Assembly: GCA_017560125.1 (NCBI GenBank)
Contig: JAFYOS010000018.1
Coordinates: 1 to 64,000 of the forward strand
Length of the DNA: 64,000 bases
From: Bacteroidaceae bacterium
Lineage (GTDB): Bacteria > Bacteroidota > Bacteroidia > Bacteroidales > Bacteroidaceae
Direction: 5' to 3'
The notes under the pieces: model-generated
Told to the model about the DNA's origin: nothing
Database searches by the model: none
Seen by the model: only the letters and a program-made list of their open reading frames with translations
In this document: positions 1 through 64,000 of the stretch, in pieces
Layout: every line of letters begins with the position of its first letter
How positions within the stretch are numbered: position 1 is the stretch's first letter
Position numbers and translations under genes: made by a program

Positions 1-103
1 CGACCAAGTTCATTGACATGTGGAAGAGAAGGAAGAGAACGAGGGCAATACCCGAAACGCTCATAATTACCTTTTTTCCCACAGAAGAATTAAGTAACCA
101 CAT
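1..103 (-). CDS. Fumarate reductase / succinate dehydrogenase cytochrome b subunit, N-terminus only
   Basis: The minus strand reads from an ATG at 103 to the window edge, giving 34 residues that begin MWLLNSSVGKKVIMSVSG and continue with a hydrophobic helix ending in LLFHMSMNL. This matches the N-terminus of the five-helix cytochrome b (FrdC/SdhC) of Bacteroidetes succinate dehydrogenase/fumarate reductase, which anchors the flavoprotein and iron-sulfur subunits in the inner membrane and carries haem and the menaquinone site. The flavoprotein and iron-sulfur genes would lie further left, outside the window. A possible promoter lies upstream: plus-strand CAAAAATA at 174-181 (TATTTTTG on the minus strand) and CAAA at 205-208. 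The identification rests on a short fragment recognised from memory. Confidence 0.8.
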   Translation of the reverse strand, partial: MWLLNSSVGKKVIMSVSGIALVLFLLFHMSMNLV

Positions 104-656
104 AATAAATTGATATTAAATTATTTAATTAATAAATTATTGTTTTTCGTGCTAATACACCTTTTACAATTAGCAAAAATAAAGTTTTTTTATGAATTTG
201 CCACCAAATTTGCACTTTTATTTAGAAAGTCTTTGAAAAACGGCTCGGGCGACAAAAACAGGGAGCGGCAAAAGGACACCTAATATATAGTAAAAACATC
301 CCGACCGACAGAAATAAAAACCTCATCGGAGTAGAAAACAAAACGAGGCCGCTATTTGCTCGCATGGGTGCGATATTTCCCACCCGTTGGCCGAGCGAAA
401 GAGGTTTACGCCACTCTGAAGGGCTCTTTTTGCCGCAAAACAGCGCTTATATAATTGGCTATCAACGTTATAAGCAAATTGAAAAGCTGTACAAAATAAT
501 CGGCAAAGAAAACTGCAACCTGCACAACGCCCCACACGACCATTACAAGGCACAAAAAAGAGGCTCTTTTAGTTTTATCGGCCACCAAGGCGACACGAAA
601 ATTCATTTCTTTGTTGTATCTTCGCAAATGGAAATAATATATAAATATAAGGAGTT
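104..656. other. Intergenic region between the cytochrome b gene and mnmG
   Basis: This 553-bp stretch separates divergent genes. The left 150 bp is very AT-rich and probably holds the promoter of the leftward cytochrome b gene. On the plus strand TATCTTCG at 617-624 is a good -7 element for mnmG, although I see no convincing -33 TTG at the right distance. A 73-codon minus-strand frame (627 to 406) encodes a protein with two hydrophobic stretches; it has no clear ribosome-binding site or known family, so I do not call it a gene. No structured RNA or tRNA was recognised. Confidence 0.5.
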
Positions 657-2528
657 GTGAAATTCGAATACGACGTTATTGTTATCGGAGCAGGACATGC
701 CGGATGCGAGGCTGCGGCTGCCGCTGCCAACCTTGGTGCAAAAACCTGTCTGATGACTATCGACATGAACAAGATTGCACAGATGAGCTGCAACCCCGCC
801 ATCGGTGGAATTGCCAAAGGACAGATTGTGCGCGAGATTGACGCGCTCGGCGGATACATGGGCATCATCACCGACAAGGCTGCAATACAGTTCCGCATGC
901 TGAACCGTTCGAAGGGCCCTGCCATGTGGAGCCCCAGAGCACAGTGCGACAGAATGAAGTTCAGTTTGCTGTGGAGAGAAACACTCGAGAACATCCCCAA
1001 CCTGCACATGTGGCAGGACGTTGCCACCGAGCTCATAGTGGAGGATGGCAAGGCTGTGGGCGTAAGGACACAGCTGGGCGCCGAGTTCCGCGCAACATGT
1101 ACGGTCATCACTGCGGGCACATTCCTGAACGGACTGATGCACGTGGGAAAGGTGATGATTGAGGGTGGTCGTGTGGCCGAGCCGGCTGCAAAGGGACTCA
1201 CCGAGTCGATTACACGACACGGCATCCGCAGCGACAGAATGAAGACCGGCACACCAGTTCGTCTCGATAAAAGATCAATAAACCTCGAATTGACCGAACG
1301 ACAGGATGGCGAAAATGATTTTCACCGTTTCTCGTATAAAAAAACAAAAAGAGAGCTCACACAGCGTCCATGCTGGATGTGCTACACCAACCCCGAGGTG
1401 CACGAAACGCTTCGCAGCGGGCTCGACGAATCACCGCTTTACAACGGACAGATTCAGAGCATAGGCCCCCGATATTGCCCCAGCATTGAAACGAAAATAG
1501 TAACATTTGCCGAGCGCGACAAGCACCTGCTGTTCCTTGAGCCCGAAGGCGAGGACACACAGGAGATTTATGTAAATGGTTTCTCGTCGTCGTTGCCCAT
1601 GGAGGTGCAGCTGACCGCACTGCGCAAGATACCTGCGCTGAAAGATGCCGTAGCCTATCGCCCCGGATATGCCATAGAGTACGATTTCTTCGACCCCACA
1701 CAGCTGAACCACACCCTGGAATCGAAGGTGGTGGAGAACCTCTATTTCGCAGGACAGGTGAACGGAACCACCGGATACGAGGAGGCCGCCGGACAGGGAT
1801 TGATGGCCGGAATAAATGCCGCGCTGAAAATCGCCGGAAAAGAGCCCTTCACACTGAAGCGCGACGAAGCATACATTGGTGTGCTCATAGACGACCTTGT
1901 GACCAAGGGTGTAGATGAACCATACAGAATGTTCACCTCGCGCGCCGAGTACAGAATATTGCTGCGCGAGGATGATGCCGACATGCGACTGACAAAAAAA
2001 TCGCATGCGATAGGCCTTGCCGACGACGAGCGCTACGAGGCAGTGTGTCGCAAGGAGCGACAGACGCAGGAGCTCACAACATTCATCGAAGGATTCTCCA
2101 TCAAGCCCAATCTGATAAACGAGGCGCTGGAGAAAATGGGCACCGCCCCACTGACACACGGTTGCAAACTAATTTCACTCATCGAACGCCCGCAGGTGGG
2201 AATAATGGAAATCTCGCAATACATAAAAGCGCTTGGCGACAGGCTGGAAAAACTGGGCGACGACAAAGAGGAGATTGCCGAGGCAACAGAAATTCAGATT
2301 AAGTACAAAGGATACATTGAACGCGAACGCGAGCTTGCCGAGAAGACGAACCGATTGGAAAATATTCGCATAAAAGGTAAATTTAATTACAGCGAACTTC
2401 AATCGCTCTCCACCGAGGCACGACAAAAGCTCACCGCCATCGACCCCGAGACATTAGCACAGGCAAGCCGCATACCCGGCGTGTCGCCAAGCGACATAAA
2501 CGTGCTGTTAATCTTAGCACAAAAGTAG
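657..2528 (+). CDS. mnmG: tRNA uridine-5-carboxymethylaminomethyl modification enzyme MnmG (GidA)
   Basis: MnmG is the FAD-dependent partner of MnmE. Together they place the carboxymethylaminomethyl group on the wobble uridine of several tRNAs, using methylenetetrahydrofolate and NADH. The 623-residue product has the usual family length. It opens with the Rossmann FAD motif IGAGHAGCEAA (residues about 11-21) and contains the family signatures NPAIGGIAKGQIVREIDALG and, later, the ATGY-like PGYAIEYDFFDP block. The start is GTG at 657, preceded by AAGGAG only 2 nt upstream, a close but plausible ribosome site. It heads a run of seven plus-strand genes reaching 8504. A parS-like palindrome sits 4 nt after its stop codon. 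Confidence 0.95.
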   Translation: MKFEYDVIVIGAGHAGCEAAAAAANLGAKTCLMTIDMNKIAQMSCNPAIGGIAKGQIVREIDALGGYMGIITDKAAIQFRMLNRSKGPAMWSPRAQCDRMKFSLLWRETLENIPNLHMWQDVATELIVEDGKAVGVRTQLGAEFRATCTVITAGTFLNGLMHVGKVMIEGGRVAEPAAKGLTESITRHGIRSDRMKTGTPVRLDKRSINLELTERQDGENDFHRFSYKKTKRELTQRPCWMCYTNPEVHETLRSGLDESPLYNGQIQSIGPRYCPSIETKIVTFAERDKHLLFLEPEGEDTQEIYVNGFSSSLPMEVQLTALRKIPALKDAVAYRPGYAIEYDFFDPTQLNHTLESKVVENLYFAGQVNGTTGYEEAAGQGLMAGINAALKIAGKEPFTLKRDEAYIGVLIDDLVTKGVDEPYRMFTSRAEYRILLREDDADMRLTKKSHAIGLADDERYEAVCRKERQTQELTTFIEGFSIKPNLINEALEKMGTAPLTHGCKLISLIERPQVGIMEISQYIKALGDRLEKLGDDKEEIAEATEIQIKYKGYIERERELAEKTNRLENIRIKGKFNYSELQSLSTEARQKLTAIDPETLAQASRIPGVSPSDINVLLILAQK

Positions 2529-2532
2529 TAAA

Positions 2533-2548
2533 TGTTCCACGTGGAACA
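2533..2548. promoter_or_regulatory. Candidate parS centromere site (ParB-binding palindrome)
   Basis: TGTTCCACGTGGAACA is a perfect 16-bp palindrome. It differs from the widely conserved parS core TGTTTCACGTGAAACA only by a symmetrical pair of changes. It lies just after mnmG and before the likely apt start, so it need not encode protein; reading it as coding would give an MFHVEQ prefix on Apt that the family lacks. parS sites cluster near replication origins, and the proposed origin here is 24 kb away. No second copy was seen in this window. ParB binding has not been shown, so the call rests on sequence and position. Confidence 0.75.
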
Positions 2549-2564
2549 AAAACAACATACCGCC

Positions 2565-3098
2565 ATGAACAAAGAATTGTTATTAAAAAACCTGAGATCA
2601 ATCCACGATTTTCCCATCCCCGGAATATTGTTCCGCGATGTAACATCGCTCTTCAAGAGTGCCGAATGTATGCAGGAGCTCGACAACACGCTCTACGAAA
2701 TGTATAAGGACTGCGGCATCACAAAAGTGGTAGGTATCGAGTCGCGCGGCTTCGTCATGGGTGCAGCGCTCGCAGTGAAACTGGGCGCAGGATTTGTACC
2801 TGTACGCAAGCCCGGAAAACTGCCCGCCGAGACAATAAGCGAAACCTATTACAAGGAGTACGGCACCGACACCATAGAGATACACAAGGACGCCATTGAC
2901 GAGAACGACGTGGTGGTGCTGCACGACGACCTGCTCGCAACCGGTGGCACCATGTTGGCCGCATACAACCTTGTAAAAAAGATGAACCCCAAGAAGGTGA
3001 TGATAAATTTCATCATCGAGCTCGAGGATCTGAAGGGACGCGACATATTCCCCAAGGACGCACAGATTGATTCGCTGCTGTGCCTCGACGGCGAATAG
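2565..3098 (+). CDS. apt: Adenine phosphoribosyltransferase
   Basis: Apt salvages adenine by joining it to PRPP to make AMP in the cytoplasm. From the ATG at 2565 the protein is 177 residues, the normal family length. It begins MNKELLLKNLRSIHDFPIPG and has the typical IPGILFRDVTSLF segment, the FVPVRKPGKLPAET block, and the PRPP-binding loop VVVLHDDLLATGGTM near residues 119-133. An upstream in-frame ATG at 2532 would add 11 residues translated from the parS-like palindrome, so I prefer 2565. It lies 36 nt after mnmG and 32 nt before the chosen uvrC start, consistent with one transcript. Confidence 0.93.
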   Translation: MNKELLLKNLRSIHDFPIPGILFRDVTSLFKSAECMQELDNTLYEMYKDCGITKVVGIESRGFVMGAALAVKLGAGFVPVRKPGKLPAETISETYYKEYGTDTIEIHKDAIDENDVVVLHDDLLATGGTMLAAYNLVKKMNPKKVMINFIIELEDLKGRDIFPKDAQIDSLLCLDGE

Positions 3099-3130
3099 AA
3101 AGGAATAGAAAAACGAACAAACCAAAGCAT

Positions 3131-4951
3131 ATGGATAAACGGGAGCATACGGCAAAAACGGAGTACATAAAGAGCATCGTGAACAATTTGCCCGATGCTC
3201 CCGGTTGCTATCAGTACCTAAACGACGAGGGGGTGATAATATATGTAGGTAAGGCAAAAAATCTGAAACGCCGCGTATCGTCCTACTTCAACAAGGAGCA
3301 GCAAACGCTGAAAACGCGCCTACTGGTATCGAAGATTGCCGACATAAAATACATAGTCGTAAACAGCGAAAACGACGCCCTGCTGCTCGAAAATAATCTT
3401 ATAAAAAGGCACAAGCCGCGCTACAATGTGCTGCTGAAGGACGACAAGACCTACCCCTCGATATGCATCACAGGCGAGTACTTCCCTCGCATTTTCAAGA
3501 CCAGAAAAATAGTTCCCGGCATAGGACGATACTACGGCCCATACACAAACGCGGGGGCGCTAAACGCACTGCTCCAGCTAATAAAAGAGATGTACCACCT
3601 GCGCACCTGCAGACTGAACCTTACGCCCGAAACGGTGCGAAGCGGCAAGTTCTCGCCCTGTCTGGAATACCAGATAAAGAACTGCTGTGCGCCATGCATC
3701 GCAGCCATTTCGCACGACGAATATGGCAAATATATAGAGGAGATAAGGGCCATACTGCGTGGCGACATAAAGCGTTTGTCGGCTACCATCATCGAAGAGA
3801 TGAAGCAGGAGGCCGAGAACCTCAATTTCGAAAAAGCGCAGAAACTGAAAGAGCGTTTCCAGCTGATTGAGAATTTCAGAACAAGGAGCGAGGTGGTAAG
3901 CCCCATCATATCGAACGTAGATGTGTTCGCCATAGAGAGCGACGAAAAGAGCGCATTCATAAATTTCCTGCACATCACAAATGGTTGCATAAACCAGGCC
4001 TTCACCATAGAATACAAGAAGCGATTGGAGGAAAGCGACGAGGAGCTTTTGGTGATGGGTATAGTAGAAATGCGCGAACGTTTCAAGAGCAGAGCACCCG
4101 AAATAATACTCGAAAAAGAGATAGACCTGCCACTCTACGGAGTGAGCACAACCGTGCCGCAAAAGGGCGAGAAAAAACGTCTGCTCGCACTGTCGCAGCT
4201 GAACGTAAAGCAGTATCGCGCCGACCGCATGAAGATGGAGGACAAGCTCAACCCCGAGCAAAAAGCCACACGCCTGATGAAGGAGATACAGCAGGAGATG
4301 GGCTTGGAAAAACTGCCCGTGACGATAGAGTGCTTCGACAACTCGAACATACAGGGAAGCGACGCCGTTGCCGCCTGCGTTGTATTCAAAAAACTGAAAC
4401 CATCGAAAAAGGATTACCGCAAATACAACATAAAAACAGTGGTTGGCCCCGACGACTACGCCTCGATGAAAGAGGTGGTGCGACGTCGCTACAGCCGCGC
4501 CATAGAAGAGGACACTCCCCTACCCCAGCTGATACTCGCCGACGGCGGAAAAGGACAGATGGAGGCCATACGCGAGGTGGTAGAGGACGAGCTACACCTG
4601 GAGATAGCCATCGCAGGCCTTGTGAAGGATGGACGCCACCGCACCTCGGAGCTGATTGTGGGACGCGGCGGCGAGAGCATAGGGCTGAAGCAGAACAGCG
4701 TCCTGTTCCGACTGATGACACAGATACAGGACGAGGTGCATCGCTTTGCCATCACATTCCACCGCGACAAGCGCAGCAAGCGACAAGTAGCATCGGAGCT
4801 CGACACCATAAAAGGCATTGGCGAAAAGAGCAAACAGGCACTGCTGACACACTTCAAAAGTGTGAAGAGAATAAAAGCCGCAACCGCCGAGGAACTGACA
4901 AAAATCGTAGGCGAAGCAAAGGCAAAAATTCTGCTCGAAGCATGGAAATAA
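3131..4951 (+). CDS. uvrC: UvrABC system protein C (excinuclease subunit)
   Basis: UvrC makes the 3' and 5' incisions in nucleotide excision repair after UvrA and UvrB mark the lesion. The 606-residue product has the expected order: an N-terminal GIY-YIG nuclease (GCYQYLNDEG, then IYVGKAKNLKRRVSSYF, around residues 20-55), a Cys-rich segment with CLEYQIKNCCAPC, a UVR/UvrB-binding helix pair near residues 205-240, the RNase H-like second nuclease (IECFDNSNIQG, then LADGGKGQ), and C-terminal helix-hairpin-helix motifs (LDTIKGIGEKSKQALL). The longer frame from 3080 overlaps apt and adds 17 basic residues outside the family, so ATG 3131 is chosen. Confidence 0.95.
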   Translation: MDKREHTAKTEYIKSIVNNLPDAPGCYQYLNDEGVIIYVGKAKNLKRRVSSYFNKEQQTLKTRLLVSKIADIKYIVVNSENDALLLENNLIKRHKPRYNVLLKDDKTYPSICITGEYFPRIFKTRKIVPGIGRYYGPYTNAGALNALLQLIKEMYHLRTCRLNLTPETVRSGKFSPCLEYQIKNCCAPCIAAISHDEYGKYIEEIRAILRGDIKRLSATIIEEMKQEAENLNFEKAQKLKERFQLIENFRTRSEVVSPIISNVDVFAIESDEKSAFINFLHITNGCINQAFTIEYKKRLEESDEELLVMGIVEMRERFKSRAPEIILEKEIDLPLYGVSTTVPQKGEKKRLLALSQLNVKQYRADRMKMEDKLNPEQKATRLMKEIQQEMGLEKLPVTIECFDNSNIQGSDAVAACVVFKKLKPSKKDYRKYNIKTVVGPDDYASMKEVVRRRYSRAIEEDTPLPQLILADGGKGQMEAIREVVEDELHLEIAIAGLVKDGRHRTSELIVGRGGESIGLKQNSVLFRLMTQIQDEVHRFAITFHRDKRSKRQVASELDTIKGIGEKSKQALLTHFKSVKRIKAATAEELTKIVGEAKAKILLEAWK

Positions 4952-5042
4952 ACCACAGCTTATTCTTAACTTTGCAAAAAGAGCGGCAGAGCATCGCGCC
5001 TGTCGCCTGAGCAAAAATCGACATCAAAACAAACCGTAAAAA

Positions 5043-5495
5043 ATGAGAATAGTCATTCAAAGAGTACAGAGAGCATCGGTGACAATAGGCGGCCAACTGA
5101 AATCGAAAATCGACGGCGGCATGATGATACTCGTAGGCATTGAGGAGAGCGACAACAGCGACGACATTGCATGGCTTGTGAAGAAGTGCGTGAACCTGCG
5201 CATATTCGACGACGAGCAAGGCGTCATGAACAAATCGATATTAGAGAGCGGCGGCGACATACTTGCAGTGAGCCAGTTCACACTGATGGCATCCACTAAG
5301 AAAGGTAACCGCCCATCGTACATAAAAGCAGCCAAGCCCGAGATATCTATACCGCTGTACGAGGAATTCTGCAACGAGCTCGAAATAGCATTGAACAAAC
5401 CGGTGATGACAGGCGTTTTTGGTGCTGACATGCAGGTCGAACTGATAAACGACGGCCCCGTAACAATAATCATCGACAGCAAAAACAAGGAGTAA
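5043..5495 (+). CDS. dtd: D-aminoacyl-tRNA deacylase
   Basis: Dtd hydrolyses D-amino acids (and mischarged glycine) from tRNA, a chirality check on translation. The 150-residue product begins MRIVIQRVQRASV and carries both family active-site motifs: SQFTL (around residue 78) and the cross-subunit Gly-Pro motif in the C-terminal NDGPVT. The length is normal. It is 91 nt after uvrC, with a -7-like TAACTTTG at 4967-4974 but no clear -33, so it may have its own weak promoter as well as read-through. The MazG-like gene follows after 4 nt. Confidence 0.95.
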   Translation: MRIVIQRVQRASVTIGGQLKSKIDGGMMILVGIEESDNSDDIAWLVKKCVNLRIFDDEQGVMNKSILESGGDILAVSQFTLMASTKKGNRPSYIKAAKPEISIPLYEEFCNELEIALNKPVMTGVFGADMQVELINDGPVTIIIDSKNKE

Positions 5496-5499
5496 TACC

Positions 5500-5823
5500 A
5501 TGACAATAGACGAGGCACAAAAACAGGTGGATGCCTGGATAAAGGAGTATGGCGTGCGCTACTTCGACGAGCTCACGAACATGGCAATACTCACCGAGGA
5601 GGTGGGCGAGGTGGCACGCATCATGGCACGCCGCTACGGAGAACAATCGTTCAAGGAGGGCGAAAAGGCCGACCTTGGCGACGAGCTTGCCGACGTGCTG
5701 TGGGTGCTCATATGCATAGCCAACCAAACAGGAGTAAATCTGACCGAAGCTCTGCAAAAAAACCTCGATAAAAAGACAAAAAGAGATTGTAACAGACATA
5801 ACAATAACCCTAAGCTAAAATAA
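5500..5823 (+). CDS. MazG-like nucleotide pyrophosphohydrolase
   Basis: This small all-alpha NTP pyrophosphohydrolase belongs to the MazG/dUTPase-like superfamily, which cleaves nucleoside triphosphates to monophosphate and PPi and may clean the nucleotide pool. The metal-binding pattern is visible: EEVGEVAR near residues 30-37 and DELADVLW near residues 59-66. At 107 residues it is a single-domain form, much shorter than full MazG. It sits between dtd (4 nt gap) and deoC (2 nt gap), so translational coupling is likely. The substrate cannot be read from sequence. The C-terminal tail is basic and looks disordered. Confidence 0.85.
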   Translation: MTIDEAQKQVDAWIKEYGVRYFDELTNMAILTEEVGEVARIMARRYGEQSFKEGEKADLGDELADVLWVLICIANQTGVNLTEALQKNLDKKTKRDCNRHNNNPKLK

Positions 5824-5825
5824 CC

Positions 5826-6728
5826 ATGAGCGAAAATTTCAACAGCCACAATGGCGAAGAACAGAGCAAATACGAATTCGTACTTCAGGAGTACACAGCC
5901 GCTACCAGCGACGAGCAGATAGCTACTGCCATAAAAAATATAGCCGATAAAAAGGTAGAAAAAAACAGAAATAAAGAGGTACTGAAAACCATTTACGGTT
6001 GCTTGGACCTTACCACGCTGAAGTGTACCGACAACGCCGAAAGCGTACTTAAACTGACCGAGAAGGTAAACGAATTCGACGACAAACACCCCGACCTTGG
6101 TAACGTAGCTGCCATATGCGTATATCCCAATTTCGCAGGCATCGTCAGCCAGTCGCTCGAGGTAGAGAGCGTGGAGGTGGCATGCGTATCGGGTGGCTTC
6201 CCATCGTCGCAGACATTCACCGAAGTGAAGATTGCCGAGACCGCCCTTGCCCTTCAGGATGGCGCCACCGAGATAGACATCGTGATAAATGTAGGCAAGC
6301 TGCTGAGCGGAGATTACGAGAGCATGTGCGACGAAATACAGGAGCTGAAAGACCTCTGCGGCGAAAGAAAACTGAAAGTGATATTGGAGACCGGCGCACT
6401 GAAAACCGCCGAAAACATAAAAAAAGCAGCCATTCTATCGATATATTCGGGTGCCGATTTCATCAAGACATCGACAGGCAAGGAGAACCCCGCAGCAACC
6501 CCCGAAGCGGCATATGTAATGTGCAGCACCATCAAGGAGTACTACGAAAAGACAGGCCGCAAGATAGGCTTCAAGGCAGCGGGTGGTATCGCTACCATCG
6601 ACGATGCACTACTCTACTACAGCATAGTGGAAGAGGTGCTTGGCAAGGAGTGGCTCAACAGCAAACTGTTCAGAATAGGTGCCAGTCGCCTTGCAGATAC
6701 CTTGGCCGATGAAATCGCAGGCGAATAG
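5826..6728 (+). CDS. deoC: Deoxyribose-phosphate aldolase
   Basis: DeoC splits 2-deoxyribose-5-phosphate into glyceraldehyde-3-phosphate and acetaldehyde, the last step of deoxynucleoside catabolism. The Schiff-base lysine lies in FIKTSTG (Lys214), and the second active-site lysine in GFKAAGGI. At 300 residues it has about 50 more N-terminal residues than the short bacterial enzymes; this extension begins MSENFNSHNGEEQ, is helical and charged, and seems common in Bacteroidetes. The gene starts 2 nt after the MazG-like gene, joining nucleotide-pool functions (apt, MazG, deoC) with repair (uvrC) in one cluster. Confidence 0.93.
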   Translation: MSENFNSHNGEEQSKYEFVLQEYTAATSDEQIATAIKNIADKKVEKNRNKEVLKTIYGCLDLTTLKCTDNAESVLKLTEKVNEFDDKHPDLGNVAAICVYPNFAGIVSQSLEVESVEVACVSGGFPSSQTFTEVKIAETALALQDGATEIDIVINVGKLLSGDYESMCDEIQELKDLCGERKLKVILETGALKTAENIKKAAILSIYSGADFIKTSTGKENPAATPEAAYVMCSTIKEYYEKTGRKIGFKAAGGIATIDDALLYYSIVEEVLGKEWLNSKLFRIGASRLADTLADEIAGE

Positions 6729-6770
6729 AACCTTACAAATATAAATGTATAACCAACCCACAAGCACAAC

Positions 6771-8504
6771 ATGAAAAAAATTACACTACTGCTGACAGCA
6801 CTGCTCCTTACCGTTGCGTTGACGGCACAGGAGAGAAAGAGCGTGTGGCCGAAGGGAAAAATGCCTAATAGGCAAGAGCACCAAATAGCCGCAATGACGA
6901 ACGAAACAAGCGCTAAAGAATTTAAAGCCGACAAGCACAGAGTAGCCTATCTCGACTGGTATGAGGCCCCCGCTAAGGAGAACAGAAACGGTGGCTGCAT
7001 GATACTCATTTCGGGCGGAAGCTACGAATGCTGCTGCGACGTAGGCTACATAAACAGATGGAACGAGGAATTCACAAAGCTCGGTTTCCAGTGCGTGAAC
7101 TTCGTATATCGCACACCGCGCCCCGTAGGATTGCCCATCTACCAGACTGCATGGGAGGATGGTCAGCGTGCCGTGCGTATGATTAGAAACGAGGCCGAGA
7201 AACGCGGCTTCGACCCCGAAAAAATAGGAGTAATATCGATGTCGGCAGGTTCGCACCTGGCACTGCTGCTGGCTACCAGCTCGCAGACACGCGCCTACGA
7301 ACCTATAGACAAGCTCGACTCGTTGTCGTGCCACATTAACTGGGCTATAGTAAATGCTCCCGCCTATGGAACCACCGACGCCGAGCTCGGAACCCCTGCC
7401 ACACGACAGGGCTACGGCAGCGATGTGAAGCTGAGCAGCGTGTTCAAGTTCGACGAGCGCACATGCCCCATGAGCCTCCATCATGGTGGATTGGATATAT
7501 ATGCTCCGCAGACATCTACCCTTGTATATCGCCAGTTGCGCCGCATGAAAATACCCGCAGAGCTCCACCTGTATGCCGACAAGGGACACGCAGCGCTGGG
7601 CCTTGGACGAGGCATAGAATTCATGCGCCAGATGGGCTTCATCGCTCCCTTGGAGAAGGCCGAGAACATAATGAATCGCTACCCGAACGACGACAACCGC
7701 GCATCGCACTCGAAGGCCGATATATGGCCCGAAGGCAAGATGCCCGATGTACAGGAAAGACAGTGCACTCCCTACATCGAATGGCACATGCCCAAGGAGC
7801 TCAAGACAAAGGCTATTCAGATTATCTACTCAGGAGGCAGCTACGAGCATAACGACCCCGATGGTTTCGAGGTGGCTCCTGCACGCCGCTATTTGAACGA
7901 AAAGGGTATGGCAGTGGTTACCCTCAAGTATCGCACACCGCGCCCTGCAAACGGCCTCGCAAAGCACACAACCGCATGGCAGGATTTGCAGCGCACCATC
8001 AAAATAGTAAGAAAAGAGGCTGAATCGCGCGGCCTCGATCCCAATCGCATTGGTATCATGGGTAGCTCGGCCGGTGGCCACCTGACCTTGATGGGTGTAA
8101 CATCGTCGCTCCACAAATCGTACCTGCCCATAGACGACATAGACCGCATCCCTTGCAACGTACAATGGGGAATAGGTATCTATCCCGCCTATGCACTCAC
8201 CGACGGACTTGAAAACCCCAACAAGGGCGGAGGCAACGACGACAGCGCCACACTTGCCCCCGAATTCTCGTTCGACATAAAGACCGCACCCATGCTCTTC
8301 ATACATGGCGACGCCGATGGATGGGCAGCAATGAATTCGGTGAAAACGTGGGAAAAACTATTGCAGATGGGCATACAGTCGGAGCTTCACACGCTTGCCA
8401 CACGAGGCCACTGCTTCCAAAGCAACTCGGTGCCCGGCACAGGCAGCTACACACACCTCGACAGAATATGGGAATTCCTCACAACAAAAGGATTCAATAA
8501 ATAA
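6771..8504 (+). CDS. Exported protein with two tandem alpha/beta-hydrolase (acetyl-esterase-like) domains
   Basis: A signal peptide (LLLTVALTAQ, cleavage near residue 21) is followed by two homologous esterase modules of the BD-FAE/carbohydrate-esterase type. Each opens with a WPxGKMP motif (residues about 25 and 322) and has a GGSYE oxyanion-side motif and a YRTPRP block. The nucleophile elbows are SMSAGS (Ser158) and GSSAGG (Ser433). Candidate Asp and His partners are visible in each half (GGLD and DKGHAA; HGDADGW and TRGHCF), so both triads look intact. It probably deacylates sugars in the periplasm. It lies 42 nt after deoC and is followed by a strong terminator. The exact substrate is unknown. 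Confidence 0.8.
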   Translation: MKKITLLLTALLLTVALTAQERKSVWPKGKMPNRQEHQIAAMTNETSAKEFKADKHRVAYLDWYEAPAKENRNGGCMILISGGSYECCCDVGYINRWNEEFTKLGFQCVNFVYRTPRPVGLPIYQTAWEDGQRAVRMIRNEAEKRGFDPEKIGVISMSAGSHLALLLATSSQTRAYEPIDKLDSLSCHINWAIVNAPAYGTTDAELGTPATRQGYGSDVKLSSVFKFDERTCPMSLHHGGLDIYAPQTSTLVYRQLRRMKIPAELHLYADKGHAALGLGRGIEFMRQMGFIAPLEKAENIMNRYPNDDNRASHSKADIWPEGKMPDVQERQCTPYIEWHMPKELKTKAIQIIYSGGSYEHNDPDGFEVAPARRYLNEKGMAVVTLKYRTPRPANGLAKHTTAWQDLQRTIKIVRKEAESRGLDPNRIGIMGSSAGGHLTLMGVTSSLHKSYLPIDDIDRIPCNVQWGIGIYPAYALTDGLENPNKGGGNDDSATLAPEFSFDIKTAPMLFIHGDADGWAAMNSVKTWEKLLQMGIQSELHTLATRGHCFQSNSVPGTGSYTHLDRIWEFLTTKGFNK

Positions 8505-8524
8505 GATATCCCTGCATAAACAAA

Positions 8525-8553
8525 AAACGCCGTTAAAAACGGCGTTTTTTGTT
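8525..8553. terminator. Bidirectional hairpin terminator
   Basis: An inverted repeat, AAAACGCCGTT / AACGGCGTTTT, with a tiny A-rich loop and T-runs on both sides lies between the convergent esterase and polyprenyl synthase genes. It can serve both strands. Confidence 0.85.
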
Positions 8554-8570
8554 TAATGATATATTGGGAA

Positions 8571-9548
8571 CTATTTATTTCGTGAGATTGCAAAATCGAG
8601 ATAAACGGTCAATGCCTCGCGCAGTTCGTCGGGCACCGATGCGGGGATTGCAGCCAACGCCTCGGCACGGAACTCCTCTATGCGGCGCAATGCGTAGTCG
8701 ATACCACCCATCTCCTTGGACATAGTGATGAGCGTATCTATTTCGGCTTCGGACATTGTGTAACCGTCGGCCAATTTCACAAGCAGCTCGCGCGCAAATT
8801 CCGTATCGGAATTGTTCAGCACATAGAGGGCGGGAAGGGTTATCTTGCCCTCGCGCATATCGCTACCTGTGGGCTTGCCCACATCGGCCGAATCGTAATA
8901 ATCGAATATATCGTCCTTCATCTGGAAGCATATACCCAACAGCTCGCCAAAGCGTGTGAAGGCCTCGACGATGTCGGCATCGGCCTCTACCGAGAGGGCG
9001 CCAAAACGACAACATGCGGCAAAGAGCGAAGCGGTCTTGTTGCGAATGACCTCTATATAGTTCTCCTCGGAGAAACCACCGCTCTGCTGCAACTGCAACT
9101 GCAACAACTCGCCCTTGCTCAACTGCTGACCAAGGAATGACAACGCCTCGATGACCTCGACATTTCGTGTGAGCGCTGCATTCTGCAACGCAGACGAGAA
9201 TATATAGTCACCGGCAAGTATCGCAATGCGGTTCGAAAAGAGCGTGTGCAACGAAGGGATGCCGCGACGCATGGGGCTCTCATCCACCACATCGTCGTGG
9301 AGCAAGCTGGCCGTATGCAACAGCTCGAGAGCAGCCGCAGCGTAATTGGTGCACTCCCCTACCCTGCCGGCAAGACTCTTCGCGGTGAGGAGTACAAGCA
9401 TGGGGCGCATCATCTTGCCATTCGAACGACACACATGCGACAGAGCACGATTGAGCAGCGGAATATTACTGCGGAAAAGGGTTGCGTAATACTCCTTAAA
9501 TGCGATGAATTCAGCCTCGATGGGCTTCAGTATTGTGACAAGACTCAT
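8571..9548 (-). CDS. Polyprenyl diphosphate synthase (octaprenyl/solanesyl type)
   Basis: This is a trans-isoprenyl diphosphate synthase that extends farnesyl diphosphate with isopentenyl units, most likely to make the menaquinone side chain used by MenA (19092). The two Asp-rich metal motifs are present: HDDVVDES (first, around residue 82) and KDDIFDYYDS (second). GKMMRPMLVLL is the substrate-binding FARM-side block. The chosen ATG at 9548 gives 325 residues, the family norm; an upstream ATG at 9680 would add 44 residues through the promoter region. On the minus strand TACTTTTG (plus 9572-9579) with TTTG (plus 9603-9606) forms a likely promoter. Confidence 0.9.
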   Translation of the reverse strand: MSLVTILKPIEAEFIAFKEYYATLFRSNIPLLNRALSHVCRSNGKMMRPMLVLLTAKSLAGRVGECTNYAAAALELLHTASLLHDDVVDESPMRRGIPSLHTLFSNRIAILAGDYIFSSALQNAALTRNVEVIEALSFLGQQLSKGELLQLQLQQSGGFSEENYIEVIRNKTASLFAACCRFGALSVEADADIVEAFTRFGELLGICFQMKDDIFDYYDSADVGKPTGSDMREGKITLPALYVLNNSDTEFARELLVKLADGYTMSEAEIDTLITMSKEMGGIDYALRRIEEFRAEALAAIPASVPDELREALTVYLDFAISRNK

Positions 9549-9571
9549 AATGCTATAACACCTTATTTTTG

Positions 9572-9606
9572 CAAAAGTAATAAAAAAGAATAGGGAAAAT
9601 AGCAAA
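9572..9606 (-). promoter_or_regulatory. Promoter for the polyprenyl diphosphate synthase
   Basis: On the minus strand TTTG and TACTTTTG are separated by 23 nt, at the long end of the usual Bacteroidetes spacing. The -7 box ends about 24 nt before the chosen ATG at 9548, which supports that start. Confidence 0.55.
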
Positions 9607-9646
9607 TTTTGAGTATTTTTACATTCGGATATTTTTAGAACCATAT

Positions 9647-12469
9647 ATGAAGAAATTATTCCTGCTTGACGCTTACGCACTTATCTATCGTGCCTACTAC
9701 GCATTCATAAAGAATCCCAGAATAAATTCCAAAGGATTCAACACATCGGCCATACTCGGTTTTGTGAACACACTGGAAGATGTGCTGAAAAAAGAGAACC
9801 CCGACTACATAGGCGTGGCCTTCGATCCCAAAGGAAAAACCTTCCGCCACGAAGCATACAAGGAGTACAAGGCGCAACGCGAAGAGACGCCCGAGGTGAT
9901 ACGCGAATCGGTGCCGGTGATAAAGGAGATACTTGCTGCATACAGAATACCCGTACTCGAAGTGCCCGGCTACGAGGCCGACGACGTTGTGGGTACACTT
10001 GCCAAGCAGGCCGAAAACCGCGAGCTCGTCACCTACATGATGACCCCCGACAAGGACTACGGACAGCTGGTGACAGAAAACACGCTCATATATCGTCCCA
10101 AGTATGGCGATAAGGAATTCGACATAATGACGCCGGCCAAGGTGATGGAAAAATTCGGACTGAAAAGAACCGACCAGGTGATTGACCTGCTGGGACTGAT
10201 GGGCGACGCGAGCGACAACATCCCCGGATGTCCGGGCGTGGGCGAAAAGACCGCGCAAAAGCTCATAGCCGAATTCGACAACATAGAAAACCTTCTGGCG
10301 AACACCGACAAGCTGAAAGGGGCGCTGAAAACAAAAATAGAGGAGAATCGCGAAAAGATACTCTTCAGCCGATTCCTTGCCACCATAAAAACCGATGTGC
10401 CCATTGAGCTCGACATGGAGGCGCTCAAGCGCGAGGCACCCGACGAGGAGAAGCTGACTGCCCTACTCGACCACTATGAACTGCGCGCACTGAAGGAGCG
10501 AGTGAAAAAGAGCAATTTTGTCACCGACCTCTTCGGCGAACCCATAGCGCAGGAAAAAAACAGCGTCGCACCCAAAGCAACCAAGACGGGACAAATACAA
10601 GGCTCTCTCTTTGATTTTTTTGAGGAGGATAGTACAGCTGAAGAAAAAAAATCGACGCATTTGAGCTTAAAAGACCTCAAATACACATATCATCTCATTG
10701 ATAAACAAGAAGATATACCCTATTTGGTTTCTGTACTGAAAAATGCACAAACTGTGTGCATCGACACCGAGACCACCGGAACCAACCCCATTGAGGCCGA
10801 ATTGGTGGGAATAAGCTTCTCAATCGAAGAAAATTGTGCATACTACCTGCACATGCCACGCGAGAGAGAGGCCACACAAAAAATGGTCGATAGCCTGAAA
10901 GAGATATTCGAGGACGAGAGCATCACCAAGGTGGGACAGAACATGAAGTACGACATGATAGTGCTCGGCAACTACGGAGTGGAACTGAAAGGAAAAATGT
11001 TCGACACCATGATAGCCCACTACGTTCTGCAACCCGAGCTACACCACGGCATGGACTACATGGCCGAGACATATCTAAACTACGAAACCATAAAAATAGA
11101 ATCGCTCATAGGCGAACGAGGCAAAGGACAGCGCAACATGCGTGACCTCACCGGCGCACAGATATATGAATATGCGTGCGAGGATGCCGACGTCACCCTC
11201 AAGCTGAAAAACATATTGGAGCAGGAGCTCAAGAAAGAGGAGTGCGAAAAATTGTTCTACGAGATAGAGATGCCACTTGTGCCTGTGCTTGCCTACATGG
11301 AGCGCAACGGCGCGCGGGTAAACACGGCGTCACTCAGCGAAACCTCTACCCTGTTCAGCGAACGCATTGAGCGCATAGAGGAGGACATATACACCCAAGC
11401 GGGCGAGCACTTCAATATAGCCTCGCCCAAGCAGGTGGGCGACATACTGTTTGGCAAGCTGAAAATAGTTGACAAGCCCAAGAAGACAAAAACGGGACAA
11501 TATGTGACCTCGGAGGAAGTGCTCACACAGGTGCAGCACAAGCACCCCATAGTGCAACTCATACTGCAACACCGTGGACTGAAAAAACTGCTCAGCACAT
11601 ATGTCAATGCCCTACCCGAGCTCATAAACCCGCACACCGGCAAGATACACACCTCGTACAACCAGACGGTGACGGCCACCGGACGACTGAGCTCGAGCAA
11701 CCCCAACCTTCAGAACATCCCCATACGCGACGAGGATGGCAAGGAGGTGCGCAAAGCCTTCATCCCCGAGCCCGGCGAGGAGTTCCTGTCGGCCGACTAC
11801 TCGCAGATAGAGCTAAGGATAATGGCCCACTTGAGCGGCGACAGCAACATGATAAACGATTTCGTCAGCGGCCACGACATACACGCCGCCACCGCTGCGA
11901 AAATATATAAAAAGCCCATCGAGGAGGTCACCAAGGATGAGCGCCGCAAAGCAAAGACTGCCAATTTCGGCATCATCTATGGAATATCGGTCTTCGGCCT
12001 TGCCGAGCGCATGAACGTCGATCGTCGCGAAGCAAAAGAGCTTATAGAAAACTATTTTGCCACCTATCCCGATATATATGCCTACATTGAGCGCTGCAAA
12101 GAGGAGGCACGCGCCAACGGCTACGTAACCACCATTTTCGGTCGCAAACGCTTCCTGCCGGACATAAATTCGCGCAACGCAGTAGTACGCGGATATGCCG
12201 AAAGAAACGCCGTGAACGCGCCCATACAGGGCAGTGCAGCCGACATAATAAAGGTAGCCATGATAAACATCTACCACCGCATGAAGGCCGAAAACCTGCG
12301 TTCGACAATGATGCTGCAGGTGCACGACGAATTGAACTTCAGCGTCGTCCCCGAAGAGCGCGAAAAGGTGCAGCAACTGGTAGTAGAGGAGATGCAACGC
12401 GCATGCCGGCTCAATGTGCCACTGACAGCCGACTATGGCTGGGGAGTAAACTGGCTCGAAGCACACTAA
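9647..12469 (+). CDS. polA: DNA polymerase I
   Basis: PolA fills gaps after RNA-primer removal and in excision repair. The 940-residue product has all three classical domains: an N-terminal 5' nuclease (residues about 1-290, with YEADDVVG and the helix-hairpin-helix segment GCPGVGEKTAQKL), a 3'-5' exonuclease with an intact DEDD start (VCIDTETTGTNP, around residue 370), and the polymerase with motif A DYSQIELRIMAHLSGD, motif B RRKAKTANFGIIYG and motif C LQVHDELNF. The linker after the nuclease (about residues 300-345) is low in complexity and locally AT-rich. It is transcribed divergently from the polyprenyl synthase and ends at a hairpin at 12489-12536. Confidence 0.96.
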   Translation: MKKLFLLDAYALIYRAYYAFIKNPRINSKGFNTSAILGFVNTLEDVLKKENPDYIGVAFDPKGKTFRHEAYKEYKAQREETPEVIRESVPVIKEILAAYRIPVLEVPGYEADDVVGTLAKQAENRELVTYMMTPDKDYGQLVTENTLIYRPKYGDKEFDIMTPAKVMEKFGLKRTDQVIDLLGLMGDASDNIPGCPGVGEKTAQKLIAEFDNIENLLANTDKLKGALKTKIEENREKILFSRFLATIKTDVPIELDMEALKREAPDEEKLTALLDHYELRALKERVKKSNFVTDLFGEPIAQEKNSVAPKATKTGQIQGSLFDFFEEDSTAEEKKSTHLSLKDLKYTYHLIDKQEDIPYLVSVLKNAQTVCIDTETTGTNPIEAELVGISFSIEENCAYYLHMPREREATQKMVDSLKEIFEDESITKVGQNMKYDMIVLGNYGVELKGKMFDTMIAHYVLQPELHHGMDYMAETYLNYETIKIESLIGERGKGQRNMRDLTGAQIYEYACEDADVTLKLKNILEQELKKEECEKLFYEIEMPLVPVLAYMERNGARVNTASLSETSTLFSERIERIEEDIYTQAGEHFNIASPKQVGDILFGKLKIVDKPKKTKTGQYVTSEEVLTQVQHKHPIVQLILQHRGLKKLLSTYVNALPELINPHTGKIHTSYNQTVTATGRLSSSNPNLQNIPIRDEDGKEVRKAFIPEPGEEFLSADYSQIELRIMAHLSGDSNMINDFVSGHDIHAATAAKIYKKPIEEVTKDERRKAKTANFGIIYGISVFGLAERMNVDRREAKELIENYFATYPDIYAYIERCKEEARANGYVTTIFGRKRFLPDINSRNAVVRGYAERNAVNAPIQGSAADIIKVAMINIYHRMKAENLRSTMMLQVHDELNFSVVPEEREKVQQLVVEEMQRACRLNVPLTADYGWGVNWLEAH

Positions 12470-12488
12470 AACACTCAGATAAACACAA

Positions 12489-12536
12489 AAAATGCACCCT
12501 GCCGACTAAAAACCCAAAATCGACAGGGTGCATTTT
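12489..12536. terminator. Hairpin terminator after polA
   Basis: A 17-bp stem (AAAATGCACCCTGCCGA pairing with TCGACAGGGTGCATTTT, one mismatch) with a 14-nt loop lies between polA and the convergent transporter pseudogene. A-tracts on the left and T-tracts on the right allow termination in both directions. Confidence 0.85.
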
Positions 12537-12549
12537 CGTATATAAGATT

Positions 12550-13091
12550 CTAAACAAAGAAAATTATAAGCAACTGCGCCGAAAGCACACGTAAGAACAT
12601 AGTCAAGGGATAAACAGTGGCATATCCCACCGACGGCAAGTCGCAAGAGGTTTGCTCATTAGAATAGGCAAGAGCCGGCGGATTGGTCATAGAACCCGAC
12701 AAGACACCTATCAGTTTAAAATATTCACATTACAGAAATAGCGTCCCACAAAACCCGCAACCATGGCTATTACATTAAGCGAAAGACCTCCCTTGCGAAA
12801 TGCCGAGAAAAATCCCGGACCTACTTGCAAACCCACTGAATATACAAAAAGTATAAGGCCGAATTCCTTCATAAAATGCAACAAATGTTCATTTATATTG
12901 AAACCAAAACTGCCGAATACAATGCCGATAAACAGAATCCAAGTAACTCCGAATGACACACCGGCAATTTTAATTTTGCCAAACATCACTCCTATTGCAA
13001 CTACCAGCGACAATATTAACACAGAATGGGCTACACCCCCACCCCATTGAGATGGATTACCCACAAACATATTTTCTAAAAATTCAATCAT
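12550..13091 (-). pseudogene. Remnant of an AspT/YidE-type putative antiporter (internal deletion plus frameshift)
   Basis: The frame from ATG 13091 encodes a normal N-terminus for this family ([19 protein letters not shown], later [19 protein letters not shown]). After about residue 113 it jumps directly into the C-terminal signature [11 protein letters not shown] and then hits a stop. One base further in another frame, 12550 to about 12715 encodes the remaining C-terminus ([19 protein letters not shown], then [19 protein letters not shown]). Restoring one T in the run at about 12717 would rejoin them. Intact members are about 550 residues with two RCK domains; roughly 370-400 codons are missing. 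The gene is clearly dead, with still-recognisable ends, so the loss looks recent. Confidence 0.88.
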
Positions 13092-13280
13092 AGCATTAGA
13101 TTTTTTTCGAACGGCAAAAGTAGCATAAGAAAAATAGATGTAAAAGATTTTTCTATTGAATACGTCAATAGCAACCATCGAAAAAAACAAAAATAGTATT
13201 ACGTTTTACCTATCGCGATATTTTAATATTACAAATATTTATTGGCAGTCACAGAAAAAAGAGAATAGCCGTTTATCTAT

Positions 13281-13312
13281 TTTGTCCAATCCGAAATATT
13301 TGGTTATTTTTG
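13281..13312 (+). promoter_or_regulatory. Promoter for mutS
   Basis: TTTG at 13281-13284 and TATTTTTG at 13305-13312 are separated by 20 nt, a near-ideal Bacteroidetes sigma-ABfr promoter. The mutS ATG follows 23 nt later. Confidence 0.75.
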
Positions 13313-13335
13313 CAATTAAATAGAACCGAAAAACA

Positions 13336-15957
13336 ATGGCAGAAAAAGAGATAGCACAAACGCCCATGATGAAGCAGTTCCTTGAATTCAAGGCCAAGCA
13401 CCCCGATGCGATACTGCTTTTTCGTTGTGGCGACTTCTACGAAACATACTCCAACGATGCAATAATTGCATCCGAGATTTTGGGAATAACCCTTACCAGA
13501 CGCTCCAACGGCAAAGGCGCCGCAGCCACACTGGAAATGGCAGGCTTCCCATTCCATGCTCTCGACACCTATCTGCCCAAACTGATACGCGCCGGCCGCC
13601 GAGTGGCCATATGTGACCAGCTCGAAGATCCCAAACTGACAAAAAAACTTGTAAAGAGAGGCATCACCGAGCTTGTAACACCCGGCGTATCCATCAACGA
13701 CAATGTGCTCAACTACAAAGAGAACAATTTCCTTGCAGCCGTGCACTTCGGAAAGGGCATGTGTGGCGTGGCCTTTCTCGACATATCTACCGGCGAGTTC
13801 CTTACTGCCGAAGGTACATTCGACTATGTAGATAAGCTGCTCATAAACTTCCGCCCCAAGGAGGTGCTGTTTGAGCGCGGCATGAAACGCCGTTTCGAAG
13901 AGTGCTTCGGTTCGAAATATCTTGTATATGAGCTCGACGACTGGGTATTCACCGACGAATTCGCCAAAGAGCGTCTCACCAAGCATTTCGAAACAAAAAA
14001 CCTGAAGGGATTCGGCATTTCGCACCTGAAAAGCGGCATCATAGCCTCGGGTGCCATATTGCACTACCTGGGCGTAACCCTGCACACACAGATATCGCAC
14101 ATACGCAACATATCGCGCATAGAAGAGGAGCGCTACATGCGCCTCGATAAATTCACCATACGCAGTCTGGAGCTTCTCGACAGCATGCACGAAGGAGGTA
14201 CCCCCCTACTCTCTATCATAGACCGCACTAAAACGGCCATGGGAGCACGTTTGCTCAAGCGCTGGATGGTATTCCCACTGAAGGACAAAAAACCCATAGA
14301 GGAGCGTCTGGACGTCGTAGAATACTATTTCCGCGAGCCCGAATTTCGCGACACCATAGAGGAGCAGCTGCACATGATAGGCGACCTAGAACGAATAATA
14401 TCGAAGGTGGCCGCCGGACGCGTGTCACCCCGCGAGCTTGTGCAATTGAAACTGGCGCTACAAGCAGTGGAGCCCATTAAAAAAGCGTGCGAGGAGGCAA
14501 CGAACCCCGTACTTCGCGAGATAGGTGCCCGCCTCGATTTCTGTGCCGAAATACGCGACAGGATTGCACGCGAGATTGTCCCCGAACCACCCCTGTTGCT
14601 GAACAAGGGCGGCGTGGTTGCCGATGGCATTAACGAAACCCTCGACGAGCTGCGTGCAATATCGTACAACGGCAAGGACTATCTGTTGCAGATACAGCAG
14701 CGCGAGAGCGAACGCACAGCCATCCCTAGCCTGAAAATAGCCTATAACAGCGTATTCGGTTACTACATCGAAGTGCGCAACACATACAAGGACAACGTAC
14801 CACCCGAATGGATACGCAAACAGACCCTTGTAAACGCCGAGCGATACATCACGCAGGAGCTGAAGGAGTACGAGGAGAAGATTTTGGGTGCCGAGGAGAA
14901 GATAATGGCCCTCGAAACGCAGATATACAACAACCTTGTGTGCGACCTTGCAGCCTATATACCCGCCATACAGGTAGATGCCGTACAGCTCGCACGCCTT
15001 GATGTACTTCTGTCATTCGCCGAAATATCGAAGGCCTACAAATATATGCGCCCCATAATATCCGAGGACGATGTGCTCGATATCAAAAAGGGACGCCACC
15101 CCGTCATAGAGCGCAACATGCCCGTAGGCGAGGAATATGTCCCCAACGACCTCTATCTGGACACCGAAAAGCAGCAGATAATAATAGTTACAGGACCCAA
15201 CATGGCCGGTAAATCGGCGCTCCTGCGACAGACAGCGCTCATCACACTGCTTGCACAGATTGGATGCTTTGTGCCCGCCGACAGCGCGCAGATAGGCATT
15301 GTAGATAAGATATTCACCCGTGTGGGAGCAAGCGACAACATCTCGGCCGGCGAATCTACATTCATGGTCGAAATGACCGAGGCGGCAAACATACTGAACA
15401 ACCTGTCGGGACGCAGCCTTGTGCTCTTCGACGAGCTTGGACGAGGCACATCTACATACGACGGAATGTCCATTGCATGGGCCATCGTGGAATTCATACA
15501 CGAATACTCACGCGGCAGAGCGCGAACCCTCTTTGCCACTCACTATCACGAGCTTAACGAAATGGAAAAGAGCTTCCCGCGCATCAAGAACTTCAACGTG
15601 TCGGTGCACGAGAAGGATGGCCGCGTAATATTCCTCAGAAAGCTTATGCCCGGCGGCAGCGAGCACTCTTTCGGTATTCATGTAGCCAAGCTTGCAGGCA
15701 TGCCCAAGAGCATTGTGAAACGCTCCGAACAGATACTCGCACAGCTTGAATCGTCCAACGGCAAGGGCGAAATAAAAGGCGTTGCCGGCGACATTGCAGA
15801 TACACGCGAAGGCATGCAGCTCAATTTCTTCCAGTTGGACGACCCCATACTTTCGCAGATACGCGACGAGATACTGAACATCGATGTAAACAACCTGACA
15901 CCGCTCGAAGCACTTAACAAGCTGAGCGAAATAAAGAAAATAGTAAAAGGAAAATAA
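13336..15957 (+). CDS. mutS: DNA mismatch repair protein MutS
   Basis: MutS recognises mismatches and small loops and recruits MutL. The 873-residue product has the N-terminal mismatch-binding motif GDFYETY (around residues 34-40, the Phe-x-Glu wedge), the connector, lever and clamp regions, and the C-terminal ATPase with Walker A GPNMAGKS (about residue 621), [12 protein letters not shown] and the ATHYHEL segment. The length is typical of Bacteroidetes MutS1. It has its own promoter at 13281-13312. Its TAA stop overlaps the next ATG by one base (TAATG), which suggests translational coupling to the DUF4491 gene. Confidence 0.96.
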
Positions 15958-16268
15958 TGGAACTGAATTTTTTCGGACTGCTCGTAGGCATTGCGACATT
16001 TCTTATCATAGGGCTGTTTCACCCACTGGTAATCAAGGCCGAGTACTACCTTGGTGTAAAAAGCTGGTGGCTGTTTCTGATAGCCGGCATTGTCACATGC
16101 ACAGCCTCGTTGCTTGTTGCCGACAGCGTAATATCCATACTATTGGGAGTATTTGCCTTCTCATCGTTCTGGAGCATAGGCGAGATATTCCAGCAGCGCA
16201 AAAGGGTGGAAAAAGGGTGGTTCCCGGCCAATCCGAAAAGAGAGAAAAATAAAACCCGTTCAAACTGA
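15957..16268 (+). CDS. DUF4491 family small membrane protein
   Basis: A 103-residue protein with three hydrophobic helices (about 5-25, 37-55, 58-76) and a basic tail. The conserved stretch around FHPLVIKAEYYLG, the WWLFLIAGI block and the IxEIFxQxxRVxKGWFPxNP ending are what I know as DUF4491, a family of unknown function common in Bacteroidetes and Firmicutes. Its start codon overlaps the mutS stop, but whether it relates functionally to mismatch repair is unknown. Its last codons form the left arm of the terminator at 16251. Confidence 0.8.
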   Translation: MELNFFGLLVGIATFLIIGLFHPLVIKAEYYLGVKSWWLFLIAGIVTCTASLLVADSVISILLGVFAFSSFWSIGEIFQQRKRVEKGWFPANPKREKNKTRSN

Positions 16269-16282
16269 ATTGAACGGGTTTT
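16251..16282. terminator. Bidirectional terminator between DUF4491 gene and lgt
   Basis: A perfect 13-bp inverted repeat (AAAACCCGTTCAA / TTGAACGGGTTTT) with a 6-nt loop lies between convergent genes. The left arm overlaps the last codons of the upstream gene. Confidence 0.85.
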
Positions 16283-16310
16283 ATTATATAATCATCTATA
16301 CACAAACAGA

Positions 16311-17135
16311 TTACGCATTCTTTTTGAATCCTCGCCACATATAGACGAAACCTATTATCATGAATGGGATGCTCAACCACTGGCCCATATCGAGCGTCAT
16401 ACCCTCTTCGAAGGCCGACTGCACCTCCTTTAGGAATTCCACAAAGAAGCGGAATGTAAATATGGTTGCAAGACAGTAGCCAAAATAGAACAGCGTGCCC
16501 ACCTTCGAGGGGAATTTCTTGTAAAGCATAAGCCCCACAATGAATATCACAAAATAGGCTATGGCCTCGTACAGCTGCGCGGGGTGGCGCGGGTACTCAT
16601 CGACCTGTGCAAATATCACTCCCCACGGCATTTCGGTCACATTGCCCAATATCTCGGAATTGAAGAAATTACCCATTCTTATCATACCCGCCACAACGGG
16701 GGTGGTGATGGCAATATTATCGAGCAACCATGCAAAAGAAATCTTGGTGCGCAGAGTGTACAGCCACAGTGCAATAAAAAGGCCTATGGTGCCACCATGG
16801 CTCGCAAGACCTTGATAACCAATAAATTTCCATCCATCGGAGGTTTCCTTCATGGGCAGAAACATCTCCAATACGTGGTTGAAATAGTATTCGGGCTCGT
16901 AGAAGATGCAATGGCCCAATCGAGCGCCTATCAATATACCCAAGAAGCAGTACATGAAGAGCGGCTCGAAGAGCTCCATGCTCACCTTCTGGCGTTTATA
17001 GAGGTGCTGCATGATGAGATAACCCGCAAACAGACCTATAATCCAGCACAGGGAGTAGTAGCGCACTTCGAATCCGAAGATCGAAAAGGGGCTCATAGCC
17101 GGATCCCACACAATGTAACAGGGGTGTGTAGCCAT
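16311..17135 (-). CDS. lgt: Prolipoprotein diacylglyceryl transferase
   Basis: Lgt moves diacylglycerol from phosphatidylglycerol to the lipobox cysteine of prolipoproteins, the first lipoprotein-maturation step, in the inner membrane. The 274-residue product has about seven hydrophobic segments, the essential HGG motif (LASHGGTIG, around residue 112) and the RMGNFFNSE signature. It follows ychF by 12 nt on the same strand and probably shares its promoter. Several lipoproteins in this window (GH78-like, nitroreductase-like, the 61408 protein) would depend on it. Confidence 0.95.
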   Translation of the reverse strand: MATHPCYIVWDPAMSPFSIFGFEVRYYSLCWIIGLFAGYLIMQHLYKRQKVSMELFEPLFMYCFLGILIGARLGHCIFYEPEYYFNHVLEMFLPMKETSDGWKFIGYQGLASHGGTIGLFIALWLYTLRTKISFAWLLDNIAITTPVVAGMIRMGNFFNSEILGNVTEMPWGVIFAQVDEYPRHPAQLYEAIAYFVIFIVGLMLYKKFPSKVGTLFYFGYCLATIFTFRFFVEFLKEVQSAFEEGMTLDMGQWLSIPFMIIGFVYMWRGFKKNA

Positions 17136-17147
17136 GTTCCTGCAGTT

Positions 17148-18251
17148 TTATACGTTGAAGCGGAAGTGCATGATGTCGCCATCCTGCACAACATATTCCT
17201 TACCCTCGACGCTCATTTTTCCGGCCTCTTTTACGGCAGCCTCGGAGCCAAGGGTTATATAGTCGTTGTACTTGATAACCTCGGCACGGATGAAGCCCTT
17301 CTCGAAGTCGGTGTGAATTACACCGGCACACTGGGGAGCCTTCCAACCCTTGCGGAATGTCCATGCTCTAACCTCTACCTCACCGGCTGTGATGAAGGTC
17401 TGCAGTGTGAGAAGGCTGTAGATTGATTTGATAAGACGGTCGCAGCCCGACTCGCTCAATCCCATATCCTCGAGGAACATCTGCTTCTCTTCGTAGCTTT
17501 CGAGCTCGGCAATCTCGGCCTCGGCCTGTGCCGAAATGATAAGAAGCTCGGCGTTCTCGTCCTTGATGGCCTCGCGCACAGCCTCTACATATTTATTTCC
17601 TGCCGCAGCCGAAGTGTCATCTACGTTACATACGTAAAGCACGGGCTTCGATGTCAGAAGGAAGAGGTTTCTTGCAATCTGCTGCTCGTCCTCGGTGTCG
17701 AAAGTGACGGTACGTGCCGATTTACCGGCCTCGAGAACAGCCTTGTACTGCATGAGCACATCGTACTCCAATTTGGCAAGCTTGTCGCCACCCACACGAG
17801 CCTGCTTCTCGACGCGCTTGATGCGGTTCTCCACGGTCTCGAGGTCCTTCAGCTGGAGCTCAATATCGATAATCTCCTTGTCGCGGACGGGATCTACCGA
17901 ACCATCGACATGCACAATATTCTCGTTATCGAAGCAACGAAGCACGTGTATAATAGCATCTGTCTCACGGATATTACCAAGGAACTGGTTACCAAGACCT
18001 TCGCCCTTGCTTGCTCCCTTTACAAGACCTGCGATATCCACAATGTCACATGTTGCGGGGATGATGTTTTTGCAATGAACAAGTTCGGCGAGCTTGGTGA
18101 GTCGTTCATCGGGAACGGTTATCTGTCCCTGCTGTGCATCGATTGTACAGAAAGGGAAATTTGCAGCCTGTGCCTTCGCGCTCGAGAGGCAATTGAAAAG
18201 GGTTGATTTTCCTACGTTGGGCAATCCAACAATACCTGCTTTTAAAGCCAT
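17148..18251 (-). CDS. ychF: Redox-regulated ATPase YchF (Obg-family)
   Basis: YchF is a ribosome-associated P-loop NTPase of the TRAFAC/Obg group that prefers ATP. The 367-residue product starts MALKAGIVGLPNVGKST (P-loop at residues 8-16), has the G3-like DIAGLVKGASKGEGLGNQFL block, a coiled-coil insertion (about residues 125-175) and the C-terminal TGS-like domain with TFRKGWKAPQCAGVIHTDF. It is the first gene of a ychF-lgt pair. The promoter appears to be one arm of the inverted repeat at 18292-18318. Confidence 0.95.
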   Translation of the reverse strand: MALKAGIVGLPNVGKSTLFNCLSSAKAQAANFPFCTIDAQQGQITVPDERLTKLAELVHCKNIIPATCDIVDIAGLVKGASKGEGLGNQFLGNIRETDAIIHVLRCFDNENIVHVDGSVDPVRDKEIIDIELQLKDLETVENRIKRVEKQARVGGDKLAKLEYDVLMQYKAVLEAGKSARTVTFDTEDEQQIARNLFLLTSKPVLYVCNVDDTSAAAGNKYVEAVREAIKDENAELLIISAQAEAEIAELESYEEKQMFLEDMGLSESGCDRLIKSIYSLLTLQTFITAGEVEVRAWTFRKGWKAPQCAGVIHTDFEKGFIRAEVIKYNDYITLGSEAAVKEAGKMSVEGKEYVVQDGDIMHFRFNV

Positions 18252-18291
18252 ATTTTCTAATTATATTGTTATTCGGTGATTATTATTTCTC

Positions 18292-18318
18292 TATCTTTGC
18301 AATATTCTTGCAAAGATA
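18292..18318. promoter_or_regulatory. Palindromic pair of opposed -7 promoter boxes between ychF and menG
   Basis: TATCTTTGCAA (18292-18302) and TTGCAAAGATA (18308-18318) form a perfect 11-bp inverted repeat with a 5-nt centre. Each arm holds an exact TATCTTTG -7 element, one reading toward menG and one toward ychF. A TTG at 18266-18268 can serve as -33 for the rightward one (23-nt spacing). No good -33 was found for the leftward one. The two start sites would nearly coincide. Confidence 0.55.
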
Positions 18319-18362
18319 AGGTTTTTTTATGTAACAGACTGAATTAGTTGCTCGGAATTTAC

Positions 18363-18370
18363 TACTTTTG
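18363..18370 (+). promoter_or_regulatory. Second possible -7 element for menG
   Basis: TACTTTTG fits the -7 consensus and lies 24 nt before the menG ATG. No TTG is found at normal -33 distance, so it may be weak or activator-dependent. Confidence 0.35.
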
Positions 18371-18394
18371 CATATCTAATAATATAAAACCAGT

Positions 18395-19090
18395 ATGGCA
18401 AAGAAGGAAGGAATAAGAAAATTGTTCGATAACATAGCACCCGACTACGACAAATTGAATCACATACTTTCGTTGAACATAGACAAAGGATGGAGAAAAA
18501 AGGCGGTACGCGAAATTGTAGATGTCGATACCCCACTGTCGGTTCTTGATGTTGCATGCGGAACAGGCGATTTCACCATCGAGATTGCACAAAAGGCTGC
18601 CATTGGCAGCAAGGTCCTGGGCATCGACCTGTCGGAGGGAATGATGAAGATAGGACGCGAAAAAATTGCTGCGTCGGGCGTACAGGCCGAAATGGAACAG
18701 GGCGACTGTGAGGCGCTCACCTACGACGACGCTACATTCGACCGAATATCGGTGGGATTCGGAGTGCGCAATTTCGAGCACCTTTCCATTGGATTGAAAG
18801 AGATGTGCCGCGTGTTGAAAAAGAGCGGCAAACTGGTGATTCTGGAGCTGTCGGTACCGTCGAACTCATTTATACGCGCATGCTATAAATTGTATTTCCT
18901 GAAAATACTTCCCGCCATTGGTGGATGGGTATCGGGCGACAGATCGGCCTATGAATACCTACCCCAGTCGGTGTTACGCTTCCCTGCACCCGACAAATTT
19001 ATGGAAATGATGCGCGAGGCGGGATTCAAGAACGTAACCCACAAGGCACTCACATTCGGAATATGCCGCATGTACATAGGAACAAAATAG
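18395..19090 (+). CDS. menG: Demethylmenaquinone methyltransferase (UbiE/MenG family)
   Basis: This SAM-dependent enzyme makes the last methylation of menaquinone. The 231-residue product has the N-terminal IAPDYDKLNHILSLNIDKGWR block, SAM-binding motif I VLDVACGTGDFT (around residue 50), and the UbiE signatures FGVRNFEHLS and RVLKKSGKLVILELSVP. Because the next gene is menA and Bacteroidetes use menaquinone rather than ubiquinone, the menaquinone role is favoured. The gene is separated from menA by a single base, so the two are almost certainly co-translated. Confidence 0.95.
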   Translation: MAKKEGIRKLFDNIAPDYDKLNHILSLNIDKGWRKKAVREIVDVDTPLSVLDVACGTGDFTIEIAQKAAIGSKVLGIDLSEGMMKIGREKIAASGVQAEMEQGDCEALTYDDATFDRISVGFGVRNFEHLSIGLKEMCRVLKKSGKLVILELSVPSNSFIRACYKLYFLKILPAIGGWVSGDRSAYEYLPQSVLRFPAPDKFMEMMREAGFKNVTHKALTFGICRMYIGTK

Positions 19091-19091
19091 T

Positions 19092-19967
19092 ATGGGCAAA
19101 AAATGGATAGAGGCCATGCGCCCCAGGACACTTCCGGTGAGTCTGGCAGGTGTAATAGCCGGTACGGCGTGTGCAATATTGGAGGGGGGATTTTCCATCA
19201 TCCCGGCCGCGTTGTGCATGCTTTTTGCCATGCTTGCACAGATTGCATCGAATTTCGGAAATGAATATTTCGATTACAAAAATGGGGTTGACCGCAAAGG
19301 ACGCGAGGGATTTCGCCGCGGAGTAACCGAAGGCGATATAAGCCCCGATGCTATGAAATATGCCACATTCGGCACGCTTGCCCTTGCCGCCGTGGTGGGC
19401 TGCACAATGCTCATATATGCCGACTGGTGGATTATCCCCATAGGCATTGCAATAGGCCTTTTTGCCCTTGCATACAGCGCGGGCCCCTACCCCTTGTCGC
19501 ATCACGGGCTCGGCGACGTGGCTGTGACCATATTTTTCGGAATAGTGCCTGTTACGCTCACATGCTATCTTCAGCAAGGCGATTGGACGGGCATAACGAC
19601 ATCGCTCCCGGTATCGGCAGCCATAGGACTACTTGCAACCAACGTGTTGATAGTAAACAACTACCGCGACATGGAGGACGACAAGGTTGTAGGCAAAAAT
19701 ACCACAGTGGTAATCTTCGGACGCAAAGCGATGGGATGGTGCTACCTGCTGTCGGGAGTGGTTGCCATGCTTCTCATGTGTGGCGTGTGGGCAAAACTGC
19801 CGCTATACTCACTGGCAGCACCCCTACTCTACTTGGTGATGCATGTCGCCACATGGCGCAAAATAACAGCCACCAGAGGCGCTGCACTCAACCCACTACT
19901 GGGCGAAACAGCAAGAAATCTTCTTATATTCACGCTCCTATTCCTGGGCGCGGCAATTATCGCTTAG
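19092..19967 (+). CDS. menA: 1,4-dihydroxy-2-naphthoate polyprenyltransferase
   Basis: MenA is a membrane UbiA-family enzyme that attaches the polyprenyl tail to dihydroxynaphthoate, giving demethylmenaquinone for MenG. The 291-residue product has about eight to nine membrane helices. The first Asp-rich metal motif is in NEYFDYKNGVDRKG (around residues 57-70) and the second in NNYRDMEDDK (around residues 193-202). Its 3' end overlaps the convergent symporter gene by 11 bp. Together with the polyprenyl synthase at 8571 it forms the tail-assembly branch of menaquinone synthesis. Confidence 0.95.
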   Translation: MGKKWIEAMRPRTLPVSLAGVIAGTACAILEGGFSIIPAALCMLFAMLAQIASNFGNEYFDYKNGVDRKGREGFRRGVTEGDISPDAMKYATFGTLALAAVVGCTMLIYADWWIIPIGIAIGLFALAYSAGPYPLSHHGLGDVAVTIFFGIVPVTLTCYLQQGDWTGITTSLPVSAAIGLLATNVLIVNNYRDMEDDKVVGKNTTVVIFGRKAMGWCYLLSGVVAMLLMCGVWAKLPLYSLAAPLLYLVMHVATWRKITATRGAALNPLLGETARNLLIFTLLFLGAAIIA

Positions 19968-20814
19968 ATTTTCTTATCACATAGACATACAACAGCAGTA
20001 TGATATTCATCATCAAGGCGTAGATGATGGCAGGTATCGCCATTTCGCCGCTATTGAATATGAAAGGCGAGGTGGCAATAGCTATCGCCTGTGCCGCATT
20101 CTGCATACCAACCTCGATGATTATCGTGCGACGCACAGCATTGCCAAAACCTCCTGTTCGCGACAGAAGCGAGCTACAGAGCATCGATGCCAAAATAAGC
20201 ACAGTGACAGCCACACCCAAGATGGTGAAATTATCTATAATCTCGGTGGTATATTGCAAGAAAAATACAAAGGCAAGAAGCATAAGAGCAGGAAAGGCAG
20301 CCTTACCCAGTGTCTTGTTCACCTTGTCGGCCCAAACGGGGCGCAGACGGCGGAGCAAGATACCCAAAAGCATTGGAACAAGAAGCAGTACTATATTCTG
20401 CATCAACAGCTTACCAATAGGCAGATTTATTCCTACACCCGACTGTGTAGATAGGAACTGAGCAACTGCATCCATGATGAAGGGCAGTGTAAACAGTGTG
20501 ATGATGCTGCTCAGGGCAGTGAGCGTAACCGAGAGGGCCACATCGCCCTTTACGAGCATCGAAAACACATTCGAAGAGCTACCACCGGGACAACATGCAA
20601 CCAGCACCAAACCCATGAAATAGATGGGCGACAAATCCATCACCCATGCCACACCGAAGGCTATCAAAGGCAGCAGGACTATCTGTCCGACCATTCCGGT
20701 AAAGACGGCGCGGGGATTACGGGCAACGTCGGTAAACGATTTCTTGTTAAGCTCGGTTCCCAAAAGGAACATAAGCACCACAAGGATAGGAATTACAATA
20801 AATACAGAATTCAT
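19957..20814 (-). CDS. Bile acid:sodium symporter (BASS/ASBT) family transporter
   Basis: A 285-residue inner-membrane protein with eight to nine hydrophobic helices. The CCPGGSSSNVFS motif near residue 89 is the broken-helix sodium and substrate-binding signature of the BASS family, followed by the KGDVALSVTLTA segment typical of the group. Bacterial homologues carry bile acids, pantoate or other organic anions; the substrate cannot be read from sequence. On the minus strand a -7 box (plus CAAAGATA at 20841-20848) lies upstream, with no clear -33. Its end overlaps menA in convergent orientation. Confidence 0.88.
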   Translation of the reverse strand: MNSVFIVIPILVVLMFLLGTELNKKSFTDVARNPRAVFTGMVGQIVLLPLIAFGVAWVMDLSPIYFMGLVLVACCPGGSSSNVFSMLVKGDVALSVTLTALSSIITLFTLPFIMDAVAQFLSTQSGVGINLPIGKLLMQNIVLLLVPMLLGILLRRLRPVWADKVNKTLGKAAFPALMLLAFVFFLQYTTEIIDNFTILGVAVTVLILASMLCSSLLSRTGGFGNAVRRTIIIEVGMQNAAQAIAIATSPFIFNSGEMAIPAIIYALMMNIILLLYVYVIRKSKR

Positions 20815-20959
20815 AGTTGTTTGTTATTTTATTTGTGGTGCAAAGATAGTGTATTCCTGCAAAACAGCACACCATAAAACAATAGTATTGGAGAGGCACA
20901 ATAAAAACATTGTACTCCCGTAGCGCCATCAAACAAAATAAAGAAATTTATGTTTTATA

Positions 20960-20990
20960 TTGTATAATTAAATATAATTCACTAACTTGC
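20960..20990 (+). promoter_or_regulatory. Possible promoter for the START-like gene
   Basis: TTG at 20960-20962 and TAACTTGC at 20983-20990 are 20 nt apart. The -7 box is imperfect (one T short of TAnnTTTG), so the call is tentative. Confidence 0.4.
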
Positions 20991-21016
20991 GACAATTAAC
21001 AAGAAAAGCCCGAAGG

Positions 21017-21400
21017 ATGATGAACAAAGAAAAAATTCACATCGAGTACCAGATGAAGGGTAGTGCCAACATGATTTGGCGTGTAATTGGAACCCCTCAA
21101 GGTCTCTCTACATGGTTTGCCGACCGCGTTGAAACAACAGGTAAGACATACGATTTCTACTGGGGAAAAAACGAATCGCGAAGAGCCACTCTTGTAGCTC
21201 AACGAATGGGTGTCTATGTGCGCTTCAAATGGGAAGACGAAGACCAGCACTGCTACTTCGAAATGCGAATTACGTACAACGAAATGGTCATGCAGCATGC
21301 TTTGGAGATAACCGATTTTGCTGATGTGGATGAAATTGACGACACAAAAGAGCTCTGGAATTCACAAATAGAACAGCTGCGCCGTACCACAGGAATGTAA
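21017..21400 (+). CDS. START-like (SRPBCC/AHSA1-related) domain protein
   Basis: A 127-residue cytoplasmic protein that I recognise as the Bacteroidetes START-like family. It begins MMNKEKIHIEYQMKG, has the helix-grip pattern with GLSTWFADRVETTGKTYDF and FYWGKNESRRA, and ends ELWNSQIEQLRRTTG. These small beta-barrel proteins often bind hydrophobic ligands, but no function is known for this subgroup. Start codons at 21017 or 21020 are both possible; GAAGG lies 3 nt before the first. It is single, between divergent and downstream promoters. Confidence 0.8.
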   Translation: MMNKEKIHIEYQMKGSANMIWRVIGTPQGLSTWFADRVETTGKTYDFYWGKNESRRATLVAQRMGVYVRFKWEDEDQHCYFEMRITYNEMVMQHALEITDFADVDEIDDTKELWNSQIEQLRRTTGM

Positions 21401-21465
21401 AATCCGCCGACAAACAGAAAAAAACGGCTTGTATGAAATATTTTTAAGCACTTTCCGATAAGTTG

Positions 21466-21498
21466 TTTGAGAATATTCGCGCTTTTATGCTAACTTTG
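21466..21498 (+). promoter_or_regulatory. Promoter for the LptF/LptG-ribBA-aminotransferase run
   Basis: TTTG (21466-21469) and TAACTTTG (21491-21498) are 21 nt apart, a strong Bacteroidetes promoter. It implies a leader of about 70 nt before the ATG at 21575. Confidence 0.75.
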
Positions 21499-21574
21499 CA
21501 GAAATATGGCAGAGTGTGCGCATAATATTATTATGCACACAAAACAAAAAAACAAGACAAGAGCATAAAAAGCT

Positions 21575-23494
21575 ATGAAATTTCCTAATATGCATATAAA
21601 GAAACTCGACCTCTTTATCATAAAGAGCTTCCTGTTGCTGTTTGTGGCAACATTCTTTATATGCACATTTATTTTTATAATGCAGTTCCTGTGGCGATGG
21701 GTCGATGAATTTGTCGGCAAAGGACTCGATATATGGGTGATGGCGCAGTTCTTCTACCTTGGTTCGCTTACCATGGTGGGACAATCGCTGCCGCTTGCCA
21801 TACTGCTGGCAGCCCTGATGACATTCGGTAACTTCGGCGAGAGGCTCGAACTGCTCTCGATGAAAGCGGCAGGCATCCCCCTGTTACGCATCATGGCACC
21901 GCTTGTGGTGGTATGTGCCATCCTTGGCTGCGTGTCGTTCTATTTCCAGAATGTAGTGGGCCCGAAAGCACAGGTGAAACTATACACCGTGCTCTATTCA
22001 ATCAAGCAGACCTCGCCCGAGGTGGAAATCCCCGAAGGTGTCTTCTATGACCAGATAGACGGTTACAATCTGTTCGTAAAAAAGAAAAACAAAGAGACCG
22101 GTATGTTGTATCGAGTGATGATATACGACATGACACAGGGCTTCGAGAATGCAAACATCATTGTATCCGATTCGGGAAAAATAGAAACCACAGCCGACCA
22201 ACAACACCTGCTACTCAAGCTCTATCATGGCGAGCGATTTGCCAACGCCACCGAGCTGAAAGAGAGCGCCAACAAGAAAAACATCCCCTACACACGCGAA
22301 ACATTCCGCGAAAAAACCATTGTGATAGATTTTGGCGGTGGCTTCGACATGAAGGATGGTTCATTCCTGAAAAAGCAAGCTGCCAGCAAAAACATGATAG
22401 AGCTGAACCAGTCTATCGACTCGCTCACACACTACAACGACAGTATAGGACGCAACAACTGGAAATCGGCAATGCGTAATGCCTATCCGCAAAAGCTGGA
22501 AATGACCAAAGAGGACTCAATCTCGCAAGAGAAAGAGAACATCTATGCCATAAACGCCGACAGCATATATAAAACCTCGTCCAAAGTAACCAAACTGCGT
22601 GTAAAGAAAGCTGCGCTCAACAAGGTAGAGCAGCTGATGACCGACTTCGAGATAAAGAAGAACATCATGCGCTCCTTGGATAAAGACCTGAACAAGCACT
22701 ATATATCATGGTGGCAGAAGATAACGCTCTCGCTATCGTGCATAATATTCTTCTTCATTGGAGCACCCTTGGGAGCTATTGTGAAGAAAGGAGGATTGGG
22801 CTATCCTGTGCTTATTTCTGTGGCCATATTCATCATATACTATATCTTCAACACCTCGGGCGAGAAGATGGTAAAAGAGGGAGAGTGGTACACATGGTTC
22901 GGATGCCTGGTGAGCACAATGATTCTTGCTCCGCTGGGAATGATATTCACATATCAATCGAACAAGGACTCCACCATATTCAATATGGATGCCTATAAAG
23001 CGTTCTTCCGCAAAATATTGGGCCTGCGCGAGTCGCGCAATGTAATCCTGAAGGAGGTGATAATCGAAGACCCCGATTATCGTCACGACGAAAAGGTATT
23101 GGAGGAGATTTCCAACGAGTGCAAGCTACTCTCGTCGCAATACAGGGCAAACAGAATACCCAACCCCGTGGAATACTTCTTTGGCGAGAAAGAGGCTATA
23201 GCTATTGAGTCGCTCAACGACAAGCTCGAAGCCCTGATCGAAGAGATGGGAAACAGCAAGAACCGCAAGGTGATACAGCTGCTCAACGAATTCCCAGTGA
23301 TGATGGTAAGTGAATTGCACTCGCCGTTCAACAGACGTTGGCTCAATGTATTATCGATAATCATATTCCCGATAGGAATATTGCTGTACCTGCGTACATG
23401 CAAATTCCACAGGCAGATTTCGCGTGACCTGATAAAGATTAGAAACAATGCACGCGTACTTATCGAAAGAATGAAAAAAGAAAAACTATTATAA
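21575..23494 (+). CDS. LptF/LptG-family lipopolysaccharide export permease
   Basis: This is a YjgP/YjgQ-family inner-membrane protein; with LptB2 it extracts lipopolysaccharide and passes it to the Lpt bridge. The 639-residue product has an N-terminal membrane part ([18 protein letters not shown], then [22 protein letters not shown] with the coupling-helix region), a long periplasmic beta-jellyroll domain (about residues 130-300), more helices around 380-470, and a long Bacteroidetes-type C-terminal extension ending with one further helix. It is larger than E. coli LptF/LptG (about 360), as expected for this phylum. ribBA follows 22 nt later. An alternative start at 21590 cannot be excluded. 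Confidence 0.88.
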
Positions 23495-23516
23495 AACACC
23501 TTACCAAAGAACAGAT

Positions 23517-24734
23517 ATGGAAGATGTAAAATTAAGTTCAATAGAGGAGGCTATCGAAGATTTTCGCGAAGGCAAATTTGTGATTGTAGTCGATGACGAA
23601 GACCGCGAGAACGAAGGTGACTTCATTATCGCAGCCGAAAAAATCACACCCGAAAAGGTCAATTTCATGCTGAAACATGGACGTGGAGTCTTGTGTGCCC
23701 CCATAACAATGTCGCGTTGCAAGGAGCTGGAACTGGCACCCCAGGTGAACGACAATACAAGCTTGCTTGGCACACCTTTCACCGTGACAGTAGATAAAAT
23801 AGATGGATGCAGCACAGGTGTATCGGCAGCCGACAGAGCAGCCACCATACAGGCGCTTGCCGACCCCGAAAGCAAACCCACTACATTTGCACGCCCCGGT
23901 CACATCAACCCGCTCTATGCACAGGACAAGGGAGTGCTTCGTCGTGCAGGACACACCGAAGCAAGTATCGACCTTGCACGTCTTGCAGGCCTGCAGCCCG
24001 CTGCCGCCCTCATAGAGATAATGAACGAGGATGGAACAATGGCGCGCATGCCCGAGCTCAAGAAACTCGCTGCGGAATTCGGAATGAAAATAATATCCAT
24101 CAGCGACCTCATCAAATACCGCCTGAAACAGGAATCGCTCGTAGAAGAGGGCGAGGAGGTAGATATGCCCACCAAATATGGCCACTTCAAGCTGATCCCC
24201 TTCATGCAGAAATCGACCGGTTTGGAGCACGTAGCTCTCATCAAGGGCGAGTGGGAAGAGGATGAGCCCATTTTGGTCAGAGTACATTCATCGTGCATGA
24301 CAGGCGACATCTTCGCATCACAGCGTTGCGACTGCGGCGCACAACTGCACAAAGCAATGGAGCAGATAGATAAGAATGGTAAGGGTGTCATTGTATATCT
24401 GAACCAGGAGGGACGTGGCATTGGTCTCATGAATAAAATGAAGGCCTACAAATTGCAGGAAGAGGGTATGGACACCGTGGATGCAAACCTCTGTCTGGGC
24501 TTCAAAGCCGACGAAAGAGATTACGGTGTAGGTGCCGAAATCCTGCGTAAGGTTGGAGTACACAAAATGCGTCTGATGACAAACAACCCCGTCAAGCGCA
24601 TTGGCCTCGAAAGCTATGGCCTGGAGATTGTAGAGATTGTAGGATGCGAAATAGAACCCAATAATTTCAATTCAAAATATCTCCACACCAAGGCCGAGAG
24701 AATGGGACACACACTTCATTTCGATAAAAAATAA
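23517..24734 (+). CDS. ribBA: Bifunctional 3,4-dihydroxy-2-butanone-4-phosphate synthase / GTP cyclohydrolase II
   Basis: RibBA supplies both starting branches of riboflavin synthesis, from ribulose-5-phosphate and from GTP. The 405-residue product has an N-terminal RibB domain ([12 protein letters not shown] near residue 25; [14 protein letters not shown] near residue 145) and a C-terminal RibA domain with the zinc-binding [17 protein letters not shown] cysteines and [10 protein letters not shown]. The length fits the fused family. No FMN riboswitch fits in the 22-nt gap before the gene, so it is probably read from the promoter at 21466. Confidence 0.96.
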
Positions 24735-24746
24735 AATAATATAACT

Positions 24747-25940
24747 ATGAATCAATTAGCAGACCGTTTAAACAGATTATCGCCTTCGGCAACATTGGCG
24801 ATGTCTCAGAAAAGCCAGGAGCTCAAAGCTCAGGGCGTAGATGTTATCAATATGAGTGTGGGTGAGCCCGATTTCAACACACCCGATGCCATCAAAGAGG
24901 CTGCCATCAAGGCGGTAAACGATAACTTCTCGAGATATTCACCCGTTCCCGGTTACCCTGCATTGCGCAACGCCATTGTAGAAAAGCTCAAAAAAGAGAA
25001 CGGACTCGAATATACAGCAGCACAAATTTCGGTATCAAACGGTGCAAAGCAGTCGGTGTGCAACACCATCATGGCACTTGTAAACCCCGGCGACGAAGTA
25101 ATCGTTCCCGCACCTTACTGGGTAAGCTATCCCGAAATGGTGAAACTTGCCGACGGTGTTCCCGTAACCATCTACGCTGGAATTGAGCAGAATTTCAAGA
25201 TAACAGGTGCACAGCTCGAGGCTGCCATCACTCCCAAAACAAAAATGATTATCCTGTGCTCACCCTCAAACCCCACAGGTTCGGTATATAGCAAGGAGGA
25301 ACTTAAAGAGCTCGCCGACGTATTGGCAAAATATCCCAATATCTTCATTGTAGCCGACGAAATTTACGAGCACATCAACTACATAGGCAAGCACGAGAGC
25401 ATTGCACAGTTCGAGAATGTACGCGAGCGCGTAATCATCGTTAACGGTGTTTCAAAGGCCTATGCAATGACAGGATGGCGCATTGGTTTCATCGCTGCTG
25501 CCGAGTGGATTGTGAAGGGATGTAACAAGCTCCAGGGACAATACACCAGCGGCCCCTGCTCAGTATCGCAGATGGCATCGGTAGAGGCTTACGTGGGCTC
25601 ACAGCAGCCTGTAGCCGACATGCAGAAGGCATTCCAGCGCCGTCGCGACCTCATCGTGAAGCTCGCCAAGGAGATTCCCGGACTCGAGGTAAACGTGCCC
25701 GAGGGTGCATTCTACCTGTTCCCTAAATGTAGCTCGTTCTATGGAAAAAGCTACAACGGCCAGACTATAAACAACTCTGACGACCTTGCAATGTATCTGC
25801 TTACAGAGGCACACGTAGCAACCGTGGGTGGTACATCGTTCGGCGCTCCAGACTGCTTCAGAATGAGCTACGCAACAAGCGACGAAAACATCATCGAGGC
25901 TATAAAGAGAATAAAAGAGGCGCTTGCAAAGCTTCAGTAA
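24747..25940 (+). CDS. Pyridoxal-phosphate aminotransferase, class I (aspartate aminotransferase-like)
   Basis: A fold-type I aminotransferase of 397 residues, most like the Ib aspartate (or aspartate/prephenate) aminotransferases. Signatures are SVGEPDFNTPDAI near the N-terminus, the cofactor phosphate-binding SNGAKQSV, the SNPTGSVYS loop with its Asn, and the PLP-lysine motif GVSKAYAMTGWRIGF (Lys237). The C-terminal Arg for the substrate carboxylate is in CFRMSYA. It transfers amino groups between aspartate and 2-oxoglutarate, or related acids. It lies 12 nt after ribBA and ends at a strong terminator, the last gene before the proposed origin. Confidence 0.9.
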   Translation: MNQLADRLNRLSPSATLAMSQKSQELKAQGVDVINMSVGEPDFNTPDAIKEAAIKAVNDNFSRYSPVPGYPALRNAIVEKLKKENGLEYTAAQISVSNGAKQSVCNTIMALVNPGDEVIVPAPYWVSYPEMVKLADGVPVTIYAGIEQNFKITGAQLEAAITPKTKMIILCSPSNPTGSVYSKEELKELADVLAKYPNIFIVADEIYEHINYIGKHESIAQFENVRERVIIVNGVSKAYAMTGWRIGFIAAAEWIVKGCNKLQGQYTSGPCSVSQMASVEAYVGSQQPVADMQKAFQRRRDLIVKLAKEIPGLEVNVPEGAFYLFPKCSSFYGKSYNGQTINNSDDLAMYLLTEAHVATVGGTSFGAPDCFRMSYATSDENIIEAIKRIKEALAKLQ

Positions 25941-25965
25941 CAGGAATCACATCCTAATACAATAC

Positions 25966-26001
25966 AAAATCCTGTACGATATGTCGTACAGGATTTTTTT
26001 T
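25966..26001 (+). terminator. Intrinsic terminator after the aminotransferase gene
   Basis: A perfect 14-bp stem (AAAATCCTGTACGA / TCGTACAGGATTTT) with a 4-nt loop is followed by a run of T. It closes the LptF/G-ribBA-aminotransferase transcript and shields the AT-rich region beyond. Confidence 0.9.
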
Positions 26002-26888
26002 ATCTATAAAATGGCAAAACGAAGTATTTGTAAATACCTACTTCGATAGCATAACAATTTAAGGATAGATTTTGTTCACGGAAAAGCACATTTTTTTTGA
26101 AAAAAAGATAATCAACTGTTATTGTCACCACGCAAAAATTACATTGCAAAAATAATGCACATTATTGAAAACCTGTTAATAGCAAAATGTAATGTATTCG
26201 TTGTACACAGATTAAGCTATTAAAAATGTTTTTCACAGGCTGTTAACAACAGCGAAAAAATCACTAAAAACTACAATATGCACACGAACCGAGCAACCAA
26301 TATAAACCATTTTGTTGATAACCGTTAAAAAAGTATTAAAAAGCGTTTGATAACGTACTGAAAACTCGGAATAAAAAAATGGTAATTATATTTTGATAAA
26401 AAGGATTCATGTCATATACAGGATCCACATCCAAAAATGCAAATTGATAACCCGTTTTTTTTACATGAACTTGTCATGGGGTTTTTAACAGAAATCAACC
26501 ATGTTAAAAGCACCAATTTATCAATATGCAAGATTATAAACAATGTGTTGATAAAATATATAATGCGTTGTAATATACAATTATAGGACTATAATAACGT
26601 GTGGAAAAACATGGCGCAAATATTGATAAGATAAATTCAAATTTTAGGCCTATGGAATTATCAATATTATCAACAGCTATTATTCTTATATTTTTCCTTT
26701 TTATATTTTATAAAAGAACATAATTATATAAAAACAAGTTTATAACTGATAACATGGATAAAGGTAGTGGGGGAGTGTGCTACCGCTTGTAACAAGTTTT
26801 ATAAAAAATACTAAAATATTTCTGCATAATAAATTAAATTATCTATATTTATAGCCAAATTAGGGGACCCCCGCAAAATAGGATAATT
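26002..26888. other. Candidate chromosomal replication origin (oriC)
   Basis: Gene-free AT-rich stretch of about 890 bp. Exact TTATCAACA boxes (DnaA-box-like, one base from TTATCCACA) occur at 26667-26675 and, on the other strand, at 26313-26321 and 26546-26554. Near matches include 26229-26237, 26391-26399, 26442-26450, 26518-26526, 26600-26608, 26621-26629, 26658-26666 and 26753-26761. A run of nearly pure A/T at about 26,680-26,750 could be the unwinding element. GCTGTT/AACAGC forms a small hairpin at 26239-26253, and GGTAG/CTACC flanks a G-rich core at 26763-26784. GGGGACCCC occurs 17 nt before the next gene. Plus-strand composition changes here from A-rich to T- and G-rich. dnaA itself is not in the window. 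Confidence 0.65.
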
Positions 26889-28232
26889 ATGAATTTGAAA
26901 TCGATTTTAGGATTACTGTTTATGGGCGTTACAGCCTTTTCGGGCACATATGCCCAGTCGGATACCATTCTACTCAAAGGCAATGGATATATAACAACGC
27001 CGGATGCCGAATCAACCATTCTGAAGCGTGAGAGAATGCAGCGCCCTCCGCGTTCGCGCCAATTGCCTGGCAGAGCTCCTGTCGCATACATTGACGAGCA
27101 CAATGGAGGTGTAGGAAACTGGCACGACAAAAATAATATAATAAGTACATATTTTCATGTAGAGAAGCCAGGCGAAATGGAACTGAAAATGGAGGCGTAC
27201 GGTCATTCTACAATCACGGTCACCTGCTTGGGCAAGACCAAAAACATAAAGCTCAACAGCGACAAGCCCGCCATCTACAAGATAGGCAAGTTCAAAATAA
27301 AGGATGCCGGTCATGTAAAGGTGGATATACAGGGAAAAAAATGTAACAGCGACGCGGGCTTCGGAAATGTGCTCAGCCTTATTGTAAATGGCAATTTGGG
27401 CGAGCTCGCATACATTCGCAAGGATTATCACCCCCATTTTGGACGTCGAGGCCCTTCGGTGCACCTCAATTACCGCCTTCCCAAGGAGAACACCTACGAA
27501 TGGTTCTACAACGAGGTGACCGTTCCTGCCGACTACGACCGCGTGAGCAGCTACTACATGGCTTGTGGTTTCGGTGAGGGGTATTTCGGATTCCAAAACA
27601 ATTCGCCCGAGCGCCGCAAAGTGCTCTTCTCGGTGTGGAGCCCCTATGTAACCGACAACGCCAAGGAGATTCCCGATTCATTGCGCATAAAACTGCTGAA
27701 GAAGGGCGAAACGGTGAATGTGCAGGATTTTGGTGGCGAGGGTTCCGGAGGACAGAGCTTTATGCCCTATGACTGGCAGCCCGGAAAGACATACAAATTC
27801 TTGATGCGTGTGCGTCCCGATGGAAACGGCAGTACGGTCTATACAGCCTATTTCTGCGATGAAACCGACGGAAAATGGCGACTGATGGCAAGCTTCCTGC
27901 GTCCCAAGACCGATACATGGTACACCAATCCCCACTCATTTCTCGAGAACTACAACCCCCTGATGGGATACAGAACACGTCGCGCATGCTACAACAACCA
28001 GTGGGCGTGTACAAAAGAGGGCGAGTGGATACCTGTAACCGAAGCGGTCTTCACACACTGCGACACAGGTAAGAATGGCAAGCGTCTCGACTACACCGGT
28101 GGAGCCGACGAAAACGGTTTCTACCTGATGATGGGCGGATTCTTCGATGGCTACACAAAGGGTTACACACGTTTCACCCGTAAAAACGGCATAGGCGAAA
28201 AACCCAATATAAATTTCAATACATTAGAATAA
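26889..28232 (+). CDS. Exported DUF3472 (with DUF5077-like N-terminus) protein
   Basis: A 447-residue protein with a signal peptide ending ...SGTYAQ (about residue 23). The N-terminal third is a beta-sandwich resembling DUF5077, and the rest (from about NYRLPKENTYEWFYNEVTVP) matches what I know as DUF3472, a domain found in exported Bacteroidetes proteins near glycan-degrading enzymes. Aromatic-rich motifs such as GFGEGYFGFQNNSPERRKVLFSVWSP suggest carbohydrate binding; no catalytic site is recognisable. It lies 28 nt before an M60 peptidase gene and probably shares its transcript. There is no sorting tail, so the protein is probably periplasmic. Confidence 0.78.
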   Translation: MNLKSILGLLFMGVTAFSGTYAQSDTILLKGNGYITTPDAESTILKRERMQRPPRSRQLPGRAPVAYIDEHNGGVGNWHDKNNIISTYFHVEKPGEMELKMEAYGHSTITVTCLGKTKNIKLNSDKPAIYKIGKFKIKDAGHVKVDIQGKKCNSDAGFGNVLSLIVNGNLGELAYIRKDYHPHFGRRGPSVHLNYRLPKENTYEWFYNEVTVPADYDRVSSYYMACGFGEGYFGFQNNSPERRKVLFSVWSPYVTDNAKEIPDSLRIKLLKKGETVNVQDFGGEGSGGQSFMPYDWQPGKTYKFLMRVRPDGNGSTVYTAYFCDETDGKWRLMASFLRPKTDTWYTNPHSFLENYNPLMGYRTRRACYNNQWACTKEGEWIPVTEAVFTHCDTGKNGKRLDYTGGADENGFYLMMGGFFDGYTKGYTRFTRKNGIGEKPNINFNTLE

Positions 28233-28260
28233 ACCATTATTAACCAATTAAATTAACGCC

Positions 28261-31200
28261 ATGAAACATTTATTTTACACAACTATAATCCTGTTTGCAG
28301 CAGTGCTTTCGTTGCATGCACAGATTATACCCGAAGAGAATGCCGTTTACCGATTGGTAAATGCCGGTAGAACAAATGCTGTAATGACGGAAGATATTAC
28401 GGCGCACAACATCTATTGTACCGACAACGGTGGCGATGAAAGCTACAATCAGCTGTGGCAGTTCAAGAAGAGCGGTCAGGGCTGGAATATACAAAATGTA
28501 AATACAGGATACTACGTGCAGAACCAATCTACCGTATATGCCCTCTTTACAACAGCTACCACCCCCAAGGTGTTTTATGTATCGCAGAACAGCACCATAG
28601 CCGGTAAGTATAATATAGTAAACACCAACGGCGGTAATTTCGGTATGCACTGCGATGCTGCCTACGACGTTGTACCCTGGTATTCGGGTACCGATAATAC
28701 CCCAGGCGGTTCGGAATGGATATTCGAAAAGGTTGAATTGTCCGAAGAGAAGATAACCGAGATACGTGCAAAATACAACGAATTCAACGATGTTATTGTA
28801 AATAAGGACAAGGTTATTTCGGCCTATACAAAACTGTTCGAGGATGACCTTTGCACCACGCTCAAGAGCGAATATGCCTCTATGAGCGACGCCGAGCTCG
28901 AAGCGGCAATGAGCGACTGTAACAGCACCCTCGTTGCAGCTGCAAAAAAGATAAAGAACGATTCGTGGGCTGCACGCGAAAAGGAATTCCGTGTTCACAC
29001 CTACGAACCCTATAGCAATCCCGATTATTGGGCAACAAAAATAAATATCAGAAAATATTCGTGGCTCAACAACCCCACAGGTATATATGCAAACACCGGC
29101 GATGTAGTCTATGTATTCGTCGGAGCGGATATCCCCACAGGTGCTACATTGCAGATTGATGCTATTACCGGAAATTCACCCTCGGGCACCAGAACAGAGC
29201 TCAAGAAGGGTATGAATATAGTAGCCGTGTCACGCGACGCGCAGAGCCTCTTCATTCTCTATACAGCCGATACAAGCGGCGATAAAGTACTATCTGATTT
29301 CGCTTCCCTCCCCATCCACATCGAGGGTGGAGTAGTGAATGGTTACTGGGACAAGAGCCGTCACACCGATGCCGATTGGGTGGACATCACACGTAACCTT
29401 GCCACACATCGTTTCATGGTGGTGAAGGGTGACCACCACCTCTTCTTCATGAACCGCGAGTATATGATCGCCGATAACTGTTGCAAGAACACAATTACCG
29501 ACGCCATCGGCTGGTGGGACAATATGTCTATGTGGCAGCAGGAGCTTTTGGGCATCGAGGAGTACAAGCCTTCGCGCTTCAATAACAAGCAGTGTGCCAT
29601 TTCGCTCTCTACGGGCTACCAGTCGGCTACCGACTACCGCACACAGTATGCCGAAAACTACATCACCAATCTGCTCCCATATAGCAGAATGATGTCCAAC
29701 GGCGACAATGTGTGGGGCCCCGCACACGAGAACGGACACATTCACCAGTATGGAATAAACATGATTGCATGTTCCGAGGTCAGCAACAACCTCTTCTCGA
29801 ACCTCACTCTCTACAAGCTCGGAAAATATATGTCGCGCGGAGGCAAGGTTTCGGATATGGTGGCAGCGTATGAGGATAATATAGCATTCCCCGCGCGTGA
29901 CATCAATTACACACTGCGCATGTTCTGGCAGCTCTATCTCTACTATCATGTAGCAGGTAACAACCCCCAGTTCTATCCCACACTGTTCAAGATACTTCGC
30001 AACGATCCCATGAAGAAGACATCAGGCTCGCTCAACTATGCACGCTACGACCTTCTCCACTTTGCCGAGAAGTGCTGCGAGGCATCGGGCGAGGACATGA
30101 CAGATTTCTTCGAGGCGTGGGGATTCTTTGTACCAATGAACAGAGCCCAGTTCGATGATTATGGAACATATCAGCTCACATCAACACAGAGCATGATAGA
30201 CACCACTAAGGTGCGTATTTCGAAATACACCAAGAAGGCCGGTGCCATACAGTTCATCGAAGACCGCGTGCGTCACGAGCTTCGTGGCGATGGAGCAGAG
30301 GGTTACAAAGTGACAAACGGCGTTGCAGTGGGCGAGGCTGGTGATGTAGGTCACTACACAGCCTTTGTTCCCGACTCGATGAACCAGTCGGCAATCGGTT
30401 ACGTATATTCCAAGGCCGGAAAAACAGTCGATTTCTCTAAGGGAACAGGCGCTGTAGGCTTCAAGATTTATGACACCGATGGTCGTTTGCTTACATTCTC
30501 GAACTACACTTCAATAGAGCTTTCCGACGAGGTTGCTACCAAAGAGATTGTTATCATGGCAGTGGCTGCCAACGGCACCGAGACCGTCGTTAATTCGAAA
30601 ATAAATGGTAGCGAAGAGGATCAGATTGAGGCGCTCAACGATGCTATCGCTTCGGCACAGAGCATTATCAAGCTCAAAGACAAGGGCAATAAGTATGTAG
30701 GTTACTACTACGAAAGCGTGCTCGAAAACCTTGTAGCCACATCGGATAGCGCCAAGGCTGCCATCGACGACAAAGACCAGAGTGTGCGTACTTACGGTCA
30801 GTGGGCTGCGCTCATCGATCAGGAGATAAATGTAATATTGGCCAACCCCGATGCACGTGTGAAGATACATTCGGGCAATTCGTACCAGCTGAAGAATATG
30901 CTCTACTCGGGATATTCAATGTACAACAATTCGGGCAATATCGTTTGCGAGAGCGGAACCAAGAATGCCAAGTACAGAGCATTCCAGTTCGTTTCCACAG
31001 GCAAGCAGAATGAATATTACATTTCGAACAACGGTAGCTACATAAATACCGTGGCTACAAGCTCGCAGACAAAGGCATCTACCACTTCGCAGTCGTCTGC
31101 ATTGAAATTCACGGTAGGTGAGGCCGGCGACGGTAAATACTATGTATGCGTTACAGGTGAGAGCATGAAATCGCTCCATTGCGATGCTGCCAAGAAGGTT

Positions 31201-31665
31201 GTAGGATGGAACACCACTGCGGATGCATCGCTGTGGCAGCTTGTTGCCGTAGATCAGCAGAAGGAGCTTGCCGACGTTGCAGAGCTTGAAGCCCTTATGG
31301 CCGAGGCAAACACCATCTATGGCGATATAGTCGATTCAACAGCTGCTTCAATCACCTTCAAACAGGGTGTGGAAGTGACAAGCACCACACTTGCCGAGGA
31401 TGTAGCCGCCATGATGGACAAGGTAGCTGAGTCGCAGTCTGTAATAACCAAAAAGTATTACGAGCAGTGTCCCAAGCTCATCACCACTCTTGCCGAAATA
31501 GTAGCAAAAGTGAAGGCGGGATATACCGTAAGCACAGGAATAGGTAATGTGATATTCGACGAGAAGGATAGCGTGATATACGATATTCGCGGACGAAAAA
31601 TTAAGCAGATTACCAATCCTGGATTCTATATTATAAACGGCGAAAAAGTATATATAAGCAAATAA
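28261..31665 (+). CDS. M60-family (enhancin/mucinase-like) metallopeptidase, copy 1
   Basis: A secreted 1,134-residue zinc protease. The order is: signal peptide (to about residue 20, LSLHAQ), ricin/beta-trefoil-like lectin region (about 25-160), helical linker, and peptidase M60 region (about 240-640) with HENGH at 489-493 and the third zinc ligand Glu506 in CSEVSNN. A beta domain (about 680-780), a helical FIVAR-like region (about 790-860), a second lectin-like domain (about 870-1000) and a sorting-signal-like tail with VIYDIRGRKIKQ and FYIINGEKVYISK follow. Known M60 enzymes of gut bacteria cut O-glycosylated mucins. It is followed by a terminator and a paralogous gene. Confidence 0.88.
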   Translation: MKHLFYTTIILFAAVLSLHAQIIPEENAVYRLVNAGRTNAVMTEDITAHNIYCTDNGGDESYNQLWQFKKSGQGWNIQNVNTGYYVQNQSTVYALFTTATTPKVFYVSQNSTIAGKYNIVNTNGGNFGMHCDAAYDVVPWYSGTDNTPGGSEWIFEKVELSEEKITEIRAKYNEFNDVIVNKDKVISAYTKLFEDDLCTTLKSEYASMSDAELEAAMSDCNSTLVAAAKKIKNDSWAAREKEFRVHTYEPYSNPDYWATKINIRKYSWLNNPTGIYANTGDVVYVFVGADIPTGATLQIDAITGNSPSGTRTELKKGMNIVAVSRDAQSLFILYTADTSGDKVLSDFASLPIHIEGGVVNGYWDKSRHTDADWVDITRNLATHRFMVVKGDHHLFFMNREYMIADNCCKNTITDAIGWWDNMSMWQQELLGIEEYKPSRFNNKQCAISLSTGYQSATDYRTQYAENYITNLLPYSRMMSNGDNVWGPAHENGHIHQYGINMIACSEVSNNLFSNLTLYKLGKYMSRGGKVSDMVAAYEDNIAFPARDINYTLRMFWQLYLYYHVAGNNPQFYPTLFKILRNDPMKKTSGSLNYARYDLLHFAEKCCEASGEDMTDFFEAWGFFVPMNRAQFDDYGTYQLTSTQSMIDTTKVRISKYTKKAGAIQFIEDRVRHELRGDGAEGYKVTNGVAVGEAGDVGHYTAFVPDSMNQSAIGYVYSKAGKTVDFSKGTGAVGFKIYDTDGRLLTFSNYTSIELSDEVATKEIVIMAVAANGTETVVNSKINGSEEDQIEALNDAIASAQSIIKLKDKGNKYVGYYYESVLENLVATSDSAKAAIDDKDQSVRTYGQWAALIDQEINVILANPDARVKIHSGNSYQLKNMLYSGYSMYNNSGNIVCESGTKNAKYRAFQFVSTGKQNEYYISNNGSYINTVATSSQTKASTTSQSSALKFTVGEAGDGKYYVCVTGESMKSLHCDAAKKVVGWNTTADASLWQLVAVDQQKELADVAELEALMAEANTIYGDIVDSTAASITFKQGVEVTSTTLAEDVAAMMDKVAESQSVITKKYYEQCPKLITTLAEIVAKVKAGYTVSTGIGNVIFDEKDSVIYDIRGRKIKQITNPGFYIINGEKVYISK

Positions 31666-31680
31666 ATACTACCCACAGAT

Positions 31681-31710
31681 GATAGTGCGTCCCATAAAGG
31701 GCGCACTATC
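31681..31710 (+). terminator. Hairpin terminator between the first two M60 genes
   Basis: GATAGTGCGTCC pairs with GGGCGCACTATC (one G-T wobble) around a 6-nt loop, followed by a T-rich stretch. It may only partly separate the two paralogues. Confidence 0.75.
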
Positions 31711-31743
31711 ATTGTTATTTTCGAAAAATATAAACCAAACAAT

Positions 31744-34700
31744 ATGAATCGTTATTTTTATCTATTTATTTCATTCTTTATTGGTGTGCTTACAGTGGGA
31801 GCACAGAATTTTCCCGAGGATGGTGCCATATATCGCATATCGAACACCGTCAGGGACAATTCGGTGTTGGTAGAGAATTACATGACACACCAACTGAAGG
31901 GTGGAACAAAAAAAGAGGGCGAGGCTGCCCAGTTGTGGCTTTTCAAGCAGAATGGCGAGGGCTGGAACATACAGAACGTGTTCACCGGCCGCTACATTAA
32001 GATAGAGACCAGCAACAGCAAGCTCTATACAACCGACACCGAGGATGTCGCACTGGATGTCTTCTATGTATCGCGCAATAATAACTACACCACTGAGTGC
32101 TACAATATCGTGAACAATAAGGGTGGAAATTATGGTATCCACTGCGAGACAGATGGCGACATAGTGCCTTGGTACGCCTCTACAAGCTCGTTTGACGGCT
32201 CGGAATGGACATACGAAAAGGTCGATTTTACGGCAGAGGATATAGCCAAGGTGCGCGAAAATTATTATAAATTCAACGAGCTTCTGAGCAACCGCGAGCA
32301 GATAATGGAGAAGTACTCGGCCTTTTTCGAGGACGAATCATGCTCACAGCTCAAGAGCGAGTACACCTCTATGAGCGACGATGAGCTCACAGCGGCTATG
32401 GAAGGCTGTGGCGAGTCACTTATTTCCATTGCCCTAAAGGTGAAGAATGGCTCATGGGGTAAGCGCGAGCTCGAATTCCGTGTAAATTCTTATGGTCCTT
32501 ACACTGACCCCGACTACTGGGGCGAGAAGCTCAAGACCAAGTACTACTCGTGGCTCAACAACCCCACAGGCATCTGTGCCGATGCTGGAGATATGCTCTA
32601 TATCTTCGTGGGTAAGGAGCCCAAGGAGGGCTCTACTCTTGAGCTCGACCTCATCAACGAGAACAACCACAAGACCGAGCGTGTGCAGCTTAAAAAGGGC
32701 CTCAATATCATTCCTGTGGTCAAGAGCGACCGCTCGCTCTTCATCGTCTATACAGCCGATACAAAGAAGGACTACGTTCTAGCCGATTTTGATTCCATCC
32801 CCATTCACATCGAGGGTGGTTATGTAAATGGTTACTGGGACAAGGGACGCCACAACGATGCCGACTGGGTAGATATCACCCGCAACCTGGCCAAGCATAA
32901 ATACATATTCATCAAGGGCGACTATATGATGCTCTTCATGAACCGCTCGTTGCTTATTTCATCCGATGTGTGCCCCAATACCATCAGCGATGCAATCAAC
33001 TGGTGGGATAATATGTCTATGTGGCAGCAGGGCATCATGGGACTGGAGGAGTATATTCCTTCGCGTTTCAATAACAGGCAGTGCGGCGTTTCGTACGAGG
33101 GTAGCGGACTGATGTCGGCAACCAACCACGTAACCAATTATGTCGAAACCTGCCTCCACGATGTAATGTCGTACGAGGATGTGATGGAGACCAGTGGACA
33201 CTGCTGGGGACCTTCGCACGAGGTGGGACACGTACATCAGGGTGCGATAAACATGATTGGCTGCACCGAGGCGAGCAACAACCTCTTCTCGAATATTGTC
33301 CTGTTCAATCTGGGCAAGTTTGTTACATGGGGCGACGGTGTCGATGTGATGGCTGAATACTACGTGGATGATGTCGCATGGAGCCTTCAGGGCATCGGAC
33401 TGAAGATGCGCATGTTCTGGCAGCTCTATCTCTATTACCATGTGGCAGGAAACAATCCCGATTTCTATCCCACGCTCTTCAAGCTGTTGCGCAAGGATCC
33501 CATGGAGAAGACATCGGGCAGCAGCAACGACAACAGCGCACGCAACGACCTTCTGAAATTTGCCGAGAAGTGCTGCGAGGCATCGGGTGAGGATATGACC
33601 AAGTTCTTCGAGGCATGGGGCTTCTTCAAGCCTATGTCGCGCGCAGTCATCGATGATTACGGTACATGGGTGATAAATTCAACCACCCGCATGATAAGCG
33701 ACACCAAGAAGAAACTGGCAAAATATACCAAGAAGGCGGCTGCGATAGAATTTATCGAGGATCGTGTAGCACCCACACTCCGCACCGACGGCGGCGAGGG
33801 ATACAAGCTCGAATATGTAGAGGGTAAGTTCGGCGAGCTCGGTCTTTACACAGCCTATATGACCGATTCAATCGATGTGGTGGCAAACGGTTATGTCTAT
33901 ACAAAATCGGGCAAGCAGATAACCTTCTCAAAGGGTGGCAGCGGTGCAGTAGGTTTCAAGGTGTATAACAGCAACGACGAGCTGCTCACATTCACCAACA
34001 GATATTATGTCAACCTCACCGACGAAATGATATCACAGGAGTTCAAGGTGGTGGCTGTGTCGGCCAACGGCACCGAAACTGTGCTGAAAACAAAGAACGA
34101 GGGCACCGAGGAGGAGCAGTTCGAATCGTTGAACGAAGCCATAGCATCGGCCGAATCATATCTTAAAATGAAGGACACTGCCTCGAAGAATGTAGGCTAC
34201 TTCTTCGAAACGGTTCTTATAGACCTTACAGCAGTTACAGATAGCGCGAAAGCCGTTGTAGAGCACAAAGACCAGAGCGTGCGTACATATGGCCAGTGGG
34301 CTATTCTCATCGACAAGGAGATATCGGAGCTATTGGCCAACCCCGACAGTCGCGTGAAGATACAATCGGGTAATACCTACCAGTTGTACAATATACGATA
34401 TACCGATTATACAATGTACTGCGAGTCGGGTAAGCTTACATGCCAAAAAGGTACATCAACCCCCAAGGCACGTCGTTTCACATTTACCTCCACAGGTAAA
34501 GAGAACGAATATTACATTTCGAACAACAGTTCCTATATAAATTTCATAGGCCGCAGCCAGCAGGCAACAGCATCTACCACCAAAAAGAGCGAGGCACTGA
34601 AATTTACCGTAGGCGAGCACGGAGTGGGCCGGACATACATCTATAAGAGCGGTGATACCGACCTTGGAATCCATAGCAGCCAGCAGTATGTAATCGTTGG

Positions 34701-35163
34701 CTGGAACCACGACGAAGAGCCTTCGCTGTGGCGTCTTGTAACCGTTGATGCCAAAAAAGAGAAAGCCGATGCGGCTGCATTGAACGAGCTCATAGACGAG
34801 GCAACCGGAATATACTATTCTATAGTGGATACCACCAACGCGGGCTCTGTTACATTCAACGATGGCGTCGAGGTGGTGAGTGCTACCCTTGCAGCCGATG
34901 TAGAGGCCATGATGGCCAAGGTGGCCGATTCACAGGAGGCTGTTACCAATAAATACTATAACCTGTGCCCCGCGCTCATAGAGGAGCTCACAGCGGCTAT
35001 TGCCACCGTGAAGGCTGGTTACACCGTGAATACCGGCATAGGCAATATTGCCATCGACGAAAAGGCATCTACCATATACGATATCCGCGGCCGCAAGGTG
35101 GAGCGTATAACCGCTTCGGGTTTATATGTGGTCGATGGCAAGAAGGTGTATGTAAATAAATAG
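31744..35163 (+). CDS. M60-family (enhancin/mucinase-like) metallopeptidase, copy 2
   Basis: A 1,139-residue paralogue of the preceding gene with the same layout: signal peptide ending GVLTVGAQ, ricin-like N-terminal domain (GWNIQNVFTGRYIK), M60 region with HEVGH at 492-496 and the downstream Glu509 in CTEASNN, beta domain, helical region (HKDQSVRTYGQWA shared with copy 1), a second lectin-like domain, and a type IX-like tail (YDIRGRKVERITASGLYVV). Active-site residues are intact, so both copies should be active. The best-conserved parts are the M60 core and tail and the most divergent parts the lectin regions, which may change glycan preference. It ends at a perfect terminator hairpin. Confidence 0.88.
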   Translation: MNRYFYLFISFFIGVLTVGAQNFPEDGAIYRISNTVRDNSVLVENYMTHQLKGGTKKEGEAAQLWLFKQNGEGWNIQNVFTGRYIKIETSNSKLYTTDTEDVALDVFYVSRNNNYTTECYNIVNNKGGNYGIHCETDGDIVPWYASTSSFDGSEWTYEKVDFTAEDIAKVRENYYKFNELLSNREQIMEKYSAFFEDESCSQLKSEYTSMSDDELTAAMEGCGESLISIALKVKNGSWGKRELEFRVNSYGPYTDPDYWGEKLKTKYYSWLNNPTGICADAGDMLYIFVGKEPKEGSTLELDLINENNHKTERVQLKKGLNIIPVVKSDRSLFIVYTADTKKDYVLADFDSIPIHIEGGYVNGYWDKGRHNDADWVDITRNLAKHKYIFIKGDYMMLFMNRSLLISSDVCPNTISDAINWWDNMSMWQQGIMGLEEYIPSRFNNRQCGVSYEGSGLMSATNHVTNYVETCLHDVMSYEDVMETSGHCWGPSHEVGHVHQGAINMIGCTEASNNLFSNIVLFNLGKFVTWGDGVDVMAEYYVDDVAWSLQGIGLKMRMFWQLYLYYHVAGNNPDFYPTLFKLLRKDPMEKTSGSSNDNSARNDLLKFAEKCCEASGEDMTKFFEAWGFFKPMSRAVIDDYGTWVINSTTRMISDTKKKLAKYTKKAAAIEFIEDRVAPTLRTDGGEGYKLEYVEGKFGELGLYTAYMTDSIDVVANGYVYTKSGKQITFSKGGSGAVGFKVYNSNDELLTFTNRYYVNLTDEMISQEFKVVAVSANGTETVLKTKNEGTEEEQFESLNEAIASAESYLKMKDTASKNVGYFFETVLIDLTAVTDSAKAVVEHKDQSVRTYGQWAILIDKEISELLANPDSRVKIQSGNTYQLYNIRYTDYTMYCESGKLTCQKGTSTPKARRFTFTSTGKENEYYISNNSSYINFIGRSQQATASTTKKSEALKFTVGEHGVGRTYIYKSGDTDLGIHSSQQYVIVGWNHDEEPSLWRLVTVDAKKEKADAAALNELIDEATGIYYSIVDTTNAGSVTFNDGVEVVSATLAADVEAMMAKVADSQEAVTNKYYNLCPALIEELTAAIATVKAGYTVNTGIGNIAIDEKASTIYDIRGRKVERITASGLYVVDGKKVYVNK

Positions 35164-35186
35164 TTCCATCTATATACAGATAGTGC

Positions 35187-35222
35187 GATGGTGTGCCGAA
35201 TAAATCGGCACACCATCTTTTT
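35187..35222 (+). terminator. Intrinsic terminator after the second M60 gene
   Basis: A perfect 13-bp stem (GATGGTGTGCCGA / TCGGCACACCATC) with a 5-nt loop is followed by TTTTTT. Confidence 0.92.
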
Positions 35223-35251
35223 TGCGGGTTGTGGCTTTTATATTATCTTCG
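35221..35251 (+). promoter_or_regulatory. Promoter for the small secreted protein gene
   Basis: TTTG at 35221-35224 and TATCTTCG at 35244-35251 are 19 nt apart. The -33 box overlaps the T-tail of the preceding terminator, so the gene is independently transcribed. Confidence 0.65.
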
Positions 35252-35276
35252 CATCGTAAAAATGTATATTCGGGTA

Positions 35277-35675
35277 ATGAAGAATCTTCATATATTGTTT
35301 ATAGCGCTTTTTATAGCTATAATGGGCTTTGTGTTCTTGTCGGTCGATTGCGGTGGGGATGCATCGGATTCTTGTGCCACGAAATATAATGTAGAGCAGG
35401 GGAGTATATCTTCGTCATCTATTCCCAATATACAGGACGGTGAAGTTGCCAATGGAATATCTTTCCCTGTGCAGCTATCTTTGCGGAATAATTCTACCAA
35501 TTCGTTACGATTAAGAAATACATCGTCGCCTATTCTCATTTCGGGTAAATTATATCACCGAAACAGCACCCGCGTAGGCGATTCCTATTCAAAACAGTAC
35601 GAACTATCGTCACCATTCTTCTGTACACCTCCATGCGAATATTATATATTTGCTTTGAGGCGTCTTATCATTTAG
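35277..35675 (+). CDS. Small exported protein of unknown function
   Basis: A 132-residue protein that I do not recognise. From ATG 35277 it begins MKNLHILFIALFIAIMGFVF, an uncleaved or Sec-type signal segment, followed by a Ser/Asn-rich, low-charge region (residues 27-95) and a C-terminal CTPPCEYYIFALRRLII with a Cys pair. The C-terminal hydrophobic/basic ending looks like a beta-strand with a final basic motif. A start at 35262 (MYIRVMKNL) is also possible. A good promoter and a position after the M60 pair argue that it is real. Composition is more AT-rich than its neighbours. No function is proposed. Confidence 0.6.
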   Translation: MKNLHILFIALFIAIMGFVFLSVDCGGDASDSCATKYNVEQGSISSSSIPNIQDGEVANGISFPVQLSLRNNSTNSLRLRNTSSPILISGKLYHRNSTRVGDSYSKQYELSSPFFCTPPCEYYIFALRRLII

Positions 35676-35772
35676 CATATAATTGTTTTCGTTTTTTTAT
35701 CTATTGAGCGGCTTTTATAACGAGAGCCGCCGGTTAGTTATTTATCCAATTTTATAAAACACAACAATTATT

Positions 35773-36294
35773 ATGTCAACACAAATATATCAATTCTCGT
35801 CAATGAGAATACAACACAACGATATTGTTAAAATAACAGATATAAAGAATATTACACTCTCTATTTTGGGATTTCTGCTTTCAATAGCGATGATTGGCGT
35901 GGCATCTGTGGCATCCATAGAGAATGATTCGGTAAATATGGCCCTTCTTACAGTGGGAGGCATATTATTCGTATTTTCATTCTACCTGATATTGAATAAC
36001 AGGAAAAAGTTGGTCTATCGTCCCACTAAAAGCGATTTAAGGCATTATATATGCTATGTTGATTCATTATCCCGCATGGATGTGGAAAAGTGGATTGACG
36101 GGGAAATGGCGGCCTCTCTAATGACATTTGATGTAAAAAGCAATGGAACGCTTCGTTTGGATGCGGCTGTATCGGCAGATAAAAAATTCATTGCTGTGCA
36201 GCTATCCGAGTATGAAGCTCTGCGTTACGAACCATACAAGATTGCTTATATTACGGGTGAAAATGTTGCTACCGTAGCTTCCATATTCTCATAA
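35773..36294 (+). CDS. Hypothetical membrane protein with cytoplasmic C-terminal domain
   Basis: A 173-residue protein with no recognised family. It has two adjacent hydrophobic helices (about residues 29-52 and 57-76, TLSILGFLLSIAMIGVASVA and NMALLTVGGILFVFSFYLIL) flanked by basic residues (NNRKK), then a soluble domain of about 90 residues containing KWIDGEMAASL and KFIAVQLSEYEALRYEPY. By the positive-inside rule both termini face the cytoplasm. The AT-rich composition resembles the gene before it (97 nt upstream), hinting that the pair arrived or evolves together. A weak AT-rich leader precedes the ATG. Confidence 0.6.
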   Translation: MSTQIYQFSSMRIQHNDIVKITDIKNITLSILGFLLSIAMIGVASVASIENDSVNMALLTVGGILFVFSFYLILNNRKKLVYRPTKSDLRHYICYVDSLSRMDVEKWIDGEMAASLMTFDVKSNGTLRLDAAVSADKKFIAVQLSEYEALRYEPYKIAYITGENVATVASIFS

Positions 36295-36434
36295 TATTTT
36301 GTAGTTAGTTTTGTTATTGTTTATTGCTGCTTGGTGTGTGTGTCACATCGAGCAGCATTTTTTATATTCTTCCTATCACCATAATGAGTGAAATAGTTAT
36401 ATATTTGCATGCAAATTTTCAATATACAAACAGA

Positions 36435-37061
36435 ATGAAAGCAATAAGGAATATTTTACTTTGTGCAACTATGGTTGCTACAATGTCGTGCGGTCAATCG
36501 GCTCCCGAAGCGGCTGCCGATGGCGGTAACGCAGTTATCGAAAATATTATGTCGCGTCGCAGCATACGCAAGTACAAGCCCGAAACGGTCAGCCGTGAGG
36601 TGATGACACAAATCCTGGAGTGTGGTATAAATGCTCCCAACGGGCAGAACAAGCAGTCGTGGGAGGTGCGCGTGGTTGACAACCCTGCCACCATGGACGA
36701 GATAAAACAGATGATGGCAGCCTCGTTCCCCGAAGAGGAGGCCAAAAGGGTTACAAGCTGCTTCAGAGGCGCTCCTGTGATGGCATTCATCGCCCGCGAC
36801 CTGTCGTACGATTTTTCGGCATACGATTGCGGACTCCTTGCCGGAAACATGATGCTTTCGGCCAATTCGCTCGGCGTCGGTTCGGTGTGCCTTGGCAGCC
36901 CCGTACGCTTCATCAACGACAGCGAAGCATGCAAAGCTATATACGAAAAGCTCGGTTTTTCGCCCGGCTATAAGCTCGCTCTTTGTGTAGGTTTCGGATA
37001 TGCCGATGAAACCCCCGATGCGAAGCCGCGTGACCGTTCCAAATATAAATTTATCGATTGA
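36435..37061 (+). CDS. Nitroreductase-family lipoprotein
   Basis: A 208-residue FMN-dependent nitroreductase-fold protein. The start at 36435 gives a lipoprotein signal, MKAIRNILLCATMVATMSCGQ, with Cys as the lipidated residue, which is unusual for this normally cytoplasmic family. Nitroreductase signatures are RRSIRKYKPETVSRE (FMN-phosphate contact), APNGQNKQSWEV, and the C-terminal GLLAGNMMLSANSLGVGSVCLG. A TATATTTG -7 box at 36400-36407 lies just upstream. It may reduce quinones or nitro compounds in the periplasm or at the outer membrane. An extended frame from 36324 lacks the lipobox context and is rejected. Confidence 0.82.
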   Translation: MKAIRNILLCATMVATMSCGQSAPEAAADGGNAVIENIMSRRSIRKYKPETVSREVMTQILECGINAPNGQNKQSWEVRVVDNPATMDEIKQMMAASFPEEEAKRVTSCFRGAPVMAFIARDLSYDFSAYDCGLLAGNMMLSANSLGVGSVCLGSPVRFINDSEACKAIYEKLGFSPGYKLALCVGFGYADETPDAKPRDRSKYKFID

Positions 37062-37080
37062 TACAGATAAGCATGTAGCT

Positions 37081-37123
37081 TACATAAACGAGGGACTGCA
37101 ATTTGCAGTCCCTCGTTTATGTA
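37081..37123. terminator. 43-nt palindromic bidirectional terminator
   Basis: A perfect inverted repeat of 21-nt arms around a single central base (arms begin TACATAAACGAGGGACTG) lies between the convergent nitroreductase and GH95 genes. T-runs flank both ends. Confidence 0.9.
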
Positions 37124-37136
37124 TTCAATCGTGTCA

Positions 37137-39641
37137 TTATATTCTCACCAACTTGCCATCCTTGAATGCCACTCGATAGGAAGCACCCTTCTTGGTGGCA
37201 AACGACAGTGTAGCGTCGCCGTATCGGAGGTTGCAGCGTGAGCCGCTCTTCGAATTTACGACAACCTCCATCAGCTTGCCCTCGCTCCATATTATCTCCA
37301 CTTCGAAGCCTCCCTTGGCACAGATACCTGCAATGCGGCCCTCGCTCCATGCATCGGGTAGTGCCGGCAACAGGTGTATGAATCCCATGTGGCTCTGCAT
37401 GAGCATTTCGGTGATGCCGGCTGTTCCACCGAAATTACCGTCAATCTGGAAGGGAGCGTGTGTGTCCCACAGGTTATCGAGCGTACCGTTCTTCAGTAGG
37501 TTGCCAAAGAGCGTATAGGCGTGGTTGCCGTCGTGCAGACGTGCCCACTGGTTCAGTTTCCAGCCCATGCTCCAGCCTGTAGCGCCGTCGCCACGATGCT
37601 CAAGCACCACCTTCGATGCCTCGGCAAGCTCGGGGGTTGTTACGGGCGATACGGTGCGTCCGGGGTGCAGACCAAACAGATGGTTCACATGACGATGCTG
37701 GTCTTTGGGGTCGTCGATATCCTTGCTCCATTCCATCAACTGACCGTAGCGGCCAATCTTGTAGGGTGCAAGGTTCTTCAGCACGTTTGCCCACTCTTTG
37801 CGCAGCTTGGCATCGGTGCCCATCACCTTGCTGGCCTCTATGGCATCGAGCAAAATCTCGCGTATGACGGCATGTACATAGGTCGCTCCGCTGTCTATGG
37901 GACCGTGCTCGGGCGATGTAGAGGGTGCGGCGGTATATGTGCCATCCTCGCGTTTCCACAGATAATCGACGGCAAATATCGCACTGCTCTTTATGATGTC
38001 GTATCCTATCTCCTTCAGGAATTTATTGTCGCGTGTGTAGTCGTAGTAGTCCCACACATGTGTGGCGAGCCAAGGGCCTGCCATAGGGTTGAAATTCCAC
38101 GACATATCGTAGCTGCTGAAGGGTGATGTAAATCCGAATATATTACCCGATATACCGGCTGTCCATCCGCGTGCGCCATAGTATGATTGGGCAGTCACAG
38201 CGCCCGGTTTTATCAGGGTGCGAATGAAATCCACTAACGGAAGCACACATTCGTCGAGGTTGGTGGCACATGCGGGCCAGTAGTTCATCTGCAGGTTTAT
38301 GTTGTTGTGGTAATCGATGCGCCACGGGCCATCGACGTTGTTGTGCCACATACCCTGCAGGTTGGCGGGCATGTTGCCGGGACGCGAGCTTGCGATGAGC
38401 AAGTAGCGGCCAAACTGGAAATAGAGGCGCTCAAGACCGTAGTCGGCCTTTCCCTTGCGGTAGCTTGCCAGTCGCTTGGGGGTGGGAAGGTCGTTCACAC
38501 CGGGATATTCGAGCGTCATGGGGGCGTTGGGGTTCAGGTCGAACTGCACACGACCGAAGAGCGCCGAGTAGTCGGCATAGTGCTCTTTGAACAGCGCGTC
38601 GTAGCCCTTGGCAACAGCGTTCTTCATCCACTCGCCTGTGGTCTCGTCGGGGTTCACACCAACGTAAGCCTTCGGATCCTTGAAATCGGGGTTGAAATTT
38701 ATTTTGTAGTCGGTGTCGGCGGTTACATAGAAAATAACATCGTCGGCGCCATTTATGTATATTTTACCGTCCTTGATGGTGGTGGTACCGCCCTTTGCTA
38801 CGCTCTCGATGCGCAGGGTATATTGCATGCCGTTGTTATCGAGTGCGCCTTTGTATATAAGGCCGTTTGCGTCGCTCTTCTGTATGCTGCCCTCCGATAC
38901 GGGGTTGGGTGCGTAGCTGAAGACGAGGTTCTGTTTGCCGGGCTTGTCGGCGCTGTATCGCATCACCAGCACATTGGCGGGGTACGAGGTGAAGTAGCGA
39001 CGTATGTAGTTGATATCGTCTTTTTCGTACTGCACAACGGCGAGTGCCGAGTCGATCGACAGGGCGCGTGAGTAGTCGCCCATGCCCACGAGGCTGTGGC
39101 CTGTTTCTATATAGAATTCGCCCATTGTGGTGAAATTACCGAAGCGGAAGGGCTTTTCTTCGGCATATTCATAGGCTGCGGTGCTGTTGAAATTCTCGCG
39201 TGTGAGCTTGGCGGCCTTTGCATCGTCGCCATCGATGAATGCCTGTCGTATATCCTTGAGCAGATGTGCCGATTTTTTGTTTACGTTCCAATAGTATTCG
39301 GCACCGCCCGATGTATTGGGGCCTCCGCGCCACAAGGTTTTTTCGTTGAAGGTTATTCGTTCGGCCTCCACTGAGCCCATGATGTTGGCGCCGATGCTAC
39401 CGTTACCTATGGGAAGCGATTTCGATTCCCACTCCTGGTCGAAATTGTAGTTTACACCGCCGGCTGTTTCGGGCTTGCCTTTGCCACGCCACAGATCGGG
39501 GCGACCGCCATACCATACGGCACGTCCTTTAAGGCTGGTGGGCTGGTCGAACCATACTGAAAGGCCATGTGTGTAGTCTGTCTGCGCCTGTATGAATGTG
39601 CTTGCAAGCAGGCAGGCTATTATCGTCTTTATTTTTTTCAT
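37137..39641 (-). CDS. GH95-family alpha-L-fucosidase
   Basis: GH95 enzymes invert and remove alpha-1,2-linked L-fucose from mucin and milk-type glycans (some act on L-galactose). The 834-residue product has a signal peptide (to about residue 19, FIQAQ), an N-terminal beta domain with WESKSLPIGNGSIGANIMG and RITFNEKTLWRGGPNTSGG, and the (alpha/alpha)6 barrel. Active-site motifs are HNNINLQMNYWPA with the two Asn, SPEHGPIDSGATYVH with Glu578 as likely general acid, and GATGWSMGWKLNQWARL. The length is typical. It starts 10 nt after the CotH-kinase gene ends, so the two form an operon. No sorting tail is seen, so it is probably periplasmic. Confidence 0.92.
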   Translation of the reverse strand: MKKIKTIIACLLASTFIQAQTDYTHGLSVWFDQPTSLKGRAVWYGGRPDLWRGKGKPETAGGVNYNFDQEWESKSLPIGNGSIGANIMGSVEAERITFNEKTLWRGGPNTSGGAEYYWNVNKKSAHLLKDIRQAFIDGDDAKAAKLTRENFNSTAAYEYAEEKPFRFGNFTTMGEFYIETGHSLVGMGDYSRALSIDSALAVVQYEKDDINYIRRYFTSYPANVLVMRYSADKPGKQNLVFSYAPNPVSEGSIQKSDANGLIYKGALDNNGMQYTLRIESVAKGGTTTIKDGKIYINGADDVIFYVTADTDYKINFNPDFKDPKAYVGVNPDETTGEWMKNAVAKGYDALFKEHYADYSALFGRVQFDLNPNAPMTLEYPGVNDLPTPKRLASYRKGKADYGLERLYFQFGRYLLIASSRPGNMPANLQGMWHNNVDGPWRIDYHNNINLQMNYWPACATNLDECVLPLVDFIRTLIKPGAVTAQSYYGARGWTAGISGNIFGFTSPFSSYDMSWNFNPMAGPWLATHVWDYYDYTRDNKFLKEIGYDIIKSSAIFAVDYLWKREDGTYTAAPSTSPEHGPIDSGATYVHAVIREILLDAIEASKVMGTDAKLRKEWANVLKNLAPYKIGRYGQLMEWSKDIDDPKDQHRHVNHLFGLHPGRTVSPVTTPELAEASKVVLEHRGDGATGWSMGWKLNQWARLHDGNHAYTLFGNLLKNGTLDNLWDTHAPFQIDGNFGGTAGITEMLMQSHMGFIHLLPALPDAWSEGRIAGICAKGGFEVEIIWSEGKLMEVVVNSKSGSRCNLRYGDATLSFATKKGASYRVAFKDGKLVRI

Positions 39642-39651
39642 AAGATATTAT

Positions 39652-42600
39652 TTATAGTTTCACTTTTATTGTCTTGTTTTTTGTGCGGACAATGTATATT
39701 CCATTGTCGAGGGCAATCGTTTCGCCCGAGTAGTTGTCTATTTCTCTTACAAGTGCTCCCGAAACAGTGTAGATATATACACTGCCGTTCTCTGCACCTG
39801 TTACGGTAATGCTGTTGCCATTCACCTTGATGTCCACCTCTGTGCCGGCAACCGAAACAATATCTGTTGCGATATTTATTTCAAACTGGGTATCCTTTAT
39901 TCGTTTTTCCAGATTTATGCCATCGACAACGAGAATATCCTTCATTTCTACCGTATAGGGCTCTTCGGCTGTATATTGGCTGCTGTTTACTGTTACATTG
40001 AAAATGGGACTGTCGTATGCAAACGGAGTTCCGTTCTTGTTGTATGCCACAATGCGGTAGTGCTCATTTGTAATCTGTGCGATCACCACGGTATCTCCCT
40101 GCATGCTGTTTTGTGCAGAAACGCTTTCAATGGATATATTTGCAGGGACTGTTATGTCGGCTTGTATTGCTTTTATATCTTCTTCAGCCTCATTGTGCAG
40201 GAAGAGAGGGATGTCGATGACATTTTCCGTATCGTTTCCATCAAGCGCCACAAGTGTTGCCTTGGAAACAGGTTTGTTGTAGTGGTACAGCGATGGAACA
40301 GGGTCGCTGTTTGCGAGCAGTGTAGCTGTTTTCTCCAGGTCGTCCTCATCTATATTTCCGTTGCTGTCGCAGTCGGCGTTCTTCATGCTGAGCCCGTTGT
40401 TATCTATATTGCCATTAAGATAATCGGTGAGCAAAGCAACGTCGCGTATCGTCAGCAGGTCGTTGCAGTCGATGTCGCCCAGCAGTGTGTGGATAAGGTC
40501 TGTGATGTCGTATTTCTTTAGGTTCGAAGCTATATGGTCGTGACGTTTCTGCATCCAGTTCTGCATCTTTTTAATGCTTGTACCATATTCGTTTCCGTCG
40601 CCCCACAGAGTATAGTTGTTCTCGAACGATGTCTCCACAAAAGAGTAGTAGTCACTTATGTACTCTTTGACCTCCTTAATGTGTTTTGCATCGATAAATT
40701 CTTTCCACACCTTGTAGTAGTGTGCAAGGAATTCTTCGTTGTTCATCAATGCCTGGAAGAAATCTTTTCCGTGTCCGCCCATTGAGAGCAACTGCAGCTT
40801 GTAGTCTATATTAAAGTAGCTTCCTGTGTTCTCGTAGCCGAACGCCCAGTCGAAATCCCACAATGGTCCGAACATGATTTTCGATTCGGGTGAGTAGAGG
40901 TCGGCCTTCCATAAATATGTGCTTTTTGGGTGGCACAGCTCCTTGTTGAGCACAAGTTCATTTACAAAAATGAAGCGTGCGGCAACATCAAGGTCGAGAT
41001 ATTTGCCCAGCTCGCCATTGTTGTAGTAGAGAGCATCTTCGAATCTTGCGAAATCTTCCTGAATGGCATTGAATTTGGCCTCTCTCACCTCTTCGTTGTA
41101 GTCGAAAAGGTCGGGGTCCTTGATGTTTACAGGCAGATAGTATTTGTCCGACCTGAATTTGAAATCCTCGTCGTAGTACGAATCGAGCTCAAGTATGTAT
41201 CCAAGATCTTCATCCTCATCTACACTGTTGTTGCTCAGGCCGATGTGTTCGGTAAACATGTAGCTTCCTTTGTATTCGCCATTGATGTAGAGCTCTACGG
41301 GGATGATGTGGTTGGTGTAGGGTACATCGATAAGCTGTCCCACCTTCATGGCTATGGCGTTGGCCATGAGCGCTCCACTTTGTGCATTGGCAAGCAACAC
41401 CCAGCTTTTTCCTTTTGTAAGGCCGAAGGGTTTCACCTTCGAGGCGAATTTCAGCCTGTATGGCTTCTTGGCATAACCCCATGTCGAGTTGCCACGACCC
41501 TTAATCTGTACTGAATCGACGAAATCGTCGTACATGCCGAATCCTGTAATGCTTATTTTTGCATCGAGGTATCTCTCTTTGTTTATGCTCGATGCAGCGT
41601 ACATCATGTCGATGTCTATGCGGGGAACCTCGCTCTTGTCCGTGAGCCAATAGGGGTTGATTGAATATATGCGTCCGAAGGGCACTTTTACATCTTTACT
41701 GATGTTATTCTGTGTCTTTATATTCATTATGACGTTGTAGCCGGGGTAGGTTACTGTATATTTCACCGATTTGGCAAAGCGGTTGCGTGTCTTTTTGCTT
41801 GTCTGCAACTGGTTGCCGATGTATGCAACAGCACGCTCCTCGCTCAACTGGAAGCTTGCCGCAAGGCTCTTGTCTATCGCATTCAGGGTGACCTCTATTT
41901 CTTCGTTTGTGCAGTCGGCAACAACATCTTCATTCAGATTGGCATTGTATTTGTTGTTAAATTTATAGGAGGTCATATAGGGCAGCTCCGGCACTTCGTT
42001 GCTTATACCTGTATATTCGCTTGTGTGGTATTTTATTGTGTTGCCCGAGGTCAATGGCACATACAGTGTGTCGCCCTCGCTGTATTGTTCTTTTGCAAGT
42101 GTGTTCAGGGGGTAGGCATCGATGCCGCCGTCTGCAAGGGATATGAATATGCACTCCTCGTCATACACATCTATGGTGTTGTAGATGACGTCTATGGTGT
42201 CTTTACCATCGTCGTCGCCTATCGGGTCGTCTATTTTTATCATGTCCTCGGTGAATTCCCAGCCCTTGGGAGTAATTCCGCTCAATGTGGGGCTGAATTC
42301 ATAGGCGCTCTGATTTGGTCGTCCGTACCACTCCAACGAAAATGCGCTTACGGGCTTTTCGAATGTGAGCTCTATGTAGTGGTATGCGTCCGGCGCGCCA
42401 TGTTTGTAATTCGAGTGGAAATAGTTGTTCAGCACTCCGTCGTTGAGTGCTGGCAGTCCATCGCCGTCTTTATTATTGAATTCGTTATAGTCGCAATTCG
42501 CGGTAGCTGTATATGCTATGGGGTTGCCATCGGCATCGAGCACTCTGAACTCGCCGAGCACGAAGTAGCAGAAGCCATTTGTCTTGTTGACGGGCTGGTT

Positions 42601-43350
42601 GGTCTCGATGACAGTGAAACGTACTCCTTCTGTATCGTAGTCGAGGTCGTATAGCTTTGTTTTTGCGTAGTTCTGCGTTACTGTCACTCCGTTTTCCTCG
42701 GTGGTGACAACGTTGCCTCCGTTTGGTGTCGATATTGTGTAGTTCCAAGGAACTATCTTTATCATGTCTTCGGTAAATTCGTAGCCCTTGGGGGTAATTC
42801 CGCTCAATGTGGGGCTGAATTCATAGGCGCTCTGATTTGGTCGTCCGTACCACTCCAGAGAAAATTCGCTTATGTTTTTTTCGAATGTAAGCTCTATGTA
42901 GTGGTATTCGGCTGGTGCGCCATTTCCATAATTCGAGTGGAAATAGTTGTTCAGCACTCCGTCGTTCAGTGCCGACAGTCCCTCGCCGTCGTTCCACTCG
43001 TTGAATTCGTTGAAATCGCAGTTCGAGGTTACTGTATATGCTACGGGATTGCCATCGGCATCGAGCACTCTGAATTCGCCGAGCACGAAGTAGCAGAACC
43101 CGTTTGCTTTATTGGGTTGGTTGGTATCGACGACAGTGAAGCGTATTCCATCTGTCTCGGTGTCGAGCTTGTATAGCTTGGTCTTTGCATAGTTCTGTGT
43201 TACCATCACTCCGTTTTCCTCGGTGGTGACAATATTGTCGTCGTATGACGTTGATATTGTATAGTACCACGGCGCGTCTGACTGCTCGGAAGCTTGTACT
43301 CCCAATATACTCAATATGGCTGTCAGGATATATAAAAATATACGCTTCAT
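39652..43350 (-). CDS. CotH-kinase surface protein with duplicated N-terminal domain, dockerin and sorting tail
   Basis: A 1,232-residue secreted protein. Order: signal peptide (to about residue 20), two copies of a 174-residue domain (about 25-200 and 200-375, both with GEFRVLDADGNP and YHYIELTFEK), a beta-rich linker, a CotH-type kinase region (about 560-945) with QIKGRGNSTWGYAKKPYRLK and the WDFDWAFG metal-site motif (831-838), a dockerin-like pair of Ca-binding repeats (about 955-1022; GDIDCNDLLTIRD, ADCDSNGNIDEDD), a cohesin-like beta-sandwich (about 1035-1160) and a sorting tail (LDNGIYIVRTKN). CotH proteins phosphorylate secreted proteins in spore formers; in Bacteroidetes the target is unknown. 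It leads an operon with GH95. Confidence 0.82.
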   Translation of the reverse strand: MKRIFLYILTAILSILGVQASEQSDAPWYYTISTSYDDNIVTTEENGVMVTQNYAKTKLYKLDTETDGIRFTVVDTNQPNKANGFCYFVLGEFRVLDADGNPVAYTVTSNCDFNEFNEWNDGEGLSALNDGVLNNYFHSNYGNGAPAEYHYIELTFEKNISEFSLEWYGRPNQSAYEFSPTLSGITPKGYEFTEDMIKIVPWNYTISTPNGGNVVTTEENGVTVTQNYAKTKLYDLDYDTEGVRFTVIETNQPVNKTNGFCYFVLGEFRVLDADGNPIAYTATANCDYNEFNNKDGDGLPALNDGVLNNYFHSNYKHGAPDAYHYIELTFEKPVSAFSLEWYGRPNQSAYEFSPTLSGITPKGWEFTEDMIKIDDPIGDDDGKDTIDVIYNTIDVYDEECIFISLADGGIDAYPLNTLAKEQYSEGDTLYVPLTSGNTIKYHTSEYTGISNEVPELPYMTSYKFNNKYNANLNEDVVADCTNEEIEVTLNAIDKSLAASFQLSEERAVAYIGNQLQTSKKTRNRFAKSVKYTVTYPGYNVIMNIKTQNNISKDVKVPFGRIYSINPYWLTDKSEVPRIDIDMMYAASSINKERYLDAKISITGFGMYDDFVDSVQIKGRGNSTWGYAKKPYRLKFASKVKPFGLTKGKSWVLLANAQSGALMANAIAMKVGQLIDVPYTNHIIPVELYINGEYKGSYMFTEHIGLSNNSVDEDEDLGYILELDSYYDEDFKFRSDKYYLPVNIKDPDLFDYNEEVREAKFNAIQEDFARFEDALYYNNGELGKYLDLDVAARFIFVNELVLNKELCHPKSTYLWKADLYSPESKIMFGPLWDFDWAFGYENTGSYFNIDYKLQLLSMGGHGKDFFQALMNNEEFLAHYYKVWKEFIDAKHIKEVKEYISDYYSFVETSFENNYTLWGDGNEYGTSIKKMQNWMQKRHDHIASNLKKYDITDLIHTLLGDIDCNDLLTIRDVALLTDYLNGNIDNNGLSMKNADCDSNGNIDEDDLEKTATLLANSDPVPSLYHYNKPVSKATLVALDGNDTENVIDIPLFLHNEAEEDIKAIQADITVPANISIESVSAQNSMQGDTVVIAQITNEHYRIVAYNKNGTPFAYDSPIFNVTVNSSQYTAEEPYTVEMKDILVVDGINLEKRIKDTQFEINIATDIVSVAGTEVDIKVNGNSITVTGAENGSVYIYTVSGALVREIDNYSGETIALDNGIYIVRTKNKTIKVKL
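42241..43290 (-). repeat. Tandem intragenic repeat, period 522 bp
   Basis: Two adjacent 522-bp units encode the duplicated domain of the CotH-kinase protein. Long identical DNA runs occur at the same offset, for example around 42272 and 42794 where GTAATTCCGCTCAATGTGGG starts, which shows a recent in-frame duplication. Confidence 0.85.
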
Positions 43351-43503
43351 AAATAAAAATGGATTTAATGGTTATCGGAGCTTTGTAGGTCGGGGTTATC
43401 TATGTGGCCTGCAAGGAAGCGAGGATGGAATAAACAGAATTCATTGGTAACAAGAGTATTGCATGGTTTGTCGATGTGTGCAATACTGCGGTGATTGAAA
43501 AAA

Positions 43504-43550
43504 GCCCTTACCTTTGCCGCCCATAAATGGTGCTCGACAAAGATAAGGGC
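43504..43550 (-). terminator. Terminator after the third M60 gene
   Basis: On the minus strand GCCCTTATCTTTGTCG pairs with CGGCAAAGGTAAGGGC (two imperfect pairs) around a 15-nt loop, then a T-run (plus 43497-43503). It separates this gene from the downstream CotH-GH95 operon. Confidence 0.85.
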
Positions 43551-43563
43551 CTGAAATCTTATT

Positions 43564-46500
43564 TTATTCTGCGTTTCTTACAACAATCTTCTTCTTGTTT
43601 ACGATATACACGCCGGGAGCAGTAATCTTCTCTATTCTGCGTCCGGTGAGGTCGTAAATCTCCTTCTCGCCGTTCTCGTCGCACTCAATAGATTCGATGC
43701 CTACTGTCGAATCGTACACAACCGAGATGCTTGATACCGAGCTTGATGATCCAGGGAGCTTCTTGATGTTCATCTCGAAGGGTGCCAATGTGCCGGCCTG
43801 TGATGCCTTCAGATATTTGTCGCTTCCCTTGATGAAGGTGTTCAGTTTGTAGCTTGTGCCTACATACGACATCAACAGATAGTCGGTTGCCATATCCTCC
43901 TTGCTGCTTGCGCCCATTGTTACGTTGGCGGCTGTAGCATTGATGCTGCCTCCGTTGGCCACTGCGAACATGGGGGTGTTCACCGCAAATTCGGTCTTGG
44001 CGAGTGTGAGGGTGCTCACTCCGTCAATCTTGCCGAACTGATAGGGAGCAGCCACTGTAATTTCGCTGCCGGGGGTGAAGGGGAGTGCCAAGGGGCGTAC
44101 ATCGTCGGCCTCGGCGTTGATGTCGGTGTAGTTCACCGCAGCGGCAGTAAACTGCTCGGGTACATAGTATATCGAGCCATAGTACATGTCGAACTGCTTG
44201 CAGTTACCATCCTTGTCGACCACGTTGCTGCCGGCTGTTGCGGCTGTCGCAGCGTCGAGGCTTGTGTAATATACGGCATTGCTCTGTGCAAGCATCTCCT
44301 TGCTCTTTGCAATCCATTTGAGTGCATCGGCACAATCCTTCAGGTCGATGAACGACGCTGTCTGCTCGCCACCGATGAACAGGTTGCTGTCGTCGGCCAT
44401 CTGCTTGCCATAGGGCTTTCTGCCAAAGGGCTCGCCGGCTGTCGATGCAAGCAGTGCGTTGTCGCACTTCGCAACCTTCTCCAGACGGTAATAGATTTTG
44501 TTGTTGCTGCTCATCTTGGGATATGTAGCTGTACCGTTGAAATTAGCTGTACCGTTCGAGATAGAGAAACCGAGCTTTGTGGTGTCGAGGTGCAATGTAT
44601 ATTTTACAGCCTCGCTGCCACCCATTGCTTCGATGTATGAGCTGCCATAGAGAGCGCAGCTGCTGCCGGCGTTGAATATGTAGTATTCGTTCTCAGCACC
44701 GGTGGGGATGAATGCCCACATCATGTAGTCGTCATCTTCACCCTTCACAGGCTCCTTGTGTACCACGTAGTTGAGATATCTCTGTGCAGAACGCTCAACC
44801 GACAGGTATTTGCTGTTGTCGGGGTTGTAGATGTAGTACCATGTGATACCCTCGGTGATGTCGCCGGGATAGCTGGGGATTACACCATACGCACTCTGTA
44901 TTGCTGTTATCGCTGCAAACAGCTTCTCGGCAGCAGCGGCATAGTCCTGAACCGAACTGGTGGCGCGAACAGCCTCGGTCGATGCGGTTTCTGCCACAAG
45001 CGCAGCTGCAAGGTTGTAAATGTTCTCGTCCTTCACAAGGATATTTTCGTTGAGCACGTAGTTGCCGCCTGCAAGCTCGTCGGCCTTCAGCAGCTCGCCG
45101 GTTATCTCCTTGGCGGTTGTGATAGCCGAGTCGATAAGCTGGGTGTCGTATGCGCTCTGGTTGTCCTCGGCCACTCTTATAGCCCACCAGCTGCTCTGTG
45201 TCTTGTACTCCTGTCCCTGGATGGTGTTGTCGCTCTTCAAGGCAACGCAGTTACCATGTTTGTTATCCTGCTCCAAGTACAAGTAACCGTTCTGGAGCGA
45301 TACAATGCGGAACTGTATTGCCGAAGCCTTGTCGGTGGTGACGGTTCCGGGGTTGTTCTTGGGCATTGACGCTATGTAGAAGCCACTCTGGTTCTTTACG
45401 TAGTAGAGGCTGTCGTCGGTTGTCACGAACATCCATTTTTTACCCGCGTTGGAGTTACCACCCTTCGATACATTGAATACCGAAGCGTTGGCGTTGAGCA
45501 GGTTCTGCGAATTGCTCTTGGTAATCAGGTTGTAGTAGTTCTTGGGCTGTATCTTTATTATCGAATTCGATGTGTAGATCTTGCTCAGCTCGTTGTCGAT
45601 GAGTGTAAGATACTCGCCATAGGTGTGTGCGCTCTGGTCGGCGTTGTCAACGGCAGCCTGTGCCTCTGCTTTCAGCTCGGCAAGGCGGGCTGTCTTTTCG
45701 GGATAGTAATATCCTACCTTGTTGGAGTTCTTGTCGGTATATTTTGTGTAGTACTCGATGGTGGTGAGTGCATATTTGAGCGCTTTGAGCTCGGCATCGG
45801 CACCTGTCTCGGCGTAAGGTTTCAGTACAACCTCGTCGCCGTCACCCTCGGCTGCCACAATCTTGATGCCGGGGTCGGCTGCAAGCGCTTCGGGGATTGT
45901 GAATTTGTGGGTGTTCGACATGGCCTTGTATTCGCCCTTGCCGTTGTACACCTTGAAACCTACCGCGCCGGTACCCTTCTCGATGATGATGGTCTTACCG
46001 ATTTTTGTGTAGCTGTAGCCTACTGCCTCGGGAGCTGCGCCGGGTGCAAAGTATGTGTACTGACCAACCTCGCCGCACTGTCCGATTGCAAGGTCGCTCT
46101 GGAACTTATTGCCGGTGCCACCGTCTGTTCGTGCGATGGGCTCGATGCGGTCCTCGATGAACTCGATGGCGGGTGCCTTGCGGCTGTATGTGGCCATCTT
46201 GGCAAGTGTCTTGTCTATCATCTCTTGTGTCACGGTGAGGTCTTTCCATGCAGCCTCCTTGTCGGTGAGCTGGTGGATGGGACGGAAGTATCCCCATACC
46301 TTGAAGAATTCGGTGAGGTCCATATTGGCTGCCTCGCAGCACTTCTCGGCAAAGTGGAGGATGTCCTTGTTACCCTGTACGTGTGTGGGCGATACATCGA
46401 TACCGTCTTCGCGCAGCAGAGCGAACAATTTGGGATAGAACTCGGTGTCGTTACCTGCCATGTGGAAGTATTCGTACAACTGCCACCATATTCTCATTCG

Positions 46501-48171
46501 GCTCTCTCCGAGCATGCTTGCCCAGGGTTTGCTCTGTGCAAAATCGCGGCTCAAGGTACCGATGGTGTCACCACGTGACATGTATCGACCCATCTTATAC
46601 ATTGTGAGATTGGCAAACAGGTTGGCGCTAAGCTCGGTTGTACCGATTGTCTGGATTGAACCCTGATGTGTGTGTCCAAGCTCGTGACCGGGGCCCCACA
46701 CGTTGTCGTGGTTCGACATCACGGTGTTGTAGTTGAGCAGCTTGTAGAGGTATTTCACACCATACTGTGTGCGGTAGGCGGTAGATGCCTGATAGGTGTG
46801 CTCGTCGTCGAGCGAGATGGCGCAGTGCAGGTTGTTGAACTTCACGCCATAAATGCCCTTGTCCCAACCGAGGAGCTCGTGGTCCCATTTGAGCATATCG
46901 TCCCACCAGCCTATAGCGTCGGTGATGGTCTCTTTACAGCAGTTGCTTGCTGCAATCCATTTTCTCTCCATGTGGTAGAGCACGCGCTCGCCCTTCACCT
47001 GTATCACGTGGTGTGTAGCGAGGTTCTGTGTGATGTCGCGCCAGTCCTCGTCGGTGTGACGGCTCTTGTCCCAGTAGCCGTTCACTACTCCGTTCTCGAT
47101 GTGAATCTTGATGTTAGGGTAGTCGGCTATTACCTTACCGCTGTTGTGTGTGTTTACATCGTAGCGTACAAAAATGGTCGAATTGTCGAAGCTGATGGGG
47201 ATGATGTTAAGACCTACACGCAGTGTATCGATGACGCCGTTGGTCTCGGTGTTCACAATCTCCTCAATACCGAGGAATGCACCGTCGGCAATTTCACCCT
47301 CGACGAATACATAAATCATTTCGTTGGCGCGACCATATATACCTGTGGGGTTGTTCAGGTAAGAGTACTCGTTGGCCTGCAGTATCTTGTGCCATTCGTC
47401 GGCATTGGCATAGGGCTGGTACTCTCTCACGCGGAATTCCTTTTCGCGCTTGCCCCATGTGTCGTTCTTTATCTTGAGCGCCATGTTTACAAAAACCTCG
47501 GGAAGCTCCTTCATGGCCTCTTTGAGCTCGGCATCGCTCATAGCTGCACATTCGGCCTTGAGCTCCGAGCATGAACCGTCGGTGAAGAATGCGCCAAGCA
47601 TCTGGTTGTACTTGTCGGCATTCTGCGATATCTGCTGCTGGTTGCGGAAGCTCTCCTGTATGGCTGCGAGCTCTTCGATGCTTATGCCTGCATCCTCGAA
47701 TACCCACTCGGTGGAGCCGGGCTCACCCGCTGTGGTCGATGAATACCAAAGTACAACCTCGTTGAAGGGTGACGAGTGCATACCTCGTGTCTCGGTAGCT
47801 GTGGGCAGAAGGTTGTAGAAGCCTTTATTGGGCTGGTTCTCCTTGATGTAGAACTTGGCAGGTGCCTCGGCCATTCTGAAGTAGCCCGACAACTGCGATA
47901 CAGGCTGCACGTAGTTGCCTGTAAGTCCGTTCTTCACATAGAAAGCGTTGTTGTCGGCTGCTTCGAGAACCCACATCTGCTCATAGGCGTTGTTGCCTTT
48001 GGGCATGGTCTTAATCATGTTCTTTTTGTAGTCTGCCGACATACATTGATAGTCTTTGCCGGGAGTAAGGATCCTGTATGCCTTGCCGGCTTCAGGGACT
48101 GAGTACTGTCCCCATGCAACGCTGCAGCAGAGCAGTGTCGCCAATGTCAAAAATAAGAAATTTCTTAGCAT
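43564..48171 (-). CDS. M60-family (enhancin/mucinase-like) metallopeptidase, copy 3, extended
   Basis: A 1,535-residue paralogue of the two upstream M60 proteases, about 400 residues longer. Signal peptide to about residue 21 (SVAWGQ), ricin-like domain (about 25-170), M60 region with HELGH at 496-500 and downstream Glu513 (GTTELSANLFAN), the shared beta domain (KGTGAVGFKVYNGKG), a helical region and a lectin-like domain. The extra C-terminal part holds another lectin-like segment (ITWYYIYNPDNSKYLSVE) and a beta-rich region (about 1380-1490) before the sorting tail IYDLTGRRIEKI / PGVYIVNKKKIVV. The catalytic residues are intact. It lies alone on its transcript, with a 312-bp upstream gap. Confidence 0.87.
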   Translation of the reverse strand: MLRNFLFLTLATLLCCSVAWGQYSVPEAGKAYRILTPGKDYQCMSADYKKNMIKTMPKGNNAYEQMWVLEAADNNAFYVKNGLTGNYVQPVSQLSGYFRMAEAPAKFYIKENQPNKGFYNLLPTATETRGMHSSPFNEVVLWYSSTTAGEPGSTEWVFEDAGISIEELAAIQESFRNQQQISQNADKYNQMLGAFFTDGSCSELKAECAAMSDAELKEAMKELPEVFVNMALKIKNDTWGKREKEFRVREYQPYANADEWHKILQANEYSYLNNPTGIYGRANEMIYVFVEGEIADGAFLGIEEIVNTETNGVIDTLRVGLNIIPISFDNSTIFVRYDVNTHNSGKVIADYPNIKIHIENGVVNGYWDKSRHTDEDWRDITQNLATHHVIQVKGERVLYHMERKWIAASNCCKETITDAIGWWDDMLKWDHELLGWDKGIYGVKFNNLHCAISLDDEHTYQASTAYRTQYGVKYLYKLLNYNTVMSNHDNVWGPGHELGHTHQGSIQTIGTTELSANLFANLTMYKMGRYMSRGDTIGTLSRDFAQSKPWASMLGESRMRIWWQLYEYFHMAGNDTEFYPKLFALLREDGIDVSPTHVQGNKDILHFAEKCCEAANMDLTEFFKVWGYFRPIHQLTDKEAAWKDLTVTQEMIDKTLAKMATYSRKAPAIEFIEDRIEPIARTDGGTGNKFQSDLAIGQCGEVGQYTYFAPGAAPEAVGYSYTKIGKTIIIEKGTGAVGFKVYNGKGEYKAMSNTHKFTIPEALAADPGIKIVAAEGDGDEVVLKPYAETGADAELKALKYALTTIEYYTKYTDKNSNKVGYYYPEKTARLAELKAEAQAAVDNADQSAHTYGEYLTLIDNELSKIYTSNSIIKIQPKNYYNLITKSNSQNLLNANASVFNVSKGGNSNAGKKWMFVTTDDSLYYVKNQSGFYIASMPKNNPGTVTTDKASAIQFRIVSLQNGYLYLEQDNKHGNCVALKSDNTIQGQEYKTQSSWWAIRVAEDNQSAYDTQLIDSAITTAKEITGELLKADELAGGNYVLNENILVKDENIYNLAAALVAETASTEAVRATSSVQDYAAAAEKLFAAITAIQSAYGVIPSYPGDITEGITWYYIYNPDNSKYLSVERSAQRYLNYVVHKEPVKGEDDDYMMWAFIPTGAENEYYIFNAGSSCALYGSSYIEAMGGSEAVKYTLHLDTTKLGFSISNGTANFNGTATYPKMSSNNKIYYRLEKVAKCDNALLASTAGEPFGRKPYGKQMADDSNLFIGGEQTASFIDLKDCADALKWIAKSKEMLAQSNAVYYTSLDAATAATAGSNVVDKDGNCKQFDMYYGSIYYVPEQFTAAAVNYTDINAEADDVRPLALPFTPGSEITVAAPYQFGKIDGVSTLTLAKTEFAVNTPMFAVANGGSINATAANVTMGASSKEDMATDYLLMSYVGTSYKLNTFIKGSDKYLKASQAGTLAPFEMNIKKLPGSSSSVSSISVVYDSTVGIESIECDENGEKEIYDLTGRRIEKITAPGVYIVNKKKIVVRNAE

Positions 48172-48483
48172 AGGTTTATCTAAAATATTTTTTGTACAAA
48201 ATTTGCTGAAAGATATGAATTTATGTTCGATTTAGAAAATCTTGGAATACTATTTTACGATTTACTTACATAAAATGTGTTAATATGGCTATGGCCGTTA
48301 TAATTATTACTAACAGGAATATCCCTCTACGTTGATTTTTAGGAAAATAGAATAGTCGTCGAATCATAAATAAACTTAATGTTTTTTTATATGTTTGCAT
48401 TTTGGATTATCTTTGCAAATAACTATGCGAATATAGTGAAAATAGATGTCAATACCCCCCGTTTCACCCATATAATTGTGAGC
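48172..48483. other. Intergenic region between divergent M60 copy 3 and VanZ-like genes
   Basis: About 310 bp, strongly AT-rich. TATCTTTG at 48408-48415 is a good rightward -7 box for the VanZ-like gene, although the nearest TTTG (48394) is too close for a -33. No obvious leftward promoter for the M60 gene and no RNA structure were found. Confidence 0.5.
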
Positions 48484-48891
48484 ATGAAAAATTTTTTGAA
48501 AAAATACCCCTTGTCGCTTTTGGTCGTATCCGTTATACTCTATCTTTCGTTCTATAGGCCGTCGGACGATCCCATGATAAACATAAGCAACATAGACAAG
48601 CTTGCCCACTTTTGTATGTATGCCGGTTTTTGTTCGGTTGTGTGGCTCGAGTATTTCCTTTCGCACAGCGGTGTGAATAGGGGCAGGGTAATATGGTTGG
48701 CTGTGGTTGCGCCCATTGTTTTCAGCGGAGCTATCGAGGTGATGCAGGGGTACCTTACCACCTATCGTGGTATGGATTGGTACGATTTGTTATACAACAC
48801 GATAGGTGTCGTTTTTGCACTCGTTTTTGCGAGGTATGTCCTGCGACCAAGGGTGTTGGCGTATAAGGCAAAAAGAAACAGCGGCAATTAG
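48484..48891 (+). CDS. VanZ-like family membrane protein
   Basis: A 135-residue inner-membrane protein with about four hydrophobic helices. The pattern NIDKLAHFCMYAGFCSVVWLEY and the later SGAIEVMQGYLTTYRGMDWYDLLYNTIG are the typical VanZ-like signature (helix with KxxHxxxY, then E...Q.....R..D..D...N..G). VanZ confers low-level teicoplanin resistance in enterococci, but most homologues have no known role and resistance should not be inferred. The ATG at 48484 is chosen because the upstream extension from 48379 runs through the promoter. It ends at a strong shared terminator. Confidence 0.82.
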   Translation: MKNFLKKYPLSLLVVSVILYLSFYRPSDDPMINISNIDKLAHFCMYAGFCSVVWLEYFLSHSGVNRGRVIWLAVVAPIVFSGAIEVMQGYLTTYRGMDWYDLLYNTIGVVFALVFARYVLRPRVLAYKAKRNSGN

Positions 48892-48906
48892 CCGCTGTTT
48901 CTTTTT
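48870..48906. terminator. Bidirectional terminator between the VanZ-like and GH78 genes
   Basis: A perfect inverted repeat, AAAAAGAAACAGCGGC / GCCGCTGTTTCTTTTT with a 5-nt loop, overlaps the end of the VanZ-like gene and serves both convergent genes. Confidence 0.9.
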
Positions 48907-48931
48907 GATCTGCGTGCAGGGTGCTGCGTAA

Positions 48932-51160
48932 TCATTTCAAATTGATGCACACCTCGCTATCGGTTGCCACCACTTGGTGGGTGTACCCCTTGGGCAGCGC
49001 AAGTGTGACAACGAATTTACCGTTCTCTTTCGTCCACTCTACATCTACCGATTCGTCGCCTACGGGGATTGAACCCTTGCAGTGCTGCAATCCGCTGTCA
49101 ATCATGCGTAAAACGACCCTCTTTTCTGTGGGCGAAATATCGTAAACGCCCAGTACATCGCGATAGAGGACATGTGCTATGTGCGATGCAAAACCATGAT
49201 TACAGCTTGCTACGGTTGTCATATTTTCCCATAGCGTACCTGTCAGCTCCACCATAGGCAGATAGAAATCCACCGTTTCGCTAAGTATCTGCGCCGACAA
49301 CCCTTGTCGCGAGAGCAATTCGTTTCGCATGTAGTTTCCTACGAACGCGTTGGCAAAGTGCACATCGGGGTAGGCATTTGTCTGCTTGCGTACAGGGCCG
49401 AATTCGTCGCGCAGACGCTTCCACAGCTCGGGGTGCGATTCGGGCGTTGCCGTATTGGTGTAAAAGGCGTAGTATTGGCACACCTCGGTGTGCTCTCCCG
49501 AGAGCTTCAGGCCTCCATCCTTGCCGCGAATGGCGTTGTCGATGAAGTATTCACCGTCGAACGACTGCTTGCGTATTGTTTCGCGTATGCGGTTGGCCTG
49601 CTGGCACAGTGCTTCGTCGTTGTAAAGCCTTCCTGCAACCTCCAGCATCTGTGCATAGAGCATGTTGGACGGGTAGCTCACATCCTGCACAAGGTCGTTG
49701 GCATGCGACCACTCTACAAATACCCAGCGTGTGAGCCTTTCCAATAGGCCATCCTCGTTAAGGAAGGGCTTGAAGTAGTCAATCAGGGCGTATATTCTAT
49801 CCTTGGCGTCATCGACCATCTGTCGGTCGCCACTGCGATGCAGGTACTCTTCGAGCTGCAAAACGAACCACATGGCCCAGTTGGGGATGTGATTTTTGTT
49901 AGGGTGTTCCGATGGGTAGCACATGGGCAGCATGCCCTCGTCTATGTGCTTGAATTTTTCGGGCAGCAGGTAGTTCTGCACGAAATTGCGCTCAATCTGT
50001 GTGTCGCCCGAAAGGTCGAATGCCACGCGCGATGTGAAGTAGCTGTCGCATAGCCAGCCGGCACGTTCGCGCGACGGGCAGTCCATGAATATATCGAGTG
50101 CATTCTGTCGGAAGGTTTCGCGCGCTGCTTCGAACAGGCGGTTCAAATCCTTGTTATCCGAAGCGAATGTCGCACGGTTCACATCCGAATTGCAATAGTC
50201 GCGTATATAAACGCGCTGCACACTGCATTTTCCGCTATCGACAATCGCTTGCACATACTTCATCGTGTAGGGCTCGAAGCTTTCGATGGTGTATTCGCCC
50301 TGCTGCAGTTCGTATATGATAAATGCGTTGCATATCAATCGCTTGCAATCTACGTTGCCGTTGCTGTCGAGTACCTCGTCGAAGCGCACTTGCAGGCGTG
50401 TGGGCTCCTCCACCTTCACCTTTATGCCCAGAAATCCGGTGCTGTTGCACTCGAATGCATATATGTCGTTCTGTATGGGGCTGGCATTGTGCATGCTGTA
50501 GTCGGGGTATTCAACGTGGCGTGCAAGTATTTTTTTTGTCGGTTGCTCGGCCTGCTTCAGAGCTTCTGCGCCCTGCCACTCGGCATCGGTGAGCCACTGC
50601 TCGAAATCGTCCGACAATATATAGTATTCGATGTGCGGGCGCTGGAAACTGAATTCGGGTACATTCTGCTTGCGCTGTCGCAGGTCGTAGGCTTCGAACC
50701 CACTGCCTGTGGCGGCTACCGTCTTGCCGTTTATCTCTATCTCGGCTTGCAGGAACGAGGGCTGGTTCAGCAGATAGTAGTTGTCGTCGTTGTAGCCGGC
50801 AACCTCTATGCCCACAACGTTTTTCCCTGCTTGCAGATAGGGCTTGATATCAATGCAATCCATGCGATAGTAGTCGTGGGCAGCCACACATGGGCCGTGG
50901 GCCACGAATAGCCCGTTTATGCGCAAGCGGTAATCGCACGATGCTGTCAGGCGTATGTATGCCTCGTCCACTCGCTCGCTCTCAATCACTTCGCGGAATG
51001 CGAGCGTAAGGTTGCGTTCCGTTTCCCTGCCCTCGGCCCATACGGGTTTTGCGGCGACAAAAGTATTGCATTCCTTCAGATTTGCTTTGGGGCGGTGGCT
51101 GCACCCTGCAAAAATCATCAACAGCACCATGCACAGGCTGTAAAAAGAAAATTTATTCAT
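48932..51160 (-). CDS. GH78-like alpha-L-rhamnosidase lipoprotein
   Basis: A 742-residue lipoprotein (MVLLMIFAGCSH, Cys20 lipidated). It has the layout of family 78 alpha-L-rhamnosidases: an N-terminal beta domain with the RINGLFVAHGPCVAAHDYYR lectin-like segment, a central beta domain with TRLQVRFDEVLDSNGNV, and an (alpha/alpha)6 catalytic barrel beginning near DIFMDCPSRERAGWLCD and ending near SCNHGFASHIAHVL. It is shorter than many GH78 enzymes (900 or more), mostly through a reduced N-terminus. Substrate specificity cannot be read. A -7 box on the minus strand lies at plus 51218-51225 (CAAATGTA). No glycan transporter is adjacent. Confidence 0.8.
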   Translation of the reverse strand: MNKFSFYSLCMVLLMIFAGCSHRPKANLKECNTFVAAKPVWAEGRETERNLTLAFREVIESERVDEAYIRLTASCDYRLRINGLFVAHGPCVAAHDYYRMDCIDIKPYLQAGKNVVGIEVAGYNDDNYYLLNQPSFLQAEIEINGKTVAATGSGFEAYDLRQRKQNVPEFSFQRPHIEYYILSDDFEQWLTDAEWQGAEALKQAEQPTKKILARHVEYPDYSMHNASPIQNDIYAFECNSTGFLGIKVKVEEPTRLQVRFDEVLDSNGNVDCKRLICNAFIIYELQQGEYTIESFEPYTMKYVQAIVDSGKCSVQRVYIRDYCNSDVNRATFASDNKDLNRLFEAARETFRQNALDIFMDCPSRERAGWLCDSYFTSRVAFDLSGDTQIERNFVQNYLLPEKFKHIDEGMLPMCYPSEHPNKNHIPNWAMWFVLQLEEYLHRSGDRQMVDDAKDRIYALIDYFKPFLNEDGLLERLTRWVFVEWSHANDLVQDVSYPSNMLYAQMLEVAGRLYNDEALCQQANRIRETIRKQSFDGEYFIDNAIRGKDGGLKLSGEHTEVCQYYAFYTNTATPESHPELWKRLRDEFGPVRKQTNAYPDVHFANAFVGNYMRNELLSRQGLSAQILSETVDFYLPMVELTGTLWENMTTVASCNHGFASHIAHVLYRDVLGVYDISPTEKRVVLRMIDSGLQHCKGSIPVGDESVDVEWTKENGKFVVTLALPKGYTHQVVATDSEVCINLK

Positions 51161-51317
51161 CGTTGCATTGTTTTAGCGTTACAAAAATCGTTTTCTCGCA
51201 CAGTGGCGAGCGTGTAACAAATGTAGTGGTTTTTGTTTGAATGTGCAGATATTTAACGCGAAAAATCGCCGCCGGCACATCATATTTTATAATGTACTTT
51301 CTGTGTGTGTAATTAAA

Positions 51318-51357
51318 ACAGGCTGTCAATCAGGTGGTTATCCCGTTGACAGCCTGT
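51318..51357 (-). terminator. Terminator after the prfB-CYTH operon
   Basis: A perfect 12-bp stem, ACAGGCTGTCAA / TTGACAGCCTGT, with a 16-nt loop is followed on the minus strand by TTTTAATT, about 60 nt past the CYTH stop. Confidence 0.8.
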
Positions 51358-51417
51358 ACGATATTAAACGTAAGATTGGTTGTTATTTCACTGTTCAAGC
51401 ATGCTTGTTGCGGCTGG

Positions 51418-51894
51418 CTATTTATCCCAATACTTATATGGGTAGCGTGTCAGGTGCGAATTGTAATATTTTTTGTCGCCCGTAACCTCCTCGCCCAGGA
51501 AGGCGGGCTTTTCGAAGGTTTCGTTCTCGTCCTCGAGCTCTATTTCGGCAACCACAAGCCCCTGGTTATCGCCGTAGAATTCATCGACCTCATATACATG
51601 AGCTCCGCATTTCACAAGGTAGCGACGCTTCTCTATCTGAGCATCGCCACAGAGCAGCAACAGCTCCTCGGCATCGGCAAGCGATATCTCCTTTTCCCAT
51701 TCGTAGCGGCTCAGTCCTCCATCGAGCGATGGGCCCTTGATGGTGAGTATGCCTTTACCGTCTCTTATCCTTATGCGCACCGAATTGCCATTCTGGCGGC
51801 ATAGGTAGCCTTGTACTATCCTGTCGGAACGGAATGCCTCTGTGCGATAGCTTTCGTTTATTACCAGGAATTTACGTTCTATTTCAAGTGCCAT
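51418..51894 (-). CDS. CYTH-domain protein (triphosphatase/adenylate cyclase-like tunnel fold)
   Basis: A 158-residue protein beginning MALEIERKFLV, which holds the ExExK signature of the CYTH triphosphate tunnel fold. Further acidic and basic strands (IRIRDGKGILTIKG, EVDEFYGDNQGLVVAEIELEDE) supply the metal and phosphate ligands. Many small bacterial members are tripolyphosphatases; the exact substrate is not known here. It is 10 nt downstream of prfB on the same strand, and the frame's upstream extension to 51924 overlaps prfB and is rejected. Confidence 0.88.
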   Translation of the reverse strand: MALEIERKFLVINESYRTEAFRSDRIVQGYLCRQNGNSVRIRIRDGKGILTIKGPSLDGGLSRYEWEKEISLADAEELLLLCGDAQIEKRRYLVKCGAHVYEVDEFYGDNQGLVVAEIELEDENETFEKPAFLGEEVTGDKKYYNSHLTRYPYKYWDK

Positions 51895-51904
51895 GTGTTT
51901 TCTG

Positions 51905-53020
51905 TTATTGTGCCTCTTCGGCAAATTCCATAAGGAACGCCTTGATGAAGCCGTCGATTTTTCCGTCCATCACTCCGCCCACGTCCGATGTCTGGTAGCC
52001 GGTGCGGTGGTCTTTCACACGACGGTCGTCGAATACGTAACTGCGTATCTGTGAGCCCCATTCGATTTTTTTCTTTCCAGCCTCTATCTTGTCCTTCTCG
52101 CGCTGGCGTTTCTTGAGCTCCTTGTCGTACAACTGCGATTTGAGCAGGGCGAGGGCTTTCTCTTTGTTCTTGGGCTGGTCGCGGGTCTCGGTATTTTCGA
52201 TGAGGATTTCTTCCTCTTCGCCGGTGTCGGGGTCTTTGTACTGGTAACGCAGACGCACGCCCGATTCCACCTTGTTCACGTTCTGACCACCGGCGCCGCC
52301 GCTTCGGAACAAATCCCACGATAGTAGGGCGGGGTTGATTACAATCTCTATGGTGTCATCGACCAACGGGGTAACGAACACCGAAGCGAACGATGTCATG
52401 CGCTTACCCTGTGCATTGTAGGGCGACACACGCACCAGACGGTGAACGCCGTTCTCGCCCTTCAGGTAGCCGTATGCAAACGGGCCGTCTATCTGTATAG
52501 TCGCTGTTTTTATACCGGCCTCGTCGCCCTCTTGCAGGTTGATGGTCGATATTTTATATTTGTTGGCCTCGGCCCAACGCATATACATGCGCATGAGCAT
52601 TTCGGACCAGTCCTGGCTCTCGGTACCGCCGGCACCCGAGTTTATCTTGAGCACGCAGCTCATCGAGTCGGCCTCCTGACGAAGCATGTTCTTCAGCTCG
52701 AGCTCCTCTATTGTAGCAAGAGCGCGGTTGTAGGCGTCATCGACCTCCTCTTCGCTGACAGCCTCCTCGCGATACATCTCAATGGCGAGTTCCACCTCCT
52801 CGGCAAGATTGGCCACGGCTTTGTAGCCATCTATCCAGCTCTGCAGCGATTTCACCTTTTTCATCTGGGCCTCGGCGGCCTTTGCATCGTCCCAAAAACC
52901 GGGCGCCTGAGTGCGCAACTGCTCCTCCTCGACCTGAATAATCTTCTCGTCGATGGAGAGATATTGTTTCAGCGCGGCTGTTCTCTCTATTATATCTTTT
53001 AATTGGTCGGCAGTAATCAT
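51905..53020 (-). CDS. prfB: Peptide chain release factor 2, without programmed frameshift
   Basis: RF2 ends translation at UGA and UAA. The 371-residue product has the GGQ motif in RSGGAGGQNVNKVESG (peptidyl-tRNA hydrolysis) and the stop-codon-reading loop GVHRLVRVSPYNAQGKR, where Tyr replaces the Phe of the classical SPF tripeptide. The frame is uninterrupted: where most bacteria have CUU UGA autoregulatory frameshift codons after about 25 residues, this gene reads CAA TAT CTC TCC ATC. The RF1-type PAT motif is absent, so RF2 is clear. A -7 box lies at plus 53058-53065 on the minus strand. Confidence 0.94.
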   Translation of the reverse strand: MITADQLKDIIERTAALKQYLSIDEKIIQVEEEQLRTQAPGFWDDAKAAEAQMKKVKSLQSWIDGYKAVANLAEEVELAIEMYREEAVSEEEVDDAYNRALATIEELELKNMLRQEADSMSCVLKINSGAGGTESQDWSEMLMRMYMRWAEANKYKISTINLQEGDEAGIKTATIQIDGPFAYGYLKGENGVHRLVRVSPYNAQGKRMTSFASVFVTPLVDDTIEIVINPALLSWDLFRSGGAGGQNVNKVESGVRLRYQYKDPDTGEEEEILIENTETRDQPKNKEKALALLKSQLYDKELKKRQREKDKIEAGKKKIEWGSQIRSYVFDDRRVKDHRTGYQTSDVGGVMDGKIDGFIKAFLMEFAEEAQ

Positions 53021-53095
53021 ATTTTTCTTCCTTTTATTGCTTTTGCAATTCGGCAGGCAAAGATACGGAATTTAGAGCGTAAAAACTATTTCAAA

Positions 53096-53127
53096 TTTGC
53101 TAAATTGCTTTTCGTGCACTAATTTTG
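53096..53127 (+). promoter_or_regulatory. Promoter for the M20 deacetylase gene
   Basis: TTTG at 53096-53099 and TAATTTTG at 53120-53127 are 20 nt apart, 24 nt before the ATG at 53152. Confidence 0.7.
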
Positions 53128-53151
53128 CTTTTGCTTATAATATGATGATAC

Positions 53152-54228
53152 ATGGATTTTAGTAAAAGCGATATAGAACAGGCCGTTGGTCTGTTGAAAA
53201 TACTTGTCAGCACCCCTTCGATCAGTCGCGACGAGAGCGCGGCTGCCGATAGGTTGCAGTCGTACATTGAGCGCAGTGCTCCCTTCCCCGGCGCCATGCA
53301 CCGCCATTTGAACAATATATGGTGCATTGCCCCCGGATACGATGCGTCGCGTCCCACCATTCTGCTCGACGCCCACATCGACACCGTGAAGCCCGTAGCG
53401 GCATGGACAAAATCGCCGTTCACCCCTGTCATCGAGGACGATTGCCTCTATGGCCTTGGCAGCAACGACGATGGCGCCTCGCTTGTGAGCATGCTTCATG
53501 TGTTCTACAAGCTGTGTGGCACCCAGCAGTCCTACAACCTTATATTCCTTGCTTCGGCCGAGGAGGAGGTTTCGGGCAAGGATGGAATAGAGGCTGTGTT
53601 ACCCATGTTGCCGCCCATTTCGTGTGCTATAATAGGCGAGCCCACCGGCATGCACCCCGCAATAGCCGAAAAGGGCTTGATGGTGCTTGATTGCACCGCG
53701 CATGGCAAGTCGGGGCACGCTGCACGCAACGAGGGCATAAATGCCATCTACGAGGCTCTGCCCGATGTGGAGTGGTTCCGCACCTTCTCGTTCCCCAAGG
53801 TGTCGCCGTTGCTCGGCCCTGTGAAAATGAGCGTCACACAGATAAATGCCGGCACACAGCACAATGTGGTGCCCGATGGCTGTAAATATGTGGTCGATGT
53901 GCGCAGTAACGAGTGCTACAGCAATAAAGAGATTGTGGATATAGTTGCGGCCAATGTGAAATCCGAGGTTAAGCCCCGTTCGTTGCGTCTGAACTCCTCG
54001 TCGATAGAGCTTGAGCATCCGTTGGTGAAGCGTGCAGTGGAGCTGGGACGCAAACCCTTCGGTTCGCCCACGCTTTCGAACCAGGCACTCATCTCCAATG
54101 TGCCCTGCCTGAAGATGGGCCCCGGCGAATCGTCGCGTTCACACACGGCCAACGAGTTCATCAAGCTGAGCGAGATACGCGAAGGCATGGAGCTCTATTT
54201 CAAAATGCTCGACGGATTGAAATTGTAA
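53152..54228 (+). CDS. M20-family deacetylase, probably acetyl(succinyl)ornithine deacetylase
   Basis: A 358-residue zinc hydrolase of the M20/ArgE/DapE group. Metal-site motifs are LLDAHIDTVKP (His and Asp), GLGSNDDG (bridging Asp), ASAEEEVSG (catalytic Glu then ligand), IGEPTG, and the C-terminal SSRSHTANEF with the last His. In Bacteroidetes this type usually acts in arginine synthesis, removing an N-acyl (often succinyl) group from ornithine; the compact length without the usual DapE insertions fits. No other arg gene is next to it, so the assignment rests on family alone. It has its own promoter and a terminator at 54254. Confidence 0.8.
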   Translation: MDFSKSDIEQAVGLLKILVSTPSISRDESAAADRLQSYIERSAPFPGAMHRHLNNIWCIAPGYDASRPTILLDAHIDTVKPVAAWTKSPFTPVIEDDCLYGLGSNDDGASLVSMLHVFYKLCGTQQSYNLIFLASAEEEVSGKDGIEAVLPMLPPISCAIIGEPTGMHPAIAEKGLMVLDCTAHGKSGHAARNEGINAIYEALPDVEWFRTFSFPKVSPLLGPVKMSVTQINAGTQHNVVPDGCKYVVDVRSNECYSNKEIVDIVAANVKSEVKPRSLRLNSSSIELEHPLVKRAVELGRKPFGSPTLSNQALISNVPCLKMGPGESSRSHTANEFIKLSEIREGMELYFKMLDGLKL

Positions 54229-54253
54229 TATAAAATATCTTTGCAGAAAATAG

Positions 54254-54282
54254 AACGGGGTTGTGCCATGCACAACCCCGTT
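54254..54282. terminator. Bidirectional terminator between the deacetylase and acyl-CoA ligase genes
   Basis: A perfect 12-bp stem, AACGGGGTTGTG / CACAACCCCGTT, with a 5-nt loop lies between convergent genes. Confidence 0.85.
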
Positions 54283-54303
54283 GCTGTTATATGTTCGTGG
54301 TAA

Positions 54304-55959
54304 TCAGATACCCTCGGTGTCTTTGTATATGAAGCGGCGTATCTTCTTGGTGGCTGTCTTTTCGAACGGCTCTTTCATTATCTCCACCGCGCCCACCTTC
54401 GAGCTCTTGTTCACATTCTTATTTACTATTTTCAGGATGCGCTGCTTGTATTCTTCCACTTTTTTGAAGAATTCCTCCTCGCCCTGACGATCCCAATCGA
54501 TGACGTTGTCGTTGAATGTAACCAATGCAACCAGCTTGCCGCCACGCTGCATGACGATAGATTCGTTCACCTCCTCTATGTCGTTTATCACCTTCTCAAT
54601 CTCCTCGGGATATATATTTTCGCCCGAAGCACCCAGAATCATGTTGTTCAAACGGCCCTTGATGTAGTATTTGCCCTTGGCATCGACGCATGCAAGGTCG
54701 TTGGTGCGGAACCAGCCATCCTCGGTGAAGGCGTTGCGGGTTCTTTCGGGGTCTTTGTAGTATCCGAGCATCACGTTGGGGCCCTTGGCTACAATCTCGC
54801 CCTCGCCTGTTTCGGGGTTCACGTTGTGCAGCTTCAGTTCGACGCCTTTCACCGGGATGCCTATCGAGCCTGGGGTGCGGGCCTTTCTCACCGAAAAGCT
54901 GAGCAGAGGCGATGTCTCGGTGAGTCCGTAGCCGATGGCGTAGGGGAAGCCGGCCTTCAGCAGGAACGATTCAATATCGGGGTCGAGCTTGGCGCCACCG
55001 ATGCCGAAGAATGTAACCTTGCCGCCGAATGTGCTCTTCAGCTTCATGCCTATGAGCTTGCACATCAGTCCGTACATGTTCTTGTTCATCCACGACAGCA
55101 TGGGGCTGTTCTTTATTGTGGGAAGAATGCTGTTCTTGTATATCTTCTCGATGATAAGGGGTACGGCAAGAATGGTTGTGGGGCGTACCTCCTTCATTGC
55201 TTTCAGCAGCAACGAGGGTACAGGGGGCTTCGACATGTAATATACGCATGCACCTGCATACATGGGGTAGAGCATGCCTATGGTCATTTCGAATGTATGG
55301 GGCATGGGAAGTATCGACAACCATTTGTCCTTTTCGTTGCGCTTGGTGGCGTTGTAGCACGAGTGTACGCACGATATGAGGTTGCGGTGTGTGAGCACCA
55401 CGCCCTTGGCGTTGCCTGTTGTGCCCGATGTGTAGTTTATTGTTGCTATGTCGTCGGGCATGGGACGGCTCACCTTGCCGTCGCAAGTAAATTTGCTGTC
55501 GTCGCGCTTAATCTCGTCGAAGGTTTCGATGTCTATCACCAGGGTCATCTTCTCCATGCACTCCTTGCTTACGTTGCCCAGCAGACGCTTCGAAACGAAC
55601 AGCACCTTGCTCTCCGAGTGGTTCAGGATGTTGGTTATCTCGTTCTCGGAGCAGTCGGGGAGGATGGGGATTGATATTCGACCAAAGGGTACGGTGCTGA
55701 AGAATGCCACCGTCCAGTTGGGCATGTTCTGCGAGAGGATGGCAACCTTGTCGCCCGCGCCTATTCCGAACTGGGTAAGTCGTTTGGAAATGGCCTCGCA
55801 TTTTATCTTGAATTCTCCGTAGGTGTATCCGCCGTTGGCGTCAATCATTTTGGAGAGCTTGTTCTTTTGGAATGCGGCGGTGGAGTACTCGTACAGCTTG
55901 CCAAGCGTGTCAACGTAGTTCTCGCGCACCGATTTGATTTTTTTGTAGATATATTTCAT
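54304..55959 (-). CDS. AMP-binding long-chain acyl-CoA synthetase-like protein
   Basis: A 551-residue ANL-superfamily enzyme that adenylates a carboxylic acid and transfers it to CoA (or another acceptor). The P-loop-like motif TINYTSGTTGNAKGVVLTHRN lies near residues 170-190; further motifs are GYGLTETSPL, the DGWFRTNDLACVDAKG hinge-side block and the C-terminal lysine region TATKKIRRF. Length and order match bacterial FadD-like ligases. It may activate exogenous fatty acids for membrane lipid use. A -7 box (plus CAAAGATA at 56004-56011) lies upstream on the minus strand. Confidence 0.87.
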   Translation of the reverse strand: MKYIYKKIKSVRENYVDTLGKLYEYSTAAFQKNKLSKMIDANGGYTYGEFKIKCEAISKRLTQFGIGAGDKVAILSQNMPNWTVAFFSTVPFGRISIPILPDCSENEITNILNHSESKVLFVSKRLLGNVSKECMEKMTLVIDIETFDEIKRDDSKFTCDGKVSRPMPDDIATINYTSGTTGNAKGVVLTHRNLISCVHSCYNATKRNEKDKWLSILPMPHTFEMTIGMLYPMYAGACVYYMSKPPVPSLLLKAMKEVRPTTILAVPLIIEKIYKNSILPTIKNSPMLSWMNKNMYGLMCKLIGMKLKSTFGGKVTFFGIGGAKLDPDIESFLLKAGFPYAIGYGLTETSPLLSFSVRKARTPGSIGIPVKGVELKLHNVNPETGEGEIVAKGPNVMLGYYKDPERTRNAFTEDGWFRTNDLACVDAKGKYYIKGRLNNMILGASGENIYPEEIEKVINDIEEVNESIVMQRGGKLVALVTFNDNVIDWDRQGEEEFFKKVEEYKQRILKIVNKNVNKSSKVGAVEIMKEPFEKTATKKIRRFIYKDTEGI

Positions 55960-56143
55960 TGTGTATATATTAGGCGGTTGGCTACATCATTGCTGTTATT
56001 TAGCAAAGATACAACAGTTTGGGATATTTCTATATTTTCGATTGTCTTTTTTATCCTATTTTACACAATATAATGTATCTGTTTACGGAAATGGTTAATG
56101 GTTATAATTTTTTTACAGATAATGGTGTTGTGCAGGTATAAAA

Positions 56144-56184
56144 AATCAATCACCCGACGCCCTAACGGCGTCGGGTGATTGATT
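56144..56184 (-). terminator. Terminator after the 56215 surface-protein gene
   Basis: A perfect 18-bp stem (AATCAATCACCCGACGCC / GGCGTCGGGTGATTGATT) with a 5-nt loop is followed by a T-run on the minus strand. Confidence 0.9.
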
Positions 56185-56214
56185 GGGGTTAATCTTCAGC
56201 GAGATTCTTTCCTG

Positions 56215-58467
56215 CTATTTGATGATTCTTTTCTGTGTCTTCACTGCGCCGTTGGCATAAACGCTCTTTACAATGTTCACTGTGTTTTTGAACGGTGTAG
56301 CCGATGAAGCGCCTGCCGCGTTGTAATATGTTACAGATACCACCTCGTCGCCATCAACCTCTACGTTGCTTATTGCTGTGCCGTCGGGTGTGAGGGCTAC
56401 TCCGGCCTTGCCTATCGCAAATTTCACCGGGGTGTCGGTGGGGGTTGAGCCTGTAGCGCGACCATATTGCTTGTAGCTGAATGCGCTCATCGGAGTGGGG
56501 AGTGTAACCTCTATGTATGGGTATCCCTCGGTGCCTGTGTAACCATTGGGGTCCTGTCCGTCGTTGATGGCACTGCTGAAAAATGTGTAGAGATAGCCAT
56601 CGCACAATCCTTTTATTCCCGCACCGAAGGTGGGCACTACCGAATTGGTATTGAAGCAGCTGGCAGTCAATGGCACAAGCTTGCCGCTGATGTCATACAC
56701 CTGCAGTTCGCCTAGCGAGAAGTAGTCGTAGTTGCCATACTTGTTACCGGTGTTGGTTTCGAATACGGTGAGGCGGAACGATGTGATTTCTTCTCCAAAA
56801 ATATACACGGGCGATTGCCATATATAACCTACATTGGAACCATTGGCGTCATCAATCACTCCGGGCAGTCCGTCGTTTTCGTCGAAGCGTATGGGAAGGC
56901 TTGTGAATTCCTCTATCTTATAGTCCCAGAATCTATTCAATGCGGCTTTCAGTTCGTTTGTCATGTTGTCAATCTCGCCAATGCAATGAAGCTTATCCAT
57001 CTTCTGAATTGCATTGTCGCTAAGCGCAACAAGGCCGTTCATCAGGTTTATGGGGTATGTGCCAATAACCCAATTGGGTGCTGACGATGTTGCTATGTCG
57101 CCATTCTCTACCATATGCAACATCTCCTCGATAGAATCCACATATGTATATAGTTCCTGTACCGAGTACTCCACCATAAGCTTGTTTATTTTGTTGCGAG
57201 CGTTTATAACCTCGGTGGATGTAGCATCGCTCTTTTTCAATAGATTCTTTCCGTTTTCTATTTCTGCTAATAGTTCCGATGGCTCGAAATCATACTCCTC
57301 GAATTCCAATCGCTCCAATCGTTCTTCGGCTATGTCGATAACCTCCTGCAGCACAAAGCCTATGGCAGATGCATTAAGCGACACTTTGTGTATCGAGAAA
57401 TTCCATGCAGTAGGTCTGCTTGTATTCATTTTGTCGGCCTTGTTTTCTGCCAGAATCATTCGACCTAATGCCTCGTGGCCAATAATCATCGAATCGCCGA
57501 TGGTGAAAATGAAATCGCCGTTTACCGTATCGCAGGGAGCGATTTTTACAAGAGCAGCTTCCACCTCGTCGTCGGTCCAGTTGTAAATGTTGTTGGCAGG
57601 CTCGTTGGCCTTTATGAAGTGCTTGTTGTTCAACCATGTAATTTTATATGTGTCGCTTTTGTTCGCTACCGGAATAAGATATACAGCCGATGCGGCGTTG
57701 GGGGTTACATGGCCACCGTAGGGCGAGTGCCAGAATCCGCCACCGGGGTATGTACGTGTGGTGCCGGTGAACGAGTGTGTGTAAGCGGGGGCATGGCCTT
57801 CAATTACATACACTCCGCCTTCATTAAGTTCCTCAACCGAGGTTACTTTCTCGCCCATAGCGAATTCCTGCTCGGGGAAGGGCAGATACTCTGTGCCGGG
57901 GGTAAGACCTATATGGGTGGGGATGTAATCGAGCTTGTTCATCTGCGAGTGCCATCTGATGCGGAATTCGCTCATGGGCTCGTCGAATTCGAATTCGATA
58001 TAGTGGTAGGCCTGGGGGCAGTCGCCCATATACGATGTGGTTGCAAAATTGGTTTCGTATATGGCGTCGTTTATATACTCCAAATAGGCACCGCTGTTCT
58101 TGGATGCGGCGTTTGATGTCGCTGTGAAATTGGTACCCTTGCCATTGCCTTTCAGGATTTTAAGCTCCGATATTGTGAAATTGGGGAAACCGGGGCCATT
58201 GCCTCCTGTTGTGCCGGTGTAGCTGTTTTTCTGGGCGTCGAATGTGTTCGTAGATATCACAGTCATGCGGAGCTTCTTTGTGGGCTCTTCGAATTTATAC
58301 AATTCTGTTACGAATGTAATAACCGAATCACCTTCGAAGTCATCTACTATTTCAACGGTTCCCGGAAGACCGTCGGCTGTGGTTAGTGTGATGGGCCAGG
58401 TTGAGTACTGTGCCGATGTCGTTATGGCTACAAATGCCATAAGTGTAGTGAGTAAAAAATGTTTCAT
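56215..58467 (-). CDS. Exported multidomain protein sharing the CotH-protein N-terminal domain
   Basis: A 750-residue protein with a signal peptide (to about residue 19, TTSAQ) and no recognised catalytic domain. Its N-terminal domain (about 20-205) and C-terminal domain (about 520-685) both resemble the 174-residue repeat of the CotH-kinase protein: compare SELKILKGNGK, GELQVYDISGK and GEFRVLDADGN, and YHYIEFEFDEPMSEF, YPYIEVTLPTPMSAF and YHYIELTFEKPVSAF. Between them is a lectin-like region (about 210-370) and a helical segment (390-500). The tail (VVSVTYYNAAGA, then TQKRIIK) resembles a type IX-like sorting signal. A binding or scaffold role on the surface is plausible but unproven. It has its own promoter and terminator. 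Confidence 0.7.
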   Translation of the reverse strand: MKHFLLTTLMAFVAITTSAQYSTWPITLTTADGLPGTVEIVDDFEGDSVITFVTELYKFEEPTKKLRMTVISTNTFDAQKNSYTGTTGGNGPGFPNFTISELKILKGNGKGTNFTATSNAASKNSGAYLEYINDAIYETNFATTSYMGDCPQAYHYIEFEFDEPMSEFRIRWHSQMNKLDYIPTHIGLTPGTEYLPFPEQEFAMGEKVTSVEELNEGGVYVIEGHAPAYTHSFTGTTRTYPGGGFWHSPYGGHVTPNAASAVYLIPVANKSDTYKITWLNNKHFIKANEPANNIYNWTDDEVEAALVKIAPCDTVNGDFIFTIGDSMIIGHEALGRMILAENKADKMNTSRPTAWNFSIHKVSLNASAIGFVLQEVIDIAEERLERLEFEEYDFEPSELLAEIENGKNLLKKSDATSTEVINARNKINKLMVEYSVQELYTYVDSIEEMLHMVENGDIATSSAPNWVIGTYPINLMNGLVALSDNAIQKMDKLHCIGEIDNMTNELKAALNRFWDYKIEEFTSLPIRFDENDGLPGVIDDANGSNVGYIWQSPVYIFGEEITSFRLTVFETNTGNKYGNYDYFSLGELQVYDISGKLVPLTASCFNTNSVVPTFGAGIKGLCDGYLYTFFSSAINDGQDPNGYTGTEGYPYIEVTLPTPMSAFSYKQYGRATGSTPTDTPVKFAIGKAGVALTPDGTAISNVEVDGDEVVSVTYYNAAGASSATPFKNTVNIVKSVYANGAVKTQKRIIK

Positions 58468-58497
58468 GGCTATTTGGTTTTAGTGAATCATCTACCG

Positions 58498-58529
58498 CAA
58501 ATATATAAATTTTATTTAACAAATAGCAA
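58498..58529 (-). promoter_or_regulatory. Promoter for the 56215 surface-protein gene
   Basis: On the minus strand TTG (plus 58527-58529) and TATATTTG (plus 58498-58505) are 21 nt apart, about 30 nt before the ATG at 58467. Confidence 0.6.
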
Positions 58530-58578
58530 CGAGGGAATATTTTTTGTATGTGTAACCGTAAAATAGTCATATTAAACA

Positions 58579-58610
58579 GAAACAGCACCCCGAATTCAGG
58601 GTGCTGTTTC
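58579..58610 (-). terminator. Terminator after the sialate O-acetylesterase gene
   Basis: A perfect 12-bp stem, GAAACAGCACCC / GGGTGCTGTTTC, lies 23 nt after the stop codon; the loop is 8 nt and a short T-rich tract follows on the minus strand. Confidence 0.75.
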
Positions 58611-58632
58611 GTTTATGTGCATGTTTTTGGTG

Positions 58633-60093
58633 TTATTTCACATCGTTCCAACGGTCGGTGCGGAAAGGTATTGCGGGCACTCCGAAAAGGTTTTTCAGGT
58701 TCACCTCGCCACATACGTTGTGGAATGCGTAGCGCACGGCAACGGGCTTCGCAACCTCTTTGCTCCACACTGTCACTACGCTGCCCCATACGCGGGCTTC
58801 GGCCGGATGGAATTTGCGGTCTTCGCCTGCAAGCTCGAATCCCTTCACGGGCACGTTGCTCCATGGCGCAAGTCCCATCGGCGAGTTCTTCATTTTAATC
58901 TTCACCTTGCCATCCTCTTGCACTTCGTGCGACTCGTACTGCGGAGCCTTGGCCTCGAAGCCTGTGCAGCCATAGGTCTGTGCCATGGCAAGTGCGGCCA
59001 GTCGTTCGCCTATTTCGAATTTTTTGGCCGGATGCAGACAGGTGGCGTCGCCCAGGTCGGTCGTTGCGGCCATGCCGCTGTTGGGGATTATGTCCATAGC
59101 GCGCTCCTGACACTCCACGAAAAGCGGCAGTGTGGTGTCGGTATATGAATGACAATAGTAGTACGAGGGTATCATTACATAGTAGAACGGCATTTTGTTA
59201 TCGGTGTCGCCCCAATCCTCGCGCCACTGTTTCACCATGCGTGCAAGCATTATGTCGTAGTGGTCTATGTCGCCCAGATAGTCGAGGCTCTGATAACCGA
59301 GGTTAGCCTCGCCCTGATACCACAGGAAGCCCTTTGCGTTGTATTTGCGTATGGGGGCAATCATGCCGCAATATAGCTCCGAGGGGGTGATGTGGTGCAA
59401 TGTGTGCTTGTGCTTAATCTGTTCCTCGGTGGCAATTTCTCTGAGTGCAGCCATAGGCATCCACGCCTCTACGCGCGAGCCGCCCCAACCGGCGGTGATT
59501 ACGCCAATGGGGTAATCGACCTCGTGCGACAGTTCGTGGGCAAAGAAATAGGCCACAGCCGAGGTTTCGGCCACGCTCACGGGCGATGCTTCGCGCCATT
59601 CGCCCACGCAGTCGTCCAAATCCTTGTCGTAGGAGCGTGCCTTCTTCACGGTGAACATGCGTATCTTGTCCTTCATTGCGCTACCGCGTCTGATGAAGGT
59701 CATTGAATTTTCTATAGGCTGGTGCATGTAACCCATGACAGGCATTTCCATGTTGCTTTGTCCTACGCACACCCACACATCGCCTATCATGATGTTCTCC
59801 AGTGTAATCTTGTCGCCATCGCTGATGGTTATGCTCTGCGGGGTGAATGAGCCCTTGGGGGTGGTTACTTTTACCGCCCAGTTGCCATCCTTGTCGCTGC
59901 GGGTGGTTATTTTCTTTTTGCTCCACGATGTGGTGACGGTTATTTTTTTGTCGGCGGTGGCCTTTCCCCATAGGTTGGCCTCGCTCTGCTGCTGCAGCAC
60001 CATGTTGCTGCCGAGTATCTTGGGCAGGGTTATTTCGGCAGATATGGTTAGCGTCGCCAATAGCGCCGTCAGTGAAATTAGTATCTTTTTCAT
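58633..60093 (-). CDS. Sialate O-acetylesterase (SGNH hydrolase)
   Basis: A 486-residue exported SGNH esterase. The signal peptide ends ATLTISAE; a beta-sandwich follows (LGSNMVLQQQSEANLWG), then the catalytic block with GQSNMEMP (Ser about 113) and TAGWGGSRVEAWMP. CLHPAKKFEIGERLAALA supplies the His near residue 355. Family members remove O-acetyl groups from sialic acid, which otherwise blocks sialidases on mucin. It lies 9 nt after the ald gene, so the two appear co-transcribed, an unexpected pairing. There is no sorting tail, so a periplasmic location is likely. Confidence 0.87.
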   Translation of the reverse strand: MKKILISLTALLATLTISAEITLPKILGSNMVLQQQSEANLWGKATADKKITVTTSWSKKKITTRSDKDGNWAVKVTTPKGSFTPQSITISDGDKITLENIMIGDVWVCVGQSNMEMPVMGYMHQPIENSMTFIRRGSAMKDKIRMFTVKKARSYDKDLDDCVGEWREASPVSVAETSAVAYFFAHELSHEVDYPIGVITAGWGGSRVEAWMPMAALREIATEEQIKHKHTLHHITPSELYCGMIAPIRKYNAKGFLWYQGEANLGYQSLDYLGDIDHYDIMLARMVKQWREDWGDTDNKMPFYYVMIPSYYYCHSYTDTTLPLFVECQERAMDIIPNSGMAATTDLGDATCLHPAKKFEIGERLAALAMAQTYGCTGFEAKAPQYESHEVQEDGKVKIKMKNSPMGLAPWSNVPVKGFELAGEDRKFHPAEARVWGSVVTVWSKEVAKPVAVRYAFHNVCGEVNLKNLFGVPAIPFRTDRWNDVK

Positions 60094-60102
60094 TTTATTA
60101 CG

Positions 60103-61209
60103 TTATAGTTCAATAGGTTCGTATGGCAGGTTGAAGTAGTCGGCAACCGCCTTGTAGGTTACTTTGCCCTCCACTATATTTAGTCCCTTTGCGAGGCTTG
60201 CATCCTCCTTGCATGCCTGCTGCCATCCCTTTTCGGCCAGTTTTATCACATAGGGAAGTGTGGCATTCGTCAGTGCCATTGTCGAGCTGTAGGGCACAGC
60301 GCCGGGGATGTTGGCAACCGCATAGTGCAGTATGCCGTCGAGCATATATGTGGGTTCGCTGTGTGTGGTTGCGTGTGAGGTTTCGAAGCATCCTCCCTGG
60401 TCTATCGCAACATCGACCATCACCGAGCCGGGTATCATATACTGCAACATGTCCTTTGTAACAAGGTGGGGGCAACGTGCACCGGGGACAAGCACCGAAC
60501 CAATCACCACGTCGGCGCTCTTGAGCTCTTCTATGATGGCTCCTTTGCTCGAACAGAGTGTTTTTACATTGGCCGGCAGCACCTGGTCGAGGTAGCGCAG
60601 GCGGGGTAGTGATATATCGGTTATTGTTACATCGGCTCCCATGCCTGCCGCTACTGTGGCAGCGTTGGTACCTACTATTCCGGCGCCAAGCACAAGCACT
60701 TTGGCGGGCTTTACTCCGGGGACACCACCCATCAGCTTACCTTTGCCACCCTGGGGTGCTTCGAGGTAGCGTGCTGCCACCTGTGCCGCCATTTTACCGG
60801 CAATTTCGCTCATGGGAATGAGCAGGGGCAGTGTTCTGTCGGGCAACTGAACCGTTTCGTAGGCAAGGCATATTGAACCACTCTTGAGCATGGCCTGTGT
60901 GAGCGCTTCGTCCGATGCGAAATGGAAATAGGTAAACAGTAACTGCCCGGGTTTTACAAGTGCATATTCCGGTTCGATGGGCTCCTTTACTTTTACAATC
61001 ATTTCGGCCTTGGCATATACCTCTTCTATAGTAGGCAGCATGGTGGCGCCTGCCTGAGCATACTCCTCGTCGGCAAAACCGCTGCCGACACCTGCTGACA
61101 TCTGCACATATACTGTGTGTCCTCTGTCAACCAACTCTTTTACGCCTGTGGGGGTTAGAGCGACGCGATTCTCGTTGTTTTTTATCTCTTTTGGTAGTCC
61201 GATAATCAT
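60103..61209 (-). CDS. ald: Alanine dehydrogenase
   Basis: Ald interconverts L-alanine and pyruvate plus ammonia with NAD. From ATG 61209 the product is 368 residues, the family norm, and begins [20 protein letters not shown]. Substrate-side residues lie in the MSEIAG and GKLMGG segments, the NAD-binding Rossmann motif is [14 protein letters not shown] (around residue 170), and [14 protein letters not shown] holds the family active-site Asp. The longer frame to 61269 adds an unlikely N-terminus. The upstream 200 bp contain no clear consensus promoter. It precedes the sialate O-acetylesterase by 9 nt. Confidence 0.93.
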
Positions 61210-61407
61210 AATCGTAAATATTAGAAGTTCGGGCGAAAGATAGAAAAAAGATTTGGAAAAACAATACATTCATACAAATTACATGCCGAATGTGCCATTT
61301 TGCATTACAAAATGTATAGCGCGCCGCTGTATGCAAACAGCCGTTCCGGCACTACGTTGGGGCATCGGAACGACAGTTGCGTGCTTGCAGGGTGGCAGTC
61401 TTCGCGG

Positions 61408-61890
61408 CTACTGCATCTTTTTCAGGTTTTTTATTCGCTTGTAGGCCTCGTCGAGTTCTTTTTGCGACATCTTTTTTGCGAGGGCGTTGGCCTCCTCCTT
61501 CAGCTTATTGAAAAGCTCGGTGTTGTTCGAGCTGCTTGCCTCCCATATTTTCTGCTCAAGGCGCACACGCTCTTCCACCCTCGAGATGTTCACCTCGTTG
61601 CTCTTTATGCTCTCCTCTTCGGGTACGGGCACGGGCTTGCCGTTACCCTTGCGGCGCATGCGCGAATTGCCCTTTTTGCGGTTCGAGGGGGCTTTGTAGT
61701 TGCCGTTGTTTCGCTGCTGCTCTTCGTCGGCTGCGGTTTCGTTTTCCACCTCTTTTACGCTCTCTTTCTGCTCCACCTTCTCTCTCTTGCTTTCGCGCGA
61801 GGGCTCACGTTTTCTGTTCTTGCCGCTTCCGCCGCACGATAGCAACAAAAGGCACACAAGTGCTCCTGTAAGATATTTTGTTATTTTCAT
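61408..61890 (-). CDS. Highly charged lipoprotein of unknown function
   Basis: A 160-residue protein with a lipoprotein signal (MKITKYLTGALVCLLLLSCGG, Cys about 20). The mature part is nearly all charged: Lys/Arg/Glu-rich low-complexity sequence (about 25-95), then a helical, coiled-coil-like segment (about 105-155, RVEERVRLEQKIWEASSS, ending AYKRIKNLKKMQ). No known domain is recognised. It follows the membrane ferredoxin gene by 7 nt, so it is probably co-expressed and may associate with it. A start at 61920 would overlap that gene and lacks a normal signal, so 61890 is preferred. Confidence 0.7.
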   Translation of the reverse strand: MKITKYLTGALVCLLLLSCGGSGKNRKREPSRESKREKVEQKESVKEVENETAADEEQQRNNGNYKAPSNRKKGNSRMRRKGNGKPVPVPEEESIKSNEVNISRVEERVRLEQKIWEASSSNNTELFNKLKEEANALAKKMSQKELDEAYKRIKNLKKMQ

Positions 61891-61897
61891 TCCTGTT

Positions 61898-63376
61898 TTA
61901 TATTGTTCTGTGTTCTTCAATACCTTCTACGAAAATAGCGCTGAACGGACGCGAAGGACATACATATTCGCATGCGCCGCATCCCAGGCAGCGCTCGGCG
62001 TCTATCATGGGGATGCGCACTTTCTTGCCATCGTTGCCATCCTTGGTTATCATGGTGATGGCGCCGTTGGGGCAGTGGCGTTCGCAGTTGTTACATCTCA
62101 CTCCATCCTTGTTGGCGATGCAGTTATCGGCTACCCACACGGCTGTACCTATTTTTGTAGAGCTTTTCTGTTCGGGCACTATCGGTTTAATGGCTCCGGT
62201 GGGGCACACATCGGCACACGCTGTGCATGCTGGGCGGCAGAAACCGCGCTCGAACGACATTTCGGGCTGCATCAGGCGGTCGATGCTTCCCGACGGGCGC
62301 AACACATCGTTGGGGCATTTCGACACGCACAACTGGCATGCTGTGCAGTGTGTGGTGAAACTGCGTAGTGTAGCTGCACCCACCGGAACGATGGGGGTTG
62401 TGCGTTTGGGTATTTTCTTCTCCTCGATGATCGCAAGGCCTCCATCGACCTTCTTGTTGGCCTGTGCAAAGAGCGAGCCGGTTGCCACCACTGCGCCTGC
62501 GGTAAGGAATTCGCGTCGTCCGGGTGCGGCCTTCTGCTCCTCGGTCTGTGCCTTGCCGCGACGGGCATATTTATATGCAATGGCTCCTCTGCTGCAATTT
62601 TCTATGCAGTCCATGCAGGCCACGCAACGGCTGTAATCTATTTCGTGAGCCTCGGCGTTTATGCACGATGCCTTGCAGTTGCGTGCACACACTTTGCAGC
62701 CGGTACATTTGCTTGTATCTATTACAGGCTTCAATATCGAGTAGCGCGACACAGCTCCGAGCAGGGTTCCCACCGGGCATATTGTGTTGCACCATGTGCG
62801 GCCGTTGCGCCATGCGAGCACAAAAAGAAGCACAAGGGTGATGGTGGCCACTGCGAGCGTTGCTCCGCTCTTTATCCACACATCGACGCTATAGAAGGCA
62901 TAGCTGTCGGCCCTTTCGGCGATATATGCAAGCAGGTTATTGCCCCACAAATAGAGCGGCGACAGCAGGTTGTTCACCATGCGGCCGTATGCGCTGTAGG
63001 GCTCGATGAGTGCTGCCAGCCATGCGACGTTGGCAACGAGGGCGGCAACGAACAGCACCAGCATTGTCACACGCAGTGCGGTCTTTCCTTTGCTATATGT
63101 GAAGCGGCGTTTTTTGCGACGCGCAGCGAACCACGATACAATATCCTGCATGATTCCCAGCGGGCACACCACCGAACAATATACTCTGCCCATGAGCAGC
63201 GTCACAAGCAACAGGCCGATAATCACGGCAAGGTTCGTTGCAAGTATGGCAGGTATGAACTGCATTTTTGCCATCCAGCCAAGGTAGGCGGGCAATGCTC
63301 CCGTGAAATCGAGGAACAGGGCTGTTATTCCTGCGAAAAACAGCGTGGCTAGGGTTATTCTTATTTTGCGTAACAT
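61898..63376 (-). CDS. NapH-NapG-like membrane ferredoxin fusion
   Basis: A 492-residue iron-sulfur protein. The N-terminal 230 residues hold about five helices and the VYCSVVCPLGIMQD motif typical of NapH/NosR-like quinol-linked proteins. Two 4Fe-4S clusters follow (CTGCKVCARNC, CVACMDCIENC, about 235-275), then an internal twin-arginine-like start GRREFLTAGAVVATGSLF (about 285), then a NapG-like half with further cluster motifs (CTACQLCVSKC, CTACADVC, CNNCERHC, CLGCGACEYVC). It looks like NapH and NapG joined in one chain and probably passes electrons from menaquinol to an unknown acceptor. It lies 41 nt after the reductase gene. Confidence 0.82.
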   Translation of the reverse strand: MLRKIRITLATLFFAGITALFLDFTGALPAYLGWMAKMQFIPAILATNLAVIIGLLLVTLLMGRVYCSVVCPLGIMQDIVSWFAARRKKRRFTYSKGKTALRVTMLVLFVAALVANVAWLAALIEPYSAYGRMVNNLLSPLYLWGNNLLAYIAERADSYAFYSVDVWIKSGATLAVATITLVLLFVLAWRNGRTWCNTICPVGTLLGAVSRYSILKPVIDTSKCTGCKVCARNCKASCINAEAHEIDYSRCVACMDCIENCSRGAIAYKYARRGKAQTEEQKAAPGRREFLTAGAVVATGSLFAQANKKVDGGLAIIEEKKIPKRTTPIVPVGAATLRSFTTHCTACQLCVSKCPNDVLRPSGSIDRLMQPEMSFERGFCRPACTACADVCPTGAIKPIVPEQKSSTKIGTAVWVADNCIANKDGVRCNNCERHCPNGAITMITKDGNDGKKVRIPMIDAERCLGCGACEYVCPSRPFSAIFVEGIEEHRTI

Positions 63377-63417
63377 GATATTTCTGCTTTGCGGTTGATA
63401 CTATCTGTACATACTCC

Positions 63418-64000
63418 TTAGATTCTTCCGTCACCTAAGAGGTTCTGTACAAATTCGTCTATTTTTCTCATTTCGCGCGAAATTTTTATCCTCTGCGGGC
63501 AGTGGTGCTCACATTCGTGACAGCCTGTGCAGTGGTCGGCCTGTCGCAGCTTGGGCACACCTCTCTCGAGGCCCACAAGGAAGGCGCGACGCTGCTCCTT
63601 GTAATCCTCGTCCATTTCGTTCTGCGGCATGCGGCCCTCGTCGAGGCAGCGGTTGTAGTGCTTGAAAATAGAGGGTATATCCAATCCATAGGGGCAGGGC
63701 ATGCAATATTTGCAGTCGGTGCAGTCGATGTTCTCGAATCCCATTTTGCGTTTGGCTACATCCATCAACAGCTCCTTCTCGTCGTCGGTGAGGGGGTTCA
63801 GGGGCGAATAGGTGCGTATGTTGTCCTGCAAGTGCTCCATATAGGTCATGCCGCTGAGCACGGTGAGCACATGGTCGTAGCTGCCTGCGAAACGGAACGC
63901 CCATGATGCCACGCTCTTTTCGGGCTCGCGCTCCTTGAGCATAGCCATTGCCTGATAGTTCATCTTGGCCAGACGGCCGCCGAGCAACGGCTCCATTATC
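63418..64000 (-). CDS. Aldo/keto reductase with C-terminal 4Fe-4S ferredoxin domain, partial
   Basis: Only the C-terminal 194 codons or so are inside the window; the gene continues past 64,000 on the minus strand. Visible are the barrel end MEPLLGGRLAKM, which matches the last NADPH-side loop of iron-sulfur aldo/keto reductases, a helical spacer, a CTDCKYCMPCPYGLDIP cluster motif and a final CTGCHECEHHCPQ 4Fe-4S motif. Such proteins reduce carbonyls or pass electrons using ferredoxin and NADPH. The MEP start codon seen at 63996 is internal. It leads the operon with the membrane ferredoxin. Confidence 0.85.
   Translation of the reverse strand, partial: IMEPLLGGRLAKMNYQAMAMLKEREPEKSVASWAFRFAGSYDHVLTVLSGMTYMEHLQDNIRTYSPLNPLTDDEKELLMDVAKRKMGFENIDCTDCKYCMPCPYGLDIPSIFKHYNRCLDEGRMPQNEMDEDYKEQRRAFLVGLERGVPKLRQADHCTGCHECEHHCPQRIKISREMRKIDEFVQNLLGDGRI

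Follow-up and report, generated by a model that had tools for sequence, protein, structure and literature searches.

Where does replication of the chromosome begin in a bacterium whose draft genome holds no cluster of DnaA boxes beside dnaA? The question is raised by an AT-rich gap between an aminotransferase gene (aat) and a DUF3472 gene in the window, the 64,000-nucleotide stretch of a Bacteroidaceae draft genome that was analysed here. The original prediction had named this gap as a candidate chromosomal origin. Computational evidence supported that proposal, namely the box cluster, its conservation in the genus and a nearby turn of the GC skew on contigs, and we consider it very probable that the region is the chromosomal oriC of the organism, far from dnaA.

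Box cluster between aat and the DUF3472 gene

The candidate region, which runs from the terminator to the start of the DUF3472 gene (Table 1), contained 72 % A+T, and the only ORF of at least 80 aa to touch it was a 93-aa reverse ORF (26849–27130) lying mostly inside the DUF3472 gene; its earlier description as AT-rich and gene-free was borne out. The terminator proposed on its left was also found to be real, with a stem of 14 pairs and a terminator-like form on both strands. A search of Rfam over positions 25900–26950 gave no family at the cut-off, and four sub-threshold matches fell at or next to this hairpin.

Three exact copies of TTATCAACA on mixed strands, as predicted, were accompanied in the region by six copies with one mismatch. 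The means for 1000 dinucleotide shuffles of 26002–26888 were 0.036 exact copies and 0.8 copies with at most one mismatch, and none of these shuffles reached either three exact copies or nine with at most one mismatch. Likewise, none of 400 sampled anagram words of TTATCAACA reached either count, and by these sequence tests the region holds an intergenic DnaA-box cluster. Two details of the prediction needed adjustment: the cluster stood, but 'about ten near matches' was too high a number, six being present at one mismatch with two-mismatch sites left outside the count; and the A/T run was present, but at 86 % A+T 'nearly pure' was slightly strong. The names 'DnaA box' and 'trio' for these elements follow the papers cited below and common usage.

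The draft genome (2.61 Mb in 37 contigs) contained 60 exact copies of TTATCAACA, compared with 22 of the reversed word, and the tightest triple among the 60 was that of the window. The next-tightest triple, at C12:6066–7083, was rejected: all three boxes lay in ORFs of at least 100 aa, and the 4 kb examined there contained no box with one mismatch. The gene dnaA was located on another contig of the same genome (C22:55148), where there were at most two boxes (with at most one mismatch) per 800 b within 20 kb around it; an origin at dnaA was rejected because there was no box cluster there, and the placing of the candidate outside any dnaA context held.

The three genes for M60 peptidases in the window were all situated within 22 kb of the origin core, and several M60 peptidase genes adjoined the origin in other species of the genus too (loci L080–L086). 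The gene dosage of M60 genes in such a position would be high.

Table 1. Positions in the window of the candidate origin, its elements and the neighbouring genes
Feature	Position	Strand	Basis
Candidate oriC region, terminator to DUF3472 gene	26002..26888		Box cluster, genus conservation, nearby skew turn
Terminator-like hairpin, usable on both strands	25966..25997		14-pair stem
aat, aminotransferase class I/II gene, left neighbour	24747..25940	+	Pfam PF00155
DUF3472/DUF5077 gene, right neighbour	26889..28232	+	Pfam PF11958, PF16871
Near box TTAACAACA	26243..26251	+	Box scan
DnaA box TTATCAACA, exact	26313..26321	-	Box scan
Near box TTATCAAAA	26391..26399	-	Box scan
Near box TTATCAATA	26518..26526	+	Box scan
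Near box TTATAAACA	26534..26542	+	Box scan
DnaA box TTATCAACA, exact	26546..26554	-	Box scan
Near box TTATCAATA	26621..26629	-	Box scan
Conserved core of candidate origin, 135 bases	26622..26756	+	Alignment A2 (21 species), profiles R1, R2
Upstream element of core, family consensus AATAACTTAAAAAGCAA	26624..26642	+	Alignment A3, conserved in other genera
DnaA-box-like TTATCAATA, distal box of tandem pair	26658..26666	+	Box scan, core alignments
DnaA box TTATCAACA, exact, proximal box of tandem pair	26667..26675	+	Box scan
A/T run, presumed unwinding element	26676..26740		86 % A+T; unwinding inferred
Five DnaA-trio-like triplets	26679..26693	-	3'-NAN-5' rule of PMC8287927
M60 (enhancin-like) peptidase gene	28261..31665	+	Pfam
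M60 (enhancin-like) peptidase gene	31744..35163	+	Pfam
M60 (enhancin-like) peptidase gene	43564..48171	-	Pfam

Conserved core and the GC skew around it

Matches to aat at the threshold of E 1e-150 were found in 34 of the 44 genomes that made up the genus sample; the closest named relatives of the window gene were from Bacteroides (82 % identity). Thirty-three of these loci were examined (G084 was left out), of which 31 had 1200 b or more of sequence 3' of aat. Four or more boxes (with at most one mismatch) were present within 1.5 kb 3' of aat at 23 of the 31 loci, compared with one of 31 on the 5' side, and exact boxes numbered 30 on the 3' side vs none on the 5' side. The total of 177 boxes 3' of aat compares with a mean of 24.6 (sd 10.3, maximum 63) for 300 anagram words. 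Fewer than four boxes were counted at eight of the 31 loci, and at five of these the cluster had been displaced after rearrangement, in G092 and G061 to a place beside the DUF3472 gene approximately 17 kb from aat, and in G073, G074 and G090 to 3 to 6 kb from aat. The core of G020 lay 4 kb from aat. This check, proposed with the prediction, did not refute it: related species retained the cluster either beside the orthologous flanks or near them after rearrangement.

Rearranged gene order around the core was seen at loci L080–L083 (G092 and G061), L085 (G073) and L097 (G074), and looks like the outcome of inversions around the origin. In G092 and G061 the DUF3472 and M60 genes stayed with the core, the left flank was partly inverted and aat was about 17 kb away.

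Profile R1 was built from the 135-base core, its rows being 21 species of this genus alone; it matched the window at 26623–26751 (E 1.4e-13). One strong R1 match per genome (E 5e-13 or better) was found in 34 of the 44 genus genomes, as expected of an element present once per chromosome. Twenty-one of these genomes are rows of the model and 13 are independent of it; in the latter the core was 0.4–5 kb from aat in 11 and on a different contig in two (G064 and G097). The ten genomes that lacked a strong match (G065, G066, G067, G069, G076, G080, G082, G089, G098 and G101) were exactly the ten that lacked an aat match, and a missing contig is therefore the likely reason; contigs near the origin were perhaps lost during metagenome binning. 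Weak R1 matches (E 0.0016–0.0097) were obtained in four of the ten. The window's own genome gave a second weak match (G000:C13:200919–200984, E 0.003), probably by chance.

Alignment of the 21 species revealed a core that begins with an upstream element and continues with the tandem boxes, with T pairs whose conservation has a period of three, and with the A/T run. The upstream element was the best conserved part (mean identity 0.86, vs 0.79 for the boxes, in the 22 sequences of alignment A3), and outside the genus the values were 0.90 and 0.78, respectively; in the window's own genome this element has diverged from the AATAACTTAAAAAGCAA consensus. Three bases separate the end of the tandem boxes (26675) from the first of five triplets (26679), within the 16 b allowed between a box or tandem pair and triplets in a BUS (defined below). 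The middle A of each triplet, read 3' to 5' on the minus strand, corresponds to a T on the plus strand at 26680, 26683, 26686, 26689 and 26692, and the five exceed the three 3'-NAN-5' triplets required, for which the chance expectation is not low on a T-rich strand. Conservation by phase averaged 0.93, 0.70 and 0.66 over the 22 sequences of A3, a periodicity of modest significance (7 of 3003 column subsets reached this level, times three phases); among the 11 rows from other genera two phases were high (0.86 and 0.91) and one was low (0.58). The A/T run lies beside the boxes, as an unwinding element should, and is presumed from its sequence to act as one. Weak R1 matches on the opposite strand occurred at many core sites (for example, G085:C35:27443–27539 and G094:C159:8498–8598), which suggests that the core is partly dyad-symmetric.

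The GC skew was computed on contigs (the window's own contig, G096:C22 and G063:C14). The whole-genome skew check proposed with the prediction, run in this form, did not refute it: the cumulative minimum was 0.3 kb from the core in G063, 9 kb from it on the own contig and 15 kb from it in G096. On the own contig, where the left arm is just 26 kb long and the fall along it small, the skew decreased slightly to 17.5 kb, had a second low at 29.5 kb and then climbed to +4821, with the core at 26.7 kb. On G096:C22 the fall extended over 250 kb, with the minimum at 266 kb and the core at 251 kb, and on G063:C14, with a right arm of about 10 kb, the minimum was at 193.0 kb (core at 193.3 kb). The mean skew per 10-kb block was −0.048 to the left of the core (48 blocks) and +0.022 to its right (42 blocks), in agreement with the predicted difference in composition between the two sides. 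With gene strand modelled, the effect of the arm was 0.071 (se 0.009; 89 10-kb blocks, which are not independent). The skew changed sign on all three contigs, although fourfold sites alone did not show this: at those sites the skew tracked gene strand on both sides, with no sign change at the core. On G096, whose right arm is short, the minus-strand ORFs of that arm had negative skew. These last two observations, the short arms and the offsets of 9 and 15 kb weigh against the reading as an origin.

A DnaA-titration or DnaA-regulated site of the datA type, at which replication does not start, would account for the box cluster by itself equally well. We think this improbable in view of the skew changes near the core on three contigs, the single strong copy of the core per genome and the presence of an unwinding-type layout (tandem boxes, triplets and A/T run), all of which argue for the chromosomal oriC.

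Core beside nadA in other genera

At E 1e-3, R1 matched 64 of 201 genomes of the family, 52 of them outside the genus, and in 11 of the 18 other-genus genomes for which both places were known the match was no more than 400 b from nadA. A second profile, R2, was built from 22 sequences (11 from this genus and 11 from others); it matched the window at 26624–26705 (E 1.1e-8) and 44 of 61 genomes at E 0.01. Some nadA-associated sites are rows of R2, and none is a row of R1. Matches to R2 outside the genus at E 1e-4 or better were obtained in 31 genomes, 29 of which had nadA, its identity being checked by Pfam (PF02445). In 22 of the 29 no more than 400 b separated the core from nadA: in 20 it preceded nadA by 8–93 b on the same strand, and in two, G008 and G036, it lay 3' of nadA in the opposite orientation. 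In the remaining seven the core and nadA were on different contigs, the core match having E 2e-5 or better: G029 and G052 (g29), G006 and G034 (g7), G031 (g2), G045 (g20) and G003 (g4). Further moves of the origin are possible in these seven genomes, or contig breaks.

Near boxes 5' of nadA numbered 32, vs 3.6 expected, at the nine loci with a core there (17 of the 32 came from G005 and G033, and G005 was grouped by its box cluster), and 4, vs 2.4 expected, at the ten loci with a core elsewhere; 11 of the 30 loci fell in neither group. In the closed genome G005 the box cluster, at 2.6657 Mb, has nadA on one side and a gene of the sulfatase family on the other; the sampled skew had its detrended minimum at 2.635 Mb and its undetrended minimum at the start of the record. 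R2 missed the nadA site of G005, its sole match in that genome being elsewhere (E 0.0017).

Two broader generalizations and one sequence pattern were discarded. That the origin always lies beside nadA was ruled out by the seven split genomes and by the nadA loci of three genus genomes (G000, G020 and G046), which gave no core match. An aat-adjacent origin throughout the family was ruled out by 80 named aat loci, none with more than 82 % aat identity and thus outside the genus by that measure: none had as many as five near boxes in the stretch of up to 1.5 kb that follows aat, and R1 found no convincing match in the 52 of them that were searched (best E 0.02). The exact box-plus-TTATTNTT pattern was present in 21 of 151 genomes, scattered and uninformative. 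An apparent strand bias of boxes in two closed genomes was likewise dropped, being an artefact of forward-strand matches being enumerated first.

The position of the core 5' of nadA on the same strand in 20 of 29 genomes would suit a promoter or leader, that is, a regulatory element of the neighbouring gene (aat/DUF3472 here, nadA elsewhere) with boxes as a by-product. In this genus, however, the core occurs without nadA and has other genes as neighbours, G008 and G036 have it turned the other way at the 3' side of nadA, no Rfam family reached the cut-off around it in the window, and the skew turns near it; a regulatory element is accordingly a very improbable explanation. The neighbourhood of the origin differs between genera, as it might if the origin belonged to an integrated plasmid or other mobile element. 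This we find scarcely credible: the region is flanked by chromosomal genes of ordinary kinds (aminotransferase, ribBA, lptF/G type and ychF), the order lptG-ribBA-aat is present in other genera without the box cluster, no replication-initiator gene was recognised among the eight window proteins searched, and there is one strong core copy per genome.

As the same core was found at nadA in 22 of 29 other-genus genomes, the chromosomal origin of this genus has probably moved: on the simplest reading, which contig breaks limit, it would have lain near nadA ancestrally and have been transferred to aat/DUF3472 in this genus, other lineages having seen moves of their own. More tentatively, we suggest a portable Bacteroidaceae core whose AATAACTTAAAAAGCAA-like element, conserved more strongly than the boxes, may be bound by a factor for initiation or helicase loading that is specific to the lineage, and which may have moved as a unit (from nadA to aat/DUF3472, and elsewhere again in some genera) yet stayed the only origin.

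Proposed mechanism and comparison with known systems

By analogy with other bacteria, DnaA would bind the cluster of TTATCAACA-type boxes, and a DnaA-ATP filament would be laid from the tandem pair (26658–26675) onto the strand with the period-three pattern. The filament would then open the A/T run, where the replicative helicase would be loaded, as in other bacteria, and from which two forks would leave.

An oriC far from dnaA is common in Bacteroidetes according to PMC4755523, and the novelty implied by the original prediction was in this respect only partly right, such origins being already in print. Unlike these, a core at nadA in other genera was not found in literature searches. The open-access library that was searched yielded no paper joining nadA, oriC and Bacteroides, or quinolinate synthase, replication origin and Bacteroidetes, and none of the titles and opening lines of abstracts surveyed dealt with this origin core. 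Origins adjacent to nadA may already be included in DoriC, which is described as a collection of predicted origins (PMC6323995). The finding is ordinary in kind and useful in detail. A core profile able to find the origin in draft genomes of the family, where dnaA synteny fails, would let metagenome coverage report growth and allow origins to be compared across genera. Two matters are made testable, namely which factor recognises the conserved upstream element and by what route an origin relocates within a lineage.

For Prevotella intermedia OMA14, Ori-Finder predicted an oriC on the first chromosome that resembles the candidate origin as outlined in PMC4755523: it is from the Bacteroidales, has multiple DnaA boxes at a GC-skew transition, and is not near dnaA.

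A BUS, the unwinding system made up of DnaA box and DnaA trios, consists of a DnaA box no more than 16 b from three or more 3'-NAN-5' triplets (PMC8287927), and DnaA is loaded from the boxes onto the trios 3' to 5', stretching that strand (PMC6669920). Compared with the BUS as these two sources present it, the window likewise has tandem boxes followed by more than three such triplets within 16 b, a likeness of sequence. It differs in that the triplets are not mainly 3'-GAT-5', the commonest BUS form, in that the better box adjoins the triplets instead of lying upstream, and in possessing an additional conserved upstream element.

The nadA-adjacent cores (for example, those of G048, G022 and G009) differ from the core in the window in their neighbour, which is nadA and not aat/DUF3472, and in box words further from TTATCAACA; skew support for their origin function comes just from the sampled G005. 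In both, the upstream element is followed by tandem boxes and then by triplets, and one profile finds both.
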